A DNA stretch of 64,000 nucleotides from Bradyrhizobium sp. CIAT3101 (GTDB lineage: Bacteria > Pseudomonadota > Alphaproteobacteria > Rhizobiales > Xanthobacteraceae), in the NCBI RefSeq assembly GCF_029714945.1, contig NZ_CP121634.1, forward strand, positions 4,981,001 through 5,045,000. The letters are read 5' to 3'. Below the pieces are notes generated by a model. The model did no database searches. It was not told the origin of the DNA and worked only from the letters and a program-made list of their open reading frames with translations. The position numbers and the translations under genes were made by a program. The first letter of the stretch is position 1. The number at the start of each line of letters is the position of its first letter. This document shows positions 1-64,000 of this stretch, piece after piece.

Positions 1-61
1 CAGCCTTGAGACACTGGCCGAGCTGGGAGTTGGCACTTTCGGGCGTGGTGATCTCGCTCAT
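1..61 (-). CDS. Partial 5' end of a gene leaving the left edge, possibly an XRE/cupin regulator
   Basis: An ATG at 59-61 (read leftward) opens a frame that stays open to the window edge and gives MSEITTPESANSQLGQCLKA. The last residues (LGQCLKA) resemble the start of the helix-turn-helix in XRE-family regulators that carry a C-terminal cupin domain. Such regulators are often divergent from amino-acid or amine utilisation operons, which fits the amidase operon starting at 271. Only 20 codons are visible, so both the gene call and the family are tentative. Confidence 0.4.
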   Translation of the reverse strand, partial: MSEITTPESANSQLGQCLKA

Positions 62-270
62 GCAGCATCTCTATCACGCCGCCGGGAAAAAGGTATTGGC
101 CGATCCGTCTAATCTTTTCGACTCAATCCGCCACATAATACCTCTCCGAGCTACCTCTCGGGCACGCAAGCCACGATTTGTGCATGAAATGCCTCGGTTG
201 GCGAATATTGGTGCGTTGTACATACTTTCCGATATGCTAAATCGTTTTCATATTTTGAAAGGGCCTGGCG

Positions 271-1767
271 TTGTCCGAACTTTGCGACAAAAGTGCCGTC
301 GAGCTGCGCCGCCTGCTGGCCGCACGGGCGATATCGCCCGTCGAGCTGCTCGACGCCTGCCTGTCCCGCATCGCCACCACCAACGCCGCCGTCAATGCGA
401 TCGTGACGCTCGACGAGCCGGGTGCACGCGCCGCCGCAAAGAAGGCTGAGGCCGCGATCCTGCGCGGCGAGGACCATGGCGCGCTGCACGGGCTTCCCGT
501 CCTGATCAAGGATACGCAAGACACCGCCGGCATGCGCTCGACCTACGGCAGTCCCCTGTTGCGCGACAATGTCCCGGCCGCCGACCAGGGCTCGGTGGCG
601 CGGCTGCGTGCGGCGGGCGCCATCATCTTCGGCAAGACCAACACGCCGGAATGGGCGGCGGGCGGCAACACCCGCAATCCTGTTTTCGGTGCGACCGGCA
701 ATCCCTTCGATCCCTCGCGCTCGGCGGCGGGCTCCTCCGGCGGATCGGCGGTTGCGCTTGCGTGCGGCATGGCACCGCTCGCCTCGGGCTCCGACACCGG
801 CGGATCCCTGCGCAATCCCGCGGGCTATGCCGGCATCGTCGGGATGCGCCCCTCCTACGGCCTGGTGGCGAGCGAAAAGCGCGCCTTCGGCTGGTCCAAC
901 CTGTCGACCGACGGACCGATGGCCCGCAATGTCGCCGATACCGCGCTGATGCTCTCGGTGATGGCGAGCGACGATGCCCGCGATCCGCTCGCCTACACGC
1001 TTCCCGACGAGCCCCTGCGCGGACGCGCCGAGCGCTGGGCCGCGCCGCGTCCCGCGGAACTTGGCAGGCTACGCCTCGCCTTCACCGAAGATTTTGGTTT
1101 TGCGCCGACCGAGCAGGCCATCCGCCGCGTCTTCCGCGATCGCGTCAACAAGCTTGCCCCGCTGTTCGCCGAGAGCCGCGAGGCGACGCCTGACTGCACC
1201 GGCGCCGACGATGCCTTCGCCGTGCTGCGCGCCGGCCTGTTCCTGGCGATGCACGGCAAGAACTACAAGGAGCGGCCGGAGATGCTCGGCCCCAATGTTC
1301 GCGCCAATGTCGAGGAAGGCCTGAGCTACACGCTGGAAGATCACGGCCGCGCCGCGACGACGCAGACGCGGATCTATCGCGCCTGTCAAAGCTTCTTCGA
1401 AACCTGCGACGTGCTGATCAGCCCGACGATCACGCTCAGCCCGCGGCCGTGGTCGGAGCTCTATCCCGCCGAGATCGACGGCGTGCCGACGAAATCCTAC
1501 TTCCACTGGCTCGCGCTCGCCTATGCCGTCACGCTTCCCGGCCATCCCGCGATCAGCGTTCCGCTCGGCGTCGATGAAGCCGGGCTGCCCTTCGGCCTGC
1601 AGATCGTCGGCCCGCGCGGTGGCGATGCCATCGTGCTGTCGGTCGCCGCGAGCATCGAGGCTGCGTTCGCGGGCGATCCACAACTGTGCCGGCCTGTTCC
1701 CGACCTCGCACGGCTTGCCGCAGCGCCGCCGCTGTCGTCGACGCCCGGTTTCCTCACCTGGGAATAG
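271..1767 (+). CDS. Amidase signature (AS) family amidase
   Basis: This 498-residue protein is a Ser-cisSer-Lys amidase hydrolysing an unidentified carboxamide. The catalytic triad is visible: Lys80 in LPVLIKD, cis-Ser155 in the AGSSGGS loop, and nucleophile Ser179 in SDTGGSLRNPA. Length is normal for the family (about 450-520). The start is a TTG at 271 behind AAAGGG; an in-frame TGA at 256-258 rules out a longer reading. It is first in a likely operon with an MFS carrier (62-bp gap) and an FAD oxidase, suggesting uptake, hydrolysis and oxidation of an amide or amino-acid-like compound. The substrate cannot be read from sequence. Confidence 0.88.
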   Translation: MSELCDKSAVELRRLLAARAISPVELLDACLSRIATTNAAVNAIVTLDEPGARAAAKKAEAAILRGEDHGALHGLPVLIKDTQDTAGMRSTYGSPLLRDNVPAADQGSVARLRAAGAIIFGKTNTPEWAAGGNTRNPVFGATGNPFDPSRSAAGSSGGSAVALACGMAPLASGSDTGGSLRNPAGYAGIVGMRPSYGLVASEKRAFGWSNLSTDGPMARNVADTALMLSVMASDDARDPLAYTLPDEPLRGRAERWAAPRPAELGRLRLAFTEDFGFAPTEQAIRRVFRDRVNKLAPLFAESREATPDCTGADDAFAVLRAGLFLAMHGKNYKERPEMLGPNVRANVEEGLSYTLEDHGRAATTQTRIYRACQSFFETCDVLISPTITLSPRPWSELYPAEIDGVPTKSYFHWLALAYAVTLPGHPAISVPLGVDEAGLPFGLQIVGPRGGDAIVLSVAASIEAAFAGDPQLCRPVPDLARLAAAPPLSSTPGFLTWE

Positions 1768-1829
1768 AGCCCGGGAATAGATCAACAAGCAGGCATGACC
1801 GCCGGGTCGCCGGCAAAGCGGAGAGCAGC

Positions 1830-3044
1830 ATGGCCGAATTGTCGAACCGCAAGACCGGCATCGTCGCCTTCGTCCTGCTCTATGTCGCCTACTGCATCTC
1901 CTACATCGACCGCGCGGCGATCTCGCTGGCGCTGGCGCAGATCGGCAAGGACTTCAATCTCCAGGCTGCCGATCTCGGCATCGTCATCAGCGCGTTCTTC
2001 CTGGGTTATGCCGCGATGCAGGTGCCGGGCGGATGGCTCTCCGATCGCTTCGGCTCGAAATATGTGGTGATCGTCACCATCGTGATGTGGTCGCTGTTCA
2101 CGGCCTTCACCAGCATCGCCTGGTCGCTGACCTCGCTGATCGCCATCCGCTTCATCTTCGGCATCGCCGAGGGCGGATTTCCGCCGGCGAGCATCCGTGC
2201 CATCGCGGAGCTGTTCAAGAAGGATAGTCGGCCGAAAATGTCCGCGCTGCTGCTGTCGTCGAACTATGCCGGCAGCATGATCGCGCCGCTGATCATGGCG
2301 CCGCTGATCCTCTGGCTCGGCTGGCGTCACGCCTTCAATACCATCGGCATCGCCGGCGTCCTGTTCGCGGTGATCTATTTCGTCTTCGTTCCGCATCTCG
2401 CGCGTATCGGCGTGGGGCCGGTGACGGCGAAGCCGCGGGCGCCGATGCGCGAGCTGATGAAGAATCCGCTGCTGTGGCAGCTGATGGTGGTGTGGTTCGG
2501 CCTGAGCTGCGTCAACAAGGGCCTGGATTCCTGGATGCCGCTCTATCTGCTCCAGCAGCGCGGCCTCGATCTCAAGACCGTCGGCGTGGTGGCGCCGATC
2601 CCGTTTGTGATGGCGACGATCGCGACTGCGATCGGTGGCTGGGTGATGACCACGTTCTTTTCCGAGCGCGAGAAATATCTGCTGATCGGCAGCTCCGCGT
2701 TGACCGGCATCTTCCTCTACGCCATGTACAAGGCGGAGACGATCACGGTGCTGATCGTCTATCAGTCGCTGGTCTACTTCTTCAAATCCTTCGTGCTGGC
2801 CGCGGTGGTTGCGCTTCCGACCAAGCTGCTCCGCGACGACCAGATCGGATCGGGCGTCGGCATGGTCAATCTCGGCGGCCAAAGCGCAGGCTTTGTCGCA
2901 CCGGCGGCGATTGGCTTCATCGTGACCGGGACCGGATCGTTTGACGCGGCCTTCGGCTTCCTGGTGGCAATGACCGCGCTGTCCGTGATCGTCGCCGCCA
3001 CCATCAACACGGCGCAGCCCAGGCTCACGCCGAAGCCGGCCTGA
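1830..3044 (+). CDS. MFS transporter, anion:cation symporter-like
   Basis: This 404-residue inner-membrane carrier has about 12 hydrophobic segments. The MFS signature after TM2 is clear (GGWLSDRFGSK, about residues 66-76), and the opening helix with YCISYIDRAAIS is typical of the ACS family that moves organic anions such as glucarate, phthalate or tartrate. I chose the ATG at 1830 because family similarity begins there; the frame is open further upstream but that part is arginine-rich and unlike a transporter N-terminus. It lies between the amidase and the FAD oxidase, so it probably imports their shared substrate, although the substrate is not determinable here. Confidence 0.85.
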   Translation: MAELSNRKTGIVAFVLLYVAYCISYIDRAAISLALAQIGKDFNLQAADLGIVISAFFLGYAAMQVPGGWLSDRFGSKYVVIVTIVMWSLFTAFTSIAWSLTSLIAIRFIFGIAEGGFPPASIRAIAELFKKDSRPKMSALLLSSNYAGSMIAPLIMAPLILWLGWRHAFNTIGIAGVLFAVIYFVFVPHLARIGVGPVTAKPRAPMRELMKNPLLWQLMVVWFGLSCVNKGLDSWMPLYLLQQRGLDLKTVGVVAPIPFVMATIATAIGGWVMTTFFSEREKYLLIGSSALTGIFLYAMYKAETITVLIVYQSLVYFFKSFVLAAVVALPTKLLRDDQIGSGVGMVNLGGQSAGFVAPAAIGFIVTGTGSFDAAFGFLVAMTALSVIVAATINTAQPRLTPKPA

Positions 3045-3060
3045 CAGGAGTATTCCGCCA

Positions 3061-4293
3061 ATGCAAAGCGCAATCATTCTCGGCGGCGGCATGGTGGGCG
3101 TCGGCGCCGCCTTGCATTTGAGGCAACGCGGCTGGACCGTCACCCTGGTCGACCGCAGGGAGCCCGGCCGCGAGACCAGCTACGGCAACGCCGGGATGAT
3201 CCAGGCGGAGGCGGTGCGGCCCTATCCGATGCCGCGCGATCTCGCCTCGCTCGTGAAGATCGCGACCGGCCGCACCAACGACGTGCGCTACAGCTTGTCC
3301 TCGCTGCATCGCCACGTCGAGCCCCTGCTCCGCTATTGGTGGCATTCGGCACCGAAGCGGCATCGCGAGGCGATCGCCGCCTGGGCGCAGCTGATCGCCT
3401 ATGCGACCCCCGAGCACGACATCCTCATCCGCGAGGCCCATGCCGACAATCTGATCCGCCGCGCCGGTTATCGCGCGCTGTTTCGCGATGCTGCCGCGCT
3501 CGACCAGTCGATCAAGGCCGCGGAAGAAGACCGCCGCGAGTTCGGCGTGAATTTTCGCGTGCTTTCGGGCAGCGAGTTGACCAAGGCCGAGCCGATCCTG
3601 CGCGATGACCTTCCCGGCGCGATCCATTGGCTCGATACCTGGACCGTGTCCGATCCCGGCGCGCTGGTGACGGCCTACGCCAATCTGTTCGAGCGGCTCG
3701 GCGGCACCATCGTGCTCGGTGATGCGCAGTCGCTGCAGCAGACCGCGACCGGATGGTCGGTCAACACCGACAACGGCCGCATCGATGCCGCCAACGCCGT
3801 CGTGACGCTCGGGCCGTGGTCGCCCGACCTGTTGCACAAGTTCGGCTACCGGATCCCGCTGGTGCGCAAGCGCGGCTACCACATGCACTACACTGGCGGC
3901 GCCTCGCTCGATCTGCCGCTGGTCGACAAGGGCCAGGGCTACGCCATGGGGCCGATGGCCAAGGGCATCCGCATCACCACCGGCGCGGAGCTCACGGGCC
4001 CGGATGCGCTGGCAACCCCGGTGCAACTCGCCAGTGCCGAAGCTTCCGCCCGCGAACTGATCGACCTTGGCAAGCGCGCCGAGCCGGAGCCATGGTTCGG
4101 CACCCGCCCGTGCACGCCCGACATGGTACCCGTGCTCGGTCGTGCCCCGCGCCACCCCGGCCTCTGGATGAATTTCGGCCACGGCCACCAGGGCTTTACG
4201 CTCGGCCCCGCCACCGGACGCCTGCTCGCGGAGATGATGAACGGCGAGACGCCGTCAATCGATCCGACGCCGTACCGGCCGGAGCGGTTCTAG
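3061..4293 (+). CDS. FAD-dependent oxidoreductase, DadA/DAO family
   Basis: This 410-residue flavoenzyme belongs to the D-amino-acid dehydrogenase / glycine oxidase group. The N-terminal Rossmann motif GGGMVGVGAA (residues 8-17) binds FAD, and a Glu/Asp-type beta2 end (VDRRE) follows. The C-terminal GxxPxTPDMVPVLG block and HGHQGFTLGPATG (about 375-390) are the usual second FAD-contact region of the DAO fold. An SD (CAGGAG) precedes the ATG, 16 bp after the MFS gene, so the two are almost certainly co-transcribed. It probably deaminates an amino acid or amine released or imported by its neighbours. Its TAG stop overlaps the stop of the convergent next gene within a CTAG at 4290-4293. Confidence 0.85.
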   Translation: MQSAIILGGGMVGVGAALHLRQRGWTVTLVDRREPGRETSYGNAGMIQAEAVRPYPMPRDLASLVKIATGRTNDVRYSLSSLHRHVEPLLRYWWHSAPKRHREAIAAWAQLIAYATPEHDILIREAHADNLIRRAGYRALFRDAAALDQSIKAAEEDRREFGVNFRVLSGSELTKAEPILRDDLPGAIHWLDTWTVSDPGALVTAYANLFERLGGTIVLGDAQSLQQTATGWSVNTDNGRIDAANAVVTLGPWSPDLLHKFGYRIPLVRKRGYHMHYTGGASLDLPLVDKGQGYAMGPMAKGIRITTGAELTGPDALATPVQLASAEASARELIDLGKRAEPEPWFGTRPCTPDMVPVLGRAPRHPGLWMNFGHGHQGFTLGPATGRLLAEMMNGETPSIDPTPYRPERF

Positions 4294-6374
4294 CTCTCCG
4301 CTTTCGCGGCGAGCACCGAGAGCGCAGCCGTCAGGCGCATCAGCGGATCGTCCCATTCGCGGGGGCGGCGTTGGCGAAACAGGCGCATGGTCGGATACCA
4401 CGGGCTGTCCTCGCGATCGCGCAGCCAGCGCCAGTCGAGCGCGTAAGGCGTCAGCATCCACACCGGACGTCCGAGCGCACCGGCCAGATGCGCAACCGAC
4501 GTGTCGACGGCGACGACGAGATCGAGCGCGGCCACGGCCGCGGCCGTGTCGGCGAAATCGCCGAGCGCGGGCGCGAGATCGATGATGTCGTCGCCGAGCC
4601 CCGCCAGCACCGCACCGTCTTCCGCGCGCGGCTCCTTTTGCAGGCTGTAGAGCTGCACGCCCGGCATCACGAGCCGCGGCAGGACCGCCCGGGCCGACAG
4701 GGAGCGCTGCGCATCGCCTTTGTGCTTGGGATTGCCGGCCCAGACCACGCCGACCTTCACTCGCGTCTCCTGACCGAGTGCAGTTCGCCAGCGCGAAAGC
4801 TTCTCGGGATCCGGATGCAGGTACGGGACGTCGGCAGGCAGATTATCGAGCGTGGTGCCGAACAGGCGTGGCAGGCTCATCAGCGGCACTTGCAGATCGA
4901 ACGGCGGCAGCGCCTCGCCGCGTGGGATCACGGTGACATCGGGCAATTGCCGCAGCAGCGAGGCGAGCGCGGGCTGCACCTGCAGGATGATCCTGCCGCC
5001 CTTCCCTGTCACCATCGGCAGATAGCGCACGAAATGCAGGGCATCGCCGAGGCCGTATTCGGCGAAGACCAGCAAGGTGCGCCCCTCGAGCGGCTCGCCC
5101 TGCCATTCCGGCTCACTGAAAGTCGGATCGCCATCCGACAGCGTCTTGCACTTGCGGCGCCACCGATAGGCATCGAACCCCTCGGTGAAATGGCCGTTCA
5201 TCAGCAGGAAATGCGCGTGGTTGTATTGCGCGAGCGGCTGCTCCGGATCGAGCGCAACCGCGCGGGCCGAGACCGTGAGCGCCTCGTCGATCTCGCCGGC
5301 GTTGCGCAGTGCGACGGCGAGATTGGCGTGGCCCTTGGCATAGGACGGATCGGTCGCGATCGCGCAGCGATGCGCGGCGACGGCATCGATGACGCGCTGC
5401 TGCTTCTCGAAGATGATGCCGAGATTGGTGTAGGCCGGCGCGTGATCGTGCTTGAGCCGCAGCGCGTGCTCGCAGGCCGCAACGGCGTCGTCGAGTTCGC
5501 CGAGATCGGAGAGGCAGGCGCCGAGATTGGTGGCGATCATATGATCCGTGGGATCGCGCGCGAATGCTTGCCGGTAGATCCCGGCGGCCTCCTGCAAATG
5601 ACGGGCTTCATGCAGCACGAGACCAAGCAGGCGCAGCGCCGCGACATTGTCGGGCGCGCGTTCGACGGCGCGGCGATACTGGACGATGGCCTCTTCGAGC
5701 AATCCTTGCCGATAGAGCGCCGCGCCGAGATTGCAGATCAGGCCGGCATCGTCGGGATCGAGTTGGAGCGCGCGGCGATAGGCGGCCACGGCATCGCCCA
5801 ACCTGTTCTGGTCCGCAAGCACGTTGCCGAGATTGAGCCAGACGCCGCGGAAGGCGGGCTCGCGCGCGATCACGGCGCGGTAGGCGTCCTCCGCCTCGAT
5901 CAGCCGCCCCTGCCCGGCGAGCGCGACGGCGAGGTTGAAGCACGCGCGCGTCAGATGCGCATCGAGCGCGATTGCGCGGCGATAGGCGGTCTCGGCCTCG
6001 CCGAAGCGCGACAGTTCGCCCAGTGCCACGCCGAGCTTGTTGTGCAGGCCGGCGTCATCGGGCCGCCCGCGCAGCGCGCGCTGGAATGCGGCCACGGCGC
6101 CCTCGTGCTCGCCCTTCACGGCCAGCGCATCGCCGAGCGTGACCAGCGCCGGCGCGTGGTCGGGATCGATATTGAAGACCCGGTTGAGCAGTGCGGCGCC
6201 GTCGGCGGCACGGTCGGTGACGAAGGCCGCGACGGCCGCCAGATGCAGCGCCGGCACATGGTCCGGCTCCGCCTTCAGGACCTCGGTGCAGAGCGCCTCC
6301 GCCTGATCCGGCCGACCGGCCGCAAAATGCTCCGCCGCCGCCAGCACGATCCGATTAACCGCCGCCTCGCCCAC
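4290..6374 (-). CDS. TPR-repeat protein with C-terminal GT-B/family-9-like glycosyltransferase domain
   Basis: This 694-residue protein is a two-part fusion. Roughly residues 1-420 are about eleven 34-residue tetratricopeptide repeats with the usual A-x3-Y/N and P pattern (for example LGDALAVKGEHEGAVAAFQRAL). Residues 430-694 contain GRTLLVFAEYGLGDALHFVRYLP and later VWAGNPKHKGDAQRS and VDTSVAHLAGALGRPVWML. These resemble the ADP-heptose:LPS transferase fold used by cytoplasmic TPR-transferases in rhizobia. There is no signal peptide. The acceptor is unknown; TPR-linked transferases often modify proteins or participate in polysaccharide synthesis. It is convergent with the FAD oxidase and its stop codon shares bases with that gene. 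Confidence 0.8.
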   Translation of the reverse strand: MGEAAVNRIVLAAAEHFAAGRPDQAEALCTEVLKAEPDHVPALHLAAVAAFVTDRAADGAALLNRVFNIDPDHAPALVTLGDALAVKGEHEGAVAAFQRALRGRPDDAGLHNKLGVALGELSRFGEAETAYRRAIALDAHLTRACFNLAVALAGQGRLIEAEDAYRAVIAREPAFRGVWLNLGNVLADQNRLGDAVAAYRRALQLDPDDAGLICNLGAALYRQGLLEEAIVQYRRAVERAPDNVAALRLLGLVLHEARHLQEAAGIYRQAFARDPTDHMIATNLGACLSDLGELDDAVAACEHALRLKHDHAPAYTNLGIIFEKQQRVIDAVAAHRCAIATDPSYAKGHANLAVALRNAGEIDEALTVSARAVALDPEQPLAQYNHAHFLLMNGHFTEGFDAYRWRRKCKTLSDGDPTFSEPEWQGEPLEGRTLLVFAEYGLGDALHFVRYLPMVTGKGGRIILQVQPALASLLRQLPDVTVIPRGEALPPFDLQVPLMSLPRLFGTTLDNLPADVPYLHPDPEKLSRWRTALGQETRVKVGVVWAGNPKHKGDAQRSLSARAVLPRLVMPGVQLYSLQKEPRAEDGAVLAGLGDDIIDLAPALGDFADTAAAVAALDLVVAVDTSVAHLAGALGRPVWMLTPYALDWRWLRDREDSPWYPTMRLFRQRRPREWDDPLMRLTAALSVLAAKAES

Positions 6375-6433
6375 GATACCACCGCCCCCCGAGATCAGAG
6401 ATGCCAGTTAAACGCGCGAGGCCGCGGATTCCG

Positions 6434-7267
6434 TCAGTCGATATGCGTGGCGAGAACTTTTCTGATGCGCTCGGCGTCCTCCGGCGTCGCCGGGTTGTAG
6501 ACGACCATGCCGAGATCGGGCCGGCCGTCGACCGAGAAGGCCGAATATTCGAACGCGACCGGGCCGAGCACGGGATGGCGCAGATGCTTGACGCCCTCGC
6601 CATAGCTGCGGACGTCATTGTCGGCCCACAGCTTCGCGAATTCGGGGCTGAGACGGCACATCTCGTCGACGAATTCGGCGACATGCGAGACCGCGCCGGC
6701 GCGCGCCGCATCGGCCCGGAACGCCGCGACCACGAAGCGCGCCACGCTGTCCCAATCATATTGCGCAGCCCGGATGTTGGGCTCGCTGAAGATCAGCCGC
6801 AGGATGTTGCGCCGTTCGGGCGGGAGTTTTGAATAGTCGGTCAGCACCAGCCTCGCCGCGCGATTCCAGGCAACGACATCCCAGATCGCGGTCCTGATGA
6901 TGGCGGGGCTGGTCTCGAGCGCGTCGAGCACGCGCTGAAGCCGCGGCGACACGCCCTCACGCGCCTGGTAGCGGACTTCGGGCGGACGGCCGAGCCCGAT
7001 CAAAAACAGATGCTCGCGCTCGACGTCGGTCAGCATCAGCGCGGCCGAGATCCGGTCGAGCACGTCGGCTGACGGCGCGCCGCCGCGGCCCTGCTCCAGC
7101 CAGGTGTACCAGGTCGGGCTGATATTGGCCCGCTGCGCCACCTCCTCGCGCCGCAGCCCCGGCGTCCGCCGGCGGCTGCCGCCAAAGCCGAAGGCCGCCG
7201 CGTCGAGCCGGGTACGGCGGTCTTTCAAATAGGTCCCGAGCAGGTTCTCGCTGGTGGTCTCGCTCAT
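6434..7267 (-). CDS. XRE-family transcriptional regulator with MmyB-like ligand-binding domain
   Basis: This 277-residue regulator has an N-terminal helix-turn-helix (about residues 25-85, RRTPGLRREEVAQRANISPTW with YTWLEQGRG). It is followed by a PAS-like domain of the MmyB type (about 105-270, including AWNRAARLVLTDYSKLPPERRN and HPVLGP near the C-terminus). Proteins of this architecture usually repress a divergent oxidoreductase gene and respond to a small ligand, perhaps a fatty-acid-like molecule. Here the divergent target would be the NAD(P) oxidoreductase at 7360. Two 11-bp direct repeats in the shared promoter region are a plausible operator and are listed separately. Confidence 0.85.
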   Translation of the reverse strand: MSETTSENLLGTYLKDRRTRLDAAAFGFGGSRRRTPGLRREEVAQRANISPTWYTWLEQGRGGAPSADVLDRISAALMLTDVEREHLFLIGLGRPPEVRYQAREGVSPRLQRVLDALETSPAIIRTAIWDVVAWNRAARLVLTDYSKLPPERRNILRLIFSEPNIRAAQYDWDSVARFVVAAFRADAARAGAVSHVAEFVDEMCRLSPEFAKLWADNDVRSYGEGVKHLRHPVLGPVAFEYSAFSVDGRPDLGMVVYNPATPEDAERIRKVLATHID

Positions 7268-7281
7268 CCTGTTAGCTATTA

Positions 7282-7314
7282 TACCCTGATAACGTCACTA
7301 CTTTACCCGGATAA
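7282..7314. promoter_or_regulatory. Candidate operator: two 11-bp direct repeats 22 bp apart
   Basis: TACCCTGATAA at 7282-7292 and TACCCGGATAA at 7304-7314 differ at one base. They start 22 bp apart, close to two helical turns, so both would face the same side of the DNA. They lie in the 92-bp gap between the divergent XRE regulator and the oxidoreductase. This is a natural site for the XRE protein to bind; the assignment is inferred. Confidence 0.5.
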
Positions 7315-7359
7315 TTGTAGCGCAGATGCTGCCCTCCACCAACCCTGGAGAAACTGCTC

Positions 7360-8238
7360 ATGCGTGTATTCGTCACTGGCGCCACCGGCTTCGTCGGCTC
7401 TGCCGTCGTCGCCGACCTGATCGCCGCCGGCCATAACGTCACCGGCCTTGCCCGCTCCGATGCGGGTGCCGCATCGCTCGCCGCGATGGGGGCGACAGTC
7501 CACCGCGGCTCGCTGGAGGACCACGCCTCCTTGCGCAGCGGCGCGGCCGGCTCCGACGGCGTGCTGCACCTCGGCTTCAACCACGACTTCTCGAAATTCC
7601 AAGACAATTGCGAGCTCGACCGCCGCGCCATCCTGGCGCTCGGCGCGGAGCTCAAGGGCTCCGCGCGCCCGCTGATCGTCACCTCCGGCGTGGCGCTGCT
7701 CGCGCCCGGACGGCTCGCCACGGAGGATGACGAGTCGGCACGCGGCTTCCCACGTGTCTCGGAAGCGACCGCGCTGTCGCTGGACGGCGTTCGTGCCGCC
7801 GTGGTTCGGCTGCCACCGACGACCCATGGCGAAGGTGACCACGGCTTTGTCCCGATCCTGATCAACCTCGCGCGCCAGAAGGGCGTCGCGGCCTATATCG
7901 GCGACGGCATGAATCGCTGGCCGGCCGGGCATCGCTTCGATGCCGCGCGCGTCTACAGGCTCGCGCTCGAGCAAGGCGCAACCGCGCCGCGCTATCACGC
8001 GATCGCGGAGGAAGGCATCCCGTTCAGGACGATTGCGGAGGTGATCGGCAAAAGGCTCGGCGTGCCCGTGGTCTCGAAATCGCCCGACGAAGCGGAAGCG
8101 CATTTCGGCTGGTTCGCGCGGTTTGCCGCCGTCGACGTTCCGTCATCGAGTGCGAAGACGCGCGCATTGCTTGGCTGGGCGCCAAAAGAAATCGGGCTGA
8201 TCGAGGATCTCGACCAGCCCTATTACTTCAAGGTCTGA
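7360..8238 (+). CDS. NAD(P)-dependent oxidoreductase, extended SDR / NAD-epimerase-like
   Basis: This 292-residue protein starts with the extended SDR nucleotide-binding motif [12 protein letters not shown] (GxxGxxG, residues 5-16). It continues with ARSD after beta2, which often favours NADP. The strict YxxxK catalytic motif is not evident in the expected position, so it belongs to the atypical NmrA/epimerase-like group. Many bacterial genomes pair such proteins with MmyB-type XRE regulators, exactly as seen here with the divergent gene at 6434-7267. Substrate unknown. The ATG at 7360 fits the Rossmann start. Confidence 0.8.
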
Positions 8239-8269
8239 CGGCGCCACGCCGCCAGATGTAGTCAGTGGA

Positions 8270-9604
8270 TCAGTCCGTCGTGACCGCGGTCTCGAGGTCG
8301 GTCGGATCGATCTGCTGGCTCAGCCGCGCATTGAGCTTGTCGCGATCGAGCTCGCCCTCCCACCAGGCGACGATCACGCAGGCCACGCCGTTGCCGCAGA
8401 GATTGGTCAGCGCGCGGCACTCGCTCATGAACTTGTCGATGCCGAGCACGATCGCCATGCCCGGCACGAGCCGCGGATCGACCACCGCGAGCGTCGCCGC
8501 CAGCGTGATGAAGCCCGCGCCGGTGATGCCGGAGGCGCCCTTCGAGGTCAGCATCGCCACCACCAGGATGGTGAGCTGCTGACCGAAGGTCAGATCGAAG
8601 CCGAGCGCCTGCGCGATGAACAGCGTCGCCAGCGTCATGTAGATGTTGGTGCCGTCGAGGTTGAACGAATAACCCGTGGGCACCACGAGGCCGACCACCG
8701 ACTTCGAGCAGCCGAGCCGTTCGAGCTTCTCCATCAAGGACGGCAGCGCGCTCTCGGACGACGAGGTGCCGAGCACGATCAGCAGCTCGTCCTTGATGTA
8801 GGCGAGGAACCTGAAGATCGAGAACCCGGCGATCCGCGCGATGATGCCGAGCACGACGAACACGAACAATGCGGCAGTGAGGTAGAACGTCGCGATCAGG
8901 CCCATCAGATTGAGGATCGCGCCCGTGCCGAACTTGCCGATGGTGTAGGCCATCGCGCCGAAGGCGCCGACCGGCGCTGCGCGCATCACGATCGAGATGA
9001 CGCCGAACACCGCATGCGCGGCATCGTCGATGAAGCTGCGGATGACATGGCCGCGCTCGCCGAGCCCCATGATGGCGAAGCCGAACAGCACCGAGAACAG
9101 CAGCACCTGGAGGATCTCGCCTTGCGCGAAGGCGCCGACGACCGTGTCGGGAATGATGTGCAGGATGAAGTCGACCGACCTCTGGCCTTCGGCCTGCTTG
9201 GCGTAATTGGCGACGGCCTGCGCGTTGGCGGCGGCACTGCCGAAGCCTGCGCCCGGCTTCACGACGTTGCCGATGATGAGGCCGATGACGAGCGCGAAGG
9301 TCGAGACGACCTCGAAATAGACCAGCGCCTTGACGCCGATGCGTCCGACCTTCTTGGCGTCCTGGATGTGGGCGATGCCGGAGACCACGGTGCAGAAGAT
9401 GATCGGCGCGATCACCATCTTGATCAGCTTGATGAAGCCGTCGCCGAGCGCTTTGATCCAGTCGTTGGTGGCGACCGTCGGCCAGAGCCAGCCGACGATG
9501 GCGCCGAGCACGATGGCGATCAGCACCTGGACGTAGAGAACTTTATACCACGGCTTGGCTGCGCTCGGTGCGGCCGGCGCGCCGCTCATTGTTGTCGTTG
9601 TCAT
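8270..9604 (-). CDS. dctA: C4-dicarboxylate:cation symporter DctA
   Basis: This 444-residue inner-membrane carrier takes up succinate, fumarate and malate. It has the hallmark [16 protein letters not shown] segment and [20 protein letters not shown] of the glutamate/dicarboxylate symporter family, with about eight helices plus two re-entrant hairpins. I placed the start at the ATG at 9602-9604 (MTTTTMSG) because GGGAGG lies about 7 bases upstream. In rhizobia DctA feeds the bacteroid with plant dicarboxylates. A CCAAG-N5-CTTGG palindrome (9642-9656) lies upstream, but no dctB/dctD pair is adjacent and I did not find a clear sigma-54 promoter. It follows bioY on the same strand with an 86-bp gap. 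Confidence 0.92.
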
Positions 9605-9690
9605 TGTTTTTTCCTCCCCCCTCAAAATTCAGAGCCAGCCAAGATCAACTTGGCCGGCCCTGTCAATTGGAACATTCCGTATGATGAAAT

Positions 9691-10302
9691 CTAGCCGCGG
9701 CGGTCGACGATCCGGCGCACTGCTGGCATCAGCGCAGCGCCCAGCGCGTTCTTGACCACCGAGGCCGCAATGAACGGCGCGACGCCGACGGCCCAAGCCT
9801 TGTCCGCGCCAAGGCCGATGCCGTAGGCCAACCAGCCGAAACCGGCGATGAAAATGACGACATGGCCGACGGCCATTGCCGCAAAGAGCAGCACGACGTT
9901 GCGATCCCAGCCCCGTTCGGCGAACCAGCCGATGACGACGGCAGCCAGCACGAAGCCATAGAGATAACCGGCGGTCGGGCCGACCAGCGGTGCAATTCCA
10001 CCGACCGGACCGGCGAATACCGGTAACCCCATCGCGCCCTCGGCGAGGTAGGCGATCATGGTTGCGCTGCCAAGGCGCCAGCCATAGGCCGCGCCGATCA
10101 TCAGCACGACCAGGGTCTGCAACGTCATGGGCACGTAAGGCAGCGGCAGATTCACCTTGGCCGACAACGCCATCAGCGCGGAGCCGAGCGCGACCAGGAC
10201 GACGGCGCGCAAGGCGCCGACGGTCTCACCCGGTCGGGTCGGCCACATCACTGCGGCAAGAGGAGAATGCGTGGCGGCGGACTGGACGGTTCGGTCAGAC
10301 AA
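9691..10302 (-). CDS. bioY: Biotin transporter BioY (ECF S-component)
   Basis: This 203-residue hydrophobic protein has about six membrane segments. It matches the BioY substrate-capture subunit: NLPLPYVPMTLQTLVVLMIGAAYGWRLG near the N-terminus, the conserved GLPVFAG, and GPTAGYLYGF in the middle. BioY imports biotin, either alone or with an ECF energising module; no bioM/bioN are adjacent. The gene starts 33 bp after the aminotransferase stop and may be co-transcribed with it. I saw no BioR-type TTATMKATAA box upstream. Biotin supply connects functionally with the biotinylated AccB encoded at 15.8 kb. Confidence 0.9.
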   Translation of the reverse strand: MSDRTVQSAATHSPLAAVMWPTRPGETVGALRAVVLVALGSALMALSAKVNLPLPYVPMTLQTLVVLMIGAAYGWRLGSATMIAYLAEGAMGLPVFAGPVGGIAPLVGPTAGYLYGFVLAAVVIGWFAERGWDRNVVLLFAAMAVGHVVIFIAGFGWLAYGIGLGADKAWAVGVAPFIAASVVKNALGAALMPAVRRIVDRRG

Positions 10303-10335
10303 GATGCACTCCGGAAGGCTGTTCGAAACTGGCGG

Positions 10336-11523
10336 CTATTTAAGCCAGTGAGCGATCCGGTCAACTGCCTCCCGCATCTCCGCAGCCGAACGTGCATAGG
10401 AGAATCGGATGAACGAGCGTCCGTGGATCGGATCGAAATCGACCCCCGGTGTCGCGGCGACGTGGGCCTTCTCCAGCATCTGCTTGGCGAAGTCGAAACT
10501 GTCGGACGTGAAGTCCGAGACGTCGGCATAGAGATAGAACGCGCCGTCCGCGGGCAGAAACTTGGCTAGCCCCGCCTTGGGCAATCCCTCGATCAGGATG
10601 CGCCGGTTCTCCTGATAGCCGTGCTTGATCTCCTCCATCTCGGCAGCGCCATCAAAGGCGGCTTCGGCCGCGATTTGCGACAATGACGGCACCGAGATCG
10701 AGAGGTTCTGCTGCAGCCGCTCGATCGGGCGCACCAGGATCTCGGGCACGACCATCCAGCCGACGCGCCAGCCTGTCATGCAAAAATACTTCGAGAACGA
10801 GTTGATCACGAGTGCGTGCGGAGACAGCTCGGCCGCCGTCACCGCCGGAAACGCGTAGTCGAGCCCGTGATAGATCTCGTCGGAGATGAAGCGGATGCCG
10901 GCGTCCTCGGAGGCCGCGATCAGCCCGGCGAGCGCCTCCCGCGACATCATCGTGCCCGTCGGATTGGCGGGGCTGCCGACCAGCACGCCCTTGAGCGGCG
11001 CCTTGCGATGGGCGGCGAGCAGCGCCTCGCCGGTCAGCGCGTGACGCGTCTCGTTGGTGGTCTCGATCAGCACCGGCTCGCAGCCGAGCGCAGTGAGGAT
11101 GTGACGGTACGGCGGATAGCCCGGCACCGTGACGGCGACGCGATCGCCGGGTTCGAACATCGACAGGAAGGCGAGGATGAACCCGCCGGAGGAGCCCGTG
11201 GTCACCACGATTCGCTCCGGGCTGACGGTGCAGCCATGGGCATCGCGATAATGCCGCGCGATGCGCTCGCGCAAGGACGGGATGCCGAGCGCCGAGGTGT
11301 AGTCGATCCGCCCGGTTTGAAGCGCAGCCTGCGCCGCCGCGATCGCGGTCTTCGGCGCCCCGGCCGCGGGCTGGCCAACCTCCATGTGAATGACATGACC
11401 ACCGGCCGCCTCGATCCGGGCCGCCGCGGCCATCACGTCCATCACCATGAACGGGGGAACATCACTGCGGCGGGAGGGCTCGAGCCACTGCCCCACCCGG
11501 TTCCTCAATATCGCATCGTGCAT
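10336..11523 (-). CDS. PLP-dependent class I/II aminotransferase
   Basis: This 395-residue fold-type I aminotransferase has the pyridoxal-phosphate lysine at Lys245 in NSFSKYFCMTGWRVGW. It also has the cofactor-contacting GSPANPTG (183-190), SDEIYHG (214-220) and a C-terminal substrate arginine in SFIRFSYA. It resembles aspartate/aromatic aminotransferases of the AspC-like group, but substrate preference cannot be read. It is the first gene of the minus-strand run aminotransferase-bioY-dctA and is divergent from the M48 protease gene at 11753. Confidence 0.87.
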   Translation of the reverse strand: MHDAILRNRVGQWLEPSRRSDVPPFMVMDVMAAAARIEAAGGHVIHMEVGQPAAGAPKTAIAAAQAALQTGRIDYTSALGIPSLRERIARHYRDAHGCTVSPERIVVTTGSSGGFILAFLSMFEPGDRVAVTVPGYPPYRHILTALGCEPVLIETTNETRHALTGEALLAAHRKAPLKGVLVGSPANPTGTMMSREALAGLIAASEDAGIRFISDEIYHGLDYAFPAVTAAELSPHALVINSFSKYFCMTGWRVGWMVVPEILVRPIERLQQNLSISVPSLSQIAAEAAFDGAAEMEEIKHGYQENRRILIEGLPKAGLAKFLPADGAFYLYADVSDFTSDSFDFAKQMLEKAHVAATPGVDFDPIHGRSFIRFSYARSAAEMREAVDRIAHWLK

Positions 11524-11675
11524 CGATATCTGCTATTTCGCTGGCGAACCGGGCCATTCGGTCCGGAAAACAGGGCACTTGCGCCCCAGACTAGCCGCAT
11601 TATACGGCTCATAAGGGCATATCGCGTATCCGGTCCGCCGCCAATCGACAAAACCAATCACAAGAGCTGCATTCC

Positions 11676-11727
11676 AAGTTCGCTCGCCAAGTTCGCTCGC
11701 CAAGTCCGATCGCCAAGTCCGCTTGCA
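11676..11727. repeat. 13-bp tandem repeat, four units
   Basis: Units of AAGTTCGCTCGCC lie at 11676-11688 and 11689-11701. Diverged copies AAGTCCGATCGCC (11702-11714) and AAGTCCGCTTGCA (11715-11727) follow. The array ends 25 bp before the ATG of the M48 protease and would sit in its promoter or leader. The 229-bp gap between the divergent genes otherwise shows nothing I recognise. Confidence 0.8.
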
Positions 11728-11752
11728 AAGCCCGTTTGACCCAGACCGTTTG

Positions 11753-13156
11753 ATGTTGCTCCAGATCGAATTGCGCAAGAAGGCCTCCGCCCTCACCGCC
11801 CTCGTCACGGCAGCTGCGATCGCGCTGCTGCCGGTGCCGGCAACGCAGGCGCAGGAAGGCCGCGGACCGCCGGTCCTGCGCGACACCGAAACCGAGCAGC
11901 TGCTGCGCGAATACACGCGCCCGATCCTGCGCGTTGCCGGTCTGGAGAAGCAGAACATCCAGATGGTGATCATCAACGACAGCACGTTCAACGCGTTCGT
12001 TGCCGATGGCCGCCGCATCTTCGTCAATTACGGCGCGATCCTCCAGTCCGAGACGCCGAACCAGCTGATCGGCGTGCTCGCGCACGAGACCGGGCATCTG
12101 GCCGGCGGCCATCTGTCCAAGCTGCGCGAGCAGCTCGCCAGTGCCCAGACCCAGATGATCATCGCCATGCTGCTTGGCGCAGGTGCCCTTGCGGCTGGCG
12201 CCAGCCGCGGCGGCGGCAGCGGCAATAACGGCCTCGCCAATGCCGGTGCCGCTGCGATCGCCGGACCGCAGGAGATGATCCGCCGTTCGCTGTTGTCCTA
12301 CCAGCGCCAGCAGGAAGAGAACGCCGACCGCGCCGGCGTGAAATTCCTGACCGCGACCCAGCAATCGCCGAAAGGCATGTACGAGACCTTCAAGCGCTTC
12401 ACCAGCGAGAGCCTGTTCGCGGCACGCGGCGCCGATCCCTATCTGCAGTCGCACCCGATGCCCGCCGAGCGCGTCGCAGCGCTCCAGGAGTTTGCCAGCA
12501 GCAGTCCGTATTGGGACAAGAAGGACGATCCCGCGCTGCAGCTCCGCCACGACATGGTGCGCGCCAAGATCTCCGCCTTCATGGAGCGCCCCGAGACCGT
12601 CTACCGCCGCTATCCCCTGACCAATGACAGCTTGCCGGCGCGTTATGCCCGCGCCATCAGCACCTATCTGCACGGCGACCTGCGCAGCGCGCTGACCCAG
12701 ATCGACGCGCTGATCGCGGTGCAGCCGAACAACCCGTACTTCTACGAGGTCCGCGGCCAGGCCCTGCTGGAAAGCGGCAAGCCGGCCGACGCGGTCGCCC
12801 CCCTGCGCAAGGCTGTCGCACTCTCGAACAATGGGGCCCTCATCGAGATGTTACTTGGGCAGGCTCTGGTTGGAACCGATAATAAGGCCTACACGGACGA
12901 CGCCATCAAGATTCTCCGTGCCGCGGTGGCGCGCGAGCCCGAGGCGCCGATCGGCTACACCCAGCTCGCGATGGCCTATGGCCGGAAGGGAGACTATGCC
13001 GAGGCGGATCTCGCCTCCGCCCAGGCCGCGTATCTGCGCGGCGACAACAAGACCGCTCGCGAGCTCGCCACGCGCGCGAAAACCCGTTTCGCCGTCGGCA
13101 CGCCCGGATGGGTCAAGGCCGACGACATCGTGGCGTCGAAGCCGCCGCGCAACTAG
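11753..13156 (+). CDS. Periplasmic M48 metalloprotease with C-terminal TPRs (BepA/YfgC-like)
   Basis: The protein (467 residues) starts with a signal peptide ending near VPATQAQ (residue 34). The zinc motif HETGH (111-115) plus the downstream Glu in QEENADRAG (188-189) define an M48 peptidase. From about residue 300 the chain becomes TPR-like (helical repeats with YARAIS, YFYEVRGQALLESGKPADA and similar). That matches BepA, which degrades or assists misassembled outer-membrane proteins in the periplasm. The ATG at 11753 was chosen because the hydrophobic signal follows it; a TTG at 11723 is in frame but adds unlikely residues. The next gene, a DsbA-like protein, also acts in envelope protein folding. 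Confidence 0.87.
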   Translation: MLLQIELRKKASALTALVTAAAIALLPVPATQAQEGRGPPVLRDTETEQLLREYTRPILRVAGLEKQNIQMVIINDSTFNAFVADGRRIFVNYGAILQSETPNQLIGVLAHETGHLAGGHLSKLREQLASAQTQMIIAMLLGAGALAAGASRGGGSGNNGLANAGAAAIAGPQEMIRRSLLSYQRQQEENADRAGVKFLTATQQSPKGMYETFKRFTSESLFAARGADPYLQSHPMPAERVAALQEFASSSPYWDKKDDPALQLRHDMVRAKISAFMERPETVYRRYPLTNDSLPARYARAISTYLHGDLRSALTQIDALIAVQPNNPYFYEVRGQALLESGKPADAVAPLRKAVALSNNGALIEMLLGQALVGTDNKAYTDDAIKILRAAVAREPEAPIGYTQLAMAYGRKGDYAEADLASAQAAYLRGDNKTARELATRAKTRFAVGTPGWVKADDIVASKPPRN

Positions 13157-13253
13157 CCTGATCACGACATCCGCCACGTTGACGTCACGACACTCCGATT
13201 AAGTCCGCCGGGACGTTCTTTTCGAAACCTGCTCTGGATAAGAGGATTTGCCA

Positions 13254-14021
13254 ATGCCTTCGCTGCGCCTGCTTGCTCCCGCGCTGTTTGCGCTCGCCAT
13301 CTTCGGCGCAACGGGACCGGCTTCGGCCGACAGCTTCTCGGATGCCCAGCGCACCGACATCGAGGCGATCATCAAGAACTACCTCGTCAGCCATCCCGAA
13401 GTGCTCGAAGAGGCCATGACCGAGCTCAGCAAGCGCCAGGCTGATGCCGAAACCAAGAAGCACGAAGCCAGCATCACGCAGAATTCGGATGCGATCTTCA
13501 ACTCGCCGCGGCAGGTCGTGCTCGGCAACAAGGACGGCGATGTCACCTTCGTCGAATTCTTCGATTACAATTGCGGCTACTGCAAGCGCGCGATGAGCGA
13601 CATGCTCGACCTGATGAAGGCCGATCCCAAGCTGAAGGTCGTCCTGAAGGAGTTTCCGGTGCTGAGCCAGGGCTCGGTCGAGGCCGCGCAGGTTGCGGTC
13701 GCCGTGCGCATGCAGGATCCCTCCGGCAAGAAATATCTCGACTTCCACCAGAAGCTGCTCGGCGGTCGCGGCGCGGCCGACAAGGCACGCGCGCTCCAGG
13801 CGGCCAAGGAAGCCGGCCTCGACACCGCGAAGATCGAGAAGGACATCGCGAGCCCCGAGGTGCGCGCCACCATCGAGGAGAACTTCAAGCTCGCCGAGGC
13901 GATGGGCATGAACGGCACGCCAAGCTACGTGATCGGCAAGCAGATCGTGGTCGGCGCCGTCGGGCTCGACGGTCTCAAGGAAAAGATCGGCGTCGCACGC
14001 TGCGGCAAGGCGACCTGCTGA
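13254..14021 (+). CDS. DsbA-family thiol:disulfide interchange protein
   Basis: This 255-residue exported protein has a signal peptide (cleavage near ASA-DS, residues 24-28) and a helical N-terminal extension. Its thioredoxin fold carries active-site CGYC at 107-110 inside VEFFDYNCGYCKRAM. The later cis-proline motif GTPSYVIG completes the fold. The N-terminal extension and CGYC centre are those of the rhizobial Com1/ScsC-like DsbA group rather than classical CPHC DsbA, so an isomerase or metal-stress role is possible. The ATG at 13254 has AGAGGA upstream. A strong terminator lies 29 bp downstream. Confidence 0.88.
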   Translation: MPSLRLLAPALFALAIFGATGPASADSFSDAQRTDIEAIIKNYLVSHPEVLEEAMTELSKRQADAETKKHEASITQNSDAIFNSPRQVVLGNKDGDVTFVEFFDYNCGYCKRAMSDMLDLMKADPKLKVVLKEFPVLSQGSVEAAQVAVAVRMQDPSGKKYLDFHQKLLGGRGAADKARALQAAKEAGLDTAKIEKDIASPEVRATIEENFKLAEAMGMNGTPSYVIGKQIVVGAVGLDGLKEKIGVARCGKATC

Positions 14022-14049
14022 CAATCATCCTGCAATTCGCAGACGCGAC

Positions 14050-14076
14050 AAGGCCGGCTGAAAAGCCGGCCTTTTT
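14050..14076 (+). terminator. Rho-independent terminator after the DsbA-like gene
   Basis: A perfect 10-bp stem AAGGCCGGCT / AGCCGGCCTT (14050-14059 with 14064-14073) closes a GAAA tetraloop. It runs into a short T tract. It ends the transcript of the DsbA-like gene. Confidence 0.9.
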
Positions 14077-14171
14077 CGTTGGCCGCTTCTCTGCATGAAT
14101 CCCGGCGCGAATCCGGCACGCGCGTTCATCTCGCGTTTAGGAAACAAATACCTTGGAACAGCAGATGTTCC

Positions 14172-14196
14172 GGAACAAGTGACACCTCCTCCCGTT
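14172..14196 (+). promoter_or_regulatory. Sigma-EcfG (general stress) promoter, perfect consensus
   Basis: GGAAC at 14172-14176 and CGTT at 14193-14196 are separated by 16 bases. That equals the alphaproteobacterial EcfG consensus GGAAC-N16/17-CGTT. The motif lies 47 bp before the ATG of the DUF1236 protein, a sensible distance for a promoter with a short leader. It implies induction through the PhyR-NepR-EcfG stress cascade. Confidence 0.72.
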
Positions 14197-14242
14197 GTCG
14201 GCGCGGGCAATGACGCAGAATAAACACGTGAGGAGAAACTCG

Positions 14243-15052
14243 ATGTCGAACCGCTTTATGATCTCGGTCGCCGCGCTTGCACTCGTCGCCGGCACCGGTC
14301 TGGCGAACGCACAAGGCACCATGAAGAACGACAACGGCGGCGCCGGCGCGCAGCCGATGCAGCAGTCGCAGCCGTCCGGCGGCGCCGCCGAACACGGCAC
14401 GATGGGCAAGGAATCCGCAAGCCCGCAGAAGGGCACGGTCGGTCAGGCCGGTGGCTCCATGAAGCCTGGTGAAGAGAAGTCAGGCGCGATGGAGAAGTCG
14501 GGCGCCGCGGAGAAATCCGGCGGCATGGAAAAGTCCGGCGCGATGAACAAGAACGCGGCCGACGAGAAGGCCGGTGCGGCGAAGGGTGACCACACCCAGA
14601 GCGCGCAGGACAAGGCGACGCAGGACAAGTCGAAGAGCATGAGCTCTGACTCGACGACCAAGTCCGACAGCAAGAACATGAAGGCCGAGGACAACAAGGC
14701 CGGCGGCGCCGCCAAGAGCAACAATGCCGAGAACCGTCCGGCTGCGACCGACAGCAAGTCGCAGACCACGACCGGCAACGCCGCCACCTCGGCGACCGCT
14801 GCGCCGCCGGCGGAGAAGCGGACCGAGATCTCCACCGCGATCAAGTCGACCAAGATCGAAGAGACCACCAACGTCAACTTCAACATCTCGGTCGGCACCG
14901 CCATTCCGGCGGGCGTTCGTTTCCACCCGCTCCCGGCCCGGATCGTCGAGATCTACCCGGAATGGCGCGGCTATGAGGTGATCTTCGTGCACGGCGAGTA
15001 CATCATTGTCCGGCCGCAGACGCGTGAGATCGTCTACATCATCGAAGGCTAA
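14243..15052 (+). CDS. Exported DUF1236-domain protein with low-complexity repeat region
   Basis: This 269-residue protein has a signal peptide (cut near GLANA-QG). The middle is low-complexity, Gly/Lys/Ala/Ser-rich with near-repeats of EKSGA (about residues 75-110). The C-terminal 70 residues, ending in [21 protein letters not shown], are a DUF1236 domain. DUF1236 proteins are common in Bradyrhizobium, periplasmic or surface-located, and of unknown function. The sequence is hydrophilic, as in stress-protective disordered proteins, and the sigma-EcfG promoter upstream supports a stress role. The ATG at 14243 is where the signal peptide begins; the longer reading frame is not credible. Confidence 0.82.
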
Positions 15053-15076
15053 GCCGGATCGCTGAAGCCAGAGTGA

Positions 15077-15106
15077 GCCCCTGCCGAGCCATCGGCAGGG
15101 GCTTTT
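15077..15106 (+). terminator. Rho-independent terminator after the DUF1236 gene
   Basis: An 11-bp perfect stem GCCCCTGCCGA (15077-15087) pairs with TCGGCAGGGGC (15092-15102) around a GCCA loop. TTTT follows. The remaining bases to 15309 carry no gene I can support. Confidence 0.9.
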
Positions 15107-15309
15107 GGCCTATCGGGCGGTCTGCCCCGCCGGGGCCTGCCGCAAGCCATCCTTTGGACTGGTTAACAAGCAATTTCCGTAGTTTCCGCACAGGTTTTTG
15201 CACACTGGATGAGGGGCCTGAAGTCGATCGGGAGGCCCTTCAAGGCTTCCCCTGGGTCACTTTGTTACCTATAACCCCGCCACGCCGAAACACCTTTGCC
15301 GGGACAGGA

Positions 15310-15777
<468 letters not shown>

Positions 15778-15814
15778 CGCTCCCTCCTCACACAGAACAT
15801 TCGGATCAAAGAAC

Positions 15815-16306
15815 ATGGCGCGCCAGCCAGACGACAAAGCAGCCGCAAAGTTTTCCAGCGAGGATTCCGCACTCGTCCGCGAGCTCGCTCTGCTGCTCGA
15901 TGAGACCAGCCTCACCGAGATCGAGATCGAGCGCGCCGGCCTGCGCCTGCGCGTCGCCCGCAACATCAGCGTCGCCGCGACCATGCCCGTTCCGGTGGCG
16001 CATGCGGCCCCTGCGCCGGTCGCTCTTGCGGCTGCCGCACCTGCGGCTGCCGCGTCCGACCTGTCGAAGCATCCGGGCGCCGTGACCTCGCCGATGGTCG
16101 GCACTGCCTATTGGGCGCCGGAGCCCGGCGCCAAGCCGTTCGTCGAGGTCGGCTCGAAGGTCTCGGTCGGCCAGACCCTGCTGATCATCGAAGCGATGAA
16201 GACCATGAACCAGATTCCCTCGACGCGCGCCGGTACGGTGACGCAGATCCTGGTCGAAGACGGCCAGCCGGTCGAATTCGGCGAGCCGCTGGTTATCATT
16301 GAATAA
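15815..16306 (+). CDS. accB: Biotin carboxyl carrier protein of acetyl-CoA carboxylase
   Basis: This 163-residue subunit carries biotin between the carboxylase and transferase of acetyl-CoA carboxylase, the first step of fatty acid synthesis. The biotinyl lysine is Lys129 in IIEAMKTMN. The C-terminal biotinyl domain (about 88-163) begins with [14 protein letters not shown] and contains the usual protruding thumb. An Ala/Pro-rich linker occupies 52-80, and the N-terminal segment resembles other AccB proteins. accC follows after 31 bp. Confidence 0.95.
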
Positions 16307-16337
16307 GCGAGTGGCGAATTTCGCCCGCTGAGGGACC

Positions 16338-17696
<1,359 letters not shown>

Positions 17697-17709
17697 TCTT
17701 CTCTGCCGT

Positions 17710-17734
17710 GGAACCCTTTGGTCCCAATCGCATT
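17710..17734 (+). promoter_or_regulatory. Possible sigma-EcfG-like promoter, one mismatch
   Basis: GGAAC (17710-17714), a 16-base spacer and CATT (17731-17734) differ from the EcfG consensus by one base. The motif is 69 bp before the GTG of the CHASE3 kinase. The same GGAAC-N16-CATT arrangement occurs ahead of the other CHASE3 kinase system near 29.5 kb. Confidence 0.3.
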
Positions 17735-17802
17735 ATGGACGGTTGGGGACAGTTCCAAGGGGGCGTTTTGAACTCCGCGACAGCTAACAAGGCAAGACCG
17801 TC

Positions 17803-19320
17803 GTGACGGCTGGGGAACAGCGGCGGCGCGCATTCTGGCAGATCCTGCTGTTCGCGGCAGGACTCCTGGTGCTGACCGTGATCAGCGCCGGCTCCGTCTA
17901 CCTCGTCAACGAAGCCCGAGACGACAGCAAATGGGTGGTTCACACCCTCGAGGTGGAGAACCAGATCAATGGTCTGCTGCTCGAAGTCCGGCGCGCGGAG
18001 AGCGCCCTGCGCGGTTATCTCCTAACGCTGGGACCAGAATTCCAGGGCGACCACGAGAAGGCCGTCGCAGCAATCATTCCTGCGCTTGACCGTGTCACCC
18101 GCCTCATTGGCGACAATCCTGCGCAGCGCGACAGTATCGAGAAACTGAGCGCGGCGATCGAGATCCGTCTCGGCCAATTCGGACGCGAGATCGACTTCAT
18201 CAGGCAGGGCCAGCAGGCCCAAGCCACAGCGCTGGCTCGCGAGGCGGCCGACGGCAACACGACCGCCACCATCGGCAGCGTCGCGGCCGCCATGATCGCA
18301 GAGGAGGAGCGACTGTTCCGCCTCCGTTCGGCGAACGCCAACCGCAGCCAGACGCTCGCTGCATCGATGACCGGTATCGGCTCGGGTCTCGTCGTGCTGC
18401 TAGCGATCATCTCGGTCTGGCTGGTGCGGCGCTCTGCCCGCGCCCGCGACGACGCGGAAACACGGCTTCGCGACTCCAATCTCAATCTGGAGGCCACTGT
18501 CGACGAGCGCACGGCCGACCTGCGCGAAGCCAACGACGAGATCCAGCGCTTTGCCTATATCGTGAGCCATGACCTGCGCTCGCCGCTGGTCAACATCATG
18601 GGCTTCACCAGCGAGCTCGAGGAATTGGGCAAGGACATCTTTCGACGGATCGGAGGTCTCACGGGCACGCCGGCCGGCGGCCCGCCCGTCGATGTCGCGG
18701 AGATTCCGCTGGACGGCCCCGACAAGCAGATGTCGGCGGATTTTTCTGAAGCCCTCGGCTTCATCAAATCCTCGATCGCCCGGATGGACCGGCTGATCTC
18801 GGCGATCCTCAACCTCACCCGCGAGGGCCGGCGTGAGTTCCAGCCGGAGAAGATCGATACGCGCGACTTCATCGAGGCCATCGTCTCGTCGGTGGCACAT
18901 CAGGCGGCAGAGGCGCAGGCCGAGATCCATATCGAGCCGCTGCCGAATATCGTCAGCGACCGCCTTGCGCTGGAGCAGATCTTCTCCAATCTGATCGACA
19001 ACGCGATTAAGTATCTGAAGAACGGGGTGCCCGGCGAGATCAGAATTCGCGGGCGCACCAAGCTCGGCTACGCTATCTTCGAAATCAGCGATAACGGCCG
19101 CGGTATCGACGCTAGGGATCATCAGCGGATTTTCGACCTGTTCCGCCGTGCGGGAACCCAGGACAAGCCCGGTCAGGGTATCGGTCTTGCCCATGTGCGT
19201 GCACTTGTGCGCCGCCTCGGCGGCACGATGTCGGTATCGTCGGAACTGAACGCGGGCAGCACTTTTACGATCACGCTGCCCATCTCGTGGAACGCCAGTA
19301 ACCGGAACGCTGACAAATGA
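17803..19320 (+). CDS. CHASE3-domain sensor histidine kinase
   Basis: This 505-residue membrane kinase has TM1 at about 12-34, a periplasmic CHASE3 domain (about 38-185; VRRAESALRGYLLT is its signature) and TM2 at about 188-208. A coiled linker leads to HisKA with phospho-acceptor His256 in RFAYIVSHDLRSPL. The ATPase domain has its N box at NLIDNAIKYL (396-405), then DNGRGID and GIGLAHV. A proline/glycine-rich insertion (about 283-315) sits inside the HisKA dimer helices. The start is a GTG. The stop overlaps the next regulator's ATG (ATGA). It resembles phytochrome-like or Rcp1-partner kinases; the stimulus is unknown. A near-consensus sigma-EcfG motif (GGAAC-N16-CATT) lies at 17710-17734. 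Confidence 0.88.
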   Translation: MTAGEQRRRAFWQILLFAAGLLVLTVISAGSVYLVNEARDDSKWVVHTLEVENQINGLLLEVRRAESALRGYLLTLGPEFQGDHEKAVAAIIPALDRVTRLIGDNPAQRDSIEKLSAAIEIRLGQFGREIDFIRQGQQAQATALAREAADGNTTATIGSVAAAMIAEEERLFRLRSANANRSQTLAASMTGIGSGLVVLLAIISVWLVRRSARARDDAETRLRDSNLNLEATVDERTADLREANDEIQRFAYIVSHDLRSPLVNIMGFTSELEELGKDIFRRIGGLTGTPAGGPPVDVAEIPLDGPDKQMSADFSEALGFIKSSIARMDRLISAILNLTREGRREFQPEKIDTRDFIEAIVSSVAHQAAEAQAEIHIEPLPNIVSDRLALEQIFSNLIDNAIKYLKNGVPGEIRIRGRTKLGYAIFEISDNGRGIDARDHQRIFDLFRRAGTQDKPGQGIGLAHVRALVRRLGGTMSVSSELNAGSTFTITLPISWNASNRNADK

Positions 19321-19757
19321 CACTGCCCGTCACCATCATCATGATCGAGGACGACGAGGGCCACGCCCGGCTGATCGAGCGCAATATCCGCCGCTCCGGG
19401 GTCAACAATGAAATCGTGTCGTTCGCCAACGGCACCGAGGCGATGAAGCACCTGTTCGGCGCCGACGGCAGCGGGCTGGTCCAGAAGGGCAACGCGCTCC
19501 TGATCCTGCTCGACCTCAACCTGCCCGATATGAGCGGGATCGACATCCTGAAGCAGATCAAGGAAAACAAATATCTCAAGGCCTCGCCGGTGGTGGTGCT
19601 GACCACGACTGACGACAGCCATGAGATCAAGCGCTGCTACGAGCTCGGCTGCAACGTCTACATCACCAAACCCGTCAACTACGAGAATTTCGCCAATGCC
19701 ATCCGGCAGCTCGGCCTGTTCTTCTCGGTCATCCAGGTCCCGCCCGCCGCCTCATGA
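19317..19757 (+). CDS. Single-domain response regulator, Rcp1-like
   Basis: This 146-residue protein is a receiver domain without output. The acidic pocket is Glu11-Asp12-Asp13, the phospho-acceptor is Asp66 in LLDLNLPD, and the switch lysine is Lys118 in ITKPV. The inserted loop (HLFGADGSGLVQKGN) is typical of the Rcp1/phytochrome-partner group. Its ATG overlaps the kinase stop and its own stop overlaps the next ATG, so the three genes form a translationally coupled phosphorelay operon. Confidence 0.9.
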   Translation: MTLPVTIIMIEDDEGHARLIERNIRRSGVNNEIVSFANGTEAMKHLFGADGSGLVQKGNALLILLDLNLPDMSGIDILKQIKENKYLKASPVVVLTTTDDSHEIKRCYELGCNVYITKPVNYENFANAIRQLGLFFSVIQVPPAAS

Positions 19758-20860
19758 ACCAACAGCGCACGCCTACACTGCTTTACATCGATGACGACGA
19801 CGCGCTTGCGCGCCTGGTCGATCGCGGCCTGACGCGGCGCGGCTACAAGGTCATCCATGCCGCGAGCGGCGAGGAAGGCCTGGAGCGCATCCGTAACGCA
19901 AGCAGTCAAGGCTGCATCGATGTGGTGGCGCTCGATCAGTACATGCCCGGTCTCGACGGGCTCGAGACGCTCGAGCAGGTCATGGCGATCCCGGACGCCC
20001 CGCCGGTGGTGTTCGTCACGGCCTCGCAGGATTCCAGCATCGCGGTGACCGCGCTCAAGGCCGGTGCGGCCGACTATCTGGTCAAGGACGTCAAGGGCGA
20101 CTTCATCCCGCTCCTGCATGTCGCGGCCGAAGGCGCGCTGCGCCAGGCCGAGTTGCAGCGCGCCCGCGAGGAGGCTGAAGCCGAGATCCACGCCTCGCGC
20201 GACCGCTACGCCGCACTTGCCGCCGAACGCGAGTTGTTGCTGCGCGAGGTCAATCACCGCGTCGGCAATTCGCTCCAAATCATCGCCTCGCTGTTGCACC
20301 TGCAGGCGAGCTCCGCCGCGCAGGACGAGGTCAAGGCCGCGCTCACCAACGCGATGGGTCGCGTCGCCGCCGTCGCCCAGGTGCACCGCCGCCTCTACAC
20401 CTCGCAGGACCTGAAGAGCGTCGTGCTCAACCAGTATCTGGACTCCCTGCTCGAGGATCTCCGCCGCTCGGCCGAAGGTAACCGGATGTCGCGCCTGACG
20501 GTGAAGGCGGAAGCCATCGAGATCGACCCGGACCGCGCCGTCGCCGTCGGCATCATCGTCAACGAGCTGGTGATGAACGCGGTGAAATACGCCTATCCCG
20601 ACGGCGCCGGGCCCATTCATGTCGAGCTGAGCTCGCAAGGCGACGATCTCCTGCTGTCGATCACCGACGACGGCGTCGGCGACAACGTCAAGGCCGATCC
20701 GCGCTCCACCGGCATGGGCCAGCGCATCGTCGCGGCGATGGCCAGCAAGCTCGATGCCACCGTCGAGCGCGATCCCGCCCATTCCGGAACCCGCATCATC
20801 CTGCGGTTCCAGCGCACGCCCGCGCCCCCCGGCAAGGCGAACACCGCCGCGGCGGGCTGA
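19754..20860 (+). CDS. Receiver-HisKA_2 histidine kinase (HWE/HisKA_2 type)
   Basis: This 368-residue soluble protein has an N-terminal receiver domain (phospho-acceptor Asp61 in VALDQYMPG, Lys111 in LVKDV). A coiled linker and a HisKA_2 dimerisation domain follow, with His168 in [14 protein letters not shown]. The ATPase domain has [13 protein letters not shown] and ITDDGVGD and ends about residue 355. Kinases of this type act in alphaproteobacterial general stress signalling (PhyK-like) and in relays downstream of single-domain regulators. The gene overlaps the preceding regulator by 4 bp, so phosphate probably passes from the CHASE3 kinase through the regulator or the receiver here. Confidence 0.88.
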
Positions 20861-20922
20861 TCCGCACATCCGGAATTGCCCCCCATCGCACGCGCATCGC
20901 GATCCTGCTATGGTCGGACGCT

Positions 20923-21603
20923 ATGACTTCGCGCGACTCCGCCTCGTCTGAAATCACGCCGGCCGTGCTGCTGCGCGCCTATGCCTGCGGCATCTTTCCG
21001 ATGGCCGAGAGTGCCGACGACCCGACCCTGTTCTGGGTCGAACCGGAAATGCGCGGCGTGATCCCGCTCGACGGCTTTCGCGTCTCGTCGCGACTGGCCC
21101 GCACGGTGCGCTCGGATGCGTTTCGCGTCACCGTCAACACCGCGTTCAAGGCGACCATTGCCGGCTGCGCCGCGCCGCAGGCCGGGCGCGAGGATACCTG
21201 GATCAATAAGCGCATCCGCGACCTCTATGGCGGCCTCTACGAGCTCGGCCATTGCCACAGCGTCGAGGCCTGGCAGGGCGACGACCTCGTCGGCGGCCTC
21301 TATGGCGTGAGCCTGGGGCGTGCCTTCTTCGGCGAGAGCATGTTTCACACCGCGCGCGATGCCTCGAAGGTCGCGCTGGTGCATCTGGTCGCGCGTCTGA
21401 TCCATGGCGGCTTCGAGCTGCTCGACACGCAATATGTCACCGAGCATCTCAAGAGTTTTGGCGCGGCCGAGATCTCGCGGCGGCGCTACACCGCGCTGCT
21501 CGACAAGGCGCTCGCCGGTGAGCCCGGCGATTTCCTGAAACTGTCTGCGGGGGATGCGATCCCGGGCGCACGCGCGCTCGAGATCGTCGCCTCGCGGCAA
21601 TAA
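20923..21603 (+). CDS. aat: Leucyl/phenylalanyl-tRNA--protein transferase
   Basis: This 226-residue enzyme adds Leu or Phe to proteins starting with Arg or Lys, marking them for ClpS/ClpAP degradation (N-end rule). Family motifs are [14 protein letters not shown] at the N-terminus, [39 protein letters not shown], and [15 protein letters not shown] with the later [15 protein letters not shown]. Length fits the family. It is followed by a convergent DUF2155 gene, a common arrangement in Bradyrhizobium. Confidence 0.95.
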
Positions 21604-21610
21604 ATCAGGT

Positions 21611-22627
21611 TTATCGGCTACCGAACCCGGGGATACCAAAGAGGCCCGGCCGCTGCTCCGGCGGCGGAGGTGGCGGCGGCGCCGGCTGCTGCTGGATCGG
21701 CGGCAGGGGCTGCGGCGGACGCTGCTGCACGGCCTGTTTTGGCGCGGCCTTCTTCTGCGCCGGAGGCGGTGGCGGCGGCGCAGGCTTGGTCGCGGGATCG
21801 GGCGCTGCGGTCGCAATGGTCTGCTGCGGCTCTTTGCAGTCGGTGAGCCAGATGTCGTAGATCGGGTGCTCGACGCCGTGCAGGCCGGGGCTTGCGGCAT
21901 ACATCCAGCCGGAGAAGATCCGCTTCACCTCGCCCTGCAAGGTGATCTCGTCGACCTCGACGAATGCGTCGGTGTTGGCGGCTTCCGTGGCGGGCCGCGT
22001 GTAGCACGCGTCGGTCTTCACCCGCAGCGCGCCGAACTGCACGGTCTCGCCGATATCCTCGTCGAAATTGATGATGCGCCCGGTGATCTTGTCGAGGCCG
22101 GAGAACGTCGCCTTCTTGTTCACGATCTTCTGCGCCGGCGGCTCGGTGACGACCTCGTCGCCCGGCTGGAGGCTTGCCGGCGCCTGAGGCACGGCGCCCT
22201 GCTGGGTCCCGCCCTTCTGCTGCGGCTGGCGCTGGCCGGGAGCTCCCGGAACAGCGGCGCCCGGCTGAGCAGGCGCGCCCGGCGGCGCCACAGCGACGGC
22301 CGGCGGCTGGTTCTGCGGGGCGACGGGGCTGCCTGGCGGCGGCGCCAGCGGCTGGGTCTCGACCGGCCCCGGCATGGCATTGCCCTGGCGCGGCATCGGA
22401 CGCGACGGCAGCACGCGGCCCTGCGGCGGCAGCTCGGGCACCTCTTCGTCGTCGTCGGGGGTCGGCTGCGGTTGCGGCTGTCCGCCGCGCGGGATGGTCC
22501 CCGGCGGCCGCAATGGTGGCGGATCGGAGAAGATCGTGCCGATCTGCGCCTGCGCGGGCGTCGCCACCGTCAAAGCGGTAGCGGCCAAAAGCGCCGCAAG
22601 ACCTGTCAGGGTAATGGTTCGAAACAT
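21611..22627 (-). CDS. Exported DUF2155-domain protein
   Basis: This 338-residue protein has a signal peptide (MFRTITLTGLAALL..., cut after TPAQA, about residue 26). A long Pro/Gln/Gly/Ala-rich disordered stretch (about 28-165) is followed by DUF2155 (about 170-275, including KITGRIINFDEDIGETVQFGALRV and FSGWMYAASPGLHGVEHPIYDIWLTDC). The tail is Pro/Gln-rich. DUF2155 proteins are periplasmic and of unknown function, conserved in alphaproteobacteria next to aat or accB. I placed the start at the ATG at 22625-22627 because the signal peptide begins there; an upstream ATG at 22669 is an alternative. Confidence 0.82.
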   Translation of the reverse strand: MFRTITLTGLAALLAATALTVATPAQAQIGTIFSDPPPLRPPGTIPRGGQPQPQPTPDDDEEVPELPPQGRVLPSRPMPRQGNAMPGPVETQPLAPPPGSPVAPQNQPPAVAVAPPGAPAQPGAAVPGAPGQRQPQQKGGTQQGAVPQAPASLQPGDEVVTEPPAQKIVNKKATFSGLDKITGRIINFDEDIGETVQFGALRVKTDACYTRPATEAANTDAFVEVDEITLQGEVKRIFSGWMYAASPGLHGVEHPIYDIWLTDCKEPQQTIATAAPDPATKPAPPPPPPAQKKAAPKQAVQQRPPQPLPPIQQQPAPPPPPPPEQRPGLFGIPGFGSR

Positions 22628-22876
22628 AATCTCGCGCGGCTTCAACAGCGAATCGGGCTTATTCGACATTCTACAGGGGATACCGCCGCTCGCAGGCCAT
22701 CCGGTTAACACGGCGAATACGGCGGGGAAAGGGCGGCATCCCTGCCCTGCCCGCCGCCGGCTGGCCATCCCGGCCTCCGGATGGGATAGTCGGCCGCCTC
22801 CCCCCGAGGCGGAACGCGGGCATCGCCCCCCGAAAATGACGTCCACCGATCACCAGAACCTCTGGGGTACCTGCCC

Positions 22877-23824
22877 ATGCCCGTCGTGCTCGATCCCGAT
22901 GCCGCCGCCGTCTACAAGGCTTTCCAGGAGGCCGGCCGCCCCGCCTACGAGACGCTGACCGCCGCGGAGGCGCGCGCCTACTACGCGCAGGCTCGCTTTG
23001 CCACCAACCCCGAGCCGCCGGAGCTTGCGCGGGTCGCGCCGCTGTCGATCCCGGCGCCGCACGGGACCATCCCCGCCCGCATCTACGTGCCGAAAGAGCC
23101 GCGCCTCAAGGACGGGCTGGCGCCCGCGCTGGTGTTCTTCCATGGCGGCGGCTGGGTGATCGGCGATCTCGACAGCCATGACGTCGTCTGCCGGCAACTC
23201 GCCGACGCCGGCGCCCTGATGGTGATCGCGGTCGATTACCGCCTCGCACCCGAGCACAAATTTCCCGCCGCCACCGACGACGCGATCACCGCGACCAAAT
23301 GGATTGCGGCGAACGCGCGCGAGCTGGGCATCGATGCTTCGCGCCTCTCGATCGGCGGCGACAGCGCCGGCGGCAATCTCGCAGCCGTCGTCGCGCTGGC
23401 CGCGCGTGACGGCGATGGCCCCGCGCTCACCGGCCAGGTGCTGATCTATCCGGCGGTCGATTTCGCCATGACGCACGGTTCGCACAGCGAGCCCGAGACC
23501 AGCGTCCTGCTGACGCATTCGGTAATCCGCTGGTTCCGCGACCATTATCTCAACGGCGCGGCCGGCATTCACGACTGGCGCGCCTCGCCCGCGCGCGCCG
23601 AGACCTTGGCTGGACTGCCGCCGGCCTATGTGCTCACGGCTGGCGCCGATCCCCTGCGCGACGAGGGCGACGAATACGCCGCGCGCCTCAAGCAGGCCGG
23701 CGTGGGCGTCACATACAAGCACTTCCCCGGCCAGTTCCACGGCTTCTTCACCATGGGCAAATTGCTGCAACAGGCCAATGTCGCGGTGAGCGAGATCGGC
23801 GCATGGCTGAAGGCATTGGGTTGA
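22877..23824 (+). CDS. Alpha/beta hydrolase, hormone-sensitive lipase family
   Basis: This 315-residue cytoplasmic esterase has the oxyanion-hole motif HGGGW (89-93) and the nucleophile elbow GDSAGGN with Ser163. The triad is completed by Asp258 (GADPLRDEGD) and His288 (FPGQFHGF). These define the HSL (family IV) carboxylesterases, which hydrolyse short-chain esters. Length is typical (about 310). It lies 16 bp before a transporter gene on the same strand, so the two may handle one compound; the substrate is unknown. Confidence 0.9.
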   Translation: MPVVLDPDAAAVYKAFQEAGRPAYETLTAAEARAYYAQARFATNPEPPELARVAPLSIPAPHGTIPARIYVPKEPRLKDGLAPALVFFHGGGWVIGDLDSHDVVCRQLADAGALMVIAVDYRLAPEHKFPAATDDAITATKWIAANARELGIDASRLSIGGDSAGGNLAAVVALAARDGDGPALTGQVLIYPAVDFAMTHGSHSEPETSVLLTHSVIRWFRDHYLNGAAGIHDWRASPARAETLAGLPPAYVLTAGADPLRDEGDEYAARLKQAGVGVTYKHFPGQFHGFFTMGKLLQQANVAVSEIGAWLKALG

Positions 23825-23840
23825 GAACGTCGTCATCCGA

Positions 23841-24842
23841 ATGTCGTCTGCGCTCAAAACCGTCTTTGCCCTTCCCCTCCGCGGCCTGACCTGGCTCGGC
23901 GGCCAGGGCACGCGCGCGGTGGCCGCCGTCGTGTTCATTGCCGCCGCCGTGCCGCCGCTCGGCGCGCTGCTGCGGCCCTACGTCACCGAGGCGATCCTCG
24001 TCCTGCTCTGCATCTCCTTCATGCGGGTCGATCTCGCGGCGCTCTACAGCCACCTGCGCCGGCCCGCGCTGGTGGCAACCGCCACCGCGTGGACGACGAT
24101 CGGCGTGCCGCTGATCGTCGGACTGATCGCGCATGCGAGCGGGCTCACCGAGCGTGCGCCCGGCCTGTCGCTGGCGCTGATGCTGCAGAGCATGGCCTCG
24201 CCGATGATGGCCTCTCCGGCGTTGGCCGCGCTGATGGGCCTCGACGCCACGCTGGTGCTGATCACGCTGGTGACCGCAACCGCGATCGTGCCCTTCACCG
24301 CGTCGCTGTTCGCGAGCCTTTTCCTCGGCGGCATGCTGGCCATCTCGCCGCTCACACTCGGGCTGAAGCTGCTCGGCATCCTCGCGGCATCGCTGCTGGG
24401 CGCCACCATGATCCGATGGGTCTTCGGTGCCGAGGCGATCCAGCGCCACAAGCAGCCGATCGACGGCTTCAACATCATCATCCTCCTGATCTTCGCGTCC
24501 GCGATCATGGGCGATGTCGTGAGCGACCTGATGGCGCGGCCGGTCTTCACGATCAGCCTCGCAGCCCTGTCGTTCGCGATCTATTTCACCCTGCTCGCCG
24601 TCACGACCTTGCTGTTCCGCCGCATCGGCTATGAGCGCGCACTGGCGCTCGGGCTGATGGTGTCACAGCGCAATCTCGGCCTGATGCTCGCCGCGACCGC
24701 CGGCGCGCTGCCGGCCACGACCTGGCTCTATTTCGCGATGACGCAGTTTCCGATCCATCTGTCGCCGTACATGCTGACGCCGATCGCGCGGCGGCTGGCG
24801 ACGCGAGGAACCGGCGCGACGGCCGCAGGCAGCACCAGCTAG
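23841..24842 (+). CDS. Bile acid:sodium symporter-like (SBF/ACR3 superfamily) transporter
   Basis: This 333-residue membrane protein has about ten hydrophobic segments. The pattern LMLQSMASPMMASPALAALMGLD followed later by MVSQRNLGLMLAATAGALP resembles the two half-repeats of the BASS superfamily, where TM4 and TM9 are broken helices with polar residues. It lacks the PnaxS-type motifs I would expect in a typical arsenite permease, so the substrate is open (an organic anion is likely). It is probably co-transcribed with the esterase 16 bp upstream, suggesting ester hydrolysis and organic-acid movement. Confidence 0.7.
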   Translation: MSSALKTVFALPLRGLTWLGGQGTRAVAAVVFIAAAVPPLGALLRPYVTEAILVLLCISFMRVDLAALYSHLRRPALVATATAWTTIGVPLIVGLIAHASGLTERAPGLSLALMLQSMASPMMASPALAALMGLDATLVLITLVTATAIVPFTASLFASLFLGGMLAISPLTLGLKLLGILAASLLGATMIRWVFGAEAIQRHKQPIDGFNIIILLIFASAIMGDVVSDLMARPVFTISLAALSFAIYFTLLAVTTLLFRRIGYERALALGLMVSQRNLGLMLAATAGALPATTWLYFAMTQFPIHLSPYMLTPIARRLATRGTGATAAGSTS

Positions 24843-24849
24843 CGCGCTC

Positions 24850-25644
24850 TCATGTCAGCGCGCCGGCAGGCTTTGATGCCCTGAAAATATAGCGGTTGGT
24901 GCTGAAGAAATATTGTCCCGTCCCGGTCGGGCGCTCGAATTCGCCGTGCCATGCATTGAGATCGTCGGCTGAAACGTCGTTCGTGCGGCTGACGAAATCC
25001 CGGATCCCCTGGGCCAGTCCCTTGCTGTAGCTATCGTCATCGTACCGCAAATTCAAAATCGGAAAGACGGATGCTCCGTCCAGATGAAATCCGGCATTGA
25101 TCAGTCTGAAGGCCATCGATCTGGGGAGACGCGGATGGGCACAATGTGCTTCCCATGATGTCATGACGGCGGCCATGCGCTCGCGGTTGTCAGAATGCCA
25201 CACCACGGCGTCCCAATCCGTTGCGACAAAAACCGTTCGGCCGCCCGGCTTCAGGACGCGAAACGCTTCCCTGAGCACGCGGTCGACATCAGGGACGTAC
25301 TCGGCGACCTGAGTGCACACGACGGCGTCAAATGATGCATCGGGCTGGCCCAACTCCGTCGCGTTGCCGATGGCATATGAAATCCAGTCCGAAGCCTTCT
25401 GCCGGTTGCAGACGGCGATCAGGTCGGTCGACACATCGATACCGACGACAGCGCCATGAAGCCCAACGATCTGCGCCATGGTTTCGCAGAGATAGCCCGG
25501 ACCGCATCCGATATCGAGAACGCGCTCGCCGGCAGAGAGATTGAGGTGCCGGATTGTGTCCGCGCGCTGGGCCTTCACATCGTCGGTGAGATAGATTCTC
25601 TGGAGCCGTTTCGCGTTCTCATTGCTGTACTCCATCCCGCTCAT
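24850..25644 (-). CDS. SAM-dependent class I methyltransferase
   Basis: This 264-residue protein has a Rossmann-type methyltransferase core. Motif I is VLDIGCGPGYLCETM (about 43-57), the acidic residue after beta2 is in VVGIDVS, and FDAVVCTQVAEYVPD with LREAFRVLKPGGR forms motifs II-III of the UbiE/COQ5-like (Methyltransf_11) group. The start at 25642-25644 (MSGMEYSN) has a strong SD (GGAGG). It starts 35 bp after the AraC regulator stop and may share its transcript. The acceptor is unknown; the C-terminal half (GQYFFSTNRYIF) resembles arsenite or small-molecule methyltransferases. Confidence 0.82.
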   Translation of the reverse strand: MSGMEYSNENAKRLQRIYLTDDVKAQRADTIRHLNLSAGERVLDIGCGPGYLCETMAQIVGLHGAVVGIDVSTDLIAVCNRQKASDWISYAIGNATELGQPDASFDAVVCTQVAEYVPDVDRVLREAFRVLKPGGRTVFVATDWDAVVWHSDNRERMAAVMTSWEAHCAHPRLPRSMAFRLINAGFHLDGASVFPILNLRYDDDSYSKGLAQGIRDFVSRTNDVSADDLNAWHGEFERPTGTGQYFFSTNRYIFRASKPAGALT

Positions 25645-25679
25645 CGTCGCCTCCTCGGTCGCGTGGCAAGTGAGAGTCG

Positions 25680-26624
25680 CTACCCCGCCCGCGCCGCGCG
25701 CCGCAGCGCCTGAGGGGGCTGGCCGAAGGCGCGGATGAAGGCGCGGCGCATGCGCTCGGGATCGCCGAAGCCGGTCGCCTCTGCCACGAGCTCGATCGCC
25801 TCGCGCGAGGACTGCACGCGCTCGCGCGCAACCTCGATCCGCAGCCGCTCGATCGCCTTCGACGGCGTTGTGCCGGTCTCGGCGGCAAAGGCGCGGGCGA
25901 AATGCCGCGCGCTCATGCCGGCGCGATCGGCGAGGTTTTCGACCGTCAGCGGTGTGTCGAGATTTTCCCGCGCCCACGACAGCAGCGCACCGAACCGGCC
26001 GTTCGGCGTCTTCAATTCCAGCAGCGACGAGAATTGCGACTGGCCGCCGCTGCGGCGATGGTACAGCACGAGCTGGCGCGCGGTCGCCTGCGCGATCTCC
26101 TCGCCATGGTCTTCGGTGACCATCGCGAGCGCGAGGTCGATGCCGGCGCTGATGCCCGCCGACGTCCAGACCTGGCCGTCGCGGGTGAAGATCTGGTCCG
26201 GCTCGAACTTGATCTTGGGATAGCGCGCGACGAAATCGCGCGTGCGGCCCCAATGCGTCGTGGCGCGGCGGCCGTCGAGCAGGCCGGCCTCCGCGAGCAC
26301 ATAGGCGCCCGAGCAGACGCTGGCGATCCGCACGCCGCGCTTCGCCAGCCGCTGCACGAAGGCGAGCGTTGTCGGACAGCGCGCCGCCGCCGACACGCCC
26401 GCGCCGCCCGCCACGACCAACGTCGTGATCGCATTCGTCGATTTGAAATCGCGCGCCATCATCTCGACGCCGGAGGACGAGCGCACCGGACCCGCGGTCA
26501 TCGCCAGCACGCGCAGCGCAAGCGGCTTGTCGCCGGCGCGTGCCGCGATCTCGAATACCGAGATCGGGCCGGCCGCATCGAGCAGCTGAAAATCCGGGAA
26601 GATCAGGATGCCGATCATGCTCAT
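25680..26624 (-). CDS. GlxA-type AraC regulator with DJ-1/PfpI domain
   Basis: This 314-residue regulator has an N-terminal DJ-1/PfpI-like domain (about 4-175) with Cys104 in SVCSGAYVLAEAGLL at the nucleophile-elbow position. It also has a C-terminal AraC helix-turn-helix pair (about 215-310; LADRAGMSARHFARAFAAETGTTPS, then GFGDPERMRRAFIRAFGQPP). In this family the DJ-1 domain usually senses a ligand. It is divergent from a free-standing DJ-1/PfpI enzyme at 26710, so it probably controls that gene. An inverted repeat in the 85-bp gap is a candidate operator. Confidence 0.9.
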   Translation of the reverse strand: MSMIGILIFPDFQLLDAAGPISVFEIAARAGDKPLALRVLAMTAGPVRSSSGVEMMARDFKSTNAITTLVVAGGAGVSAAARCPTTLAFVQRLAKRGVRIASVCSGAYVLAEAGLLDGRRATTHWGRTRDFVARYPKIKFEPDQIFTRDGQVWTSAGISAGIDLALAMVTEDHGEEIAQATARQLVLYHRRSGGQSQFSSLLELKTPNGRFGALLSWARENLDTPLTVENLADRAGMSARHFARAFAAETGTTPSKAIERLRIEVARERVQSSREAIELVAEATGFGDPERMRRAFIRAFGQPPQALRRAARAG

Positions 26625-26658
26625 GTCCGAAAGTGAGGGAAATACGCCATTTTGGACA
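26624..26658. promoter_or_regulatory. Inverted repeat between divergent DJ-1 genes, candidate operator
   Basis: TGTCCGAAA (26624-26632) is matched by TTTTGGACA (26650-26658). The second arm's complement is TGTCCAAAA, so the 9-bp arms match at 8 positions, with a 17-bp centre. The repeat overlaps the start codon of the AraC gene and lies 52 bp before the DJ-1/PfpI gene. Autoregulation by the AraC protein would be consistent; this is inferred. Confidence 0.4.
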
Positions 26659-26709
26659 GAAGGGCATCATGCCAATTTGCCGGCGTCAAGCACTTCATTG
26701 GAGGCTCTC

Positions 26710-27396
26710 ATGACGGCACCGCTTCAGATCGGCCTTTTGGTGTTCCCGCGCGTCACCCAACTCGACTTCACCGGCCCGTTGCAGGTGTTTTCATCCGTCC
26801 CCGGCGCGACCGTGCACCTGATCTGGAAGACGCTGGATCCCGTGCCAAGCGATTCCGTGCTGATGCTGACGCCGACGGTGACATTCGCCGATTGCCCGCA
26901 ACTCGACGTGATCTGCATTCCCGGCGGCTTCGGCACCGACGCTCTCCTCAATGACGAGGAGACCCTCGACTTCGTGCGCAAGCAGGCTGAGGGCGCCAAA
27001 TTCGTCACGTCGGTCTGCACGGGATCGCTGGTGCTGGGCGCGGCCGGGCTCTTGAAGGGCTACAATGCCGCCACCCATTGGAGTGCGATGGAGATGCTGT
27101 CGCTGTTCGGCGCGACGCCGACCAAGACGCGCGTCTGCGTCGATCGAAATCGCGTGACCGGCGGCGGTGTCACCGCAGGCATCGATTTCGCTTTAACGCT
27201 GGTCTCGCTGCTGGTCGATCGCACCACCGCGGAAGCCATTCAACTTCGCCTCGAGTATAATCCCGCCCCGCCGTTCAATGCCGGCTCGCCCGATACTGCG
27301 CCGGCAGACGTGCTCGCGCTGATGAAAGAGCGGGTCGCGCCATTCCAAGCGCGGCGCTTGGAGGCTGCCAAGCGTGCAGCCGAGCGGATGATGTAG
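26710..27396 (+). CDS. DJ-1/PfpI-family protein, isonitrile hydratase-like
   Basis: This 228-residue cytoplasmic protein is a single DJ-1/PfpI domain with the nucleophile Cys103 in TSVCTGSLVLGAAGLL and an acidic partner near the N-terminus (Asp19 in TQLDFTGPLQVF). The pattern TQLDFTGP...CIPGGFG...THW matches the isonitrile hydratase (InhA)/ThiJ-like group, which hydrates isonitriles to N-formamides. Other members have different roles, so the reaction is unproven. The ATG at 26710 was chosen because homology to the family begins there. Its divergent regulator shares the same fold. Confidence 0.8.
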   Translation: MTAPLQIGLLVFPRVTQLDFTGPLQVFSSVPGATVHLIWKTLDPVPSDSVLMLTPTVTFADCPQLDVICIPGGFGTDALLNDEETLDFVRKQAEGAKFVTSVCTGSLVLGAAGLLKGYNAATHWSAMEMLSLFGATPTKTRVCVDRNRVTGGGVTAGIDFALTLVSLLVDRTTAEAIQLRLEYNPAPPFNAGSPDTAPADVLALMKERVAPFQARRLEAAKRAAERMM

Positions 27397-27402
27397 CGCG
27401 GC

Positions 27403-27459
27403 TCTCGTGTCCCGGACGCGCTGCAGCGCCCTTGCGCTGCTGCGCAGAGCCAGGACCCA
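27403..27459. repeat. Bradyrhizobium-type intergenic palindromic element (REP-like)
   Basis: A stem of GCGCTGCAGCG (27418-27428) and CGCTGCTGCGC (27435-27445) has one mismatch. It is embedded in flanks reading GTGTCCCGGAC and AGCCAGGACCC. Short elements of this GTCCCGG...GCGCTGCAGCG form occur in many intergenic gaps of Bradyrhizobium genomes, as far as I recall. It lies just after the DJ-1/PfpI stop. Confidence 0.55.
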
Positions 27460-27498
27460 GCAGCGACACGGCAAGCGGACCCTAGCCCAACAGAAAGA

Positions 27499-27523
27499 GG
27501 CCGCCCGGTTTCCCGAGCGGCCC
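27499..27523 (+). terminator. Imperfect hairpin, possible terminator
   Basis: GGCCGCCCGG and CCGAGCGGCC form a 10-bp stem with one mismatch around TTTC, followed by CTTCC rather than a T run. It may end the DJ-1/PfpI transcript. The rest of the gap to 27814 shows nothing else I can support. Confidence 0.35.
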
Positions 27524-27814
27524 TTCCTGTCTCACGGCGGCGCACATTCTCATCGGGCGATTTCGGAACTACCAGACCGGGGGCCTATCTCCCGATCGAG
27601 TCCTTCCTCGGCGGCCGCTGCATCTCGGGACAGTCGCGAACTGTTGCCCGAACCGAACGCGATGGTCTCCCATCTCCGTAAGATGGGTTCATTGAGCCGC
27701 ATCGCTGGCGCAGGCGCAACGGCCACGCAGCTGGCATCCCCGCTGATCCCGTTGTCCACAGCGGCGTGATGCGGATGCGCGTGCATCCAAACCGATGATG
27801 GAGAGCGCCTGGGA

Positions 27815-28222
27815 CTAGCCAGGCGTCCAGGGCTGGTAGTCGCCGGTCGCCTTGGGGCGCTTGCCGCCGGCGAGCGTCGAGCCGGACGGACGGTAGGCCT
27901 TGGCCGTCCCCGTCGGATTCGGCTGGTGCGGCTTCTGCCATTCGCGCGGCTGGTAGTTCTCTTCGGTCGGCGGCACGTCGACGACGTGATGCATCCAGCC
28001 ATGCCAACCCGTCGGGATCCGGCTGGCTTCGGCATAGCCGTTGTAGATCACCCAGCGCCGCTCGAAGCCGAGCGTCGGGTCGATCTTGCCACCGGCCGTC
28101 CGATAGTAGCGGTTGCCCTGCTCGTCCTCACCGACCAGCTCCCCGAACCGCGAGGTCCAGAGTTGGGTGCCAAAGGTCTGGCCGTTCCACCAGGTGAAGA
28201 GCTTCAGGAAGAATTGTTTCAT
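27815..28222 (-). CDS. NADH:ubiquinone oxidoreductase subunit NDUFA12 family protein
   Basis: This 135-residue protein is the bacterial form of the complex I accessory subunit NDUFA12/B17.2. WWNGQTFGTQLWTSRFGELVGEDEQGNRYY, RRWVIYNGYAEASRIPTGWHGWMHH and the PREWQKPHQPNPTGT tail are the conserved blocks. In alphaproteobacteria it associates with complex I at the inner membrane. The start is the ATG at 28220-28222; the longer frame upstream has unrelated sequence. It is encoded apart from the nuo operon, as is usual. Confidence 0.92.
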   Translation of the reverse strand: MKQFFLKLFTWWNGQTFGTQLWTSRFGELVGEDEQGNRYYRTAGGKIDPTLGFERRWVIYNGYAEASRIPTGWHGWMHHVVDVPPTEENYQPREWQKPHQPNPTGTAKAYRPSGSTLAGGKRPKATGDYQPWTPG

Positions 28223-28470
28223 GCGGCAAGGGCCCTGCTTCGTGGGGTCCTGATGCCATCCGGACGGCCAAATGTCCAGTTCGCCCGGTGCGGCCGTGCC
28301 CAGCCCAAACGCGGTGACACGGGGCGGCCCTGCCTGCCGCAAATCGGTCGCGATCCATTCATGCCGGGTACAGCGGCGCCGTGAAAACCTGCCGCTCATG
28401 CGCAAACCGGCGTGATCCCAGGAACCGTAGCCCGTTCAAGGGATTTGCTTCCGGGAAAGGAGTTTTGAAC

Positions 28471-29076
28471 ATGAACAGTCTGAGAGTTTTGAGTGCGGCC
28501 GCGGCGCTGGCACTGGTTCTTCCGATGGCGACCCCGAGCTTCGCCCAGGGCCCCGGCGGCCACGGTGGCGGACATGTCGGCGGTGGTGGCGGCGGTGCTC
28601 ATTTCGGCGGTGGCGGCGGCGGCGCCCGCATGGGCGGCGGCGGCTTTGCCGGTGGCGGCCCCCGGATCGGTGGCGGCGGCGGCAATTTCGCGGCCGGTGC
28701 GGCTGTGCGCCCCAGTGCGGGCCCCGCCTTTAGCGGTGGTGGCGGCCGCAACTTCGCAGCGACCGGAGGCCAATGGAACGGCGGCGGCGGCAACTGGCAC
28801 GGTGGCGGCTGGCGTCGTCACGGCGGCTTCTGGCCGGGAGTCGCAGCCGGTGCGGCGATCGGCGCGCTGGGCTCGTCCTACGCCTATTACGGCGACGGCC
28901 CGTATTACGGCGATGGCTATTACGACAACAGCTACTATGACGACGGTGCGACGGTGGCCGTGGTGCCCGACAGCGGCGGCGATTCGTCGGCCTATTGTGC
29001 CCAGCGCTACCGGTCCTACGACCCGGCGTCCGGCACCTATCTCGGCTATGACGGCCTGCGTCATCCCTGCCCGTAA
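28471..29076 (+). CDS. Exported glycine-rich BA14K-family protein
   Basis: This 201-residue protein has a signal peptide cut near TPSFA-QG (residue 26). A Gly/His-rich region (about 27-125; many GGGGGG and GGH clusters), a hydrophobic/Tyr-rich segment (about 135-170) and a C-terminal BA14K-like motif (YCAQRYRSYDPASGTYLGYDGLRHPC) follow. BA14K proteins were first seen as Brucella immunoreactive antigens and have a lectin-like reputation. Two cysteines are placed to form a disulfide in the last domain. Start at 28471 behind AAAGGAG. A strong hairpin follows at 29101. Confidence 0.8.
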   Translation: MNSLRVLSAAAALALVLPMATPSFAQGPGGHGGGHVGGGGGGAHFGGGGGGARMGGGGFAGGGPRIGGGGGNFAAGAAVRPSAGPAFSGGGGRNFAATGGQWNGGGGNWHGGGWRRHGGFWPGVAAGAAIGALGSSYAYYGDGPYYGDGYYDNSYYDDGATVAVVPDSGGDSSAYCAQRYRSYDPASGTYLGYDGLRHPCP

Positions 29077-29100
29077 CGCGGCCTGAAGATCATCATCCCT

Positions 29101-29127
29101 GAGCGGCGCCGACCAACGGCGCCGCTC
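29101..29127. terminator. Bidirectional hairpin between convergent genes
   Basis: GAGCGGCGCC (29101-29110) pairs perfectly with GGCGCCGCTC (29118-29127) around a 7-base loop. It sits between the BA14K gene (ending 29076) and a minus-strand small gene (stop at 29128). The T run is weak (TCATTTGTGTT). Confidence 0.6.
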
Positions 29128-29352
29128 TCATTTGTGTTGGCCGCCCCTCGGCGTATTTCCGGTCTCTGACACGGATTGAGCGACCATCACGCTGCGGTCG
29201 TGAAACCAGAAGCCGGCGAACAGGACGATGAGAACGATTGCGTAGCCCGCGCATGAGCAGCGCGCCCATCGCCGATACGTCCTGCGATCATCCGCGCTCA
29301 GATCTTGCACGTCTTGTCGCGAACGCAGTCCATCAAGCCCGAGCCGGGTCAT
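29128..29352 (-). CDS. Small single-pass membrane protein, function unknown
   Basis: A 74-residue frame starting at the ATG at 29350-29352 has GGAGG seven bases upstream, an excellent SD. The protein has a charged N-terminal half (LRSRQDVQDLSADDRRTYRRWAR), one transmembrane helix (about 36-52, YAIVLIVLFAGFWFHD) and a short polar tail. I do not recognise a family. The SD, the membrane segment and the convergent position with a shared terminator support it as a real gene. Confidence 0.6.
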   Translation of the reverse strand: MTRLGLDGLRSRQDVQDLSADDRRTYRRWARCSCAGYAIVLIVLFAGFWFHDRSVMVAQSVSETGNTPRGGQHK

Positions 29353-29659
29353 CGCAGAACCTCCGCAGATCATGGTTCTGCAGTAATTCGACCTGCCCAC
29401 ACGCGTCATCATCCCGTCGGGTGACATATGCGCCACACGTCTCCAGAACGGTTCAATGACGGAGCAGCTTTCGCGGATCGTGCGGATTTGCCTCAACCTG
29501 TCATTGAAATCCGACGAAATTCGCCTGCCACCCGGAACCCGCAGAGGCGCTATGCATTGCGACGTGCATACCTATGTAGGTCCAATCCAAAATTGACCCA
29601 GCGCACGATTCGCCTATATCACCAATCACTGTGGGGACTTCGATCTACTAGGAAGGGTC
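29353..29659. other. Intergenic region upstream of the response regulator
   Basis: This 307-bp gap contains no gene I can support. It holds a GGAAC-N16-CATT motif (29534-29558), an ATGCAT-type palindrome at 29552-29569 that recurs at 59562-59578, and an AT-rich stretch near 29580-29625 that may hold the promoter of the regulator at 29660. Confidence 0.5.
29534..29558 (+). promoter_or_regulatory. Possible sigma-EcfG-like promoter, one mismatch
   Basis: GGAAC (29534-29538), 16 bases and CATT (29555-29558) differ from the EcfG consensus at one -10 base. It lies 102 bp before the response regulator that precedes a CHASE3 kinase. Confidence 0.25.
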
Positions 29660-30073
29660 ATGCCGCGTATTCTCGTGGTCGATGACGATCCGATGGTCGG
29701 CGCGACCATCGAGGTCCTCCTCCTGCGCCAGGGCTTCGACGTCACGCTCACCGACGGCGGCGAAACGGGGCTTGCTGCGCTGGAAGCGCAGACGTTTGAT
29801 GTGATGCTGGTTGATATCTTCATGCCGCATATGCGCGGCTTCGAATCGATCCGCATCTTTCACGAGCGTGCGCCGGCGATTCCGTTGATCGCCATGTCGG
29901 GCTACGCCTTCGCCTCATCCGCCTCGCCCTCCCCGGACTTCCTCCGCATGGCGCTCGAACTCGGCGCATCGCGCTGCCTGCGCAAGCCGTTCACGCCCGA
30001 GACGCTGTTGACGACCATCCGGGAATGCCTTGGCGAGAGCGCGCCGCCGAAGGACCAGAAAGAAGCACCTTGA
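29660..30073 (+). CDS. Single-domain response regulator
   Basis: This 137-residue receiver domain has acidic pocket residues Asp8-Asp9-Asp10, phospho-acceptor Asp52 in MLVDIFMP and the switch lysine Lys109 in LRKPF. There is no output domain. GGAAGGG lies just before the ATG. Its TGA stop overlaps the likely TTG start of the hybrid kinase (TTGA), so the two are translationally coupled. It is likely a CheY-like phosphate relay or sink for that kinase. Confidence 0.9.
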   Translation: MPRILVVDDDPMVGATIEVLLLRQGFDVTLTDGGETGLAALEAQTFDVMLVDIFMPHMRGFESIRIFHERAPAIPLIAMSGYAFASSASPSPDFLRMALELGASRCLRKPFTPETLLTTIRECLGESAPPKDQKEAP

Positions 30074-32328
30074 TCCCTTCGCAGCGCGTCATTCTCGGTG
30101 CTGGACTTGCCATCCTCCTGCTCATCACCGCCGCCTCGATCGGGCTCGACGTCAAGTCGCGGTCGGACGCTGCGTGGGTCAATCACACCGCCGAGGTGCT
30201 GAAGAAGATCTCCGACGTGCACCTGCTGGTTCGCCGCGCGGAAAGCGCGCTACGCGGCTATGAGATCTACCGCACGGCAGGCTTCATCGACGAATTCCAG
30301 GCTGCCCGCGGCCAGATCGCACCGGCGCTCGGCGACCTCAAGCTCGCGATCCGCGACAATGCCGACCAGGTGGCGCTGATGGAGGCTACGGAGCCACTCA
30401 TCCTTCGGCGCATCGAGGTCGCAGCCGAGTCGCTTCGGCTGCGCACCAATGGCGACATTGAGGGCTCCAACGCGCTGAGAGACCGCGGCGAAGGACGCGG
30501 CCTGATGGAGACGCTCACGGGAAATCTGGATCGGCTGGCCGCGAGCGAAGAGAAGCTACGCGCCACTCGCGAAGCGGCCTCGCGCCGGACCGGCATCGTG
30601 CTGCTCGGCATCGACGTCATTGGCGCGCTGGTGATCCTGCTGCTCGTCACCATCCTCTTGCGCGAGAGCCGGCGTACCACCGTGCAGCTCCAGAGCTCAC
30701 TGCTGGAAACCACCGCGGCCAATCAGCAACTCGAGGCCGCCGTGGCGGAGCGCACCGAGCACCTCGTCACCGCCCATGACGAGCTGCGCCTGTCGGTCAA
30801 CGTGCTGCAGAGCACGTTCCGCAGCATGGCCGAGGCCGTGCTGGTGATCGACACCGAGGGCAACGTCCTTTTGTCCAATCCGGCCGCGGAGCACATACTG
30901 CTGCACCGCACCGGCACGAACCTGCGCAATCTGCGCGCGCTATCCGATGTGTTCCACGGCGACGGCGTCACGCCGCTCGAGTCCGACGGACTGCCGTCCG
31001 TGCGCGTGCTGCGCGGCGACGCGTTCGAAAATCTGGAGATGATCGTCCGCCCGCACAGCGGCAACAACGCGCGCCATCTGATGGTCAGCGGCCGGCCGAT
31101 GCGGGACGGACAGGGCAACATCTCCGGCGCCGTGCTGGTCTATCACGATGCGACCTCCTCGCGCGAAACCGAGCGGCAGCTACACCAGTCGCAAAAGCTC
31201 GACTCGATCGGCAAGCTGACCGGCGGCGTCGCGCACGACTTCAACAACATGCTGACCGTGATCTCGGGCAATACCGAGACGCTGGTGGCGAGCCTGAAGG
31301 AGCAGCCCGAGCTGCAGCGCACCGCGCGCCTGATCGACGACGCCGCCGAGCGCTGCGCCGAGCTGATCCAGCATCTGCTGGCCTTCGCGCGAAAACAGCC
31401 GTTGCAGCCGCGCGACGTCGAGATCAACGCCGCCATCACCGACATCGCAAAGCTGCTGCGTCCCACCCTCGGCGAGCAGATCCAGATCGAGACCGTGCTG
31501 GAACAGGGACCGATGACCTCGCACATCGATCCGTCGCGCCTGACCAATGCCGTGCTCAACATGGCGATCAACGCCCGCGACGCCATGCCGAACGGCGGCA
31601 AGCTCCTGCTCGAGACCCACCGCGTCGTGCTGGACGAGGCTTACGCGCAGGCCAACGCCGACGTGCGGCCCGGCCCCTACGTCATGCTCGCCGTCAGCGA
31701 TACCGGCACGGGCATGCCGCAGAGCGTGCAGGACATGGCGTTCGAGCCGTTCTTCACCACCAAGGAGGTCGGCAAGGGATCGGGCCTCGGGCTCTCCATG
31801 GTCTACGGCTTCGTCAAGCAGTCCGGCGGCCACATCAAGATCTACAGCGAGCAAGGTCACGGCACCACGATCAAGCTCTATCTGCCGCCCGGCGAAGGCA
31901 CGACGGAAGCGGCCGCAGCAATCGCCCCGCAGGCCGAAGGCGGCGCCGAGACCATCTTTGTGGTCGAGGACGACGTGCTGGTGCGCAACTTCGTTACTGC
32001 GCAGCTGCAGAGCCTCGGCTACAGGACGGTGGCCGCCGGCGACAGCCGCGCCGCGCTGCAACTGATCGAGGCCGGCCAGGCCTTCGATCTGCTCTTCACC
32101 GACGTCGTCATCCCCGGCGGCATGAGCGGCCGCGAGCTCGCCGACGAAGTGGCGAAACGACGCCCGGGCGTCAAAGTGCTCTACACCTCCGGCTACACCG
32201 ACAACGCTATCGTCCACCACGGCAAGCTCGACGACGGCGTGATGCTGCTGACCAAGCCGTACCGGAGAAACCAGCTCGCCGAGATGATCAGGAAGGCATT
32301 GAGTGGTGGCGGGATGGCGGCGAGCTAG
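30070..32328 (+). CDS. Hybrid sensor histidine kinase: CHASE3-PAS-HisKA-HATPase-REC
   Basis: This 752-residue membrane kinase (from the TTG at 30070; an ATG at 30025 would add 15 residues) has TM1 at about 7-27, a periplasmic CHASE3 domain (about 35-175, with VRRAESALRGYEI), TM2 at about 178-200 and a coil. A PAS domain lies at about 250-370, then HisKA with His389 in GGVAHDFNNMLTVISG. HATPase follows (NMAINARDAMPNGG, DTGTGMP, GSGLGLSMVYGF), and a C-terminal receiver with Asp678 in LLFTDVVIPGGMSG. The architecture suggests an internal relay. The last ~20 codons and stop recur as fragments at 33.0 and 36.2 kb. The signal is unknown. Confidence 0.9.
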   Translation: MIPSQRVILGAGLAILLLITAASIGLDVKSRSDAAWVNHTAEVLKKISDVHLLVRRAESALRGYEIYRTAGFIDEFQAARGQIAPALGDLKLAIRDNADQVALMEATEPLILRRIEVAAESLRLRTNGDIEGSNALRDRGEGRGLMETLTGNLDRLAASEEKLRATREAASRRTGIVLLGIDVIGALVILLLVTILLRESRRTTVQLQSSLLETTAANQQLEAAVAERTEHLVTAHDELRLSVNVLQSTFRSMAEAVLVIDTEGNVLLSNPAAEHILLHRTGTNLRNLRALSDVFHGDGVTPLESDGLPSVRVLRGDAFENLEMIVRPHSGNNARHLMVSGRPMRDGQGNISGAVLVYHDATSSRETERQLHQSQKLDSIGKLTGGVAHDFNNMLTVISGNTETLVASLKEQPELQRTARLIDDAAERCAELIQHLLAFARKQPLQPRDVEINAAITDIAKLLRPTLGEQIQIETVLEQGPMTSHIDPSRLTNAVLNMAINARDAMPNGGKLLLETHRVVLDEAYAQANADVRPGPYVMLAVSDTGTGMPQSVQDMAFEPFFTTKEVGKGSGLGLSMVYGFVKQSGGHIKIYSEQGHGTTIKLYLPPGEGTTEAAAAIAPQAEGGAETIFVVEDDVLVRNFVTAQLQSLGYRTVAAGDSRAALQLIEAGQAFDLLFTDVVIPGGMSGRELADEVAKRRPGVKVLYTSGYTDNAIVHHGKLDDGVMLLTKPYRRNQLAEMIRKALSGGGMAAS

Positions 32329-32337
32329 CGCGTCGCC
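32272..32337 (+). repeat. Kinase 3'-end repeat, master copy
   Basis: This stretch covers the codons for QLAEMIRKALSGGGMAAS, the stop and CGCGTCGCC. It is the intact source of similar pieces at 32994-33055 and 36236-36293. The AGCGCGTCGCCAA at its end (32327-32339) is repeated at 32792-32804. Confidence 0.8.
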
Positions 32338-32351
32338 AACGGGAGGATTGC

Positions 32352-32786
32352 TTGAAGAGAGCTGCTGCTTATCTCAGGCGAAACAAGATCATCATCTGCC
32401 CTGTCTCGGAGACCACGGACGGAGTGGGCATGACCTGCACACCGGTCTTCAATCTGGAGGCGAGCGATGTCGTGGGCGCAGGCAAGGCACTACTGGACGC
32501 GTTGCAGTATTCGCGCGAGGGGATTCCACACCCTTCACGAGCGGAATGGGGCAATTTGTTTGAGCCTATTCTAAGCGCCGCCGGGGTGGGATCTTGGAGT
32601 TCATTTGTGCGATCCGCAAAGGAAGTTGCCGTTAAATTTGGGACCAACCGTGTTGTTTACATTCCCACCAGAAACCTTGGTTCAAGGAATGGCTTCGTTG
32701 CTCTCCCGGAACGGGAGCGATCGAGTGCTCCGACGGTTGCAGAAGTTGGGCCTGCGCTTCTAGCTGCGTTCGCTGACGCTGAATAG
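32352..32786 (+). CDS. Orphan contact-dependent inhibition immunity-like protein
   Basis: This 144-residue protein starts at a TTG with GGGAGG six bases upstream. The pattern TTDGVGMTCTPVFNLE, REGIPHPSRAEW, ILSAAGVGSWSSFVRSAKEVAV and YIPTRNLGSRNGFVALPE resembles a family of small proteins annotated as CdiI-type immunity proteins in proteobacteria; I recall this likeness without being able to search. No CdiA, CdiB or toxin tip is adjacent. Base composition is visibly lower in GC than its neighbours, and 13-bp direct repeats (32327-32339, 32792-32804) bracket the gene, both suggesting recent insertion. Confidence 0.5.
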   Translation: MKRAAAYLRRNKIIICPVSETTDGVGMTCTPVFNLEASDVVGAGKALLDALQYSREGIPHPSRAEWGNLFEPILSAAGVGSWSSFVRSAKEVAVKFGTNRVVYIPTRNLGSRNGFVALPERERSSAPTVAEVGPALLAAFADAE

Positions 32787-32789
32787 CGA

Positions 32790-32993
32790 TCAGCGCGTCG
32801 CCAATAGCACCGCGGCGAGCGTAAAGATCAGCCCGGCGATCTGCCCTGCCCCGAGCGGCTCGTGCAGCGCGAGTTCCGACGCGACCACGCCAATCACTGA
32901 CACCGCGATCGTCCTGATCGCGGCGACCGAGGCAGGCAGGCGGGCGGGCGGGCGAGCGCTGCGAACAAGCTGACGTAGGCGATACAAAACTGC
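32790..32993 (-). pseudogene. 3'-terminal fragment of an EamA/DMT transporter gene
   Basis: Read leftward, this encodes LPASVAAIRTIAVSVIGVVA and then ALHEPLGAGQIAGLIFTLAA before a stop. This is nearly the same as the end of the intact transporter at 39005-39901. The DNA match runs over about 200 bp (32790-32993 against 39005-39200). It has no start region, so it is a remnant. Its right end joins directly to a copy of the kinase 3' end, and a short GGCGGGCGG slippage run (about 32935-32955) disrupts one part. Confidence 0.85.
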
Positions 32994-33055
32994 CAGCTCG
33001 CCGAAATGATCCGGAAGGCGTTGAACGGCGGGGGGATGGCGGCCGGCTAGCGCGT
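32994..33055 (+). repeat. Kinase 3'-end repeat, second copy
   Basis: This copy encodes QLAEMIRKALNGGGMAAG plus a TAG and CGCGT, about 85% like the intact kinase end at 32272-32337. It begins exactly where the transporter fragment stops. Confidence 0.8.
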
Positions 33056-33431
33056 GGACTGCCCGGAGGCGCGCAGCAGTTACGCAAATGTGGGACCGCG
33101 CGCACTAGCGCAGGATGCGAGTTCCGCTTGTCTTGTTGAGCCGCCGTGGCTCGCCCGGATCCGCGCCGGAGGTGTTCCGAAACCGCGCAATGCAACGAGT
33201 AAGGCCGTTTTGATTCCGATCGGGCCGGTCTCAAGCAAAAATCAAGCGCATCTCAAGGACAAATCGTCTCACCACCCCCATCTCCGAGCATGCTCCCGGC
33301 GACAAATGTTGGAGCCGGCGTCGCGACAGTCCGCTTGCGGAGCGCGATACCGATCGCAGTCACCAGATGCACACAGCTAGGATCCTGGTCTGCGGCCGGA
33401 ACTGACGGCGCAGCTTTCCACAGGTGCTCGG
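33056..33431. other. Intergenic region with no supported gene
   Basis: About 375 bp between the second kinase-tail copy and the substrate-binding protein gene. Open frames here look like shadows with unusual amino-acid content. I see no clear hairpin or tRNA. The promoter of the downstream two-gene operon is presumably near the right end. Confidence 0.4.
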
Positions 33432-34403
33432 ATGAAAAGACGCGAGTTCATCTCGTTGATTGGTGGAGGACTGGTCTGGCCCGCGATCGCACGGGCGCAG
33501 GACGGAGCCAAGCTGCATCGCATCTTCTGGGTCTCGACCGAGTCCGAACCGGATCCCTTCCTGGACGGCTTTCGCGATGGAATGCGCGCGCTGGGATACG
33601 TCGAGGGCAAGACCGTAACCTTCGAGACGCACTATGCCCCTGGAAATCCGCAGGCACTGCGCAAGATCGTCTCCGATTTGCAGCGGAAGGATATCGACCT
33701 AGTGGTCTCGAGCGGTCCGGCGACACGCGTCATGACTGGGGTCACCGACGTGCCCGTGCTGTTTGCGTTGAGCGGTGACCCCGTCGCTTTGGGTGTGGTG
33801 AAGAGCCTTGCTCACCCCGGCACCAATTTCACCGGCAGCACATTCCTGTCGCTCGAGCTGGCAGGAAAGCGCATTGAGCTGCTCAAGGACATTTATCCAA
33901 AGCTGCGAAAACTGGCGGTCTTCTCGAACACGGATCATCCGGGAGAGCCACTGGAATGGCGTGCGACTTTGGAGTCGTGCCGGAATCTCGGCATCGAGGC
34001 AGCCTACGTTCCGTTCTGTGGCGCTCGCGAAATCGAGAATGGGTTGACCGCTGCCGGAAACGTGGACGCGGATGCTCTCCTCGTGTTTCCCGATGTTGTG
34101 ACGCTGGTGCATCGTGCGAAGATTGCGGAGCTTGCAATCGCGCGCCGGCTGCCTTCGATGTTTGGCTGGTCTGAATATTGTGACGCTGGAGGTCTCCTGA
34201 GTTACGGCGCAAACCAGCGCACGACCTACTTTCGGCTTGCCACGTATGCCGATCGCATCCTGCGCGGTGAAAATCCGTCAGATCTTCCGGTGATGCGCCC
34301 CGAGAAGTTCGAACTGGCAGTCAATCTGAAGACAGCCAGGCTTCTGGGCATCGACCTGGACGTGTCGTCGATCCTGTTTCGGGCCAGCAAGGTGATCTCC
34401 TGA
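33432..34403 (+). CDS. ABC transporter substrate-binding protein (TrpX-like, PF04392 type)
   Basis: This 323-residue exported protein starts with MKRREFISLIGGG and a hydrophobic core, cleaved after IARA-QD (about residue 23). RRxF makes a twin-arginine route possible. The periplasmic binding fold has the usual pieces of the ABC_sub_bind group: FLDGFRDGMRALGYVEGKTVTFETHYAPG near the N-terminus, DLVVSSGPATRVM, and IARRLPSMFGWSEYCDAGGLLSYGA. These are typical of orphan binding proteins abundant in Bradyrhizobium. No permease or ATPase gene is adjacent. The gene ends 8 bp before the adenylate cyclase, so it may feed ligand information to that enzyme rather than to a transporter. Confidence 0.85.
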   Translation: MKRREFISLIGGGLVWPAIARAQDGAKLHRIFWVSTESEPDPFLDGFRDGMRALGYVEGKTVTFETHYAPGNPQALRKIVSDLQRKDIDLVVSSGPATRVMTGVTDVPVLFALSGDPVALGVVKSLAHPGTNFTGSTFLSLELAGKRIELLKDIYPKLRKLAVFSNTDHPGEPLEWRATLESCRNLGIEAAYVPFCGAREIENGLTAAGNVDADALLVFPDVVTLVHRAKIAELAIARRLPSMFGWSEYCDAGGLLSYGANQRTTYFRLATYADRILRGENPSDLPVMRPEKFELAVNLKTARLLGIDLDVSSILFRASKVIS

Positions 34404-34411
34404 GAGCATTG

Positions 34412-36211
34412 ATGACCGACGGTGCTGCGCAGTCCTCTTCGTGTACGATGCCCCCGCGTCGCTCGCTGTTCTGCAAGTATTTCGCGACGTTGTTTGTCGC
34501 TGCCGTCGTGCCTTTGATACTGGGCGCGGCCGTCGAGGCGTCGTTCGGTTACCGAGACCAGCGCCGCCAGATCAGCGCGGTGCTGCACGCCGATGCTCGC
34601 GCGGCGTCCGACAGGATCGAGGCGTTCACCGACGGCATACGGGATCAACTGGGTTGGATGGTGCAGCTTCCCTGGTCTGCCGGGGACGATGCGCAACATA
34701 AGATCGACGCCTTGCGCCTTCTCCAGCAGGTGCCTGCAATCGTTTCGGTTTCGCTTCTGGATGAGGCCGGCACTGAACGGATTTTTGTTTCCAGGCTGCA
34801 TCTGAACAGGACCGGGCGCGGCATTGATATGTCCGCTGATCCCGCTGCTCTCGGCGCACGCGCCAACAAGGTCTGGTACGGACCGGTTCAGTACCAGCGG
34901 GATTCAGAGCCCTATATGAGGATCGCGGTTGCCGGGAGCCTGCCGGCTGCGGGGGTCGTGATCGCCGAAGTCAATCTGAAGCTGATCTGGGATGTCATCG
35001 CCGCCATTCGAATTGGCGAGACCGGCTACGCCATTGTTGTCGATGACTCCGGTCATCTGATCGCCCATCCCGACATCAGTCTGGTTCTGCGCGGCCGCGC
35101 CAGCTCGGGCAGTTTCGGCCGGATCAAGCATCTCGTTGGCGCGTCGAGCGGAGCCGCGGTGATAACCGGGGACCAAGGCAAGCCGGTGGTGGCGCTGTCC
35201 GTTCTAGCCGCCGATGTGGGATGGACGGTGATCGCGATGCAGCCGGTCTCGGAAGCTTTTGCATCAATTCACGCGGCGTTGTGGCGCTCGTCAATTCTGA
35301 TTGCCTTTGGTGTTCTTGTCGCGCTGGCGCTCGCCTATTGGCGCGCGCACAGAATGTCCGGCCCGATCAAGCAACTGGAAGAGGGCGTGGAGCGGATCAG
35401 AACCGGACAATTCGAGCATCGCATCAGGATCTTCAGCGGTGACGAGTTGCAGCAACTGGCGCTGCGCTTCAATGAAATGGCTTCTGAACTGGCGATCTCG
35501 CAACAGAAATCTGCGCGGATCGAACGGCTGAAGCAGTTCCTGCCATCGCAGGTCGCCGAATTGGTCGAGCATTCTCACGAACTGCTCGAAGGACAGCGAC
35601 GTGAAGTCGCCGTCATTTTTGGCGACTTGCGCGGCTTCACGGCGTTCTCCACGCGCAATGAACCTGATGTCATCATGGCCGTCATGCGCGAGTACTACGA
35701 GGCCGTTGGTGCCGTGACGACTCGTCACGAGGCAACGCTCATCGGCTTTGATGGGGACGGAGTCATGCTCCTCGTCAATGCCCCGGTCGCATGCGAACAG
35801 CCGGCAACCCAAGCGGTCCGACTCGCGATCGACCTGCAAACGACGGTGCAGTCCCTTGCCGGCAAATGGTGCGACGCCGGCCACGCGATCGGCTTTGGCG
35901 TGGGCGTTGCGATGGGACCGGCAACGGTAGGAACGGTTGGTTATAACGGTCGGCTGGACTACACGGCGATGGGAGCCGTGGTGAATTTGGCGTCGCGGCT
36001 CTGCAATCTCGCGAAGGACGCGCAGATCCTGGCTGATCCCACGATCGCTGAAAGGGTAAGGGATAGCGTTCCGTTGGCATCGCTCGGACAGCGACACATC
36101 AAAGGCTACGACCAGGCCCTCGAAGTCTTTGCCGTCGCACCTGCCGACCTGCCGTTGAAGCCGCCGGGCTCGGGACAACGCCGGCGAGAGAAAGAGCCTC
36201 AGGACCACTGA
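34412..36211 (+). CDS. Membrane adenylate/guanylate cyclase: extracytoplasmic sensor-HAMP-class III cyclase
   Basis: This 599-residue protein has TM1 (about 22-43), a periplasmic dCache-like domain (about 50-285), TM2 (about 290-312), HAMP (about 313-365) and a class III nucleotide cyclase domain (about 385-575). The two metal-binding aspartates are Asp405 (FGDLRGFT) and Asp449 (FDGDGVML). The residue that is normally the adenine-selecting Lys in the K-x-x-G-D motif appears to be Gly here, so nucleotide preference is uncertain. It probably makes cAMP in response to a periplasmic signal. It is in an operon with the binding protein 8 bp upstream, which could present the ligand. Confidence 0.87.
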   Translation: MTDGAAQSSSCTMPPRRSLFCKYFATLFVAAVVPLILGAAVEASFGYRDQRRQISAVLHADARAASDRIEAFTDGIRDQLGWMVQLPWSAGDDAQHKIDALRLLQQVPAIVSVSLLDEAGTERIFVSRLHLNRTGRGIDMSADPAALGARANKVWYGPVQYQRDSEPYMRIAVAGSLPAAGVVIAEVNLKLIWDVIAAIRIGETGYAIVVDDSGHLIAHPDISLVLRGRASSGSFGRIKHLVGASSGAAVITGDQGKPVVALSVLAADVGWTVIAMQPVSEAFASIHAALWRSSILIAFGVLVALALAYWRAHRMSGPIKQLEEGVERIRTGQFEHRIRIFSGDELQQLALRFNEMASELAISQQKSARIERLKQFLPSQVAELVEHSHELLEGQRREVAVIFGDLRGFTAFSTRNEPDVIMAVMREYYEAVGAVTTRHEATLIGFDGDGVMLLVNAPVACEQPATQAVRLAIDLQTTVQSLAGKWCDAGHAIGFGVGVAMGPATVGTVGYNGRLDYTAMGAVVNLASRLCNLAKDAQILADPTIAERVRDSVPLASLGQRHIKGYDQALEVFAVAPADLPLKPPGSGQRRREKEPQDH

Positions 36212-36235
36212 TACCCCGGCGTCCGGACGGCTAGC

Positions 36236-36293
36236 GCGAAATGATCCGGAAGGCGTTGAACGTCGGCGGGATGGCGGCGGGCTGACGCGTCGC
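36236..36293 (+). repeat. Kinase 3'-end repeat, third copy
   Basis: This stretch encodes EMIRKALNVGGMAAG with a TGA and then CGCGTCGC. It is closer to the second copy (GAAATGATCCGGAAGGCGTT shared) than to the intact kinase. It lies 24 bp after the cyclase stop. Confidence 0.8.
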
Positions 36294-36309
36294 TGATCGA
36301 GGTCATTTG

Positions 36310-36621
36310 CTATCGTGATGCGTTGGCGTCCGCTGAGGAGGCCTTGGTTGGCGCGACTGTCTGACGCCCGCGAGCGGCGATCAGTGCGGCCTTGATGCGT
36401 TGCTGCTCGGCGACGTCCATGAGCGGCGCCTTGCGCGCCGGCGGCAAATCGTGGACTGCAAGATAACCGCTCTTGTCGGTCGCTTTTCCGCCCTCGGCGA
36501 GGGAGGCCTGTGCATCGAGCGGATTGCGTAGGCCAGCGGCGCCACCCGGGGTCGTCGCGCAACCTCCAAGCCCCAATCCGATGACGACCGGCAGCACAAC
36601 AAACCGCATGACACCGCGCAT
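36310..36621 (-). CDS. Small lipoprotein of unknown function
   Basis: This 103-residue protein starts with a short basic N-terminus, a hydrophobic stretch and the lipobox LGLGGC-ATTP, so it should be lipidated at that cysteine (about residue 21) and anchored in an envelope membrane. The mature part is polar with no motif I recognise (ATDKSGYLAVHDLPPARKAPLM, AEQQRIKAALIAARGRQ). The latter look is common in Bradyrhizobium small lipoproteins. Start choice is between ATGs at 36619-36621 and 36607-36609; neither has a strong SD. It lies 171 bp downstream of the larger unknown gene on the same strand. Confidence 0.65.
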   Translation of the reverse strand: MRGVMRFVVLPVVIGLGLGGCATTPGGAAGLRNPLDAQASLAEGGKATDKSGYLAVHDLPPARKAPLMDVAEQQRIKAALIAARGRQTVAPTKASSADANASR

Positions 36622-36792
36622 GCCAAGCGCGGCCGGCAGACGACCGGCCTGCCCCCGTACCAAGGTGCAGTTGCCGGTCGCAGGTCGAGAGTAGCTACGC
36701 AACAACATGGCTCTGTCGAGTTGAAATGGGCGACTGGCGCGATCGCGAGCCGGGCGTCTGAGGCAGATCACCCGGCTCGGCAATAATTCTGG

Positions 36793-38001
36793 TCACCAAA
36801 CCGCATCGAGGATGTTGGACAGGGCCTGCCGGCCTCCGCTCAGCACCGCTCCAGGTGCATCCATCACGCGCTCCAGAACCCCGGGCCTGGCATAAGACAG
36901 CCTATCCTGTCGCTTGGTCGCGTTGGCCGGCTCGGCGACGGCAACATTCGGAGCTGGCGCCGGGCCGTAGATCACCGGCGGGGGTCCGCCCCAGGAAGGG
37001 GTCACGTCAGCCGCACTCGATCTCCAATTCCGATAGTCGACGTCGCCCCGTAGCTGGCCGAGCAATTTGGGCTTCTCGGCCGGCGCCGTGGAAGCGAGGC
37101 GCACCAACCTCTGGCGCCCGGCGGATTCGACCTTGGCCTTAGCTTCCTTTTTCTGTTCAGCCGGGATGCCCGCGACCTTCGCCGGCGCCCGGTTGGTATC
37201 GATGTCGCGGTTCGAGCTCTCACGTGCCGGCTCCGCAGATGCCTTCTCGGCCTTCGGCTCCGTCGTCGTCGTCAGGATATCGCGCGCTTCCGAGACACCA
37301 GTCTCGGGTTCGGCCGCACGCGTGCTGGGCGGGGACGTGGCTTCGTCGACCGGCTCATTGCGTTCCGCGGATATGGCTGCCGCACGCGGCTGCGCGGTGG
37401 AATCTGCTTCGGCTCCATCGGCTGGATCACGGCGAATGTCCTGACTGACCGCTGCCACATCGGGGCTGGATGCCGCCGGCTCTCCGCGCGACATGGACAA
37501 ACCGCCGACGATCGCAAGCAGGAGCAATGCGTCCAGGAAACGAAAACGAGACCTGCGAAACCTCGGCATCTCAAAGGCGAGCCTGCGCGGAACGTACCTG
37601 AAGGCCGGCACGCGCGCACGCGGCCCGGCTGCGGCCGGTCGAACGAGCGAACGGCTCGCGTTCTCCTGCACCACAGGCATGTCGAGTTCGGCGTCCGGCG
37701 GCGTGCGAGACGCATCCGGCAAGACAACTTCCGGCACGGTCACTTCCGACATGACCGCGGGAGCAGCGAGCAGCTCGCGCGGCTCAGATCCAGGCTTGGA
37801 TTCAATGGACGCGAGAAGCGCATGCACACGACTGGGATCGCGAAACTCGTCGTCATTCGACACGATGACGCCGCTCCCATCGACCGGACGCTGGTAGCGG
37901 GCGCGTCCTGAGCCAAGGAGGTGCCCGAGCGCCCTGAAGATGGGAAGCCACCAGCGCCGGCCCGGCGCGACCTCTGGGATGACTGACTCCGTATTGTGCA
38001 T
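36793..38001 (-). CDS. Single-pass membrane protein with long disordered region, function unknown
   Basis: This 402-residue protein has a cytoplasmic-type N-terminal part (about 1-150; HNTESVIPEV..., GSGVIVSNDDEFRDPSRVHALL), one basic-flanked TM (about 151-168, FRFLDALLLLAIVGGLS) and a long Ala/Glu/Pro/Lys-rich disordered segment. A C-terminal part with PPPVIYGPAPAPNVAVAEPANATKRQDRLSYARPG ends at about residue 400. The ATG at 37999-38001 has GAGGCGAG upstream and leaves out 15 residues of the open frame. I recognise no domain. The layout resembles bitopic anchoring or tethering proteins. It sits between the OmpR-type regulator and the lipoprotein on the same strand. Confidence 0.65.
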   Translation of the reverse strand: MHNTESVIPEVAPGRRWWLPIFRALGHLLGSGRARYQRPVDGSGVIVSNDDEFRDPSRVHALLASIESKPGSEPRELLAAPAVMSEVTVPEVVLPDASRTPPDAELDMPVVQENASRSLVRPAAAGPRARVPAFRYVPRRLAFEMPRFRRSRFRFLDALLLLAIVGGLSMSRGEPAASSPDVAAVSQDIRRDPADGAEADSTAQPRAAAISAERNEPVDEATSPPSTRAAEPETGVSEARDILTTTTEPKAEKASAEPARESSNRDIDTNRAPAKVAGIPAEQKKEAKAKVESAGRQRLVRLASTAPAEKPKLLGQLRGDVDYRNWRSSAADVTPSWGGPPPVIYGPAPAPNVAVAEPANATKRQDRLSYARPGVLERVMDAPGAVLSGGRQALSNILDAVW

Positions 38002-38164
38002 AATCTCGCCTCGACTGACGCGCTGAGCTGAACGTAACGGCAGCATTTGGGGTCGAAGCTGCGGCGTCTTTTCTGTCGAAATTTGTCCGCGCCGTGGCGG
38101 TATGTGTAGAGATATTAGCGCCCCGCCCTGCGACCTTCCCGCGGCGTAAACAGCCGCTCCAACC

Positions 38165-38911
38165 TCAGGCGGCTGTAACGGTCGGCGTGAAGAGATAGCC
38201 GCCGAGGCGAATGGTCTTGATCAGCGTCGGCTCTCGCACGTTCGGCTCGATCTTCTGACGAACGCGGCTGACGTGAACGTCGATGCTGCGCAGGAATGGC
38301 CCCGCCAAACCGGCGTGCGTCAGCGAAAGGAGTTCTTCGCGCTTCAGCACCCGACCCGGATTGGCGCAGAAGGCAAGCAGGATGTCGAACTCCGCCGTGG
38401 TCATGGGCATCTCGACACTGTCGGGATCGTGAAGCTTGCGCTGCACCGGATCGACCCTCCAGCCTGCGAAGGTCATGCTGGCAGGCTGCCGGGCAACGCG
38501 GTTGGCGTAGGAGGCCCGGCGCAGGAGACTCCTGATGCGCGCCAGAAACTCGCGCGAGCTGAACGGCTTGGTGACGTAGTCATCGGCACCGAGCTCCAGG
38601 CCGACGATGCGATCGACATCGTCGCTGAGTGCCGTCAGCATCATGATTGGAACCGTTCCGGTCGAGCGCAGCCGGCGGCAGATGCTGAAGCCGTCTTCCC
38701 CCGGCAACATCCCGTCCAGGACGATCAGATCGAAGTCGCCGCGCCGCAGGACGTGATCCATCTCCGCGCCAGATCCGACGACGGAGGCAACGAGGTTCGC
38801 CTCGGTGAGCAGCTCGGCCAGCATGCGCGCGATGTCCCGGTCGTCCTCGACGAGGAGGATCCTGGCCGGCACCGAACAGTCGGTGCAATCGGACGCGGTG
38901 GTAGCTTCCAT
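38165..38911 (-). CDS. OmpR/PhoB-family response regulator
   Basis: This 248-residue regulator has a receiver domain (about 16-130) with acidic pocket Glu22-Asp23-Asp24, phospho-acceptor Asp66 in IVLDGMLPG and Lys115 in VTKPFS. A winged-helix DNA-binding domain follows (about 150-245; TTAEFDILLAFCANPGRVLKREELL, SIDVHVSRVRQKIEPN). It would activate or repress genes when phosphorylated by an unlinked kinase; no histidine kinase gene lies next to it. The ATG at 38909-38911 was chosen because the extended frame adds an atypical leader. It lies between the unknown membrane protein and the intact transporter, all on the minus strand. Confidence 0.9.
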   Translation of the reverse strand: MEATTASDCTDCSVPARILLVEDDRDIARMLAELLTEANLVASVVGSGAEMDHVLRRGDFDLIVLDGMLPGEDGFSICRRLRSTGTVPIMMLTALSDDVDRIVGLELGADDYVTKPFSSREFLARIRSLLRRASYANRVARQPASMTFAGWRVDPVQRKLHDPDSVEMPMTTAEFDILLAFCANPGRVLKREELLSLTHAGLAGPFLRSIDVHVSRVRQKIEPNVREPTLIKTIRLGGYLFTPTVTAA

Positions 38912-39004
38912 CGCCCGGCCAATATCAGACTGCGGCTTTAAAAACAAGTCGACCGGTCGGTTTTTATTGCGCCCATTTGCAGCGCTCGCGGCCTCGCAGA
39001 CCAC

Positions 39005-39901
39005 TTACCGCGTCGCCAGCACCACCGCGGCGAGCGTAAAGATCAGCCCGGCGATCTGCCCTGCCCCGAGCGGCTCGTGCAGCGCCAGCGCGGACGCCAC
39101 CACGCCGATGACCGGCACGGCCATCGTCCCGATCGCCGCGACCGAGGCCGGCAACCGTGCCAATGCTGCGAACCAGCTCACATAGGCGATGCAGAACTGC
39201 ACCACGGTCGAATAGACCAGCAGCAGCCAGCCGATTGGTGTCACCTTGTCCAGATGCGTGGTCTCGATCAGGAGGCCGACGATCGAGATCGGCAGGCAGC
39301 CGATCCCGATCTGCCAGGCCGCGGCCGTGATCGGCGGCAGGTGGATCGGGTACTTCTTGGAGAAGACCGTGCCGACGGCAAAGCCGATCGCGCCGCACAG
39401 CGCCATGATGATGCCGGGCGCCTTCTCGGCGCTGGCGGCGATGCCGTTGCCGCCCATGATCGAGGCGAGGCCGGCAAAGGCCATCACCAGCCCGAGCGTG
39501 CGCAGCAAGGTCGGCCGCTCTCCCAGCACGGGCCAGGCAATCAGCGAGGCCCAGACCGGCATGGTGTAGGCGATCAGCGCCGCCTCGCTCGCCGGCAGCC
39601 ACAGCAGCGCCAGCCCCATCAGCACCATCCAGCCGGTGACGTTGAGGGTGGCGGCGGTGACCAGCCGCGGCCAGATCTGGGGCGCGACTTTCAGGCTGTC
39701 GCCGCGAACCAGGGCGAGCGCGGCCAGCAGCACCGCGCCGAGCACGCCGGTGACGCCGCGCAAGGTGAGCGGCGGCAGTTCGCCAAGCAGGAACTTTGTC
39801 ACCGGCCAGTTGAAGCCCCAGCCGATCGAGGTGATCGCGAGGAACATCAGGCCGGCCGGGGCGATGCGCGGTCGCGCATCCCGGCGAGTCGAATCAAGCA
39901 T
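39005..39901 (-). CDS. EamA/DMT-family transporter
   Basis: This 298-residue inner-membrane protein has about ten helices in two EamA repeats (about 15-145 and 158-290). The second repeat ends in SVAAIGTMAVPVIGVVA, then ALHEPLGAGQIAGLIFTLAA, the conserved end of many DMT exporters. The family exports metabolites or amino acids; the substrate is unknown. Its last ~65 codons are duplicated as a pseudogene at 32790-32993. Confidence 0.87.
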   Translation of the reverse strand: MLDSTRRDARPRIAPAGLMFLAITSIGWGFNWPVTKFLLGELPPLTLRGVTGVLGAVLLAALALVRGDSLKVAPQIWPRLVTAATLNVTGWMVLMGLALLWLPASEAALIAYTMPVWASLIAWPVLGERPTLLRTLGLVMAFAGLASIMGGNGIAASAEKAPGIIMALCGAIGFAVGTVFSKKYPIHLPPITAAAWQIGIGCLPISIVGLLIETTHLDKVTPIGWLLLVYSTVVQFCIAYVSWFAALARLPASVAAIGTMAVPVIGVVASALALHEPLGAGQIAGLIFTLAAVVLATR

Positions 39902-40173
39902 GTGGGCAGTCCGGCAAAATCGAGGTCAGCTTGGCGCGGATTCGCAGGCGCGACCACCGCCTCGGCGGGCATGCCTGCCCTCTCCTTCCGTACCACTACG
40001 TGAGTCCCGCTGACGCAATCCCGTTGCCCAAAAATATACCTGCCCTGTGAACAGCGGGATGAAGGGTCCGTATCGTCACGGGATGCAAATTTTTTCGGTT
40101 GGGAATCCCTGAGGACTCACTGATACTTGGCTCAACAACAGGTGAGGGCTTGCCCCCTGTTATCCCCCGCAAT

Positions 40174-40189
40174 CCACCATATTTAGTAT
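40174..40189 (+). promoter_or_regulatory. Possible NrdR box
   Basis: CCACCATATTTAGTAT matches 12 of 16 positions of the NrdR palindrome ACACWATATATWGTGT. It lies 25 bp upstream of the likely nrdJ -35 element. NrdR boxes normally occur in pairs about 15 bp apart and I did not find a good partner, so this is weak. Confidence 0.25.
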
Positions 40190-40214
40190 TTGATTCAGGA
40201 ACTCGCACTAGTTC

Positions 40215-40243
40215 TTGACGGGCGCAACGGAGAGTCCTAGCTT
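40215..40243 (+). promoter_or_regulatory. Candidate sigma-70-type promoter of nrdJ
   Basis: TTGACG (40215-40220) and TAGCTT (40238-40243) are separated by 17 bases, the ideal spacing. If used, transcription would begin near 40250 and leave an untranslated leader of about 415 bases before nrdJ. Confidence 0.45.
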
Positions 40244-40249
40244 TCGGTC

Positions 40250-40666
40250 CGTTCGGCGCGAGTGAGTTTGCGTCCCGCCGGCACTCCCCCAAAGGGTCTC
40301 GCAAATCGCCACTCCGCCAGCCAGCCAAAGGCAGCGGGAAAGGGCTTGTCTGCCCGCGATAAGCGGACTTTTCGGGCGCCAGAACGGGCCGGCAACAGGC
40401 TCGGAAGGCATCAGTAGACGTTGTGACGATGTGGGGCGTTTGAACGCATGTCGGGCTCATCCCCTTGGGGGCGGATGTGTCTGGACATGCCGGCGGATGA
40501 GAGGTGCATGCACCCGACATCCCCGGGAGAAACTGGGCCGGATCCACCGGCTGAACTGCGGTGCCCAAGGGCCGATCTGGCCTGGGTGGAAACGCGAAAC
40601 GAAATAGCGACCCGGACGCCTTCAACGAGAGGCGGATCCGGTCAAAGATAAGGACGGGGCAAGACC
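40250..40666 (+). ncRNA. Putative structured leader RNA of nrdJ
   Basis: The segment between the candidate promoter and the nrdJ ATG is unusually long and rich in short complementary blocks. Examples are GGTGCATGCACC at 40503-40514, CCCCTTGGGGG near 40461, and CCGGATCCACCGG near 40539. It lacks a supported gene. A conserved RNA motif upstream of nrdJ genes has been reported from comparative genomics, as I recall; whether this is one is untested. Confidence 0.35.
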
Positions 40667-43600
40667 ATGCGGATTGAGCGGCGCCACACCACTTCGGGAC
40701 AGTCACCTTATGCGGGAATCGAATTCCGCCTGACCACGTCGGAGATCAGGAATCCCGACGGCTCGGTCGTGTTCAAAATGGACGGCGTCGAGGTCCCGAC
40801 CGAATGGTCGCAGGTCGCCTCCGACGTGCTCGCCCAAAAATATTTCCGCAAGGCCGGCGTCGCCGCGCGCCTGAAGAAGGTCGAGGAAGAGTCCGTCCCC
40901 TCCTTCCTGTGGCGCTCCGTGCCCGACACCGAGGCCCTTGCCGCTCTGCCCGAGAAGGAGCGCTATGTCAGCGAGCTCTCGTCCAAGCAGGTGTTCGATC
41001 GTCTCGCCGGCTGCTGGACCTATTGGGGCTGGAAGGGCGGCTACTTCACGTCGGACGAAGACGCCCAGACGTTCTACGACGAGCTCCGCTACATGCTCGC
41101 CATGCAGATGGTCGCGCCGAACTCGCCGCAATGGTTCAACACCGGCCTGCATTGGGCCTATGGCATCGACGGCCCCGGCCAGGGCCACTATTACGTCGAC
41201 CCCTTCACCGGCAAGCTGACCAAGTCCAAGTCGGCCTACGAGCATCCGCAGCCGCATGCCTGCTTTATCCAGGGCGTCGGTGACGACCTCGTCAACGAAG
41301 GCGGCATCATGGACCTCTGGGTCCGCGAAGCCCGCCTGTTCAAATACGGCTCCGGCACCGGCTCCAACTTCTCGCGCCTGCGCGGCGAAGGCGAGAAGCT
41401 GTCGGGTGGCGGCCGCTCGTCCGGCCTGATGAGCTTCCTCAAGATCGGCGACCGCGCTGCCGGCGCGATCAAGTCGGGCGGCACCACGCGTCGCGCCGCC
41501 AAGATGGTCGTCGTCGACGTCGATCACCCCGATATCGAGACCTATATCGACTGGAAGGTGAAGGAGGAGCAGAAGGTTGCCGCTCTCGTCACCGGCTCCA
41601 AGATCAACCAGAAGCACCTCAAGCTGGTGCTGAAGGCCTGCGTGAACTGCGAAGGCTCGGGCGACGATTGCTTCGACCCCGAGAAGAACCCAGCGCTCCG
41701 CCGGGAAATCAAGCTGGCTCGTCGCTCGCTTGTTCCCGATAACTACATCAAGCGCGTCATCCAATTTGCAAAACAGGGCTACAAGGACATCCAGTTCGAC
41801 GTCTACGACACCGACTGGGATTCGGAAGCCTACCTCACGGTGTCCGGCCAGAACTCCAACAACTCGGTCTCGCTGAAGGACGACTTCCTGCGCGCTGTCG
41901 AAACCGATGGCGACTGGAACCTGAACGCCCGCACCTCCAAGAAGGTGACGAAGACGCTGAAGGCGCGCGACCTCTGGGAGAAGATCGGCTACGCCGCCTG
42001 GGCGTCGGCCGACCCGGGCCTGCACTTCAACACCACCATGAACGACTGGCACACCTGCAAGGCGTCCGGCGACATCCGCGCGTCGAACCCGTGCTCGGAA
42101 TACATGTTCCTGGACGACACCGCCTGCAACCTGGCGTCCGCCAACCTGCTCACCTTCTACAACACCGAGACCAAGCAGTTCGACGTCAAGGGCTACGAGC
42201 ATCTCTGCCAGCTCTGGACCATCGTGCTCGAAATCTCCGTGATGATGGCGCAGTTCCCGTCGCGCGCGATCGCCGAACTCTCCTACGAGTTCCGCACGCT
42301 CGGCCTCGGCTATGCCAACATCGGCGGCCTGCTGATGACCATGGGCCTCTCTTACGACTCCAAGGAAGGCCGCGCGCTCTGCGGCGCGCTGACCGCTGTG
42401 ATGACCGGCATCACCTACAAGACCTCGGCCGAAATCGCGGCCGAGCTCGGCACCTTCCCCGGTTACAAGAAGAACGCCGCGCACATGCTGCGCGTCATCC
42501 GCAACCACCGCCGCGCCGCGCATGGCGAGGCCTCCGGCTACGAGGCCCTCTCCGTCAACCCGGTGCCGCTCGACCACGCCTCGTGCCCGCAACAGGACAT
42601 CATCGCGCACGCGAGGGCGGCCTGGGATGCGGCGCTCGAGCTCGGCGAGAAGCACGGCTATCGCAACGCCCAGACCACGGTGATCGCGCCGACCGGCACG
42701 ATCGGCCTGGTGATGGATTGCGACACCACCGGCATCGAGCCCGACTTCGCCCTGGTGAAGTTCAAGAAGCTCGCCGGCGGCGGCTACTTCAAGATCATCA
42801 ACCGCGCGGTCCCCGCAGCGCTGCGCGCGCTCGGCTATCGCGAGAGCGAGATCGCGGAGATCGAGGCCTACGCCGTCGGCCATGGCTCGCTGTCCAACGC
42901 GCCCGGCATCAACGCCTCGACGCTGAAGGCCAAGGGCTTCACGGACGAAGCCATCGCCAAGGTCGAAAAGGCGCTTCCGACCGCCTTCGACATCAAGTTC
43001 GCCTTCAACAAGTGGACCTTTGGCGAGGATTTCATCCGCGACCAGCTCGGCATCGGCGCTGAAGCCATCGCGGCTCCGGGCTTCGACCTGCTCCAGGCCG
43101 TGGGCTTCACCAAGCGCGAGATCGAGGCCGCCAACGTCCACATCTGCGGCGCGATGACGGTGGAAGGTGCGCCGCACCTGAAGGCCGAGCACTACGCCGT
43201 GTTCGACTGCGCCAATCCCTGCGGCAAGATCGGCAAGCGCTATCTGTCGGTCGAGAGCCACATCCGCATGATGGCGGCGGCGCAGCCCTTCATCTCGGGT
43301 GCGATCTCCAAGACCATCAACATGCCGAACGACGCCACGGTGGAGGACTGCAAGTCCGCCTACATGCTGTCGTGGAAGCTCGCGCTGAAGGCCAACGCGC
43401 TCTATCGCGACGGCTCCAAGCTCAGCCAGCCGCTCAACTCGCAGCTCATCAGCGATGATGAGGACGAGGACGATGCGGTCGAGACGCTCTACGAGAAGCC
43501 GATGGCGGCACGTGCCACCCAGGTCTCGGAAAAGATCGTCGAGAAGCTGGTCGAGCGCATCATCGTGATGCGCGAGCGCGAGAAGATGCCGGATCGCCGC

Positions 43601-44434
43601 AAGGGCTACACCCAGAAGGCGGTCGTCGGCGGCCACAAGGTCTATCTCCGCACCGGCGAATATGACGACGGCCGTCTCGGCGAGATCTTCATCGACATGC
43701 ATAAGGAAGGCGCGGCGCTCCGCTCCTTCATCAACAACTTCGCCATCGCCGTGTCGCTCGGTCTGCAATACGGCGTGCCGCTCGACGAATATGTCGACGC
43801 CTTCACCTTCACCCGCTTCGAGCCGGCGGGCCCCGTGCAGGGCAACGACAGCATCAAGTACGCGACCTCGATCCTCGACTACGTCTTCCGCGAGCTCGCG
43901 GTGAGCTACATGTCGCGCTTCGATCTCGCCCATGTCGATCCGACCGAGTCGAATTTCGACGCGCTCGGCAAGGGCGTGGAGGAAGGCAAGGAGCCGGACG
44001 AGACCCATCACGCCACCAAGCTGGTGTCGCGCGGCCTCACCCGCTCCCGCACCGACAATCTCGTGGTGATGCGCGGCGGCTCGGCCGCGGTCGCCTCCGG
44101 CAGCGACAACGCGCCCGCCGGCGGCAGCAAGGTCACCGCTCTTGCCGGACACGGCGCGAGCGCACGGGTCGGCGATGTCCTGGAAGGCGCGGTCGCGCTG
44201 AAGCAGGAAGTCAGCCACGACCTCTCCCCCACGGAGAAGCTCGAGGCCCTGCAGTGGAGCAAGGCCGGCAGCGCGGCCACGACGGCCGCCCCCAGCAAGG
44301 CCGAGCGCCGCGCGGAAGCCAAGGCCAAGGGCTACGAAGGCGAGATGTGCTCAGAGTGCGGCAACTTCACGCTGGTGCGGAACGGCACCTGCATGAAGTG
44401 CGATACTTGCGGCAGCACGACGGGGTGTTCGTGA
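40667..44434 (+). CDS. nrdJ: Vitamin B12-dependent class II ribonucleoside-diphosphate reductase
   Basis: This 1255-residue enzyme makes deoxyribonucleotides using adenosylcobalamin and works with or without oxygen, useful for a soil or microaerobic life. Evidence: an ATP-cone-poor N-terminus, [41 protein letters not shown], catalytic region [22 protein letters not shown] (about 475-495), and [36 protein letters not shown]. The C-terminal [28 protein letters not shown] carries CxxC pairs that probably reduce the active site. Length is normal for the long alphaproteobacterial NrdJ. A strong terminator follows at 44480. Confidence 0.96.
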
Positions 44435-44479
44435 GGGGGTAGCTCTTCACGACGATCGTTAGACCCGGGCTTATCCCGG

Positions 44480-44512
44480 AAGAAGGGCGGCCGAGAGGCC
44501 GCCCTTCTTTAT
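44480..44512 (+). terminator. Rho-independent terminator of nrdJ
   Basis: A perfect 13-bp stem AAGAAGGGCGGCC (44480-44492) and GGCCGCCCTTCTT (44497-44509) with a GAGA tetraloop, followed by TATTT. Confidence 0.93.
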
Positions 44513-44535
44513 TTGCGCACGGCGGCGGGAACGCC

Positions 44536-44576
44536 CTGTAGCCCGGATGTCGCTCACGCTCCACCCGGGCCGTTCG
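44536..44576. repeat. Partial palindromic intergenic element (third type)
   Basis: GTAGCCCGGATGTCGCTCACGCTCCACCCGGGC-type sequence with CCCGG/CCGGG arms. It looks like a fragment of the GTAGCCCGGATGAGC repeat seen in many Bradyrhizobium gaps, to my recollection. It lies after the nrdJ terminator. Confidence 0.4.
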
Positions 44577-44580
44577 CTGT

Positions 44581-44784
44581 TCACCGCTCATCGTTCGCCA
44601 CCGCATTTCGACGCGCTTGTCGTGCAGCTTGCCTCGCCGCCCTTCTCGCAACCCAGCGCGCGCGAAACTGTGTCGCGGCACGAAAGGTCCGCGGGGCGAT
44701 GACCTGAACTGCCAATGAGGCGATCCCAGCGACCACCCCTTTGACCACGTCGAAAGCGAAATCGGGTCCAAAATACTCCCACAT
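44581..44784 (-). CDS. Small basic protein, function unknown
   Basis: This 67-residue frame from the ATG at 44782-44784 encodes MWEYFGPDFAFDVVKGVVAG, a hydrophobic middle (IASLAVQVIAP) and an Arg/Ala-rich tail (ARRAARQAARQARRN). It may associate with a membrane through one amphipathic or short TM segment. AAGGA lies upstream at a slightly long distance. I do not recognise it; it could be a genuine small membrane peptide or chance. Confidence 0.4.
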   Translation of the reverse strand: MWEYFGPDFAFDVVKGVVAGIASLAVQVIAPRTFRAATQFRARWVARRAARQAARQARRNAVANDER

Positions 44785-44847
44785 GACCCTGCGTCCTTCT
44801 TGCGAAGGCTCCGCCGGGCTGGAGTGGGCAGATTGCGAACATAAGAA

Positions 44848-44873
44848 AGGCCCCGTCCTCACCGGCGGGGCCT
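44848..44873 (-). terminator. Hairpin, likely minus-strand terminator
   Basis: AGGCCCCG (44848-44855) pairs with CGGGGCCT (44866-44873). On the minus strand the stem is followed by TTCTTAT. It would stop transcripts coming from the right. The gap from here to 45292 holds only the palindromic element at 45193 and no supported gene. Confidence 0.5.
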
Positions 44874-45192
44874 CAAGACAACTCCTGCACGCCTTGTTCA
44901 GCGCACGCGAAATCTCTCGGTACACCCGCTCATGGTGGACTCGATGATCCAGTTGCAAAGCATGGCCGTGCGATGAAAAACGCCCATAGCGATGACCCAG
45001 TCGTTGCGGAATGCGGAGGCGCCAAGTGCGCAATACCAAGCGTGCGCACGAGGGGCCGTTTGGCCGCAGATAAACAGACAGGACGGCCGCCGTCTGTGGA
45101 CCAATTCACAATTGCGGTACGACTTTTTTTGGGCGCTGTGCGATTTGGCCCAACCGCTGCGGCGGCCAGACATTCGCACAGTCGGCCAGCCC

Positions 45193-45272
45193 GTAGGATG
45201 GGTAGAGCACTTGCGAAACCCATCATTCCACGACGAACATTGATGGGTTTCGCTTCGCTCTATCCATCCTAC
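45193..45272. repeat. 80-bp palindromic element, copy A
   Basis: It begins GTAGGATGGGTAGAGC and ends with the complementary arm ...CCATCCTAC (one T change in the outer arm). The inner 13-bp arms GCGAAACCCATCA / TGATGGGTTTCGC are intact. It lies 20 bp beyond the stop of the coiled-coil gene at 45293. Confidence 0.9.
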
Positions 45273-45292
45273 GAGCTACTACCGCTCCCGCA

Positions 45293-45799
45293 TCACGGCA
45301 TCTCGGACATCGACACGTTGGCCGCGATTCCGCTCAGCTCGCGCACTGGCGCCGCAATCTCCTCATTGGGGGACTCGCCGACCGAGATTTCCGTCATTCT
45401 GCGTTTGACCTCTTCACATGTCTTGCGGACGTCCTCCGTGAAGAGCGCGCATTCTTCGATGCGCTTGAATATCTTGCGTCCCTCTGCACGATAGCCCGCG
45501 GCCGTTTCGCGCATGAAGGCAATCGCATCATGGACCTGGGCCGTCAGCACCTCGCATTTTTGCGCGGCGTCGATCAACTCGGTGCCCATGGCCTCGATCT
45601 CTCTTGCAGCGGATTCATAGTCGCGAATGACCGCCTCTGCACTGAGCGCGCCGACGCGCGTGACGCCCTCGGTGTGCTCGACGTAATCAGGCAGAGCAAC
45701 TGAAGCGATCGAGCTTCCGTGGCGGATCGATGAAATGTCCGCCTCGAGTTGAACCAGGTTCACTCCTTCGTGCCTGCGCAATTGTCCGACACTTGCCAT
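45293..45799 (-). CDS. Coiled-coil protein of unknown function
   Basis: This 168-residue soluble protein starts at the ATG at 45797-45799, with GGGAGG eight bases upstream. The first 50 residues are polar, and from about residue 55 the chain is a long heptad-like helix rich in Ala/Glu/Lys (AVIRDYESAAREIEAMGTEL, FKRIEECALFTEDVRKTCEE). There is no TM or signal peptide. It resembles small coiled-coil partners of chemotaxis-like or cytoskeletal proteins but has no motif that fixes a role. The extended frame upstream to 45952 lacks an SD. Confidence 0.65.
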   Translation of the reverse strand: MASVGQLRRHEGVNLVQLEADISSIRHGSSIASVALPDYVEHTEGVTRVGALSAEAVIRDYESAAREIEAMGTELIDAAQKCEVLTAQVHDAIAFMRETAAGYRAEGRKIFKRIEECALFTEDVRKTCEEVKRRMTEISVGESPNEEIAAPVRELSGIAANVSMSEMP

Positions 45800-46012
45800 G
45801 ATTGACCCTCCCAATACGCACCCCGCACCCCAAACGGCACTCAGTGTATGACGTGGATAAGTGGCATTGCTAACCCAATCTATCGTTGACAGTCTCAACT
45901 TTGCCATTTTTCTCCGCCTGCCAACGCGGCACGCGGGGATGATGGGTGTCACAAGCGTTCAACCACCCGTATTTGCGGTTCGCGAAGATGATGGGAATTG
46001 CGATGACAGCCC

Positions 46013-46092
46013 GTAGGATGGGTAGAGCACTTGCGAAACCCATCATTCCACGACGGACATTGATGGGTTTCGCTTCGCTCTACCCATCCTAC
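46013..46092. repeat. 80-bp palindromic element, copy B
   Basis: Outer arms GTAGGATGGGTAGAGC and GCTCTACCCATCCTAC are perfect complements. The inner 13-bp arms are perfect too. It is nearly identical to copy A and lies 63 bp upstream of the ParB-like gene. Confidence 0.92.
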
Positions 46093-46155
46093 GAGCTAAA
46101 CTCCCAACCTTACCGGCATGGGTTCCGACGGGCCCGGTAGAAGCGGAGTCGAGTT

Positions 46156-46671
46156 ATGCCCAAACCGGAAAGCTTCCCGATCGAGAAGATCTTCGTTCCC
46201 ACGAAGCAGAAGAAAGCGATCAGGCTCGAGAGCGTCGCGGAGATCGCGGAAAGCATTCTGGACATCGGACAACAGGCCCCCATTTCCGTTCGGCTCGACG
46301 GAGACCGCCTCGTTCTGGTCGAGGGACTGCATCGGCTCGAAGCCTGCAAGGCGCTCGGCGAGACAACCATTCTCGGTGTCCTGGTCCCGGCCGAGCTTGC
46401 TCAACACAAGGCCCTGCTGTCCGACGGACCCGAAGTCGAGGCGGAGCGCCTCAAGATGGCGCGATTGAAACAGTTGCGCCTCGAGAGGGAAGCCGCAGAG
46501 GCATCGACGGCTGCCGCGAAGCGTGTCAACGCAACGGAAGCGCCGCGCACCCGTTCGACGCAAGGCGCCCGCGACAATCCGAAGGCATCACCGGGCCGGA
46601 CTGCGAAAGCGCCACCGAAATCATTGTCGGCCTGGATCACGCAGCAAAAGGGCAGCGGCGGCCGCTATTGA
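46156..46671 (+). CDS. Stand-alone ParB/Srx-like N-terminal domain protein
   Basis: This 171-residue protein has a ParB/sulfiredoxin-type nuclease-like domain (about 5-95). FPIEKIFVPTKQKKAIRLESVAEIAESILDIGQQAPISVR is followed by LVLVEGLHRLEACKALGE, the position of the GxxR/HRxxA motif that binds nucleotides in ParB. The rest (about 100-171) is basic and low-complexity with no helix-turn-helix. GGAG lies upstream. ParB-like domains without DNA-binding parts occur in phage, plasmid or defence contexts and in CTPase switches; here it is not next to parA. Function unknown. Confidence 0.75.
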   Translation: MPKPESFPIEKIFVPTKQKKAIRLESVAEIAESILDIGQQAPISVRLDGDRLVLVEGLHRLEACKALGETTILGVLVPAELAQHKALLSDGPEVEAERLKMARLKQLRLEREAAEASTAAAKRVNATEAPRTRSTQGARDNPKASPGRTAKAPPKSLSAWITQQKGSGGRY

Positions 46672-46807
46672 TTGCGGGCTCCGAATTGCGGTGACAGTGC
46701 ACCGAGCCCGCCACAATTTCTCCTTCGCACGCGCGTTGTGTTGGACGACGGTGAGGCCTATCCTTCCCTAAGATCGGACTGCCGCACTGCCATTAGCGCC
46801 CGACTGG

Positions 46808-47914
46808 ATGGAGCGTGCATCGGTGCCTGAAGCGGACGACCCCAAACCCGATCCCCAAAAGCCTGAGGCCCCCAAGCCGAGCGAGGGGCGCGCCGATGGC
46901 GGGTTGGCGCGAGCCCTTGACCAGATCAAGAGCGCAGAGGAAGACCTCGCGCGGCTGGACCGGCTGGTTTCCGGAATGGAACGCGGCGGCGAAAGCTCGC
47001 GGGCCTCGCAGGCAAGCGGCGGTACGAAGGCGGCCAAACCTCTCGAGGCCAAGACTCCCGAGAACAAGCCTCCCGAGGACAAGCCTCGCAGGGACATCGT
47101 GCCGGCACGAGCTAGCACGGTTCGCCATCAAGGCCTGAGGGGAGATCGGCCCATGCTGCGTGCTTTGGTTATCCTCGTGCTCGCGATCGGCCTTCTCGGT
47201 GCCGCCTTCGCTTCGCAATATCGCGATGAGGCCAAATCGTTCAGCAAGTCGATCATGGCGCGATGGGCGCCGCCCGCTGCCGGTCAACCGCCACGCGCGT
47301 CCGCGGTCGAAAGTCCGGCGCAACCGCCGGCCGTGCAACTGGCTGCCGCGGATGGGCCAACGCCCGTGCCGGCGCCGCCGCCCGGCAAGGAACCGGAAAT
47401 CGCTCCAAAAGCTGACGCTTCAAGACCTGACGCTTCAAGACCTGACGCTGCAAAAGCCGACGCGCCAAAAACGGACGCGCCAAGAACCGGCGCCCAGGCA
47501 CCCGACACATCATCTTCCGATCTTGCGCAATCGCTCAAGACCATCACCAGCGAGCTTGCGAGCATCAACGGAAAGCTCGAGCAACTGAAAAGCCGCAGCG
47601 AGCAGACGCTGCGCGAGCAGGCCGACACCATTCAGCAGCTCAAGGCGGCGCAGGAGAAGGATGCAGCCGACAATGCGCGCCTCGCCGCGCAGGTCCAGGC
47701 GCTGCAGACGCAACTGCCGGCTGCACCCGCGTCTGCTCCCGCATCTGCATCCGCGAAACCCGTCGTGCGGAGCGTGGTGAGCAACGACACGGCTGCGCCC
47801 GCACGGCCGCACGTGCAAGCGGCCGCACCGCCCCGGCGGCCCAGGCCTTCGCCGCGAGGACACTGGATGCCCCCGCCCTATATGATGGATCCTTACGGCG
47901 ATGCGGATTGGTGA
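46808..47914 (+). CDS. Bitopic coiled-coil membrane protein, function unknown
   Basis: This 368-residue protein has a Pro/Lys-rich acidic start, a helical segment (about 32-60, LARALDQIKSAEEDLARLDRLVSG), one TM (about 118-138, LRALVILVLAIGLLGAAFAS) and a linker. The linker includes a five-residue DASRP/DAPKT-type repeat (about 200-228). A coiled coil (about 240-305, IKSELASINGKLEQLKSRSEQ-like pattern) and a Pro/Arg-rich tail follow. I know no family; similar proteins are found in Bradyrhizobium next to lytic transglycosylases. It precedes the transglycosylase gene by 47 bp. Confidence 0.65.
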   Translation: MERASVPEADDPKPDPQKPEAPKPSEGRADGGLARALDQIKSAEEDLARLDRLVSGMERGGESSRASQASGGTKAAKPLEAKTPENKPPEDKPRRDIVPARASTVRHQGLRGDRPMLRALVILVLAIGLLGAAFASQYRDEAKSFSKSIMARWAPPAAGQPPRASAVESPAQPPAVQLAAADGPTPVPAPPPGKEPEIAPKADASRPDASRPDAAKADAPKTDAPRTGAQAPDTSSSDLAQSLKTITSELASINGKLEQLKSRSEQTLREQADTIQQLKAAQEKDAADNARLAAQVQALQTQLPAAPASAPASASAKPVVRSVVSNDTAAPARPHVQAAAPPRRPRPSPRGHWMPPPYMMDPYGDADW

Positions 47915-47961
47915 GCTCGCGTTCACGGCCATCAGCCCTGGTGCTATGCTACACACGACCC

Positions 47962-48756
47962 ATGCCAAGCAAGAGCAAGCGCCTCCTCCCTCGCCTTAGC
48001 GTCCGGCGGGGTACCCGGTGGGTGCGAAAGACGTTCGCGCGAGCGCCGCGAATGGTTCGGATCGCCTGCACGGCAGCGATCCTGCTTGCGGCCGCAGCGC
48101 TCCTGAACCTCACCTATCACGTCATCCGCAAGCCGACAGAGCTGTTCGTCCTCATCGGCAATTCCCTCGACAAGGAGCCGGCCGAAAACTGGCGCCAATA
48201 CGGCGCGCTGTTTCGCACCTACTCCACCGCGACGATCACGCCCGAATTGCTGGCGGCCCTCGCGCAGGTCGAGAGTTCGGGCAATCCGGTGGCGCGCACC
48301 TATTGGCGCTGGCGATGGAGCATCAATCCGCTCGCGATCTACCGGCCCGCCTCCTCCGCCGTCGGCCTCTACCAGATGACCGATCCGGCACTGAGCGACG
48401 CCGCGCGGTTCTGTGTGCGCGGCAATGTGGTGACTGACAACGGCTGCGGTTCGACCTTCCTCTACACCCGCGCGATCCCGAGCCACGCGATCGAGCTCGC
48501 CTCGGTGTATCTGGATCGCCAGGTGGCTGACGTCCTCGCCCGCGCCGGCGATGTGAAGGCCACGGCGCAGCAAAAACAGGACCTCGCCGCCTTCATCCAT
48601 CTTTGCGGCGGAGGTCCCGCCACCGCCTATGCGCGCCGCCACTTTCAGATGATCGCCACTGAGCGCTGCGGCGATCATCTCGTTGCAAGCTATGTCTCGC
48701 GGGTCAACACAATGAAGCGGCAGTTTCAGCGGCTTGCGGCGGATGACGACAATTGA
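47962..48756 (+). CDS. Membrane-anchored lytic transglycosylase-like protein (SLT fold)
   Basis: This 264-residue protein has a basic N-terminus and one TM (about 36-55, IACTAAILLAAAALLNLTYH). A periplasmic domain follows with ITPELLAALAQVESSGNPVA; the Glu in VESSG is the general acid of soluble lytic transglycosylases. AVGLYQMTD is the GLMQ-like motif, and ACDNGCG-type cysteines follow. These enzymes cleave peptidoglycan. The ATG at 47962 matches the TM start. It probably cooperates with the coiled-coil membrane protein just upstream. A palindromic element starts four bases after its stop. Confidence 0.8.
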   Translation: MPSKSKRLLPRLSVRRGTRWVRKTFARAPRMVRIACTAAILLAAAALLNLTYHVIRKPTELFVLIGNSLDKEPAENWRQYGALFRTYSTATITPELLAALAQVESSGNPVARTYWRWRWSINPLAIYRPASSAVGLYQMTDPALSDAARFCVRGNVVTDNGCGSTFLYTRAIPSHAIELASVYLDRQVADVLARAGDVKATAQQKQDLAAFIHLCGGGPATAYARRHFQMIATERCGDHLVASYVSRVNTMKRQFQRLAADDDN

Positions 48757-48759
48757 CGC

Positions 48760-48840
48760 GTAGGATGGGTAGAGCTCTTGCGAAACCCATCATTCCACGA
48801 CGGCACTTGATGGGTTTCGCTTTCGCTCTACCCATCCTAC
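48760..48840. repeat. 81-bp palindromic element, copy C
   Basis: Outer 16-bp arms and inner 13-bp arms are perfect. The short segments joining them (CTCTT / TTTC) do not pair. It directly follows the transglycosylase stop. Confidence 0.92.
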
Positions 48841-48926
48841 GGACAGCCTCCGCGGATACAAAGGTGCGCTGTGCTTATCCACCCTGCACGCCCGCCTACC
48901 TCGCCACGCCTACCACCATCGTCCTG

Positions 48927-49337
48927 TTACCCGTTCTGGCCCGGACGCCGAGCAGCAAAGACCTCCTTGGCGGCGAACAGGCCGTTGAGCGCTGCAGGAA
49001 AGCCCGCATAGACAGCCATCTGCATGATGACCTCGGTGATTTCGTCCTTGGTCAGCCCGACATTCAGCCCCGCCGCGATATGGACTTTCAGTTGAGGTGT
49101 CGCGGTACCCATCGCCGTCAGCGCTGCGATGGTTGCGACTTCGCGGGCGCGCAGGTCGAGGCCGGGGCGGCAATAAATGTCGCCAAACGGAAACTCGAAA
49201 ATATAGTTTGCGAAATCGGGAGCGATATCCGCCAGCGCAGCAATGACGTTGTGGCCAGCTTCGCCGTCGATGTCAGCGAGCGCCCGCTTGCCGCGTTCCA
49301 GCCGGCTTTCGCCGACGCTCGGGGATTGATGCTTCAT
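48927..49337 (-). CDS. Carboxymuconolactone decarboxylase-family protein
   Basis: This 136-residue protein is of the CMD/AhpD-like all-helical fold. LDLRAREVATIAALTAMGTATPQLKVHIAAGLNVGLTKDEITEVIMQMAVYAGFPAALNG is the classical CMD block. It lacks the CxxC of peroxidase-type AhpD, so a decarboxylase or binding role is more likely. It overlaps the 3' end of the MerR gene by 65 bp and follows it on the same strand, so it is almost surely controlled by that regulator. MerR-CMD pairs with this layout are common. Confidence 0.87.
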   Translation of the reverse strand: MKHQSPSVGESRLERGKRALADIDGEAGHNVIAALADIAPDFANYIFEFPFGDIYCRPGLDLRAREVATIAALTAMGTATPQLKVHIAAGLNVGLTKDEITEVIMQMAVYAGFPAALNGLFAAKEVFAARRPGQNG

Positions 49338-49701
49338 ATTCTCTCATCCTCTTGTCCTCGCCGGTGTATCCGGCGATTTTGGTGTCGAGGACGAAAAGGC
49401 AGGCCTGCAGATCGGCCACTTGGGCGCGAACTTTTTCGCGATGCTGTTCGAGCAAGGCGCAGCGTTCCGCTTCCGTGCCGACGCCACGCTCCCGCAAGGC
49501 TGCATAATGCAGCATGTCCCGAATAGGCATTCCGGTTGTCTTGAGACGGCCGAGAAATTCTATCCAGGTCAGGATCGATGCGTCGTACTCGCGTTGGCCC
49601 GATTGGTCCCGCTCAGCGTGGGGAAGCAACCCGATCCGCTCATAGTATCGGATGGTGTGGGTCGACAGTCCCGAACGTTTTGCCAGTCCACCAATCTTCA
49701 T
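49273..49701 (-). CDS. MerR-family transcriptional regulator
   Basis: This 142-residue regulator has the MerR winged helix (IGGLAKRSGLSTHTIRYYERIGLLPHAERDQSGQREYD, residues 3-41), then an antiparallel coiled coil and a C-terminal basic stretch. It lacks the cysteine pattern of metal-responsive members, so the inducer may be organic. Its promoter shows the 19-bp spacer typical of MerR-controlled promoters, with a palindrome in the spacer (49732-49762). It probably controls itself and the overlapping CMD gene. The extension past residue 120 overlaps the CMD start. Confidence 0.88.
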   Translation of the reverse strand: MKIGGLAKRSGLSTHTIRYYERIGLLPHAERDQSGQREYDASILTWIEFLGRLKTTGMPIRDMLHYAALRERGVGTEAERCALLEQHREKVRAQVADLQACLFVLDTKIAGYTGEDKRMREYEASIPERRRKPAGTRQAGAR

Positions 49702-49731
49702 GAACGCCCTTCTTTCGTCACGACGCACGGG

Positions 49732-49762
49732 AAGCTACCGGTTAGAGCGCACTCTAAGTCAA
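49732..49762 (-). promoter_or_regulatory. MerR-type promoter with 19-bp spacer and palindromic operator
   Basis: On the minus strand TTGACT (complement of 49757-49762) and TAGCTT (complement of 49732-49737) are separated by 19 bases. That is longer than the usual 17 and diagnostic of MerR-activated promoters. The inverted repeat TTAGAGCGCACTCTAA (49742-49757) sits between the elements. Transcription would start about 40 bases before the MerR gene. Confidence 0.75.
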
Positions 49763-49804
49763 TAGGGAAAATGCGCCGGTCGGCGAGGCACCAGAACCAG
49801 TGTC

Positions 49805-49870
49805 GCAGGATGGGTAGAGCACGTGCGAAACCCATCAATCACGGCGGCGCTTGATGGGTTTCGCTTTTGC
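49805..49870. repeat. Palindromic element, copy D, truncated
   Basis: It begins GCAGGATGGGTAGAGC and keeps both inner arms (GCGAAACCCATCA, TGATGGGTTTCGC). The right outer arm is missing; it breaks off next to the stop of the SGNH hydrolase gene. Confidence 0.8.
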
Positions 49871-49876
49871 TGTCGG

Positions 49877-50386
49877 CTACCTCGCCACGCCGACCACAGC
49901 CGCCGCCATCTTCCTGTTGCCCTCGACGCTGAGATGACGGCCGTCGGGACCGACGCTGCCCGGCTGCCGCCAGACCGACATGTAGGTTCCCCAGACGTCG
50001 ACGACGCGGATGCCGCGGGCCTTCAACTGGCTCTTGATGGCCGCGATGTTCTCCATGGCTTTGACCGGGCTCATATTGTGCCTGACGTCATTGGCCGGGT
50101 TGTCGCAGAGGATGACGAGCTTGGTCCCTGCCGGAACGGCGCTCGGCGTACGGGCAAGCGTCTGATCGGTGGTCTCGCCCCACACGCCGGCATTGACGAC
50201 ATGAACCTGAGATCCCTTGGCGCGCAGCAAGCCTTCCAGCACGGCCGGCCACATCTCGGATTCGGAGACGTTGCCGTGGACCGCGCTGTGGCCGAGCGCC
50301 ACGATCTGCGCGGACGCAGGATTGACGGTGGCAACGACGATGGCCGCAACGGCAAGGAAGAACATTCGCAAACTCGAACGATTCAT
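49877..50386 (-). CDS. Exported SGNH/GDSL-type hydrolase
   Basis: This 169-residue protein has a signal peptide (MNRSSLRMFFLAVAAIVVA, cut near PASA-QI). A small SGNH-fold domain carries block I VALGHSAVHG, with the catalytic Ser in GHS rather than the usual GDS. Gly/Asn follow in NAGVWGETTDQ and CDNPANDV, and block V is DGRHLSVEGN with Asp and His of the triad. The family hydrolyses esters (lipase, acyl-CoA thioesterase or arylesterase-like). The ATG at 50384-50386 has GGAGGG upstream. The start of block I is at about residue 30, so the mature enzyme is short but complete. Confidence 0.75.
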   Translation of the reverse strand: MNRSSLRMFFLAVAAIVVATVNPASAQIVALGHSAVHGNVSESEMWPAVLEGLLRAKGSQVHVVNAGVWGETTDQTLARTPSAVPAGTKLVILCDNPANDVRHNMSPVKAMENIAAIKSQLKARGIRVVDVWGTYMSVWRQPGSVGPDGRHLSVEGNRKMAAAVVGVAR

Positions 50387-50525
50387 GGCGCCCTCCAATG
50401 ATTTTTCAAAATAGCGTCGATCGGGGCCGAATGAATGCCCCGACGAGATCAGCAACCCATGTTCGCCAGTCCGCGCGCGTTTGGCAACTCTCCTTCCGGA
50501 TATCCGGCCTTGGAGAGCGTAGCCC

Positions 50526-50605
50526 GTAGGATGGGTAGAGGTCTTGCGAAACCCATCATTCCGCGACGGCTGTTGATGGGTTTTGCTTCGCTCTGCCCAT
50601 CCTAC
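50526..50605. repeat. 80-bp palindromic element, copy E
   Basis: Same organisation as copies A-C with a few changes (GGTCTT centre, TGATGGGTTTTGC inner arm, TCTGCCC outer arm). It lies 19 bp beyond the stop of the desaturase gene. Confidence 0.88.
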
Positions 50606-50623
50606 GGCTTCTACGGGTGCCGA

Positions 50624-51622
50624 TCAGACCGTCGCCTCCGTATCCGGCACGGACCCCTTCCCGCCGTCTGCGGCTCGCTGCCGGCTTCCGGCCATAAAGA
50701 TGTCGTGCACCAGACCGAGCTTCCCGAGTCCCAAAATGATCAGGCCGTTGATGTCGATCTCGTACCAGGCGTGCGAGAGATAGGCATCGCGCGGAAAGCG
50801 ATGATGGTTGTTGTGCAGACCTTCGCCGAAGGTGAGGATCGTCGTCACCAGCTCGTTGGTGGTGCCGTCGTTGAGCTCATAGCGGCGATAGCCCCAGCGG
50901 CCATCGCTATGGCAGACCGAGTTGACCAGCGACGTCGCCATGGTCATGAGGTAGCTGCGGAACAGGCCGGAGAACAGCACGCAGCCGATCATCGTGTGCA
51001 CGCCGCCGAAGGCATAGCCGATGCCGCCGGGAATGATCAGCGCCGACAGCGCGTACCAGTACCAGCGCGTCCGCGTGAAGAACATCGCGATCGGGTCGGC
51101 CAGAATATCCCGGGCATAGTATTCGGCATCGGTGGTGGCGCGGTCCCACACCCAATTGCCTTGCGCGTGCCCCATCCCCTTGGCGAAGGAGGCGATGCGA
51201 TAACCGTCGCCGTCATAATAGGGGCTGTGGACGTCGCCGGGCTTGTCGGAGTGAAGGTGGTGCCGCCGGTGGTTGCTCACCCATTTGAGGATCGAGCCCT
51301 GCACCGCCATCGTGGCGATCGCAGCGAGGATCGCCCGCATCACCGGACCCGCCCGATAACTTCGATGCACGAAGTAGCGGTGCATGAAACCGATACCCAT
51401 CGTGGTCAGCATGAACATGCCGGCGAAGACCGAAATCTCCACCCGGCCGATCCCATACGTGAAGGCCCAGATCAGCGCGCCGATCGAGCCTCCGATCATC
51501 AGGGCGAACGAGATGTAGGAATCGCGAAATTTCGCGTCGACCACCGGGCCATCGACCAGCACGCCGGGCGGCATTTTCGGGGCCGCGGATTGCTCCGATG
51601 CCACGCGCTCAATAACGGTCAT
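50624..51622 (-). CDS. Membrane fatty acid desaturase (acyl-CoA/acyl-lipid delta-9 type)
   Basis: This 332-residue di-iron desaturase has the three histidine boxes HRYFVH (81-86), HRRHH (118-122) and HNNHH (about 275-279), four hydrophobic helices, and HSDKPGDVHSP after box two as in stearoyl-CoA type enzymes. It introduces a double bond in membrane fatty acids, relevant to cold and stress tolerance. The ATG at 51620-51622 (MTVIERVASEQ) was chosen over an upstream in-frame ATG at 51661 with basic residues. It lies in the palindrome-rich segment. Confidence 0.9.
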   Translation of the reverse strand: MTVIERVASEQSAAPKMPPGVLVDGPVVDAKFRDSYISFALMIGGSIGALIWAFTYGIGRVEISVFAGMFMLTTMGIGFMHRYFVHRSYRAGPVMRAILAAIATMAVQGSILKWVSNHRRHHLHSDKPGDVHSPYYDGDGYRIASFAKGMGHAQGNWVWDRATTDAEYYARDILADPIAMFFTRTRWYWYALSALIIPGGIGYAFGGVHTMIGCVLFSGLFRSYLMTMATSLVNSVCHSDGRWGYRRYELNDGTTNELVTTILTFGEGLHNNHHRFPRDAYLSHAWYEIDINGLIILGLGKLGLVHDIFMAGSRQRAADGGKGSVPDTEATV

Positions 51623-51773
51623 TCCAGCCGATCCATTCCTAGAAAATCGTCGCTTTCGCAACGCAAGGTATAGACGGGGGGAATGTCAGGCAAGGCCGGG
51701 GGAGCGCGGAGCCGGAACCCGAATCGGACGTGGTTAGCAGGTGTGGCCGGGATGGCGCGTCAGCGTCGATGCC

Positions 51774-51862
51774 GTAGGGTGGGCAAAGGCGCAAAGCGCC
51801 GTCCCCACGATCTCATTGATGCGGATAGAACAGGTGGGCACGCTCCGCTTTGCCCACCCTAC
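51774..51862. repeat. 89-bp palindromic element, second family, copy H
   Basis: Arms are GTAGGGTGGGCAAAGGCG and ...CGCTTTGCCCACCCTAC. The 15-bp outermost arms GTAGGGTGGGCAAAG / CTTTGCCCACCCTAC are perfect complements. It sits between the desaturase start and the small exported protein. Confidence 0.88.
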
Positions 51863-51884
51863 GAAAGCCAAGAATTGCTGCGCA

Positions 51885-52166
51885 CTACCACCAATACGGC
51901 CAGCGCCATCCCTCGTAACGAACATATGACGGCACGATCGGCGGGCCATAGGGATCGACGCGGTCGTCTTCGGGCCGATAACGATAGCGCGGAACGACAT
52001 TGTAATCCCACGGCGTTGGCCGCAGCACGGGCGCCGTGACGATGAGCCTCTCTTGCGGTGCGCGAACGACGACGGCCTTCCGCGTCTTGGCCTCGGCACC
52101 TGACATCCCGAGGCTGCACAGCACTACGGCCGTTCCGAGCGCACACGCGACAGTCTTGATCTTCAT
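51885..52166 (-). CDS. Small exported protein of unknown function
   Basis: This 93-residue protein starts with AAGGAGACC upstream (strong SD) and a signal peptide (cut near SGAEA-KT, about residue 27). The mature part ends in WDYNVVPRYRYRPEDDRVDPYGPPIVPSYVRYEGWRWPYWW and is rich in Tyr, Pro, Arg and Trp, as in several small secreted Bradyrhizobium proteins of unknown role. No domain recognised. Confidence 0.7.
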   Translation of the reverse strand: MKIKTVACALGTAVVLCSLGMSGAEAKTRKAVVVRAPQERLIVTAPVLRPTPWDYNVVPRYRYRPEDDRVDPYGPPIVPSYVRYEGWRWPYWW

Positions 52167-52253
52167 GCGTTGGTCTCCTTGCCCGGCAAGAGTGCAAAAG
52201 GACGCAAAGCAAGGCAAGCGAATTTCGATCACGACTTGGTAGCGGCGCAGCCC

Positions 52254-52334
52254 GTAGGATGGGTAGAGCGTCAGCGAAACCCATCATTCCACGACGACAC
52301 TTGATGGGTTTCGCTGACGCTCTACCCATCCTAC
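52254..52334. repeat. 81-bp palindromic element, copy F, perfect 33-bp stem
   Basis: Unlike other copies, the whole 33-bp left half (52254-52286) is an exact complement of the right half (52302-52334), around a 15-base loop TTCCACGACGACACT. It is followed 14 bp later by an element of the second family. Confidence 0.95.
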
Positions 52335-52348
52335 GCGGCCACGAAGCC

Positions 52349-52439
52349 GTAGGGTGGGCAAAGGCGCACTTGCGCCATGCCCACCACCTCTCTCCGTCAC
52401 AAAAAGTCCGTGGGCACGCTTTCGCTTTGCCCACCCTAC
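52349..52439. repeat. 91-bp palindromic element, second family, copy I
   Basis: GTAGGGTGGGCAAAGGCG (52349-52366) with the complementary right arm ending CTTTGCCCACCCTAC. The centre differs from copy H. It lies 32 bp past the stop of the FkbM gene. Confidence 0.9.
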
Positions 52440-52471
52440 GAGACATTCGCTTCCGTGAAGCCGCGCTCCGC

Positions 52472-53278
52472 CTACCCCGCCCGTTGCGGCGCGTTGATAT
52501 CCTTCAGGCTCGCATCGCCCTGATGGACTGCGAGAATGTTGATGCCGAGCCCGAACGGCTTGTAGCCGTTGTCGGCGAGCCATCGCTCGAGTTGCGGGAT
52601 GTCCGTCTTGATCTTCTCGATCAGCAGCACCGGGTGATATTTGTTGATGGTCTCCCGGGCGCCGCTCAGCGCCTCCATCTCCATGCCCTCGATATCGATC
52701 TTGATGAAATCGACGCGCGGCAGATTGAGCTCGTCCAGCGTCATCTTCCGGACCAGAACGGTGTTGTCGGTATAATTGATCTGCTGGCCGATGAACTCAT
52801 TGTTCGGACGCTGCTGCAATTCCAGGCTGCCGAAGCTGGACGGCGTAAAATAGTCCGGATTCGGGATTTGCAGCGTACCGGCTTCGGACGATACGGCCGC
52901 GTGCACGGCCAGCGCATTGAAGCAATTGTTGATGGCGATGTTGCCGGCGAGCGCATAGTAGATCCGCTCCTGCGCCTCGATCGCGATCACCGAGCCCCAG
53001 CCCGTCATTGCGGACGCCCATTCGATCGTGTGCACGCCGATATTGGCGCCGCAGTCGATCGCGATCACGCCGTCGCCGTGGTGCTTGCGCCGCAAGGCCA
53101 GCAACTCGAGCGCGACCTTGACTTCGCCGGGATCGAAGGCGGCGCCCTCGAGGAGCTGAAACCCGACACCGTAGCCGCGGTCAGGGGCGACCATGCGATA
53201 GTCGAATCGATTGACGATCATCGTCCCATGGCTGGTCGAAGCCATGACAAAGGCCAGCTTTTGCCCCGCGATCGGCAT
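52472..53278 (-). CDS. FkbM-family SAM-dependent methyltransferase
   Basis: This 268-residue protein has the FkbM core: VIAIDCGANIGVHTIEWASAM (motif I, about 72-92), VIAIEAQERIYYALAGNIAINN (post-I) and VDFIKIDIEGMEMEALSGARETI with LLIEK. FkbM enzymes O-methylate sugars, polysaccharides or antibiotics; the acceptor here is unknown. The N-terminal 40 residues are outside the domain. It lies among palindromic elements. Start chosen at the ATG ending at 53278; later ATGs such as M12 or M20 are alternatives. Confidence 0.88.
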   Translation of the reverse strand: MPIAGQKLAFVMASTSHGTMIVNRFDYRMVAPDRGYGVGFQLLEGAAFDPGEVKVALELLALRRKHHGDGVIAIDCGANIGVHTIEWASAMTGWGSVIAIEAQERIYYALAGNIAINNCFNALAVHAAVSSEAGTLQIPNPDYFTPSSFGSLELQQRPNNEFIGQQINYTDNTVLVRKMTLDELNLPRVDFIKIDIEGMEMEALSGARETINKYHPVLLIEKIKTDIPQLERWLADNGYKPFGLGINILAVHQGDASLKDINAPQRAG

Positions 53279-53361
53279 TGCAGAATCTCCCCCTCAGAAT
53301 AGACGCCTCTATCCCAACGCCAGCTTACGCGAAGCTTATCTAATTCCATGGATCCAGATAC

Positions 53362-53442
53362 GTAGGATGGGTAGAGCCCTTGCGAAACCCATCATCCCAC
53401 AACAGCTATTTGATGGGTTTCGCGTCGCTCTACCCATCCTAC
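53362..53442. repeat. 81-bp palindromic element, copy G
   Basis: Outer 16-bp arms are perfect, and inner arms are GCGAAACCCATCA / TGATGGGTTTCGC. The centre is CCTT / GTC. It ends 51 bp before the PhzF gene start. Confidence 0.92.
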
Positions 53443-53493
53443 GCAGCGAGCCAGGCGCTCGCACCGGTGCCTTGCGGCCAACAGGATCACCTC

Positions 53494-54330
53494 ATGACCA
53501 AAGTTCTCCGTATCGCGGCCTTCTCCGACGGCAACACTGGCGGCAATCCCGCCGGTGTCTGGATCGGCGAGGTGTTGCCGGATGCAGCGGCGATGCAGGC
53601 AATCGCAGCCGAGGTCGGCTTTTCGGAGACGGCCTTTGCCGCACCCGAGGGCGAGGCATGGCGCGTGCGCTACTTTTCGCCGGCGATGGAGGTGCCGTTC
53701 TGCGGCCACGCCACCATCGCGCTCGGTGCGGCGCTTGCGCATCGCTACGGCGATCGCAGCTTTGGGCTGCATCTGAACGATGCCGACATTTCCGTCTCGG
53801 GGCAGCGCGACGGCACCACCATCGCAGCCGCGCTGCAGTCGCCGCCGACACGCAGCACGCCGCTCGATGCGTCGCTGCGGGATGCGTTGCTGGATCTGTT
53901 CGGTTACGCCAGCGGCGATCTCGACCAGAAACTGAGCCCTGCGAAAATTCACGGCGGCGCCGATCATGCCCTGCTGGCGTTGCGATCGCGCGAGGCGCTC
54001 GCGCGCATGAATTATGAGTTCGAACGGGGCCGCGCGCTGATGGAGCAAGCGGGCCTGGTCACCATCGCCCTGGTGACGGTGGAAACGCCGCGGCTGTTTC
54101 ATGTTCGCAATGCCTTTGCCGCCGGCGGCGTGGTCGAGGATCCCGCGACGGGTGCGGCCGCCGCAGCGTTCGCAGGTTATCTGCGCGACATCGGCTGGCC
54201 GCACGGCGGCGCCATCGACATCGTCCAGGGCGAAGACATGGGCGCGCGCTCGCTGATCCGCGCGGAGATCGGCGCGGCCAAGGGCAGCTCGATCCGGGTG
54301 TCGGGCACGGCGCGGTTCATGGAGGGGTAG
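53494..54330 (+). CDS. PhzF-family isomerase/epimerase-like protein
   Basis: This 278-residue protein has the two-domain DapF-like fold of the PhzF family: FSDGNTGGNPAGVW with NPAG near the N-terminus, AEVGFSETAFA with the catalytic Glu in SETAF, FCGHATIALGAAL, and the second-domain DPATGAAAAAFAGYL. PhzF acts in phenazine synthesis; most paralogues have unknown substrates. The ATG at 53494 has AGGATC upstream. No phenazine genes are nearby, so the role is open. Confidence 0.87.
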   Translation: MTKVLRIAAFSDGNTGGNPAGVWIGEVLPDAAAMQAIAAEVGFSETAFAAPEGEAWRVRYFSPAMEVPFCGHATIALGAALAHRYGDRSFGLHLNDADISVSGQRDGTTIAAALQSPPTRSTPLDASLRDALLDLFGYASGDLDQKLSPAKIHGGADHALLALRSREALARMNYEFERGRALMEQAGLVTIALVTVETPRLFHVRNAFAAGGVVEDPATGAAAAAFAGYLRDIGWPHGGAIDIVQGEDMGARSLIRAEIGAAKGSSIRVSGTARFMEG

Positions 54331-54344
54331 TGCGTCGGGGTGCA

Positions 54345-54470
54345 GCCCTCAACCATCGCAGCTGCCCACCCTGCCATGATGCACCTGTTTTGCCCGACGG
54401 GTCAAATGTTATTCCGATTCGCCGAAATTCAAAACCCGCGAGCATTTCTACTGTGCATGGGGTTGTTTTC
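54345..54470. repeat. Possible Bradyrhizobium intergenic repeat
   Basis: The stretch with CACCTGTTTTGCCCGACGGG, TCAAAACCCGCGAGCATTTC-like sequence and GTGCATGGGGTTGTTTTCG resembles a sequence I recall from many Bradyrhizobium intergenic regions. Nothing within this window repeats it, so it rests on memory only. Confidence 0.3.
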
Positions 54471-54477
54471 GTTAAAA

Positions 54478-54491
54478 TTGATCTGCATCAA
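54478..54491 (+). promoter_or_regulatory. FNR/FixK-type binding site, perfect palindrome
   Basis: TTGATCTGCATCAA is an exact TTGAT-N4-ATCAA palindrome, the consensus of FNR, FnrN and FixK activators. Its centre is 45 bp before the PhnA/YjdM ATG. If it sat at -41.5, transcription would begin near 54526, only a few bases before the start codon. It suggests activation under low oxygen. Confidence 0.7.
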
Positions 54492-54529
54492 GACCGCCGA
54501 GGCGTTTCCCTTCCAGGATCGAGACCAGC

Positions 54530-54880
54530 ATGAATGATTCCACACATTGTCCCACCTGCCAGTCGGAGCACGCCTATCAGGATCGCGATCTCTGGATCTG
54601 CCCGGAGTGCGGTCATGAATGGAGCGCCGCGGCGGGTGCGGAAGCGGCTGCACCTGATGAAGGCGGCGTGCGCGACGCCCATGGCAATGCGCTCAGCGAT
54701 GGCGACAGCGTCATCGTGATGAAGGACCTCAAGGTCAAGGGCTCGTCCTCGGTCGTCAAGGGCGGCACCAAGGTCCGCAACATCCGTCTCCAGGACGCCA
54801 CCGACGGCCACAACATCGCCTGCAAGATCGACGGCATCGGCGCCATGAACCTGAAGTCGGAGTTCGTAAGGAAGGCCTAA
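54530..54880 (+). CDS. yjdM: Zinc-ribbon PhnA/YjdM-family protein
   Basis: This 116-residue protein has an N-terminal zinc ribbon (CPTC at 7-10 and CPEC at 24-27) and a C-terminal SH3-like domain, [29 protein letters not shown]. This is the YjdM (formerly PhnA) family, of unknown biochemical role, despite its old link to phosphonates. Its start is 38 bp after a perfect FNR/FixK box, so microaerobic induction is likely. Confidence 0.88.
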
Positions 54881-55013
54881 CCCGCCCCACCGCTCGGCAA
54901 CGCGTCATACCCCTGCGCGCTGAACGCACACCGCGATAGGCGAACCCACCCGATGCAGCTAGGATGACACGCAAGGGCACGCAGCCCGGCTGCATCATGA
55001 GGGGGTTCCGTCC

Positions 55014-55256
55014 ATGTCGAAGAAGCCGTCACTCGACCACGACTATCATCCGAAAAAGGATCGGCTCGAGATCACGATCAAGCACTACGCCCTGGACAAG
55101 AAGTCCGATCGCGAGGGGCTGATCAAGCACATCCTGCACCGGCTCGAGAAGTCACCGGCGCTGGCGAAGGCGACCGTCAAAAAAGCAAAGAAGAAGCCCG
55201 GCAAGCTGCCGAAATCCCCGGTCAAGGGATCGCGGCTGGTCCAGGTCGGCGATTAG
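55014..55256 (+). CDS. Small basic protein, function unknown
   Basis: This 80-residue Lys-rich protein (SLDHDYHPKKDRLEITIKHY, AKATVKKAKKKPGKLPKSP) starts at an ATG with GAGGGGG about eight bases upstream. It has no membrane segment. It resembles small basic nucleic-acid-binding or ribosome-associated proteins in composition only. No family recognised. Confidence 0.6.
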   Translation: MSKKPSLDHDYHPKKDRLEITIKHYALDKKSDREGLIKHILHRLEKSPALAKATVKKAKKKPGKLPKSPVKGSRLVQVGD

Positions 55257-55353
55257 AGTAGCTTCGCACGCGCGGCCTTGTGAGGCGCTTCACAAGCGCC
55301 GCACCTCCCCTGTGGTAACTTGCCGCATACTTTACAACCATAGGGAGGTCGTC

Positions 55354-55641
55354 ATGCATTTCCGTCAGTTCATCCTGGCCGCGTCGCTCGTCGTGGCCCC
55401 GATCGCGTTCGTCGGCAGCGCACCGGCGAACGCGGCACAGACCTGTCGCTGCACCGACATCGTCTTCCCGAGCGGCGCCTGCTCCCGCTATGGCAACTGC
55501 ACCACGCTCGAAATGGTCGTCCCCGGCGGCGAGCCCAAGCCGATCCGCAGCCTGAAGGCATGCCCGGCGAAATCCCAACTGCTGGTCTGCGATTTCAACA
55601 GCTGCACCGTCACCTGCAGCCCGCCGGCGAAGAGCGGCTAG
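55354..55641 (+). CDS. Small exported cysteine-rich protein
   Basis: This 95-residue protein starts at an ATG with TAGGGAGG upstream and has a signal peptide (cut near PANA-AQ, about residue 28). The mature part has eight cysteines (TCRCTDIVFPSGACSRYGNC..., KACPAKSQLLVCDFNSCTVTCSP). It is likely disulfide-bonded in the periplasm or outside the cell. I recognise no family. Confidence 0.7.
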   Translation: MHFRQFILAASLVVAPIAFVGSAPANAAQTCRCTDIVFPSGACSRYGNCTTLEMVVPGGEPKPIRSLKACPAKSQLLVCDFNSCTVTCSPPAKSG

Positions 55642-55818
55642 TCGCGGCGCCCTCTATCTCTCCCGTGACGCGAGATGGAATTCGCAAGCACCGGCGCGAG
55701 CCCTGCAGCCGCGCCGGCGAATGCCGTTTGCTTGCCGGTGTGTCAAATTCACTACATTCGGCCGAGACAACTTGAGGTATTTTCGCAGGTGTTTTGATCC
55801 GGAAGTTGGAATTGCCTC

Positions 55819-56667
55819 ATGAAAAGACTGACGCTCGCGGCGGGCCTGACAATCATTGGACTGACCGGCGCCCAGGCGGCCGATCTGGCTGCCCGGCCCT
55901 ATGTCAAGGCTCCGCCGATCGCTGCGGTCTACGACTGGACCGGATTCTATGTTGGCGGCAATGTCGGTTATGGCTGGGGTGAAAATACTGATCCCCGTCT
56001 CAGCCTCGTCAATCCCGGCAACGCAGGAAACATCACGACGTTTCTGACCACCGGCTTTCCGGGCTTCGTCAGCGGAAATCAATTCCCGAACCTCAACCCG
56101 AATGGCGTGTTTGGCGGGCTTCAGTTCGGTTACGACAAGCAGTTCGGCCAATGGGTGGTCGGCGCCGTCACGGACATTCAAGCCGCGGATTTTCGCGCCA
56201 GTCGCCTGGTGACGACTTCGGCGGTGACCACGGCCGCGAACGCCGACGAAAGCCTGTCGGCCAAGATCAACTGGTTCGGCACCTTGCGCGGAAAGGTCGG
56301 CTACGCCGCCAATGATTGGCTGTTCTACGGCACCGGCGGCCTTGCCTACGGCCGGACGGAAAGCAGCATTGGATTTGCGTGTACCCCGGGCGGCGTTGCT
56401 TGCGCCGGCATCAATTTCGTCGGGAGCGCTGCCGAGACCCGCGTGGGCTGGAGCGCCGGTGCGGGCGTCTCGAAAGCCTTCGGAAACTGGAACGTCGGGC
56501 TCGAGTACCTTCATGTCGATCTCGGGCGCTCGTCGGTCACGGCCGTCGATACGACGGGCCTCGCGCCCACGACGACGATCACGCAAGGCCAGCGCTTTGT
56601 CGTCGACACGGCACGTCTGACGCTCAACTACAAGTTCGGCAGCACGCCGCTCGTCGCCAAATACTGA
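55819..56667 (+). CDS. Outer-membrane beta-barrel protein, Omp25/Omp31-like
   Basis: This 282-residue protein has a signal peptide (MKRLTLAAGLTIIGLTGAQA) and an eight-stranded barrel pattern typical of rhizobial Omp25/RopB proteins: DWTGFYVGGNVGYGWG near the N-terminus, FGGLQFGYDKQFGQWVVGAVTDIQ, WFGTLRGKVGYAANDWLFYGTGGLAYG, and a final strand ARLTLNYKFG with C-terminal Tyr. It would be a structural outer-membrane protein of modest pore size. The start at 55819 begins the signal peptide. Confidence 0.9.
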   Translation: MKRLTLAAGLTIIGLTGAQAADLAARPYVKAPPIAAVYDWTGFYVGGNVGYGWGENTDPRLSLVNPGNAGNITTFLTTGFPGFVSGNQFPNLNPNGVFGGLQFGYDKQFGQWVVGAVTDIQAADFRASRLVTTSAVTTAANADESLSAKINWFGTLRGKVGYAANDWLFYGTGGLAYGRTESSIGFACTPGGVACAGINFVGSAAETRVGWSAGAGVSKAFGNWNVGLEYLHVDLGRSSVTAVDTTGLAPTTTITQGQRFVVDTARLTLNYKFGSTPLVAKY

Positions 56668-56679
56668 GCTGGCCGCGCC

Positions 56680-57600
56680 TCAGCTCTGTCGCTGCGCCAG
56701 ATAGAACCCGCACAGCACCGTGACGAGCCCGGCGGCCTGCAGCGCCGTCGGCGGCTCGCCGAGCAGCAGCCATCCGGTGAGCAGCGTCAGCGCCGGCACA
56801 CAGGCCGGAAACACCGCCGCGCGCGCGACACCGAGGCGCTGCACCGAGACCGCAAACAGATAGAGCGCGGCAGGACCGGCGAGCACGCCCTGCGCCAGCG
56901 CCTGGATCGCATTCTCGGTGATGCCGATCGCGGCGACGTGGGCGAGACCGACGGTCGCGATGTAGATCGGCAGCAGCAGCAGCGACAGCACGTTGATGAC
57001 GAGCGCGGCCGACACCGCCGAAACGCGCCAGTGGCGCAGCAGCGCGCCGAAGCCGGCGAACATCAGGCCGGTCAGCACGAAGATCAGATCGCCCTGCACG
57101 CCGTCGATGCCGATATGGCCGATCGATTCCGCGCCGATCACGCCGAGCCCGCCGACGATCACGATCGCACCGGCCAATCGCGAGGCGGAGATCCGCTCCT
57201 TCAGGAACAGCGCAGCCAGCAACAGGCCACCGAGCGTCGCGCAGGACGGCTGGATCACGCTGCCATGGCCGAGCGGCACGAACAGGAACCCGGTGTAGGA
57301 GATCAGCGACATCACGGGGCCGCCGAGCACCATCAGCGCAAGCCCCCTCGCCCAGCCGATGCCGCAGAGATCGGAGACGCCGGCGCGCAGCACCAGCGGC
57401 AGGAAGGCGATGCCCGACCAGACGTAGCGATGCACCAGGAGATCGACCGGCGTGAAGCCGACCTTCAGCCCGTGCCGCGTGCCGGCAAAGCCGAGCGCCC
57501 AGAACAGCGCAGCCGACAGCCCGCAGACGACGCCGATTAGCGCTTGCGTCGCATCGTTCGTTTGAGTGAGAGCGTCAGCGCCGCTCGTTCGCTGATCCAT
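56680..57600 (-). CDS. EamA/DMT-family transporter
   Basis: This 306-residue inner-membrane protein has ten predicted helices in two EamA repeats (about 22-150 and 165-300). Examples are VVCGLSAALFWALGFAGTRHG at the start of repeat one and a second repeat ending LLGEPPTALQAAGLVTVLCGFYLA. The family exports or imports small metabolites; the substrate is unknown. It is unrelated by close sequence to the other EamA gene at 39005. It is convergent with the porin gene, 12 bp apart. Confidence 0.87.
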   Translation of the reverse strand: MDQRTSGADALTQTNDATQALIGVVCGLSAALFWALGFAGTRHGLKVGFTPVDLLVHRYVWSGIAFLPLVLRAGVSDLCGIGWARGLALMVLGGPVMSLISYTGFLFVPLGHGSVIQPSCATLGGLLLAALFLKERISASRLAGAIVIVGGLGVIGAESIGHIGIDGVQGDLIFVLTGLMFAGFGALLRHWRVSAVSAALVINVLSLLLLPIYIATVGLAHVAAIGITENAIQALAQGVLAGPAALYLFAVSVQRLGVARAAVFPACVPALTLLTGWLLLGEPPTALQAAGLVTVLCGFYLAQRQS

Positions 57601-57673
57601 GGGCCCAAGCCTTATGTCAGTGCGCCGATCGGCTCAACCCACGCGGCTGCAGGGCTGGCACGCGGTGATCCAA

Positions 57674-58093
57674 TCATCGTGCCTCCTCGCCGAAGACCAT
57701 GCGCCATCCCTTGCGCGTATCCATGTATTCCCTGACCTCGCGGATGCGATTGCCGGCCACCGTGAACACGAAGCAGTAGTCGTTCTCGTAAGCCTTGCCA
57801 CCGGCGAGCGTCGCACGCATCCGTTCCTCCACGATGACGGTGTCACCGTCGGCATAGACGCCGCGAAAGGCGATATCGATCCCGGAGAACATCTTGTGCA
57901 TCTCCTGCGCGATGAAGCGCGCGATCTGCTCGGCGCCGACCATGTGGTCGGTGTGGTCGAGCGCGACGGCCGTGGCGTTGCCCTTTGGCGCGATCCACTC
58001 GGCATCCTCCGTGAACAGCGCCGCGATGCGCTCGATGTCGCGCGACGAAAAGGTTTTCCAGGCGGCGATCACGATGTCCTTCGGGCTGGTCAC
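57674..58093 (-). CDS. SnoaL/NTF2-like protein
   Basis: This 139-residue protein starts at a GTG (VTSPKDIVIAAWKTF) with GGGAGC upstream. It has the NTF2-like fold pattern: AWKTFSSRDIERIAALFTEDAEWIAPKGN, then FRGVYADGDTVIVEERMRATLAGG and FTVAGNRIREVREYMDTRKG. The family includes small hydrolases, isomerases and ligand-binding proteins; no active-site motif fixes the role. The open frame extends upstream to an ATG at 58180 with atypical Arg-rich residues; I favour the GTG. Confidence 0.75.
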   Translation of the reverse strand: MTSPKDIVIAAWKTFSSRDIERIAALFTEDAEWIAPKGNATAVALDHTDHMVGAEQIARFIAQEMHKMFSGIDIAFRGVYADGDTVIVEERMRATLAGGKAYENDYCFVFTVAGNRIREVREYMDTRKGWRMVFGEEAR

Positions 58094-58206
58094 GGCGCGC
58101 TCCCTCGCTTGCGTTGATGTGAGGATGCGCCTTCTAGGCCGCGAGAAGGTCCGCGGCTCGCCACAATCGGACTCGGTCATCCCGCGGCACTTTCGTCAGC
58201 GCCGGC

Positions 58207-58788
58207 ATGCGCTATCATCCATCGATGCTGAGCTTCGAGACCTGCAACGCCGCGCGGCTGCGCCGCGATCCCCGCTATGACGGCCGGTTCTTCACGGCGG
58301 TGAAGACAACGGGGATCTATTGCCGGCCGGTCTGCCCCGCCAAGCATCCGTTGACGCGCAACGTGGCCTACTACCCGACCGCAGCGGCGGCGGAGGCTGC
58401 CGGCTTTCGGCCCTGCCTGCGTTGCCGTCCCGAGACCGCGCCGTTCTGTCCGGCCTGGAACGGCACGCGTTCGACGGTCGCGCGCGCCATGAAGCTCATC
58501 GACGAAGGTGCGCTCGACGCGGCCTCGGTGGTGACGCTTGCGACGCGGCTCGGCATCTCATCGCGTCATCTGGCGCGGCTGTTCGAGCGCCACGTCGGCG
58601 CGACGCCACAGCAGCTTGCCAAGACGCTTCGCGTCCAGCGCGCCAAGCGCCTGCTCGATGCGGGCGAGCACACCATGACGGACATCGCGTTTCAGTCCGG
58701 CTTCGGCAGCCTGCGGCGCTTCAACGCCGCCTTCGCCGAGCTCTATGGCCGTTCGCCATCAAGCTTGCGCGCAGTACGGAGAGTGTGA
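58207..58788 (+). CDS. Ada metal-binding domain plus AraC helix-turn-helix (AdaA-like), lacking repair domains
   Basis: This 193-residue protein has the Ada N-terminal zinc domain (Cys39, Cys43, Cys70, Cys73 in YCRPVCPA and CLRCRP), whose Cys accepts methyl groups from phosphotriesters. An AraC-type helix-turn-helix follows (about 100-185; LATRLGISSRHLARLFERHVGATP). The O6-methylguanine methyltransferase and AlkA parts of E. coli Ada are absent, so it resembles Bacillus AdaA: a methylation sensor and regulator. No ada-linked alkA or ogt gene is adjacent. The frame starts at 58207; the ATG at 58225 is an alternative. Confidence 0.87.
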   Translation: MRYHPSMLSFETCNAARLRRDPRYDGRFFTAVKTTGIYCRPVCPAKHPLTRNVAYYPTAAAAEAAGFRPCLRCRPETAPFCPAWNGTRSTVARAMKLIDEGALDAASVVTLATRLGISSRHLARLFERHVGATPQQLAKTLRVQRAKRLLDAGEHTMTDIAFQSGFGSLRRFNAAFAELYGRSPSSLRAVRRV

Positions 58789-58792
58789 TCGC

Positions 58793-58939
58793 TCAGAAGA
58801 AGCCGGGGCTGAGATCGAGGCCATAAGTCAGGCTCAGCACGAACACGAACAGCGCGGCGGCTGCGAACATCGCGACGTGCCGGACGATGAATTCGCGCGG
58901 CGAATTGGCGACAACAACGGCTTTCTGCGCAACAGGCAT
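58793..58939 (-). CDS. Small single-pass membrane protein
   Basis: A 48-residue frame from the ATG at 58937-58939 (MPVAQKAVVVANSPREFIVRH) has GGAG upstream and ends in one hydrophobic helix (VAMFAAAALFVFVLSLTYGLDL). Bradyrhizobium genomes hold many such short membrane proteins of unknown function. It is convergent with the AdaA-like gene, 4 bp apart. Confidence 0.55.
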   Translation of the reverse strand: MPVAQKAVVVANSPREFIVRHVAMFAAAALFVFVLSLTYGLDLSPGFF

Positions 58940-59265
58940 GACGGACTCCATTATGAAAAACGATTCTTGGCCGCCAATATGCGGCGTCCGCATCAAGCGC
59001 CGCGATCTGCAAAACAAGTATTAAGGAGATCACACTCGTTTTGAACGCCGGTACACAAGTCGCGCGTTGCGAGGAATTTTTCTGCCGAAAGATTCTCAGT
59101 CAGCGCATCAACGCACTGCATGAGATGGAACGCGCCTACGGTGAGCAATCACTTCATCGCGACGACATGCATTACAGCCGCGAACAAAAAAATGGCCGGG
59201 ACTAGCCCGGCCATGACGTCGTGAAGGTTCTGTCACCAGCCTCTCGGCCGGGTGCAATGTCGGTC
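58940..59265. other. Intergenic region
   Basis: About 325 bp with no supported gene. It contains the minus-strand terminator at 59186-59214 and otherwise unremarkable sequence. Confidence 0.4.
59186..59214 (-). terminator. Rho-independent terminator of the small exported protein gene
   Basis: On the minus strand ATGGCCGGG and CCCGGCCAT (59192-59200 with 59206-59214) form a perfect 9-bp stem around a 5-base loop. T7 (59186-59192) follows. It lies 52 bp past the stop at 59266. Confidence 0.92.
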
Positions 59266-59514
59266 TTACCGGGCGGAACCCACGGTCGCAGTCTTCAGCT
59301 TGCGCGGCGTCAGCACCGCGGCCTGAAGCGCCGTCACGCTGGTGGCGGGCGCCGTCACCTGCTGCTCGACATGGGCGGCGCCGAGCACGCGAACCTGCAC
59401 GGGCGAGGCCGGAATGCCGTTGGCCTCATAGGCCGGCAGCTCGGCGGCGAAGGTGGCAGTCGTGCCCGCAAGAGCGAGGACAGCGGCTGCGATCGACAAA
59501 GTCTTCTTGTTCAT
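59266..59514 (-). CDS. Small exported protein of unknown function
   Basis: This 82-residue protein starts at the ATG at 59512-59514 with TTTGGAGC upstream and has a signal peptide (MNKKTLSIAAAVLALAGTTA, cut near TFAAE). The mature part is short, with AANGIPASPVQVRVLGAAHVEQ-like content. No domain recognised. A motif resembling one upstream of the 29660 regulator lies about 50 bp upstream (59562-59578). Confidence 0.68.
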   Translation of the reverse strand: MNKKTLSIAAAVLALAGTTATFAAELPAYEANGIPASPVQVRVLGAAHVEQQVTAPATSVTALQAAVLTPRKLKTATVGSAR

Positions 59515-59561
59515 GGTGATGCTCCAAAGAGAAGTTCGGAGCACATGTAAGGCTGATTTGC

Positions 59562-59578
59562 TGCATTGCGACATGCAT
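59562..59578. promoter_or_regulatory. Palindromic motif shared with the 29.5-kb regulator promoter
   Basis: TGCATTGCGACATGCAT matches 29553-29569 (TGCATTGCGACGTGCAT) at 16 of 17 positions. It lies 48 bp upstream of the small exported protein start. Function inferred only from recurrence. Confidence 0.35.
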
Positions 59579-59721
59579 TGCTGCAACGCAATATCGCGCG
59601 TCGCGCATGGCGATATGTTTAACGCGCCGGACGCCTTGGGCGAATCGCCTCGCTGCGAGGGCTTATACGGAAGTAATACTGGATTGCTTCGCTTAGCCCG
59701 CAAAAGGGAGGCGACAACGCC

Positions 59722-59898
59722 TTATTTCAAGGCAGTCGCCAATGCTTGCAATTTTGCGACGAGATTGGTGCCGAGCGCATAAATGACTTCAATGATCGCG
59801 AGCGCAATGCCCGCTGCAATCAGGCCGTATTCGATCGCTGTGGCACCTGATTCATCGGCCACGAATTCAGCCAACAAGCATTTCAATTTCACAAGCAT
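59722..59898 (-). CDS. Orphan Flp-type pilin
   Basis: This 58-residue protein has the class III prepilin form: a short basic leader and GATAIEYGLIAAGIALAI with the Gly-Ala-Thr-Ala-Ile-Glu peptidase/processing motif, and one hydrophobic helix ending in ALGTNLVAKLQALATALK. Flp pilins make Tad pili for surface attachment. There is no tad/cpa locus in this window, so it may work with a distant one. I chose the ATG at 59896-59898 over an upstream one. Confidence 0.85.
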   Translation of the reverse strand: MLVKLKCLLAEFVADESGATAIEYGLIAAGIALAIIEVIYALGTNLVAKLQALATALK

Positions 59899-60198
59899 AT
59901 CCTTCCCAGATCTGCCGGACGTTGCCGGCACGCGAGCAATGCAGCATCACAATCCAAGATTGAGTAAATCTGGATAATTCAATTTGATCGGCATTCGGGG
60001 CCGATTTTGCCTGTTCCTCCCACTGTAAAGCTGCTGGAACCGCGCGGGAACCAAAGTTGCAATCGGGCAACACTCGCGCGAAAAGCCCTTTCCAGGGGTT
60101 TTGCGCCATTGCACCGCCACATCGTCCCTCGAACAATTGACGCGCCGCGTGCTTGGCTGTGCAATCTGGTTCGCTCACGAACCTTGGAGGCAGGGATC

Positions 60199-61620
60199 AT
60201 GAATGATCGGCGGTCTCTTCTTGTGGCGGTCTCGTGCCCCTCGGCCGTGATGGTCGGCTGGCTGGCGCTGTCCCTCTCCGCCTATGCCCCTGCTTTGATC
60301 GAGAACAGCGGCGCCAATGCAGCCGCCGTCTCCCGCGCCAAAGATCTCACCCGTATCGAACTTGCCGACATCCCGCGCGCGGCGACGATCGATGATGGCA
60401 TCGCGCTGACCGCCGACATCGCCGCCGCCGCGGCTGCTACACCCAGCGTGGCGCTGGTCGAAGCAACTCCGCCCGAGACGCCCGCCCCCGCCGTCCAGCT
60501 CGCCTCGGCCGATCCGACCGACATCGTGCCTGCGGCTTCGCCCGCGCCTCAGGTCGCACCTGAGCCCGCGGCCGCCGCCAGCGAGGCTGCCGCTGTCATC
60601 AGCGAAGCCGCTCCCGTCGCCGGCGAGGCCAAAGCTGAAGTTGATACCAAGGCTGAAGTTGAGGCCAAGGCCAAGGCTGAAGAGACCAAGGCTGCGGACA
60701 AGGCTGAAGTTGAGCCCGCGCCCGCGCCCAACATCAAGCTTGCATCCGCCGATCCCGGTGATGTCGTGCCGCAGGAAACGCTGTCGCCCGCGGCGATCGC
60801 GAGCGGGCCCGTCACCGAAAGCAAGTCGTCGCCGCCGGCCGATACGGTGGCCGTGCTCGATGAATGCTTCGCGATGGATGCCTGCATCGACCGCTATCTC
60901 TGGGCGCTTTATCAGCGCACGCCAAAGGAAGACTCGATCAAGGTCGAGGACCGCCGCGCCGTCACCATCAAGCGCAGGGGCAAGATGGTCACGGTGATGC
61001 GCAGCTTCACGAAACTCGTCGACGAGGATTTTGCCTGGAAGGATCCGAAGGCGGCCGACCGCGCCAAGATGGCGCTGATGGATTACGTCATCGGCGGCAT
61101 GGACAAGAGCTTCAAGCAGAAGCTGTTTCGCATGCTGCTCGCGGCCGAAGCCGCCGGCCTCTCGCCGGGGATCACCAGCGCGTTCCGTGACGATTATCGT
61201 CAGGAGATTGCAAGCGGCCTGAAGGCAGCCTCCAACCGCTCCTATCACGGCGGCAGTCTTCGCGGCGGCTACGGTCACGGCATGGCGGCCGACATCGTCT
61301 CGACCGCGGGCAACAACCGCGCGCAGCGCTGGGTCTCGACCGAAGTGTTGTGGAAGTGGGTGGATGCCAACGGCAAGGCGCTCGGCATCGGCCGGCCCTA
61401 TCTCGGTCGCGATCCGCCGCATGTCGGCCCGATCGACGGTCAGGAATATATCTCGAAGCGCGGCGGTTCGACCGACCGCAAGGAAGCCGCCAACACCCGA
61501 TCGAAGAAAGCGCGCGCGGTGGCCAGCGCGAGGCCGCCGAAGTCCCAGGCCGCGCGGGAGCAGAAGAGCTCGGCAAGATCGCAGAAGTCGGCACAGTCCG
61601 CCGCGAAGCGAACGACGTGA
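60199..61620 (+). CDS. Membrane-anchored M15-like (VanY-type) peptidase with repeat linker
   Basis: This 473-residue protein starts at the ATG at 60199 (GGAGG upstream), with one N-terminal TM or signal (about 8-28). A long Ala/Pro/Glu-rich linker (about 50-200) contains two copies of LASADP-D-VP (VQLASADPTDIVP and IKLASADPGDVVP). A C-terminal domain (about 250-420) carries SYHGGSLRGGYGHGMAADIVS and DPPHVGP, the His/Asp/His zinc set of M15/D-Ala-D-Ala carboxypeptidases. It probably trims peptidoglycan. The tail (430-473) is basic. Confidence 0.75.
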   Translation: MNDRRSLLVAVSCPSAVMVGWLALSLSAYAPALIENSGANAAAVSRAKDLTRIELADIPRAATIDDGIALTADIAAAAAATPSVALVEATPPETPAPAVQLASADPTDIVPAASPAPQVAPEPAAAASEAAAVISEAAPVAGEAKAEVDTKAEVEAKAKAEETKAADKAEVEPAPAPNIKLASADPGDVVPQETLSPAAIASGPVTESKSSPPADTVAVLDECFAMDACIDRYLWALYQRTPKEDSIKVEDRRAVTIKRRGKMVTVMRSFTKLVDEDFAWKDPKAADRAKMALMDYVIGGMDKSFKQKLFRMLLAAEAAGLSPGITSAFRDDYRQEIASGLKAASNRSYHGGSLRGGYGHGMAADIVSTAGNNRAQRWVSTEVLWKWVDANGKALGIGRPYLGRDPPHVGPIDGQEYISKRGGSTDRKEAANTRSKKARAVASARPPKSQAAREQKSSARSQKSAQSAAKRTT

Positions 61621-61628
61621 GCGGTCGC

Positions 61629-62441
61629 TCAGTTCTCTGAGGCCGGCAACGGGACGAGACGCATCTCGGCCGATCCTGCCTGCTCGGTGCGAACGAGCAC
61701 AGCGAAGATGGTCTCGACCGCAAGCCGCACTGCCGCCTCGATTGGCGTCCCCTTGGCCAGGTGCGCCGCGATCAGGCCGGTGAGGAGATCGCCGGTGCCA
61801 TAGGGGCGGATCGGGAGGCGCGGCGTCGCAAAGCGCGACAATTGTCCATCAGCACACAGGATCGTCTCGACCTGCCCCTTGGGCGTGTCGGCGAGCGTGC
61901 AGCCGGTGGCAACGACGTCGATCCGGCGTTGTCCCGCCAGGGCAGCCGCTGCAGCACGCAGGCTATCCGTGTCTGCGATCTTGGCGCCGGAGAGCAGCTC
62001 GAGCTCGAACTGGTTCGGCGTGATCAAATGTGCGGCCGGCAACAAGCGATGCCGCACCACGTCCAAAATGCCGTCGGCGACATACACACGGCCGTCGTCG
62101 CCGATCACGGGATCGCAGAGATAGACGAGCTTCGAATTGCGCGACAGCGCTCGCTCGACGAAATCGGCGACGACGACGGCGTTGTCGGGCGAGCCGAGAT
62201 AGCCGGTGACGAGCACGGCCGCCTCGTCGACAAGGTCCCGCTCCTCGACACCTCGCAACAGATCGGCGACCAGCTCGGCGTCGAGTACCCGCCCTCGCAC
62301 GGTCGGATAGCGCGGATGGTTCGACAGCAGCGTCGTCGGCACCGCAGCGACGTTGACGCCCTCCGCCTGCATCGCGTGGACCGCCGCGCTGTTGCCGACA
62401 TGGCCGTGGACCACCTGGCTTTGAATCGAGATGACGAGCAT
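61629..62441 (-). CDS. pdxY: Pyridoxal kinase
   Basis: This 270-residue ribokinase-fold enzyme phosphorylates pyridoxal to PLP in vitamin B6 salvage. LVISIQSQVVHGHVGNSAAVHAMQAEG is the PdxY start. VYLCDPVIGDDGRVYVAD and TPNQFELELLSG follow. The catalytic Asp is in YGTGDLLTGLIAAHLAKG. Length matches PdxY (about 285). The start at the ATG at 62439-62441 matches the family; the open frame extends 12 codons further. It is convergent with the M15-like gene, 8 bp apart. Confidence 0.9.
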   Translation of the reverse strand: MLVISIQSQVVHGHVGNSAAVHAMQAEGVNVAAVPTTLLSNHPRYPTVRGRVLDAELVADLLRGVEERDLVDEAAVLVTGYLGSPDNAVVVADFVERALSRNSKLVYLCDPVIGDDGRVYVADGILDVVRHRLLPAAHLITPNQFELELLSGAKIADTDSLRAAAAALAGQRRIDVVATGCTLADTPKGQVETILCADGQLSRFATPRLPIRPYGTGDLLTGLIAAHLAKGTPIEAAVRLAVETIFAVLVRTEQAGSAEMRLVPLPASEN

Positions 62442-62489
62442 GCAGAGGTCCGTAGGGTCAAAAGCGCGATGTGGCAAGCGTCGCGCGGA

Positions 62490-63131
62490 TCACGAAAATT
62501 CGTACCCGAGCCCCGGCCGTAGCGCTTGCATCTTCCGCGCCAGCCTCCGGTGCCCGGTCTCCTCCGACCGCCCCAAATGATCGGCGACCGCGACATGGTC
62601 CGCGTCGCTTTTATGCTGGTTGAGCTTGGCCTGCCCTTCGATCTGATCGACCACGAGATCGACGACGCGGATCGCAGCCAGCATGCTCTCGCGCTTGCCC
62701 GGATCCATCTGCTGGAGGTCCCAGGGCTGTTTCGGCAGCCGCGCCTCGGCAACCGCCAGCAGCGCATCGCCATGACCACGGTTCTCATCGTGCCCGCGCA
62801 GATGCATCACACCCGACAGATGCACCGCCTCGTAAAGCCAGGTCGAGACATTGTCGGGCGAGGCGTACCAATCGTTGGAGATGTAGGCATCGTCGCCGGC
62901 GACGATCAGCAGGAAGCGCCTGACGCCGTCGGCCAGCTCGACCAGCGGGTTTTTTGCCGTGAAATGGATCTGCACGATCGCGCGCCCATCGCGCTCGACC
63001 AGCACGAACGGCACGTGCGAGGCGCGCGGGCCGTTCGCATCCGCCGCCACGATCACGCCGAAGCCGCGCCTTGACGCAAATTCCAGAGCGCGCTGCTGCT
63101 CGATGCGGAACTGGGGCCGAAGGACATGCAT
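62490..63131 (-). CDS. FMN-binding PaiB-family protein
   Basis: This 213-residue protein starts at the ATG at 63129-63131 (MHVLRPQFRIEQQRALEFAS). It has the PaiB split-barrel: FGVIVAADANGPRASHVPFVL, IHFTAKNPLVELADG, SNDWYASPDNVSTWLYEAVHLSG and GRHEN-like sequence near the middle. PaiB proteins bind FMN and act in negative transcriptional control or polyamine-related processes in Bacillus. The upstream open frame (39 extra codons) lacks family similarity. It lies downstream of the TetR gene on the same strand. Confidence 0.85.
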   Translation of the reverse strand: MHVLRPQFRIEQQRALEFASRRGFGVIVAADANGPRASHVPFVLVERDGRAIVQIHFTAKNPLVELADGVRRFLLIVAGDDAYISNDWYASPDNVSTWLYEAVHLSGVMHLRGHDENRGHGDALLAVAEARLPKQPWDLQQMDPGKRESMLAAIRVVDLVVDQIEGQAKLNQHKSDADHVAVADHLGRSEETGHRRLARKMQALRPGLGYEFS

Positions 63132-63222
63132 GGCGCGGCACTCGGGCTGGACGACGGGCGATGGAAAGCTAACCCATGATCCCACGAAATCCGAAACGAT
63201 ATTGGGCCGCAAAACGCAGATG

Positions 63223-63867
63223 TCAGGAATGACTTCCGCGGCCTGCAAGCTGATCGAGGTAGGCGCAGAACATGTCGGCCAGACCGTCGGCGTGGCGCGC
63301 GATCTCGGCCTCGCTGCGCGGCGCTTCCGAGAACCGCTTGCCGACTTCCGCCAGCGTCGTCTTGATCAGCTCCCCGGCAAGCTCGCGCGTCGCCTCCGAG
63401 GCCTGTGGCAGCGCCTCGCGCATGAAGACTGCGACGATGCCCTCGCCGGCCGCGCGCGCCGCCTCGGCCTCGGGCGCATCGCGATAGAGCGGCGCGGCAT
63501 CACTCAGCGCGCCGCGGATCGCCGCCTCCTCGCATTCGGAACGTATGAAGGCGTGCACCAGCGCGCGCAGACGCACGAAGGGTGGCTTCGTCTGGTCCGC
63601 CAAAATGCCGCGCAGGAGCTCGCTCGTGCTTCGCCACTCGTCGCTCTGCAGGCGGAACAGGATCGCCGCCTTGTTCGGAAAATATTGGTAGAGCGATCCG
63701 ACGCTCACCCCGGCCCTATCAGCCACCCGCGCAGTGGTGAAACGCTGCGCCCCTTCCTTCGCCAGAACCTGAACAGCGGCATCGAGGATGGCCGCGACCA
63801 GCTCGTTGGAGCGGGTCTGCTGCGGCTGTTTTCGTGAGGAAACTGAACGACTTCGACGATCGGCCAC
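63223..63867 (-). CDS. TetR/AcrR-family transcriptional regulator
   Basis: This 214-residue regulator starts at a GTG (VADRRSRSVSSRKQPQQTRS) with GGTGGA upstream. It has the TetR helix-turn-helix (AILDAAVQVLAKEGAQRFTTARVADRAGVSVGSLYQYFPNKAAIL, about 25-70) and a helical ligand domain. It is divergent from the gene at 63966 and shares a 98-bp promoter region with a palindromic operator candidate (63896-63915). It probably represses that gene. Confidence 0.88.
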   Translation of the reverse strand: MADRRSRSVSSRKQPQQTRSNELVAAILDAAVQVLAKEGAQRFTTARVADRAGVSVGSLYQYFPNKAAILFRLQSDEWRSTSELLRGILADQTKPPFVRLRALVHAFIRSECEEAAIRGALSDAAPLYRDAPEAEAARAAGEGIVAVFMREALPQASEATRELAGELIKTTLAEVGKRFSEAPRSEAEIARHADGLADMFCAYLDQLAGRGSHS

Positions 63868-63895
63868 GGTCCACCCGGGGGAATGCGAATAGGAA

Positions 63896-63915
63896 ATGCG
63901 ACGAATTAGTCGTAT
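63896..63915. promoter_or_regulatory. Palindromic operator candidate for the TetR regulator
   Basis: ATGCGAC (63896-63902) and GTCGTAT (63909-63915) are inverted repeats with one mismatch (ATGCGAC against ATACGAC) around GAATTA. It is centred in the shared promoter region, 51 bp before the divergent start at 63966. This is typical for TetR repression. Confidence 0.55.
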
Positions 63916-63965
63916 TTCAATCCGCACGCAAGCCCACGCCTTGCCGCGAACTCTGGAGACACCGA

Positions 63966-64000
63966 ATGACCACCCCGACCATCACCTCGCTTGCGCCGCT
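63966..64000 (+). CDS. Partial 5' end of a gene at the right edge
   Basis: The ATG at 63966 has TGGAG upstream and opens MTTPTITSLAPL. Only about 12 codons are visible. Divergence from a TetR regulator suggests a regulated enzyme or transporter; the family cannot be told. Confidence 0.5.
   Translation, partial: MTTPTITSLAP

Follow-up and report, generated by a model that had tools for sequence, protein, structure and literature searches.

Gene content and repeated gene ends

The window, a stretch of 64,000 nt of Bradyrhizobium sp. CIAT3101 (NZ_CP121634.1, positions 4,981,001 to 5,045,000), contains full copies of two genes placed tail to tail: on the left, a hybrid sensor kinase gene (30025..32328, + strand) with CHASE3-PAS-HisKA-HATPase-receiver domain matches and, on the right, an EamA transporter gene (39005..39901, - strand). 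Three blocks of cargo, A, B, and C, are located in between. Block A is a single + strand gene with a TTG start encoding 144 aa (32352..32786). Block B contains two + strand genes, the Pfam matches of which identify an ABC_sub_bind protein (33432..34403) and a dCache-HAMP-adenylate/guanylate cyclase protein (34409..36211). Block C is on the - strand and consists of a lipoprotein-like gene (36310..36783), a membrane-type gene (36793..38046), and a gene for an OmpR-family response regulator recognized by Pfam (38165..39004). The original prediction of three different blocks is borne out by family matches for both genes of B and for the regulator of C; the names of the first two C genes are those of that prediction and neither gene has a Pfam match (nor has the second an NCBIfam match), while A gave no match to any Pfam or NCBIfam family.

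The blocks are separated by repeated ends of the two flanking genes. K1 is the 3' end of the kinase gene itself, as delimited by tail comparison (32265..32333, +). A is followed by E', a truncated copy of 204 nt of the EamA 3' end (32790..32993, -) found by repeat search, profile search, and self-BLASTN, and then by K2, a truncated kinase tail that runs into B (32994..33055, +; repeat search and self-BLASTN). As had been noted before, the EamA fragment changes into the kinase tail at 32993/32994 without a spacer. Between B and the third kinase tail, K3, which is also truncated and runs into C (36237..36293, +; tail comparison and self-BLASTN), only E'' is left, an 8-nt remnant of the EamA 3' end with the sequence CTAGCGCG (36231..36238, -), which was recognized from the sequence and from other genomes. 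The parts overlap by 1 nt at the E'/K2 join and by 2 nt at the E''/K3 join, and neither join has homology beyond these few nucleotides. Direct repeats of the original joint flank A (13 nt), B (11 nt), and C (8 nt). Those around A, with the sequence AGCGCGTCGCCAA, were read from the sequence at 32327..32339 and 32792..32804 (both +). The original prediction had missed these joint repeats as well as the 8 nt of EamA in front of K3.

The repeat search placed the kinase-tail copies at 32271-32333, 32993-33055 (86 %), and 36228-36290 (71 % in that register), and paired the EamA tails 32794-32945/39009-39160 (87 %) with a continuation at 32938-32993/39145-39200 (77 %). Self-BLASTN of the window aligned the EamA tails over 200 nt (82.5 %, E = 9e-52), K1 with K2 over 63 nt (86 %, 3e-13), K2 with K3 over 54 nt (91 %, 9e-14), and K1 with K3 over 57 nt (82 %, 7e-9). 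K3 is weak by profile, with E-values of 0.017 in the window and 0.05 in L001, a strain of the same species.

In a comparison of tails from which nine deep-clade loci were left out, the closest to K2 were those of the B carriers L022 (0.92) and L010 (0.91), over a short alignment of 64 nt; L051, a genome with an empty site, and the B carrier L020 were equally close (0.89). The tails nearest to K3 also came from empty-site genomes (L051, 0.89; L071, 0.86), L051 being among the closest to K1, K2, and K3 alike. A search for a donor of E' among 72 tails gave 0.84 at best; the EamA gene of the window itself ranked seventh (0.81).

Block A as a predicted orphan immunity gene

Among 264 other genomes searched, a homologue of A was present in one, G216, where it lies in an Rhs context. 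This homologue (69 % aa identity) is located directly downstream of an Rhs gene, the product of which ends in a CDI-type nuclease domain matching PF21111 (E 1.3e-13). This is the position of an immunity gene, directly 3' of its toxin gene in a relative. The homologue itself has no match in Pfam or NCBIfam and, like A, gave no match to a known immunity family. The context makes A a probable orphan immunity gene of the Rhs/CDI type. In no genome was A seen as the sole insert of the site.

Occupancy of the site in related Bradyrhizobium

The ends of both genes were sought in the window and 80 related Bradyrhizobium loci, with ORFs called by simple scripts rather than a gene finder, and were present together in 76 of the 81 sequences. 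The hybrid sensor kinase adjoins the site in 75 of the 80 loci; it was not found within the available DNA of L029, L032, L036, L054, and L072. The two stop codons overlap or lie at most 10 nt apart in 29/76 loci. Such empty sites, in which the kinase directly adjoins the transporter, were what the original prediction had proposed to look for; their complete absence, which would have refuted it, was not observed. The gap is 11-300 nt in 15/76 loci and 0.5-9.4 kb, with varied genes, in 32/76, the window among these; the interval in L021, where the kinase is in two pieces in different frames, is approximate. The strains carry alternative alleles: the site is empty, contains a short palindromic element, or holds one of many blocks made up of ordinary genes. 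Some blocks recur there in different strains, B in 10 rows and a block with a DoxX gene in 6.

Occupancy does not follow the strain tree more closely than shuffled labels do: 25 changes were counted, against 25.4 ± 2.1 after shuffling (79 rows, 77 counted). In this count L029 and L054 were scored as occupied, the kinase in these possibly lying farther off or being lost, L036 and L072 were left uncounted, and L032 and L064 are absent from the tree. Block B requires 8 changes for 10 carriers. The site thus combines the same conserved flanking genes in many strains with diverse content and, given the 25 changes, rapid turnover.

It is not unique, as further junctions nearby vary, some more strongly. 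In a control covering this region only, with mechanically picked ORFs, the kinase/EamA junction scored 28/71, two other convergent pairs 19/28 and 12/50, one divergent pair 7/56, one wide co-directional gap 31/41, and five other joints 0. About 120 cargo ORFs were predicted, and the 60 proteins scanned from this set contained no integrase, transposase, phage, or conjugation families; 11 of these proteins were without any family match and 18 came from loci in which the kinase was not seen.

Single blocks and mosaic alleles in other strains

B occurs alone between the kinase and EamA genes in six genomes (L010, L020, L022, L033, L058, and L061), and C alone beside the kinase at the site in one, G195; a homologue of the second gene of C was found in 2 of the 264 other genomes searched. 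The K2/B and K3/C joints of the window agree with the kinase-side joints of these single-insert genomes. The right end of B reads ...GGACGGCTAGCGCG followed by K3 in the window and in L001, whereas in the single-B genomes it reads ...CTAGCGCG, or a variant, and runs directly into EamA; the letters of E'' are those found after B where B adjoins EamA. A profile search and the right ends of the single-B genomes revealed no copy of the kinase tail at the EamA side of single inserts. B is more alike than EamA in all 45 pairs of carriers and more alike than the reductase gene in 33 of them, with one tie and 11 lower values, nine of which involve L058.

Strain L001 carries B and C without A-E'-K2 and, therefore, the region was not gained in one step, as had been predicted. 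The alignment of the two strains delimits a mosaic tract (32265..33135, edges read from the alignment) that differs in content as well as in identity. The latter falls sharply inside the kinase gene at about 32265, as seen in this one pair of strains: it is 0.77-0.78 in the kinase tail (0.77 for K1) and 0.79 in the first 100 nt of B, against about 99 % outside the tract, including the upstream kinase. The kinase tail of L001 resembles neither K1 (0.77) nor K2 (0.82) well. This tract suggests that homologous recombination in the flanks swaps alleles between strains.

Tail scars were also found in other strains. In L076, the plain form, cargo lies between two EamA-tail copies, the scar of 131 nt being closest to the sister strain L077 (0.94). 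In L054, a scar of 59 nt between two blocks is closest to L049 (0.97). No tail scar was detected by profile search in 5 of the 8 multi-block loci (L019, L037, L041, L047, and L066).

Origin of the array

Taken together, the window probably holds a row of three alleles with one cargo block each, namely K1-A-E', K2-B-E'', and K3-C-EamA, joined EamA tail to kinase tail, at a tail-to-tail junction that serves Bradyrhizobium as a gene-exchange spot without recognizable mobility genes. The likely route is homology-facilitated illegitimate recombination. Incoming DNA of a donor strain that carries a different allele would pair by homology with one of the flanking genes, while the other end would be sealed by illegitimate joining of an EamA tail to a kinase tail, with an overlap of 1-2 nt; NHEJ is one conceivable means of this joining. 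As a consequence of such sealing, new cargo would be added beside the old instead of replacing it. Alleles would then be exchanged among strains by ordinary homologous recombination in the flanks. Each flanking gene is still there in one complete copy, and the truncated tails between the blocks would be the scars. Several of the above findings speak against this reading: the tails are short and K3 is weak by profile, its nearest tails come from empty-site genomes, neither an A-only genome nor a donor of E' was found, the kinase tail of L001 fits neither K1 nor K2, most multi-block loci show no tail scar, nearby junctions vary as well, and B does not exceed the reductase gene in similarity in all pairs of carriers.

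The original prediction held that the empty kinase/EamA joint was duplicated in tandem within the lineage, cargo entering each copy later. The empty sites, the differing cargo, and the stepwise acquisition agree with it, and a duplication would explain the direct order and right polarity of the tail copies as well as the identity of K2 to K3 (0.89), which exceeds that of either to K1 (0.84 and 0.82, respectively). However, B and C are found alone elsewhere with the same kinase-side joints, and none of the 80 loci is an empty one with duplicated tails. Moreover, because just 8 nt of EamA are left between B and K3, B would not have recombined into a ready duplicate at its usual joint. Duplication before cargo entry is thus unlikely, and concatenation of whole alleles fits better. 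The same order of parts would result if a donor fragment was circularized by ligation of its EamA tail to its kinase tail and taken up by a single crossover, as described for linear DNA in E. coli (PMC3240628), or by insertion with long target duplication, to which L076 with its cargo between two EamA-tail copies corresponds. With circles no larger than the parts still present, however, only 49-62 nt of kinase homology would be available to the crossover, and such a course is considered improbable.

The short joint repeats flanking A, B, and C could also point to site-specific insertion by a recombinase whose attachment site would be the kinase tail or the CTAGCGCGTCGCC joint. Five of 22 left ends retain EamA-end sequence of at least 4 nt, where 1.3 % per end is expected (binomial P about 8e-6). 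This P is a guide value only, since three of the rows (L011, L044, and L069) share a single block, the end of C was judged by eye, and L058 was omitted as a second instance of B. The repeat is missing at most left ends, though, and nearby convergent junctions vary as well. An attachment site was rejected, as single-B inserts lack a kinase-tail copy on the EamA side and the scanned proteins include no recombinase, integrase, or transposase; site-specific insertion is very improbable. Hardly more credit is given to an active, unrecognized insertion process that would operate in trans or with no known recombinase, favor the overlapping stops CTAGCGCGTCGCC at this and other tail-to-tail junctions, leave 4-13 nt of these stops as repeats, and build cargo arrays by placing alleles side by side. 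That the tails are alike by chance or are unrelated paralogous tails has practically no probability: the kinase tail does encode the common end of a receiver domain, but E-values range from 7e-9 to 9e-52 and a 108-nt kinase-tail query matched its own whole genome only at K1, K2, and K3 (E ≤ 0.001). The repeats, all where the original prediction had placed them, are therefore not a matter of chance composition.

Relation to known systems

Sites of this type are already known, but here the record of joins is unusually readable. Oliveira et al. (2017, PMC5635113) describe hotspots of horizontal gene transfer, among them ones that lack mobility genes. By description, the kinase/EamA site resembles these in that fixed core genes enclose variable ones, turnover is fast, and no integrase or transposase was detected. 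It differs in its stacked single-cargo alleles and in the truncated gene ends left as scars. For the arrays of immunity genes in T6SS clusters of Vibrio cholerae, Kirchberger et al. (2017, PMC5361080) propose homology-facilitated illegitimate recombination. These arrays share with the present one stepwise addition beside older cargo, the keeping of orphan immunity genes, and 3' ends of earlier genes that are shifted back, but their cargo belongs to one secretion system while here functionally unrelated cargo lies at a convergent gene junction. The same process, with one homologous end and one illegitimate join as envisaged here, has been put forward to account for variable segments in the genomes of bacteria (PMC3240628, PMC2884548); it has been shown experimentally elsewhere, whereas in the window it is deduced from sequence alone. 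Restriction-modification genes of Helicobacter pylori have been described as insertions with long target duplication (PMC1643837). The long direct target duplication around the L076 insert is similar, whereas the window alternates EamA and kinase tails and holds different cargo.

How cargo enters hotspots without mobility genes has mostly been inferred from statistics. At the kinase/EamA site, a single genus offers empty alleles, alleles with one cargo block, and alleles with several, and scars mark some of the joins, which makes single events readable and testable. In block A, moreover, a gene that probably is an orphan immunity gene is parked at a hotspot-type location without mobility genes.

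Occupied and empty sites

The loci compared were the best 80 of 277 relatives, recruited by the EamA protein of the window and all labelled Bradyrhizobium or Bradyrhizobiaceae. When the stops of the hybrid sensor kinase and of the convergent EamA gene were mapped in these loci and in the window, both could be located in 76. The gap between them was at most 10 nt in 29 of the 76, the stop codons often overlapping in CTAG, followed by CGCGTCGCCAGC. It was 11-300 nt in 15, with palindromic elements in several of these, and 0.5-9.4 kb in 32, the window among them. By the same measure, spacing deviated in none of 70 loci between the kinase and its upstream regulator, in none of 31 between EamA and its nearest upstream ORF, and in 28 of 71 at the kinase/EamA junction. 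The site is one among several flexible junctions and not unique, since others in the region deviate too: two convergent pairs (19 of 28 and 12 of 50), one divergent pair (7 of 56), and one wide co-directional gap (31 of 41), the ORFs having been chosen by conservation and some pairs possibly spanning another gene.

Three probable alleles in series

A repeat search and a self-comparison of the window confirmed the positions at which the original prediction had placed three copies of the kinase 3' end (K1, 32272-32337; K2, 32994-33055; K3, 36236-36293) and a second EamA tail (E', 32790-32993). A search of the whole genome (9.37 Mb, one contig) revealed no further place for the kinase tail at E<=0.001. 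K1 and the 204-nt E' flank a small gene, A. The join of E' to K2 overlaps by 1 nt, and that of E'', an 8-nt EamA-tail remnant, to K3 by 2 nt. Block B (ABC_sub_bind protein and cyclase protein) begins just after a kinase stop. In genomes carrying B alone, its right end ...GGACGG runs into EamA's CTAGCGCGTCGCCAG or a variant of this; the window and L001, a locus of the same species, have ...GGACGGCTAGCGCG and then K3 at this place. In genome G195, block C (two genes without Pfam match and an OmpR-type regulator), together with its kinase-side joint, is the only cargo separating kinase from EamA. The two tails nearest K2 come from genomes with B, L022 (0.92) and L010 (0.91); next, both at 0.89, are those of L051, which has an empty site, and of L020, another B carrier. 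The simplest reading of the window is that three alleles of one site stand in series, [K1-A-E'][K2-B-E''][K3-C-EamA], the losses per allele being confined to the outer parts of both flanking genes.

L001, whose genome is probably that searched as G198, lacks A-E'-K2. Outside the stretch from 32265 to about 33135, identity between L001 and the window is about 99%; in the kinase tail and B start inside this stretch it is 0.77-0.79. The stretch was probably swapped as a single tract in one of the two. Three recombination breakpoints, the left edge of this tract and the starts of K2 and K3, cluster within window 32265-32282, at kinase-equivalent positions of about 32265, 32272 and 32280 (at most 16 nt apart). 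Strong conservation just upstream may account for this clustering.

Formation of the array and further scars

Adding one allele beside another would require an EamA tail to be joined to a kinase tail without homology. Homology-facilitated illegitimate recombination could give such a join; it has been put forward to explain arrays of immunity genes in Vibrio (PMC5361080) and variable segments in the genomes of bacteria (PMC2884548), and is described as rare in E. coli conjugation (PMC3240628). A close alternative is a ligated circle entering by a single crossover, which the E. coli source also describes (PMC3240628). Hotspots without mobility genes, this type of recombination and the arrays that it builds have all been published before. 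Judged by title and opening of the abstract, no paper in the searched literature on Bradyrhizobium hotspots and convergent insertions dealt with this locus; what is new here is a further case of a published type of site, with unusually clear scars.

EamA-tail scars were also observed in L076 (131 nt, left of the cargo, nearest to sister strain L077) and in L054 (59 nt, between two blocks). In L050, the insert adjoining the B12-dependent ribonucleotide reductase gene ends in a copy of the tail of that gene, so that a copied gene tail marks an insert at a second locus. There, an IrrE/M78-like gene (PF06114, E 1e-4; L050:4807-5469, - strand) next to the reductase gene carries the copied C-terminal tail as an in-frame fusion.

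Cargo and its turnover

All-against-all comparison of the intervals identified blocks recurring at this site: ten rows share B, with a length of about 3.17 kb, six share a DoxX-gene block, and further blocks are common to the pairs L002/L019, L004/L005, L023/L047 and L026/L031. More than one block was present in eight loci (window, L001, L019, L037, L041, L047, L054 and L066). A Pfam scan covered sixty cargo proteins from 23 loci, 18 of these proteins coming from loci in which no kinase had been located: 49 had family matches, for example to hydrolases, transporters, LysR/AsnC/AraC regulators, malonate enzymes, a sulfatase and a caspase-type peptidase, 11 matched none, and no integrase, transposase, phage or conjugation family was among them. 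Unrelated inserts at the same site (L049:10939-14199 and L063:10915-13845) also carry adenylate/guanylate cyclase domains, in one case as a fusion with an NMT1-type binding domain.

When occupancy was mapped onto a tree built from the neighbouring reductase gene (79 rows, 77 counted), it required 25 changes, on a par with shuffled labels (25.4 +/- 2.1); B required 8 changes for 10 carriers and the DoxX block 6 for 6. All 45 carrier pairs were more alike in B than in EamA, and 33 of the 45 were more alike in B than in the reductase gene. This fits exchange between strains but is not proof of it, because genes differ in rates.

A has a single relative among 264 other genomes of the genus (G216; 69% aa), starting at most 10 nt from the stop codon of an Rhs gene. 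The Rhs protein (TIGR03696, E 6e-21) has a C-terminal match to the EC869-type CDI nuclease domain (PF21111, E 1.3e-13). In the window, A directly follows the kinase without a toxin gene; judging from these sequence matches, an orphan immunity gene is its most likely identity.

The C block of G195 (L090) has about 1.5 kb extra, with a 469-codon open frame resembling a histidine kinase, where the window has 118 nt left (38047-38164); the OmpR-type regulator of the window may therefore have lost its partner.

Other observations

In L021:16456-18715, the kinase reads in two pieces (residues 10-631 and 636-762) and is apparently frameshifted. In the deep-branching loci L068, L070, L073, L074 and L078, the EamA tail has another match, about 440 nt long and some 3.7 kb ahead of the stop of the kinase, which may belong to a second EamA gene. 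Seven copies of an imperfect palindrome starting with GTAGGATGGGTAGAGC occur in the window, at 45187-45278, 46007-46098, 48759-48841, 49804-49871, 50521-50606, 52253-52335 and 53361-53443 (83-92 nt, one shorter at 68 nt), and L028, L042 and L079 have similar letters in the joint between kinase and EamA.
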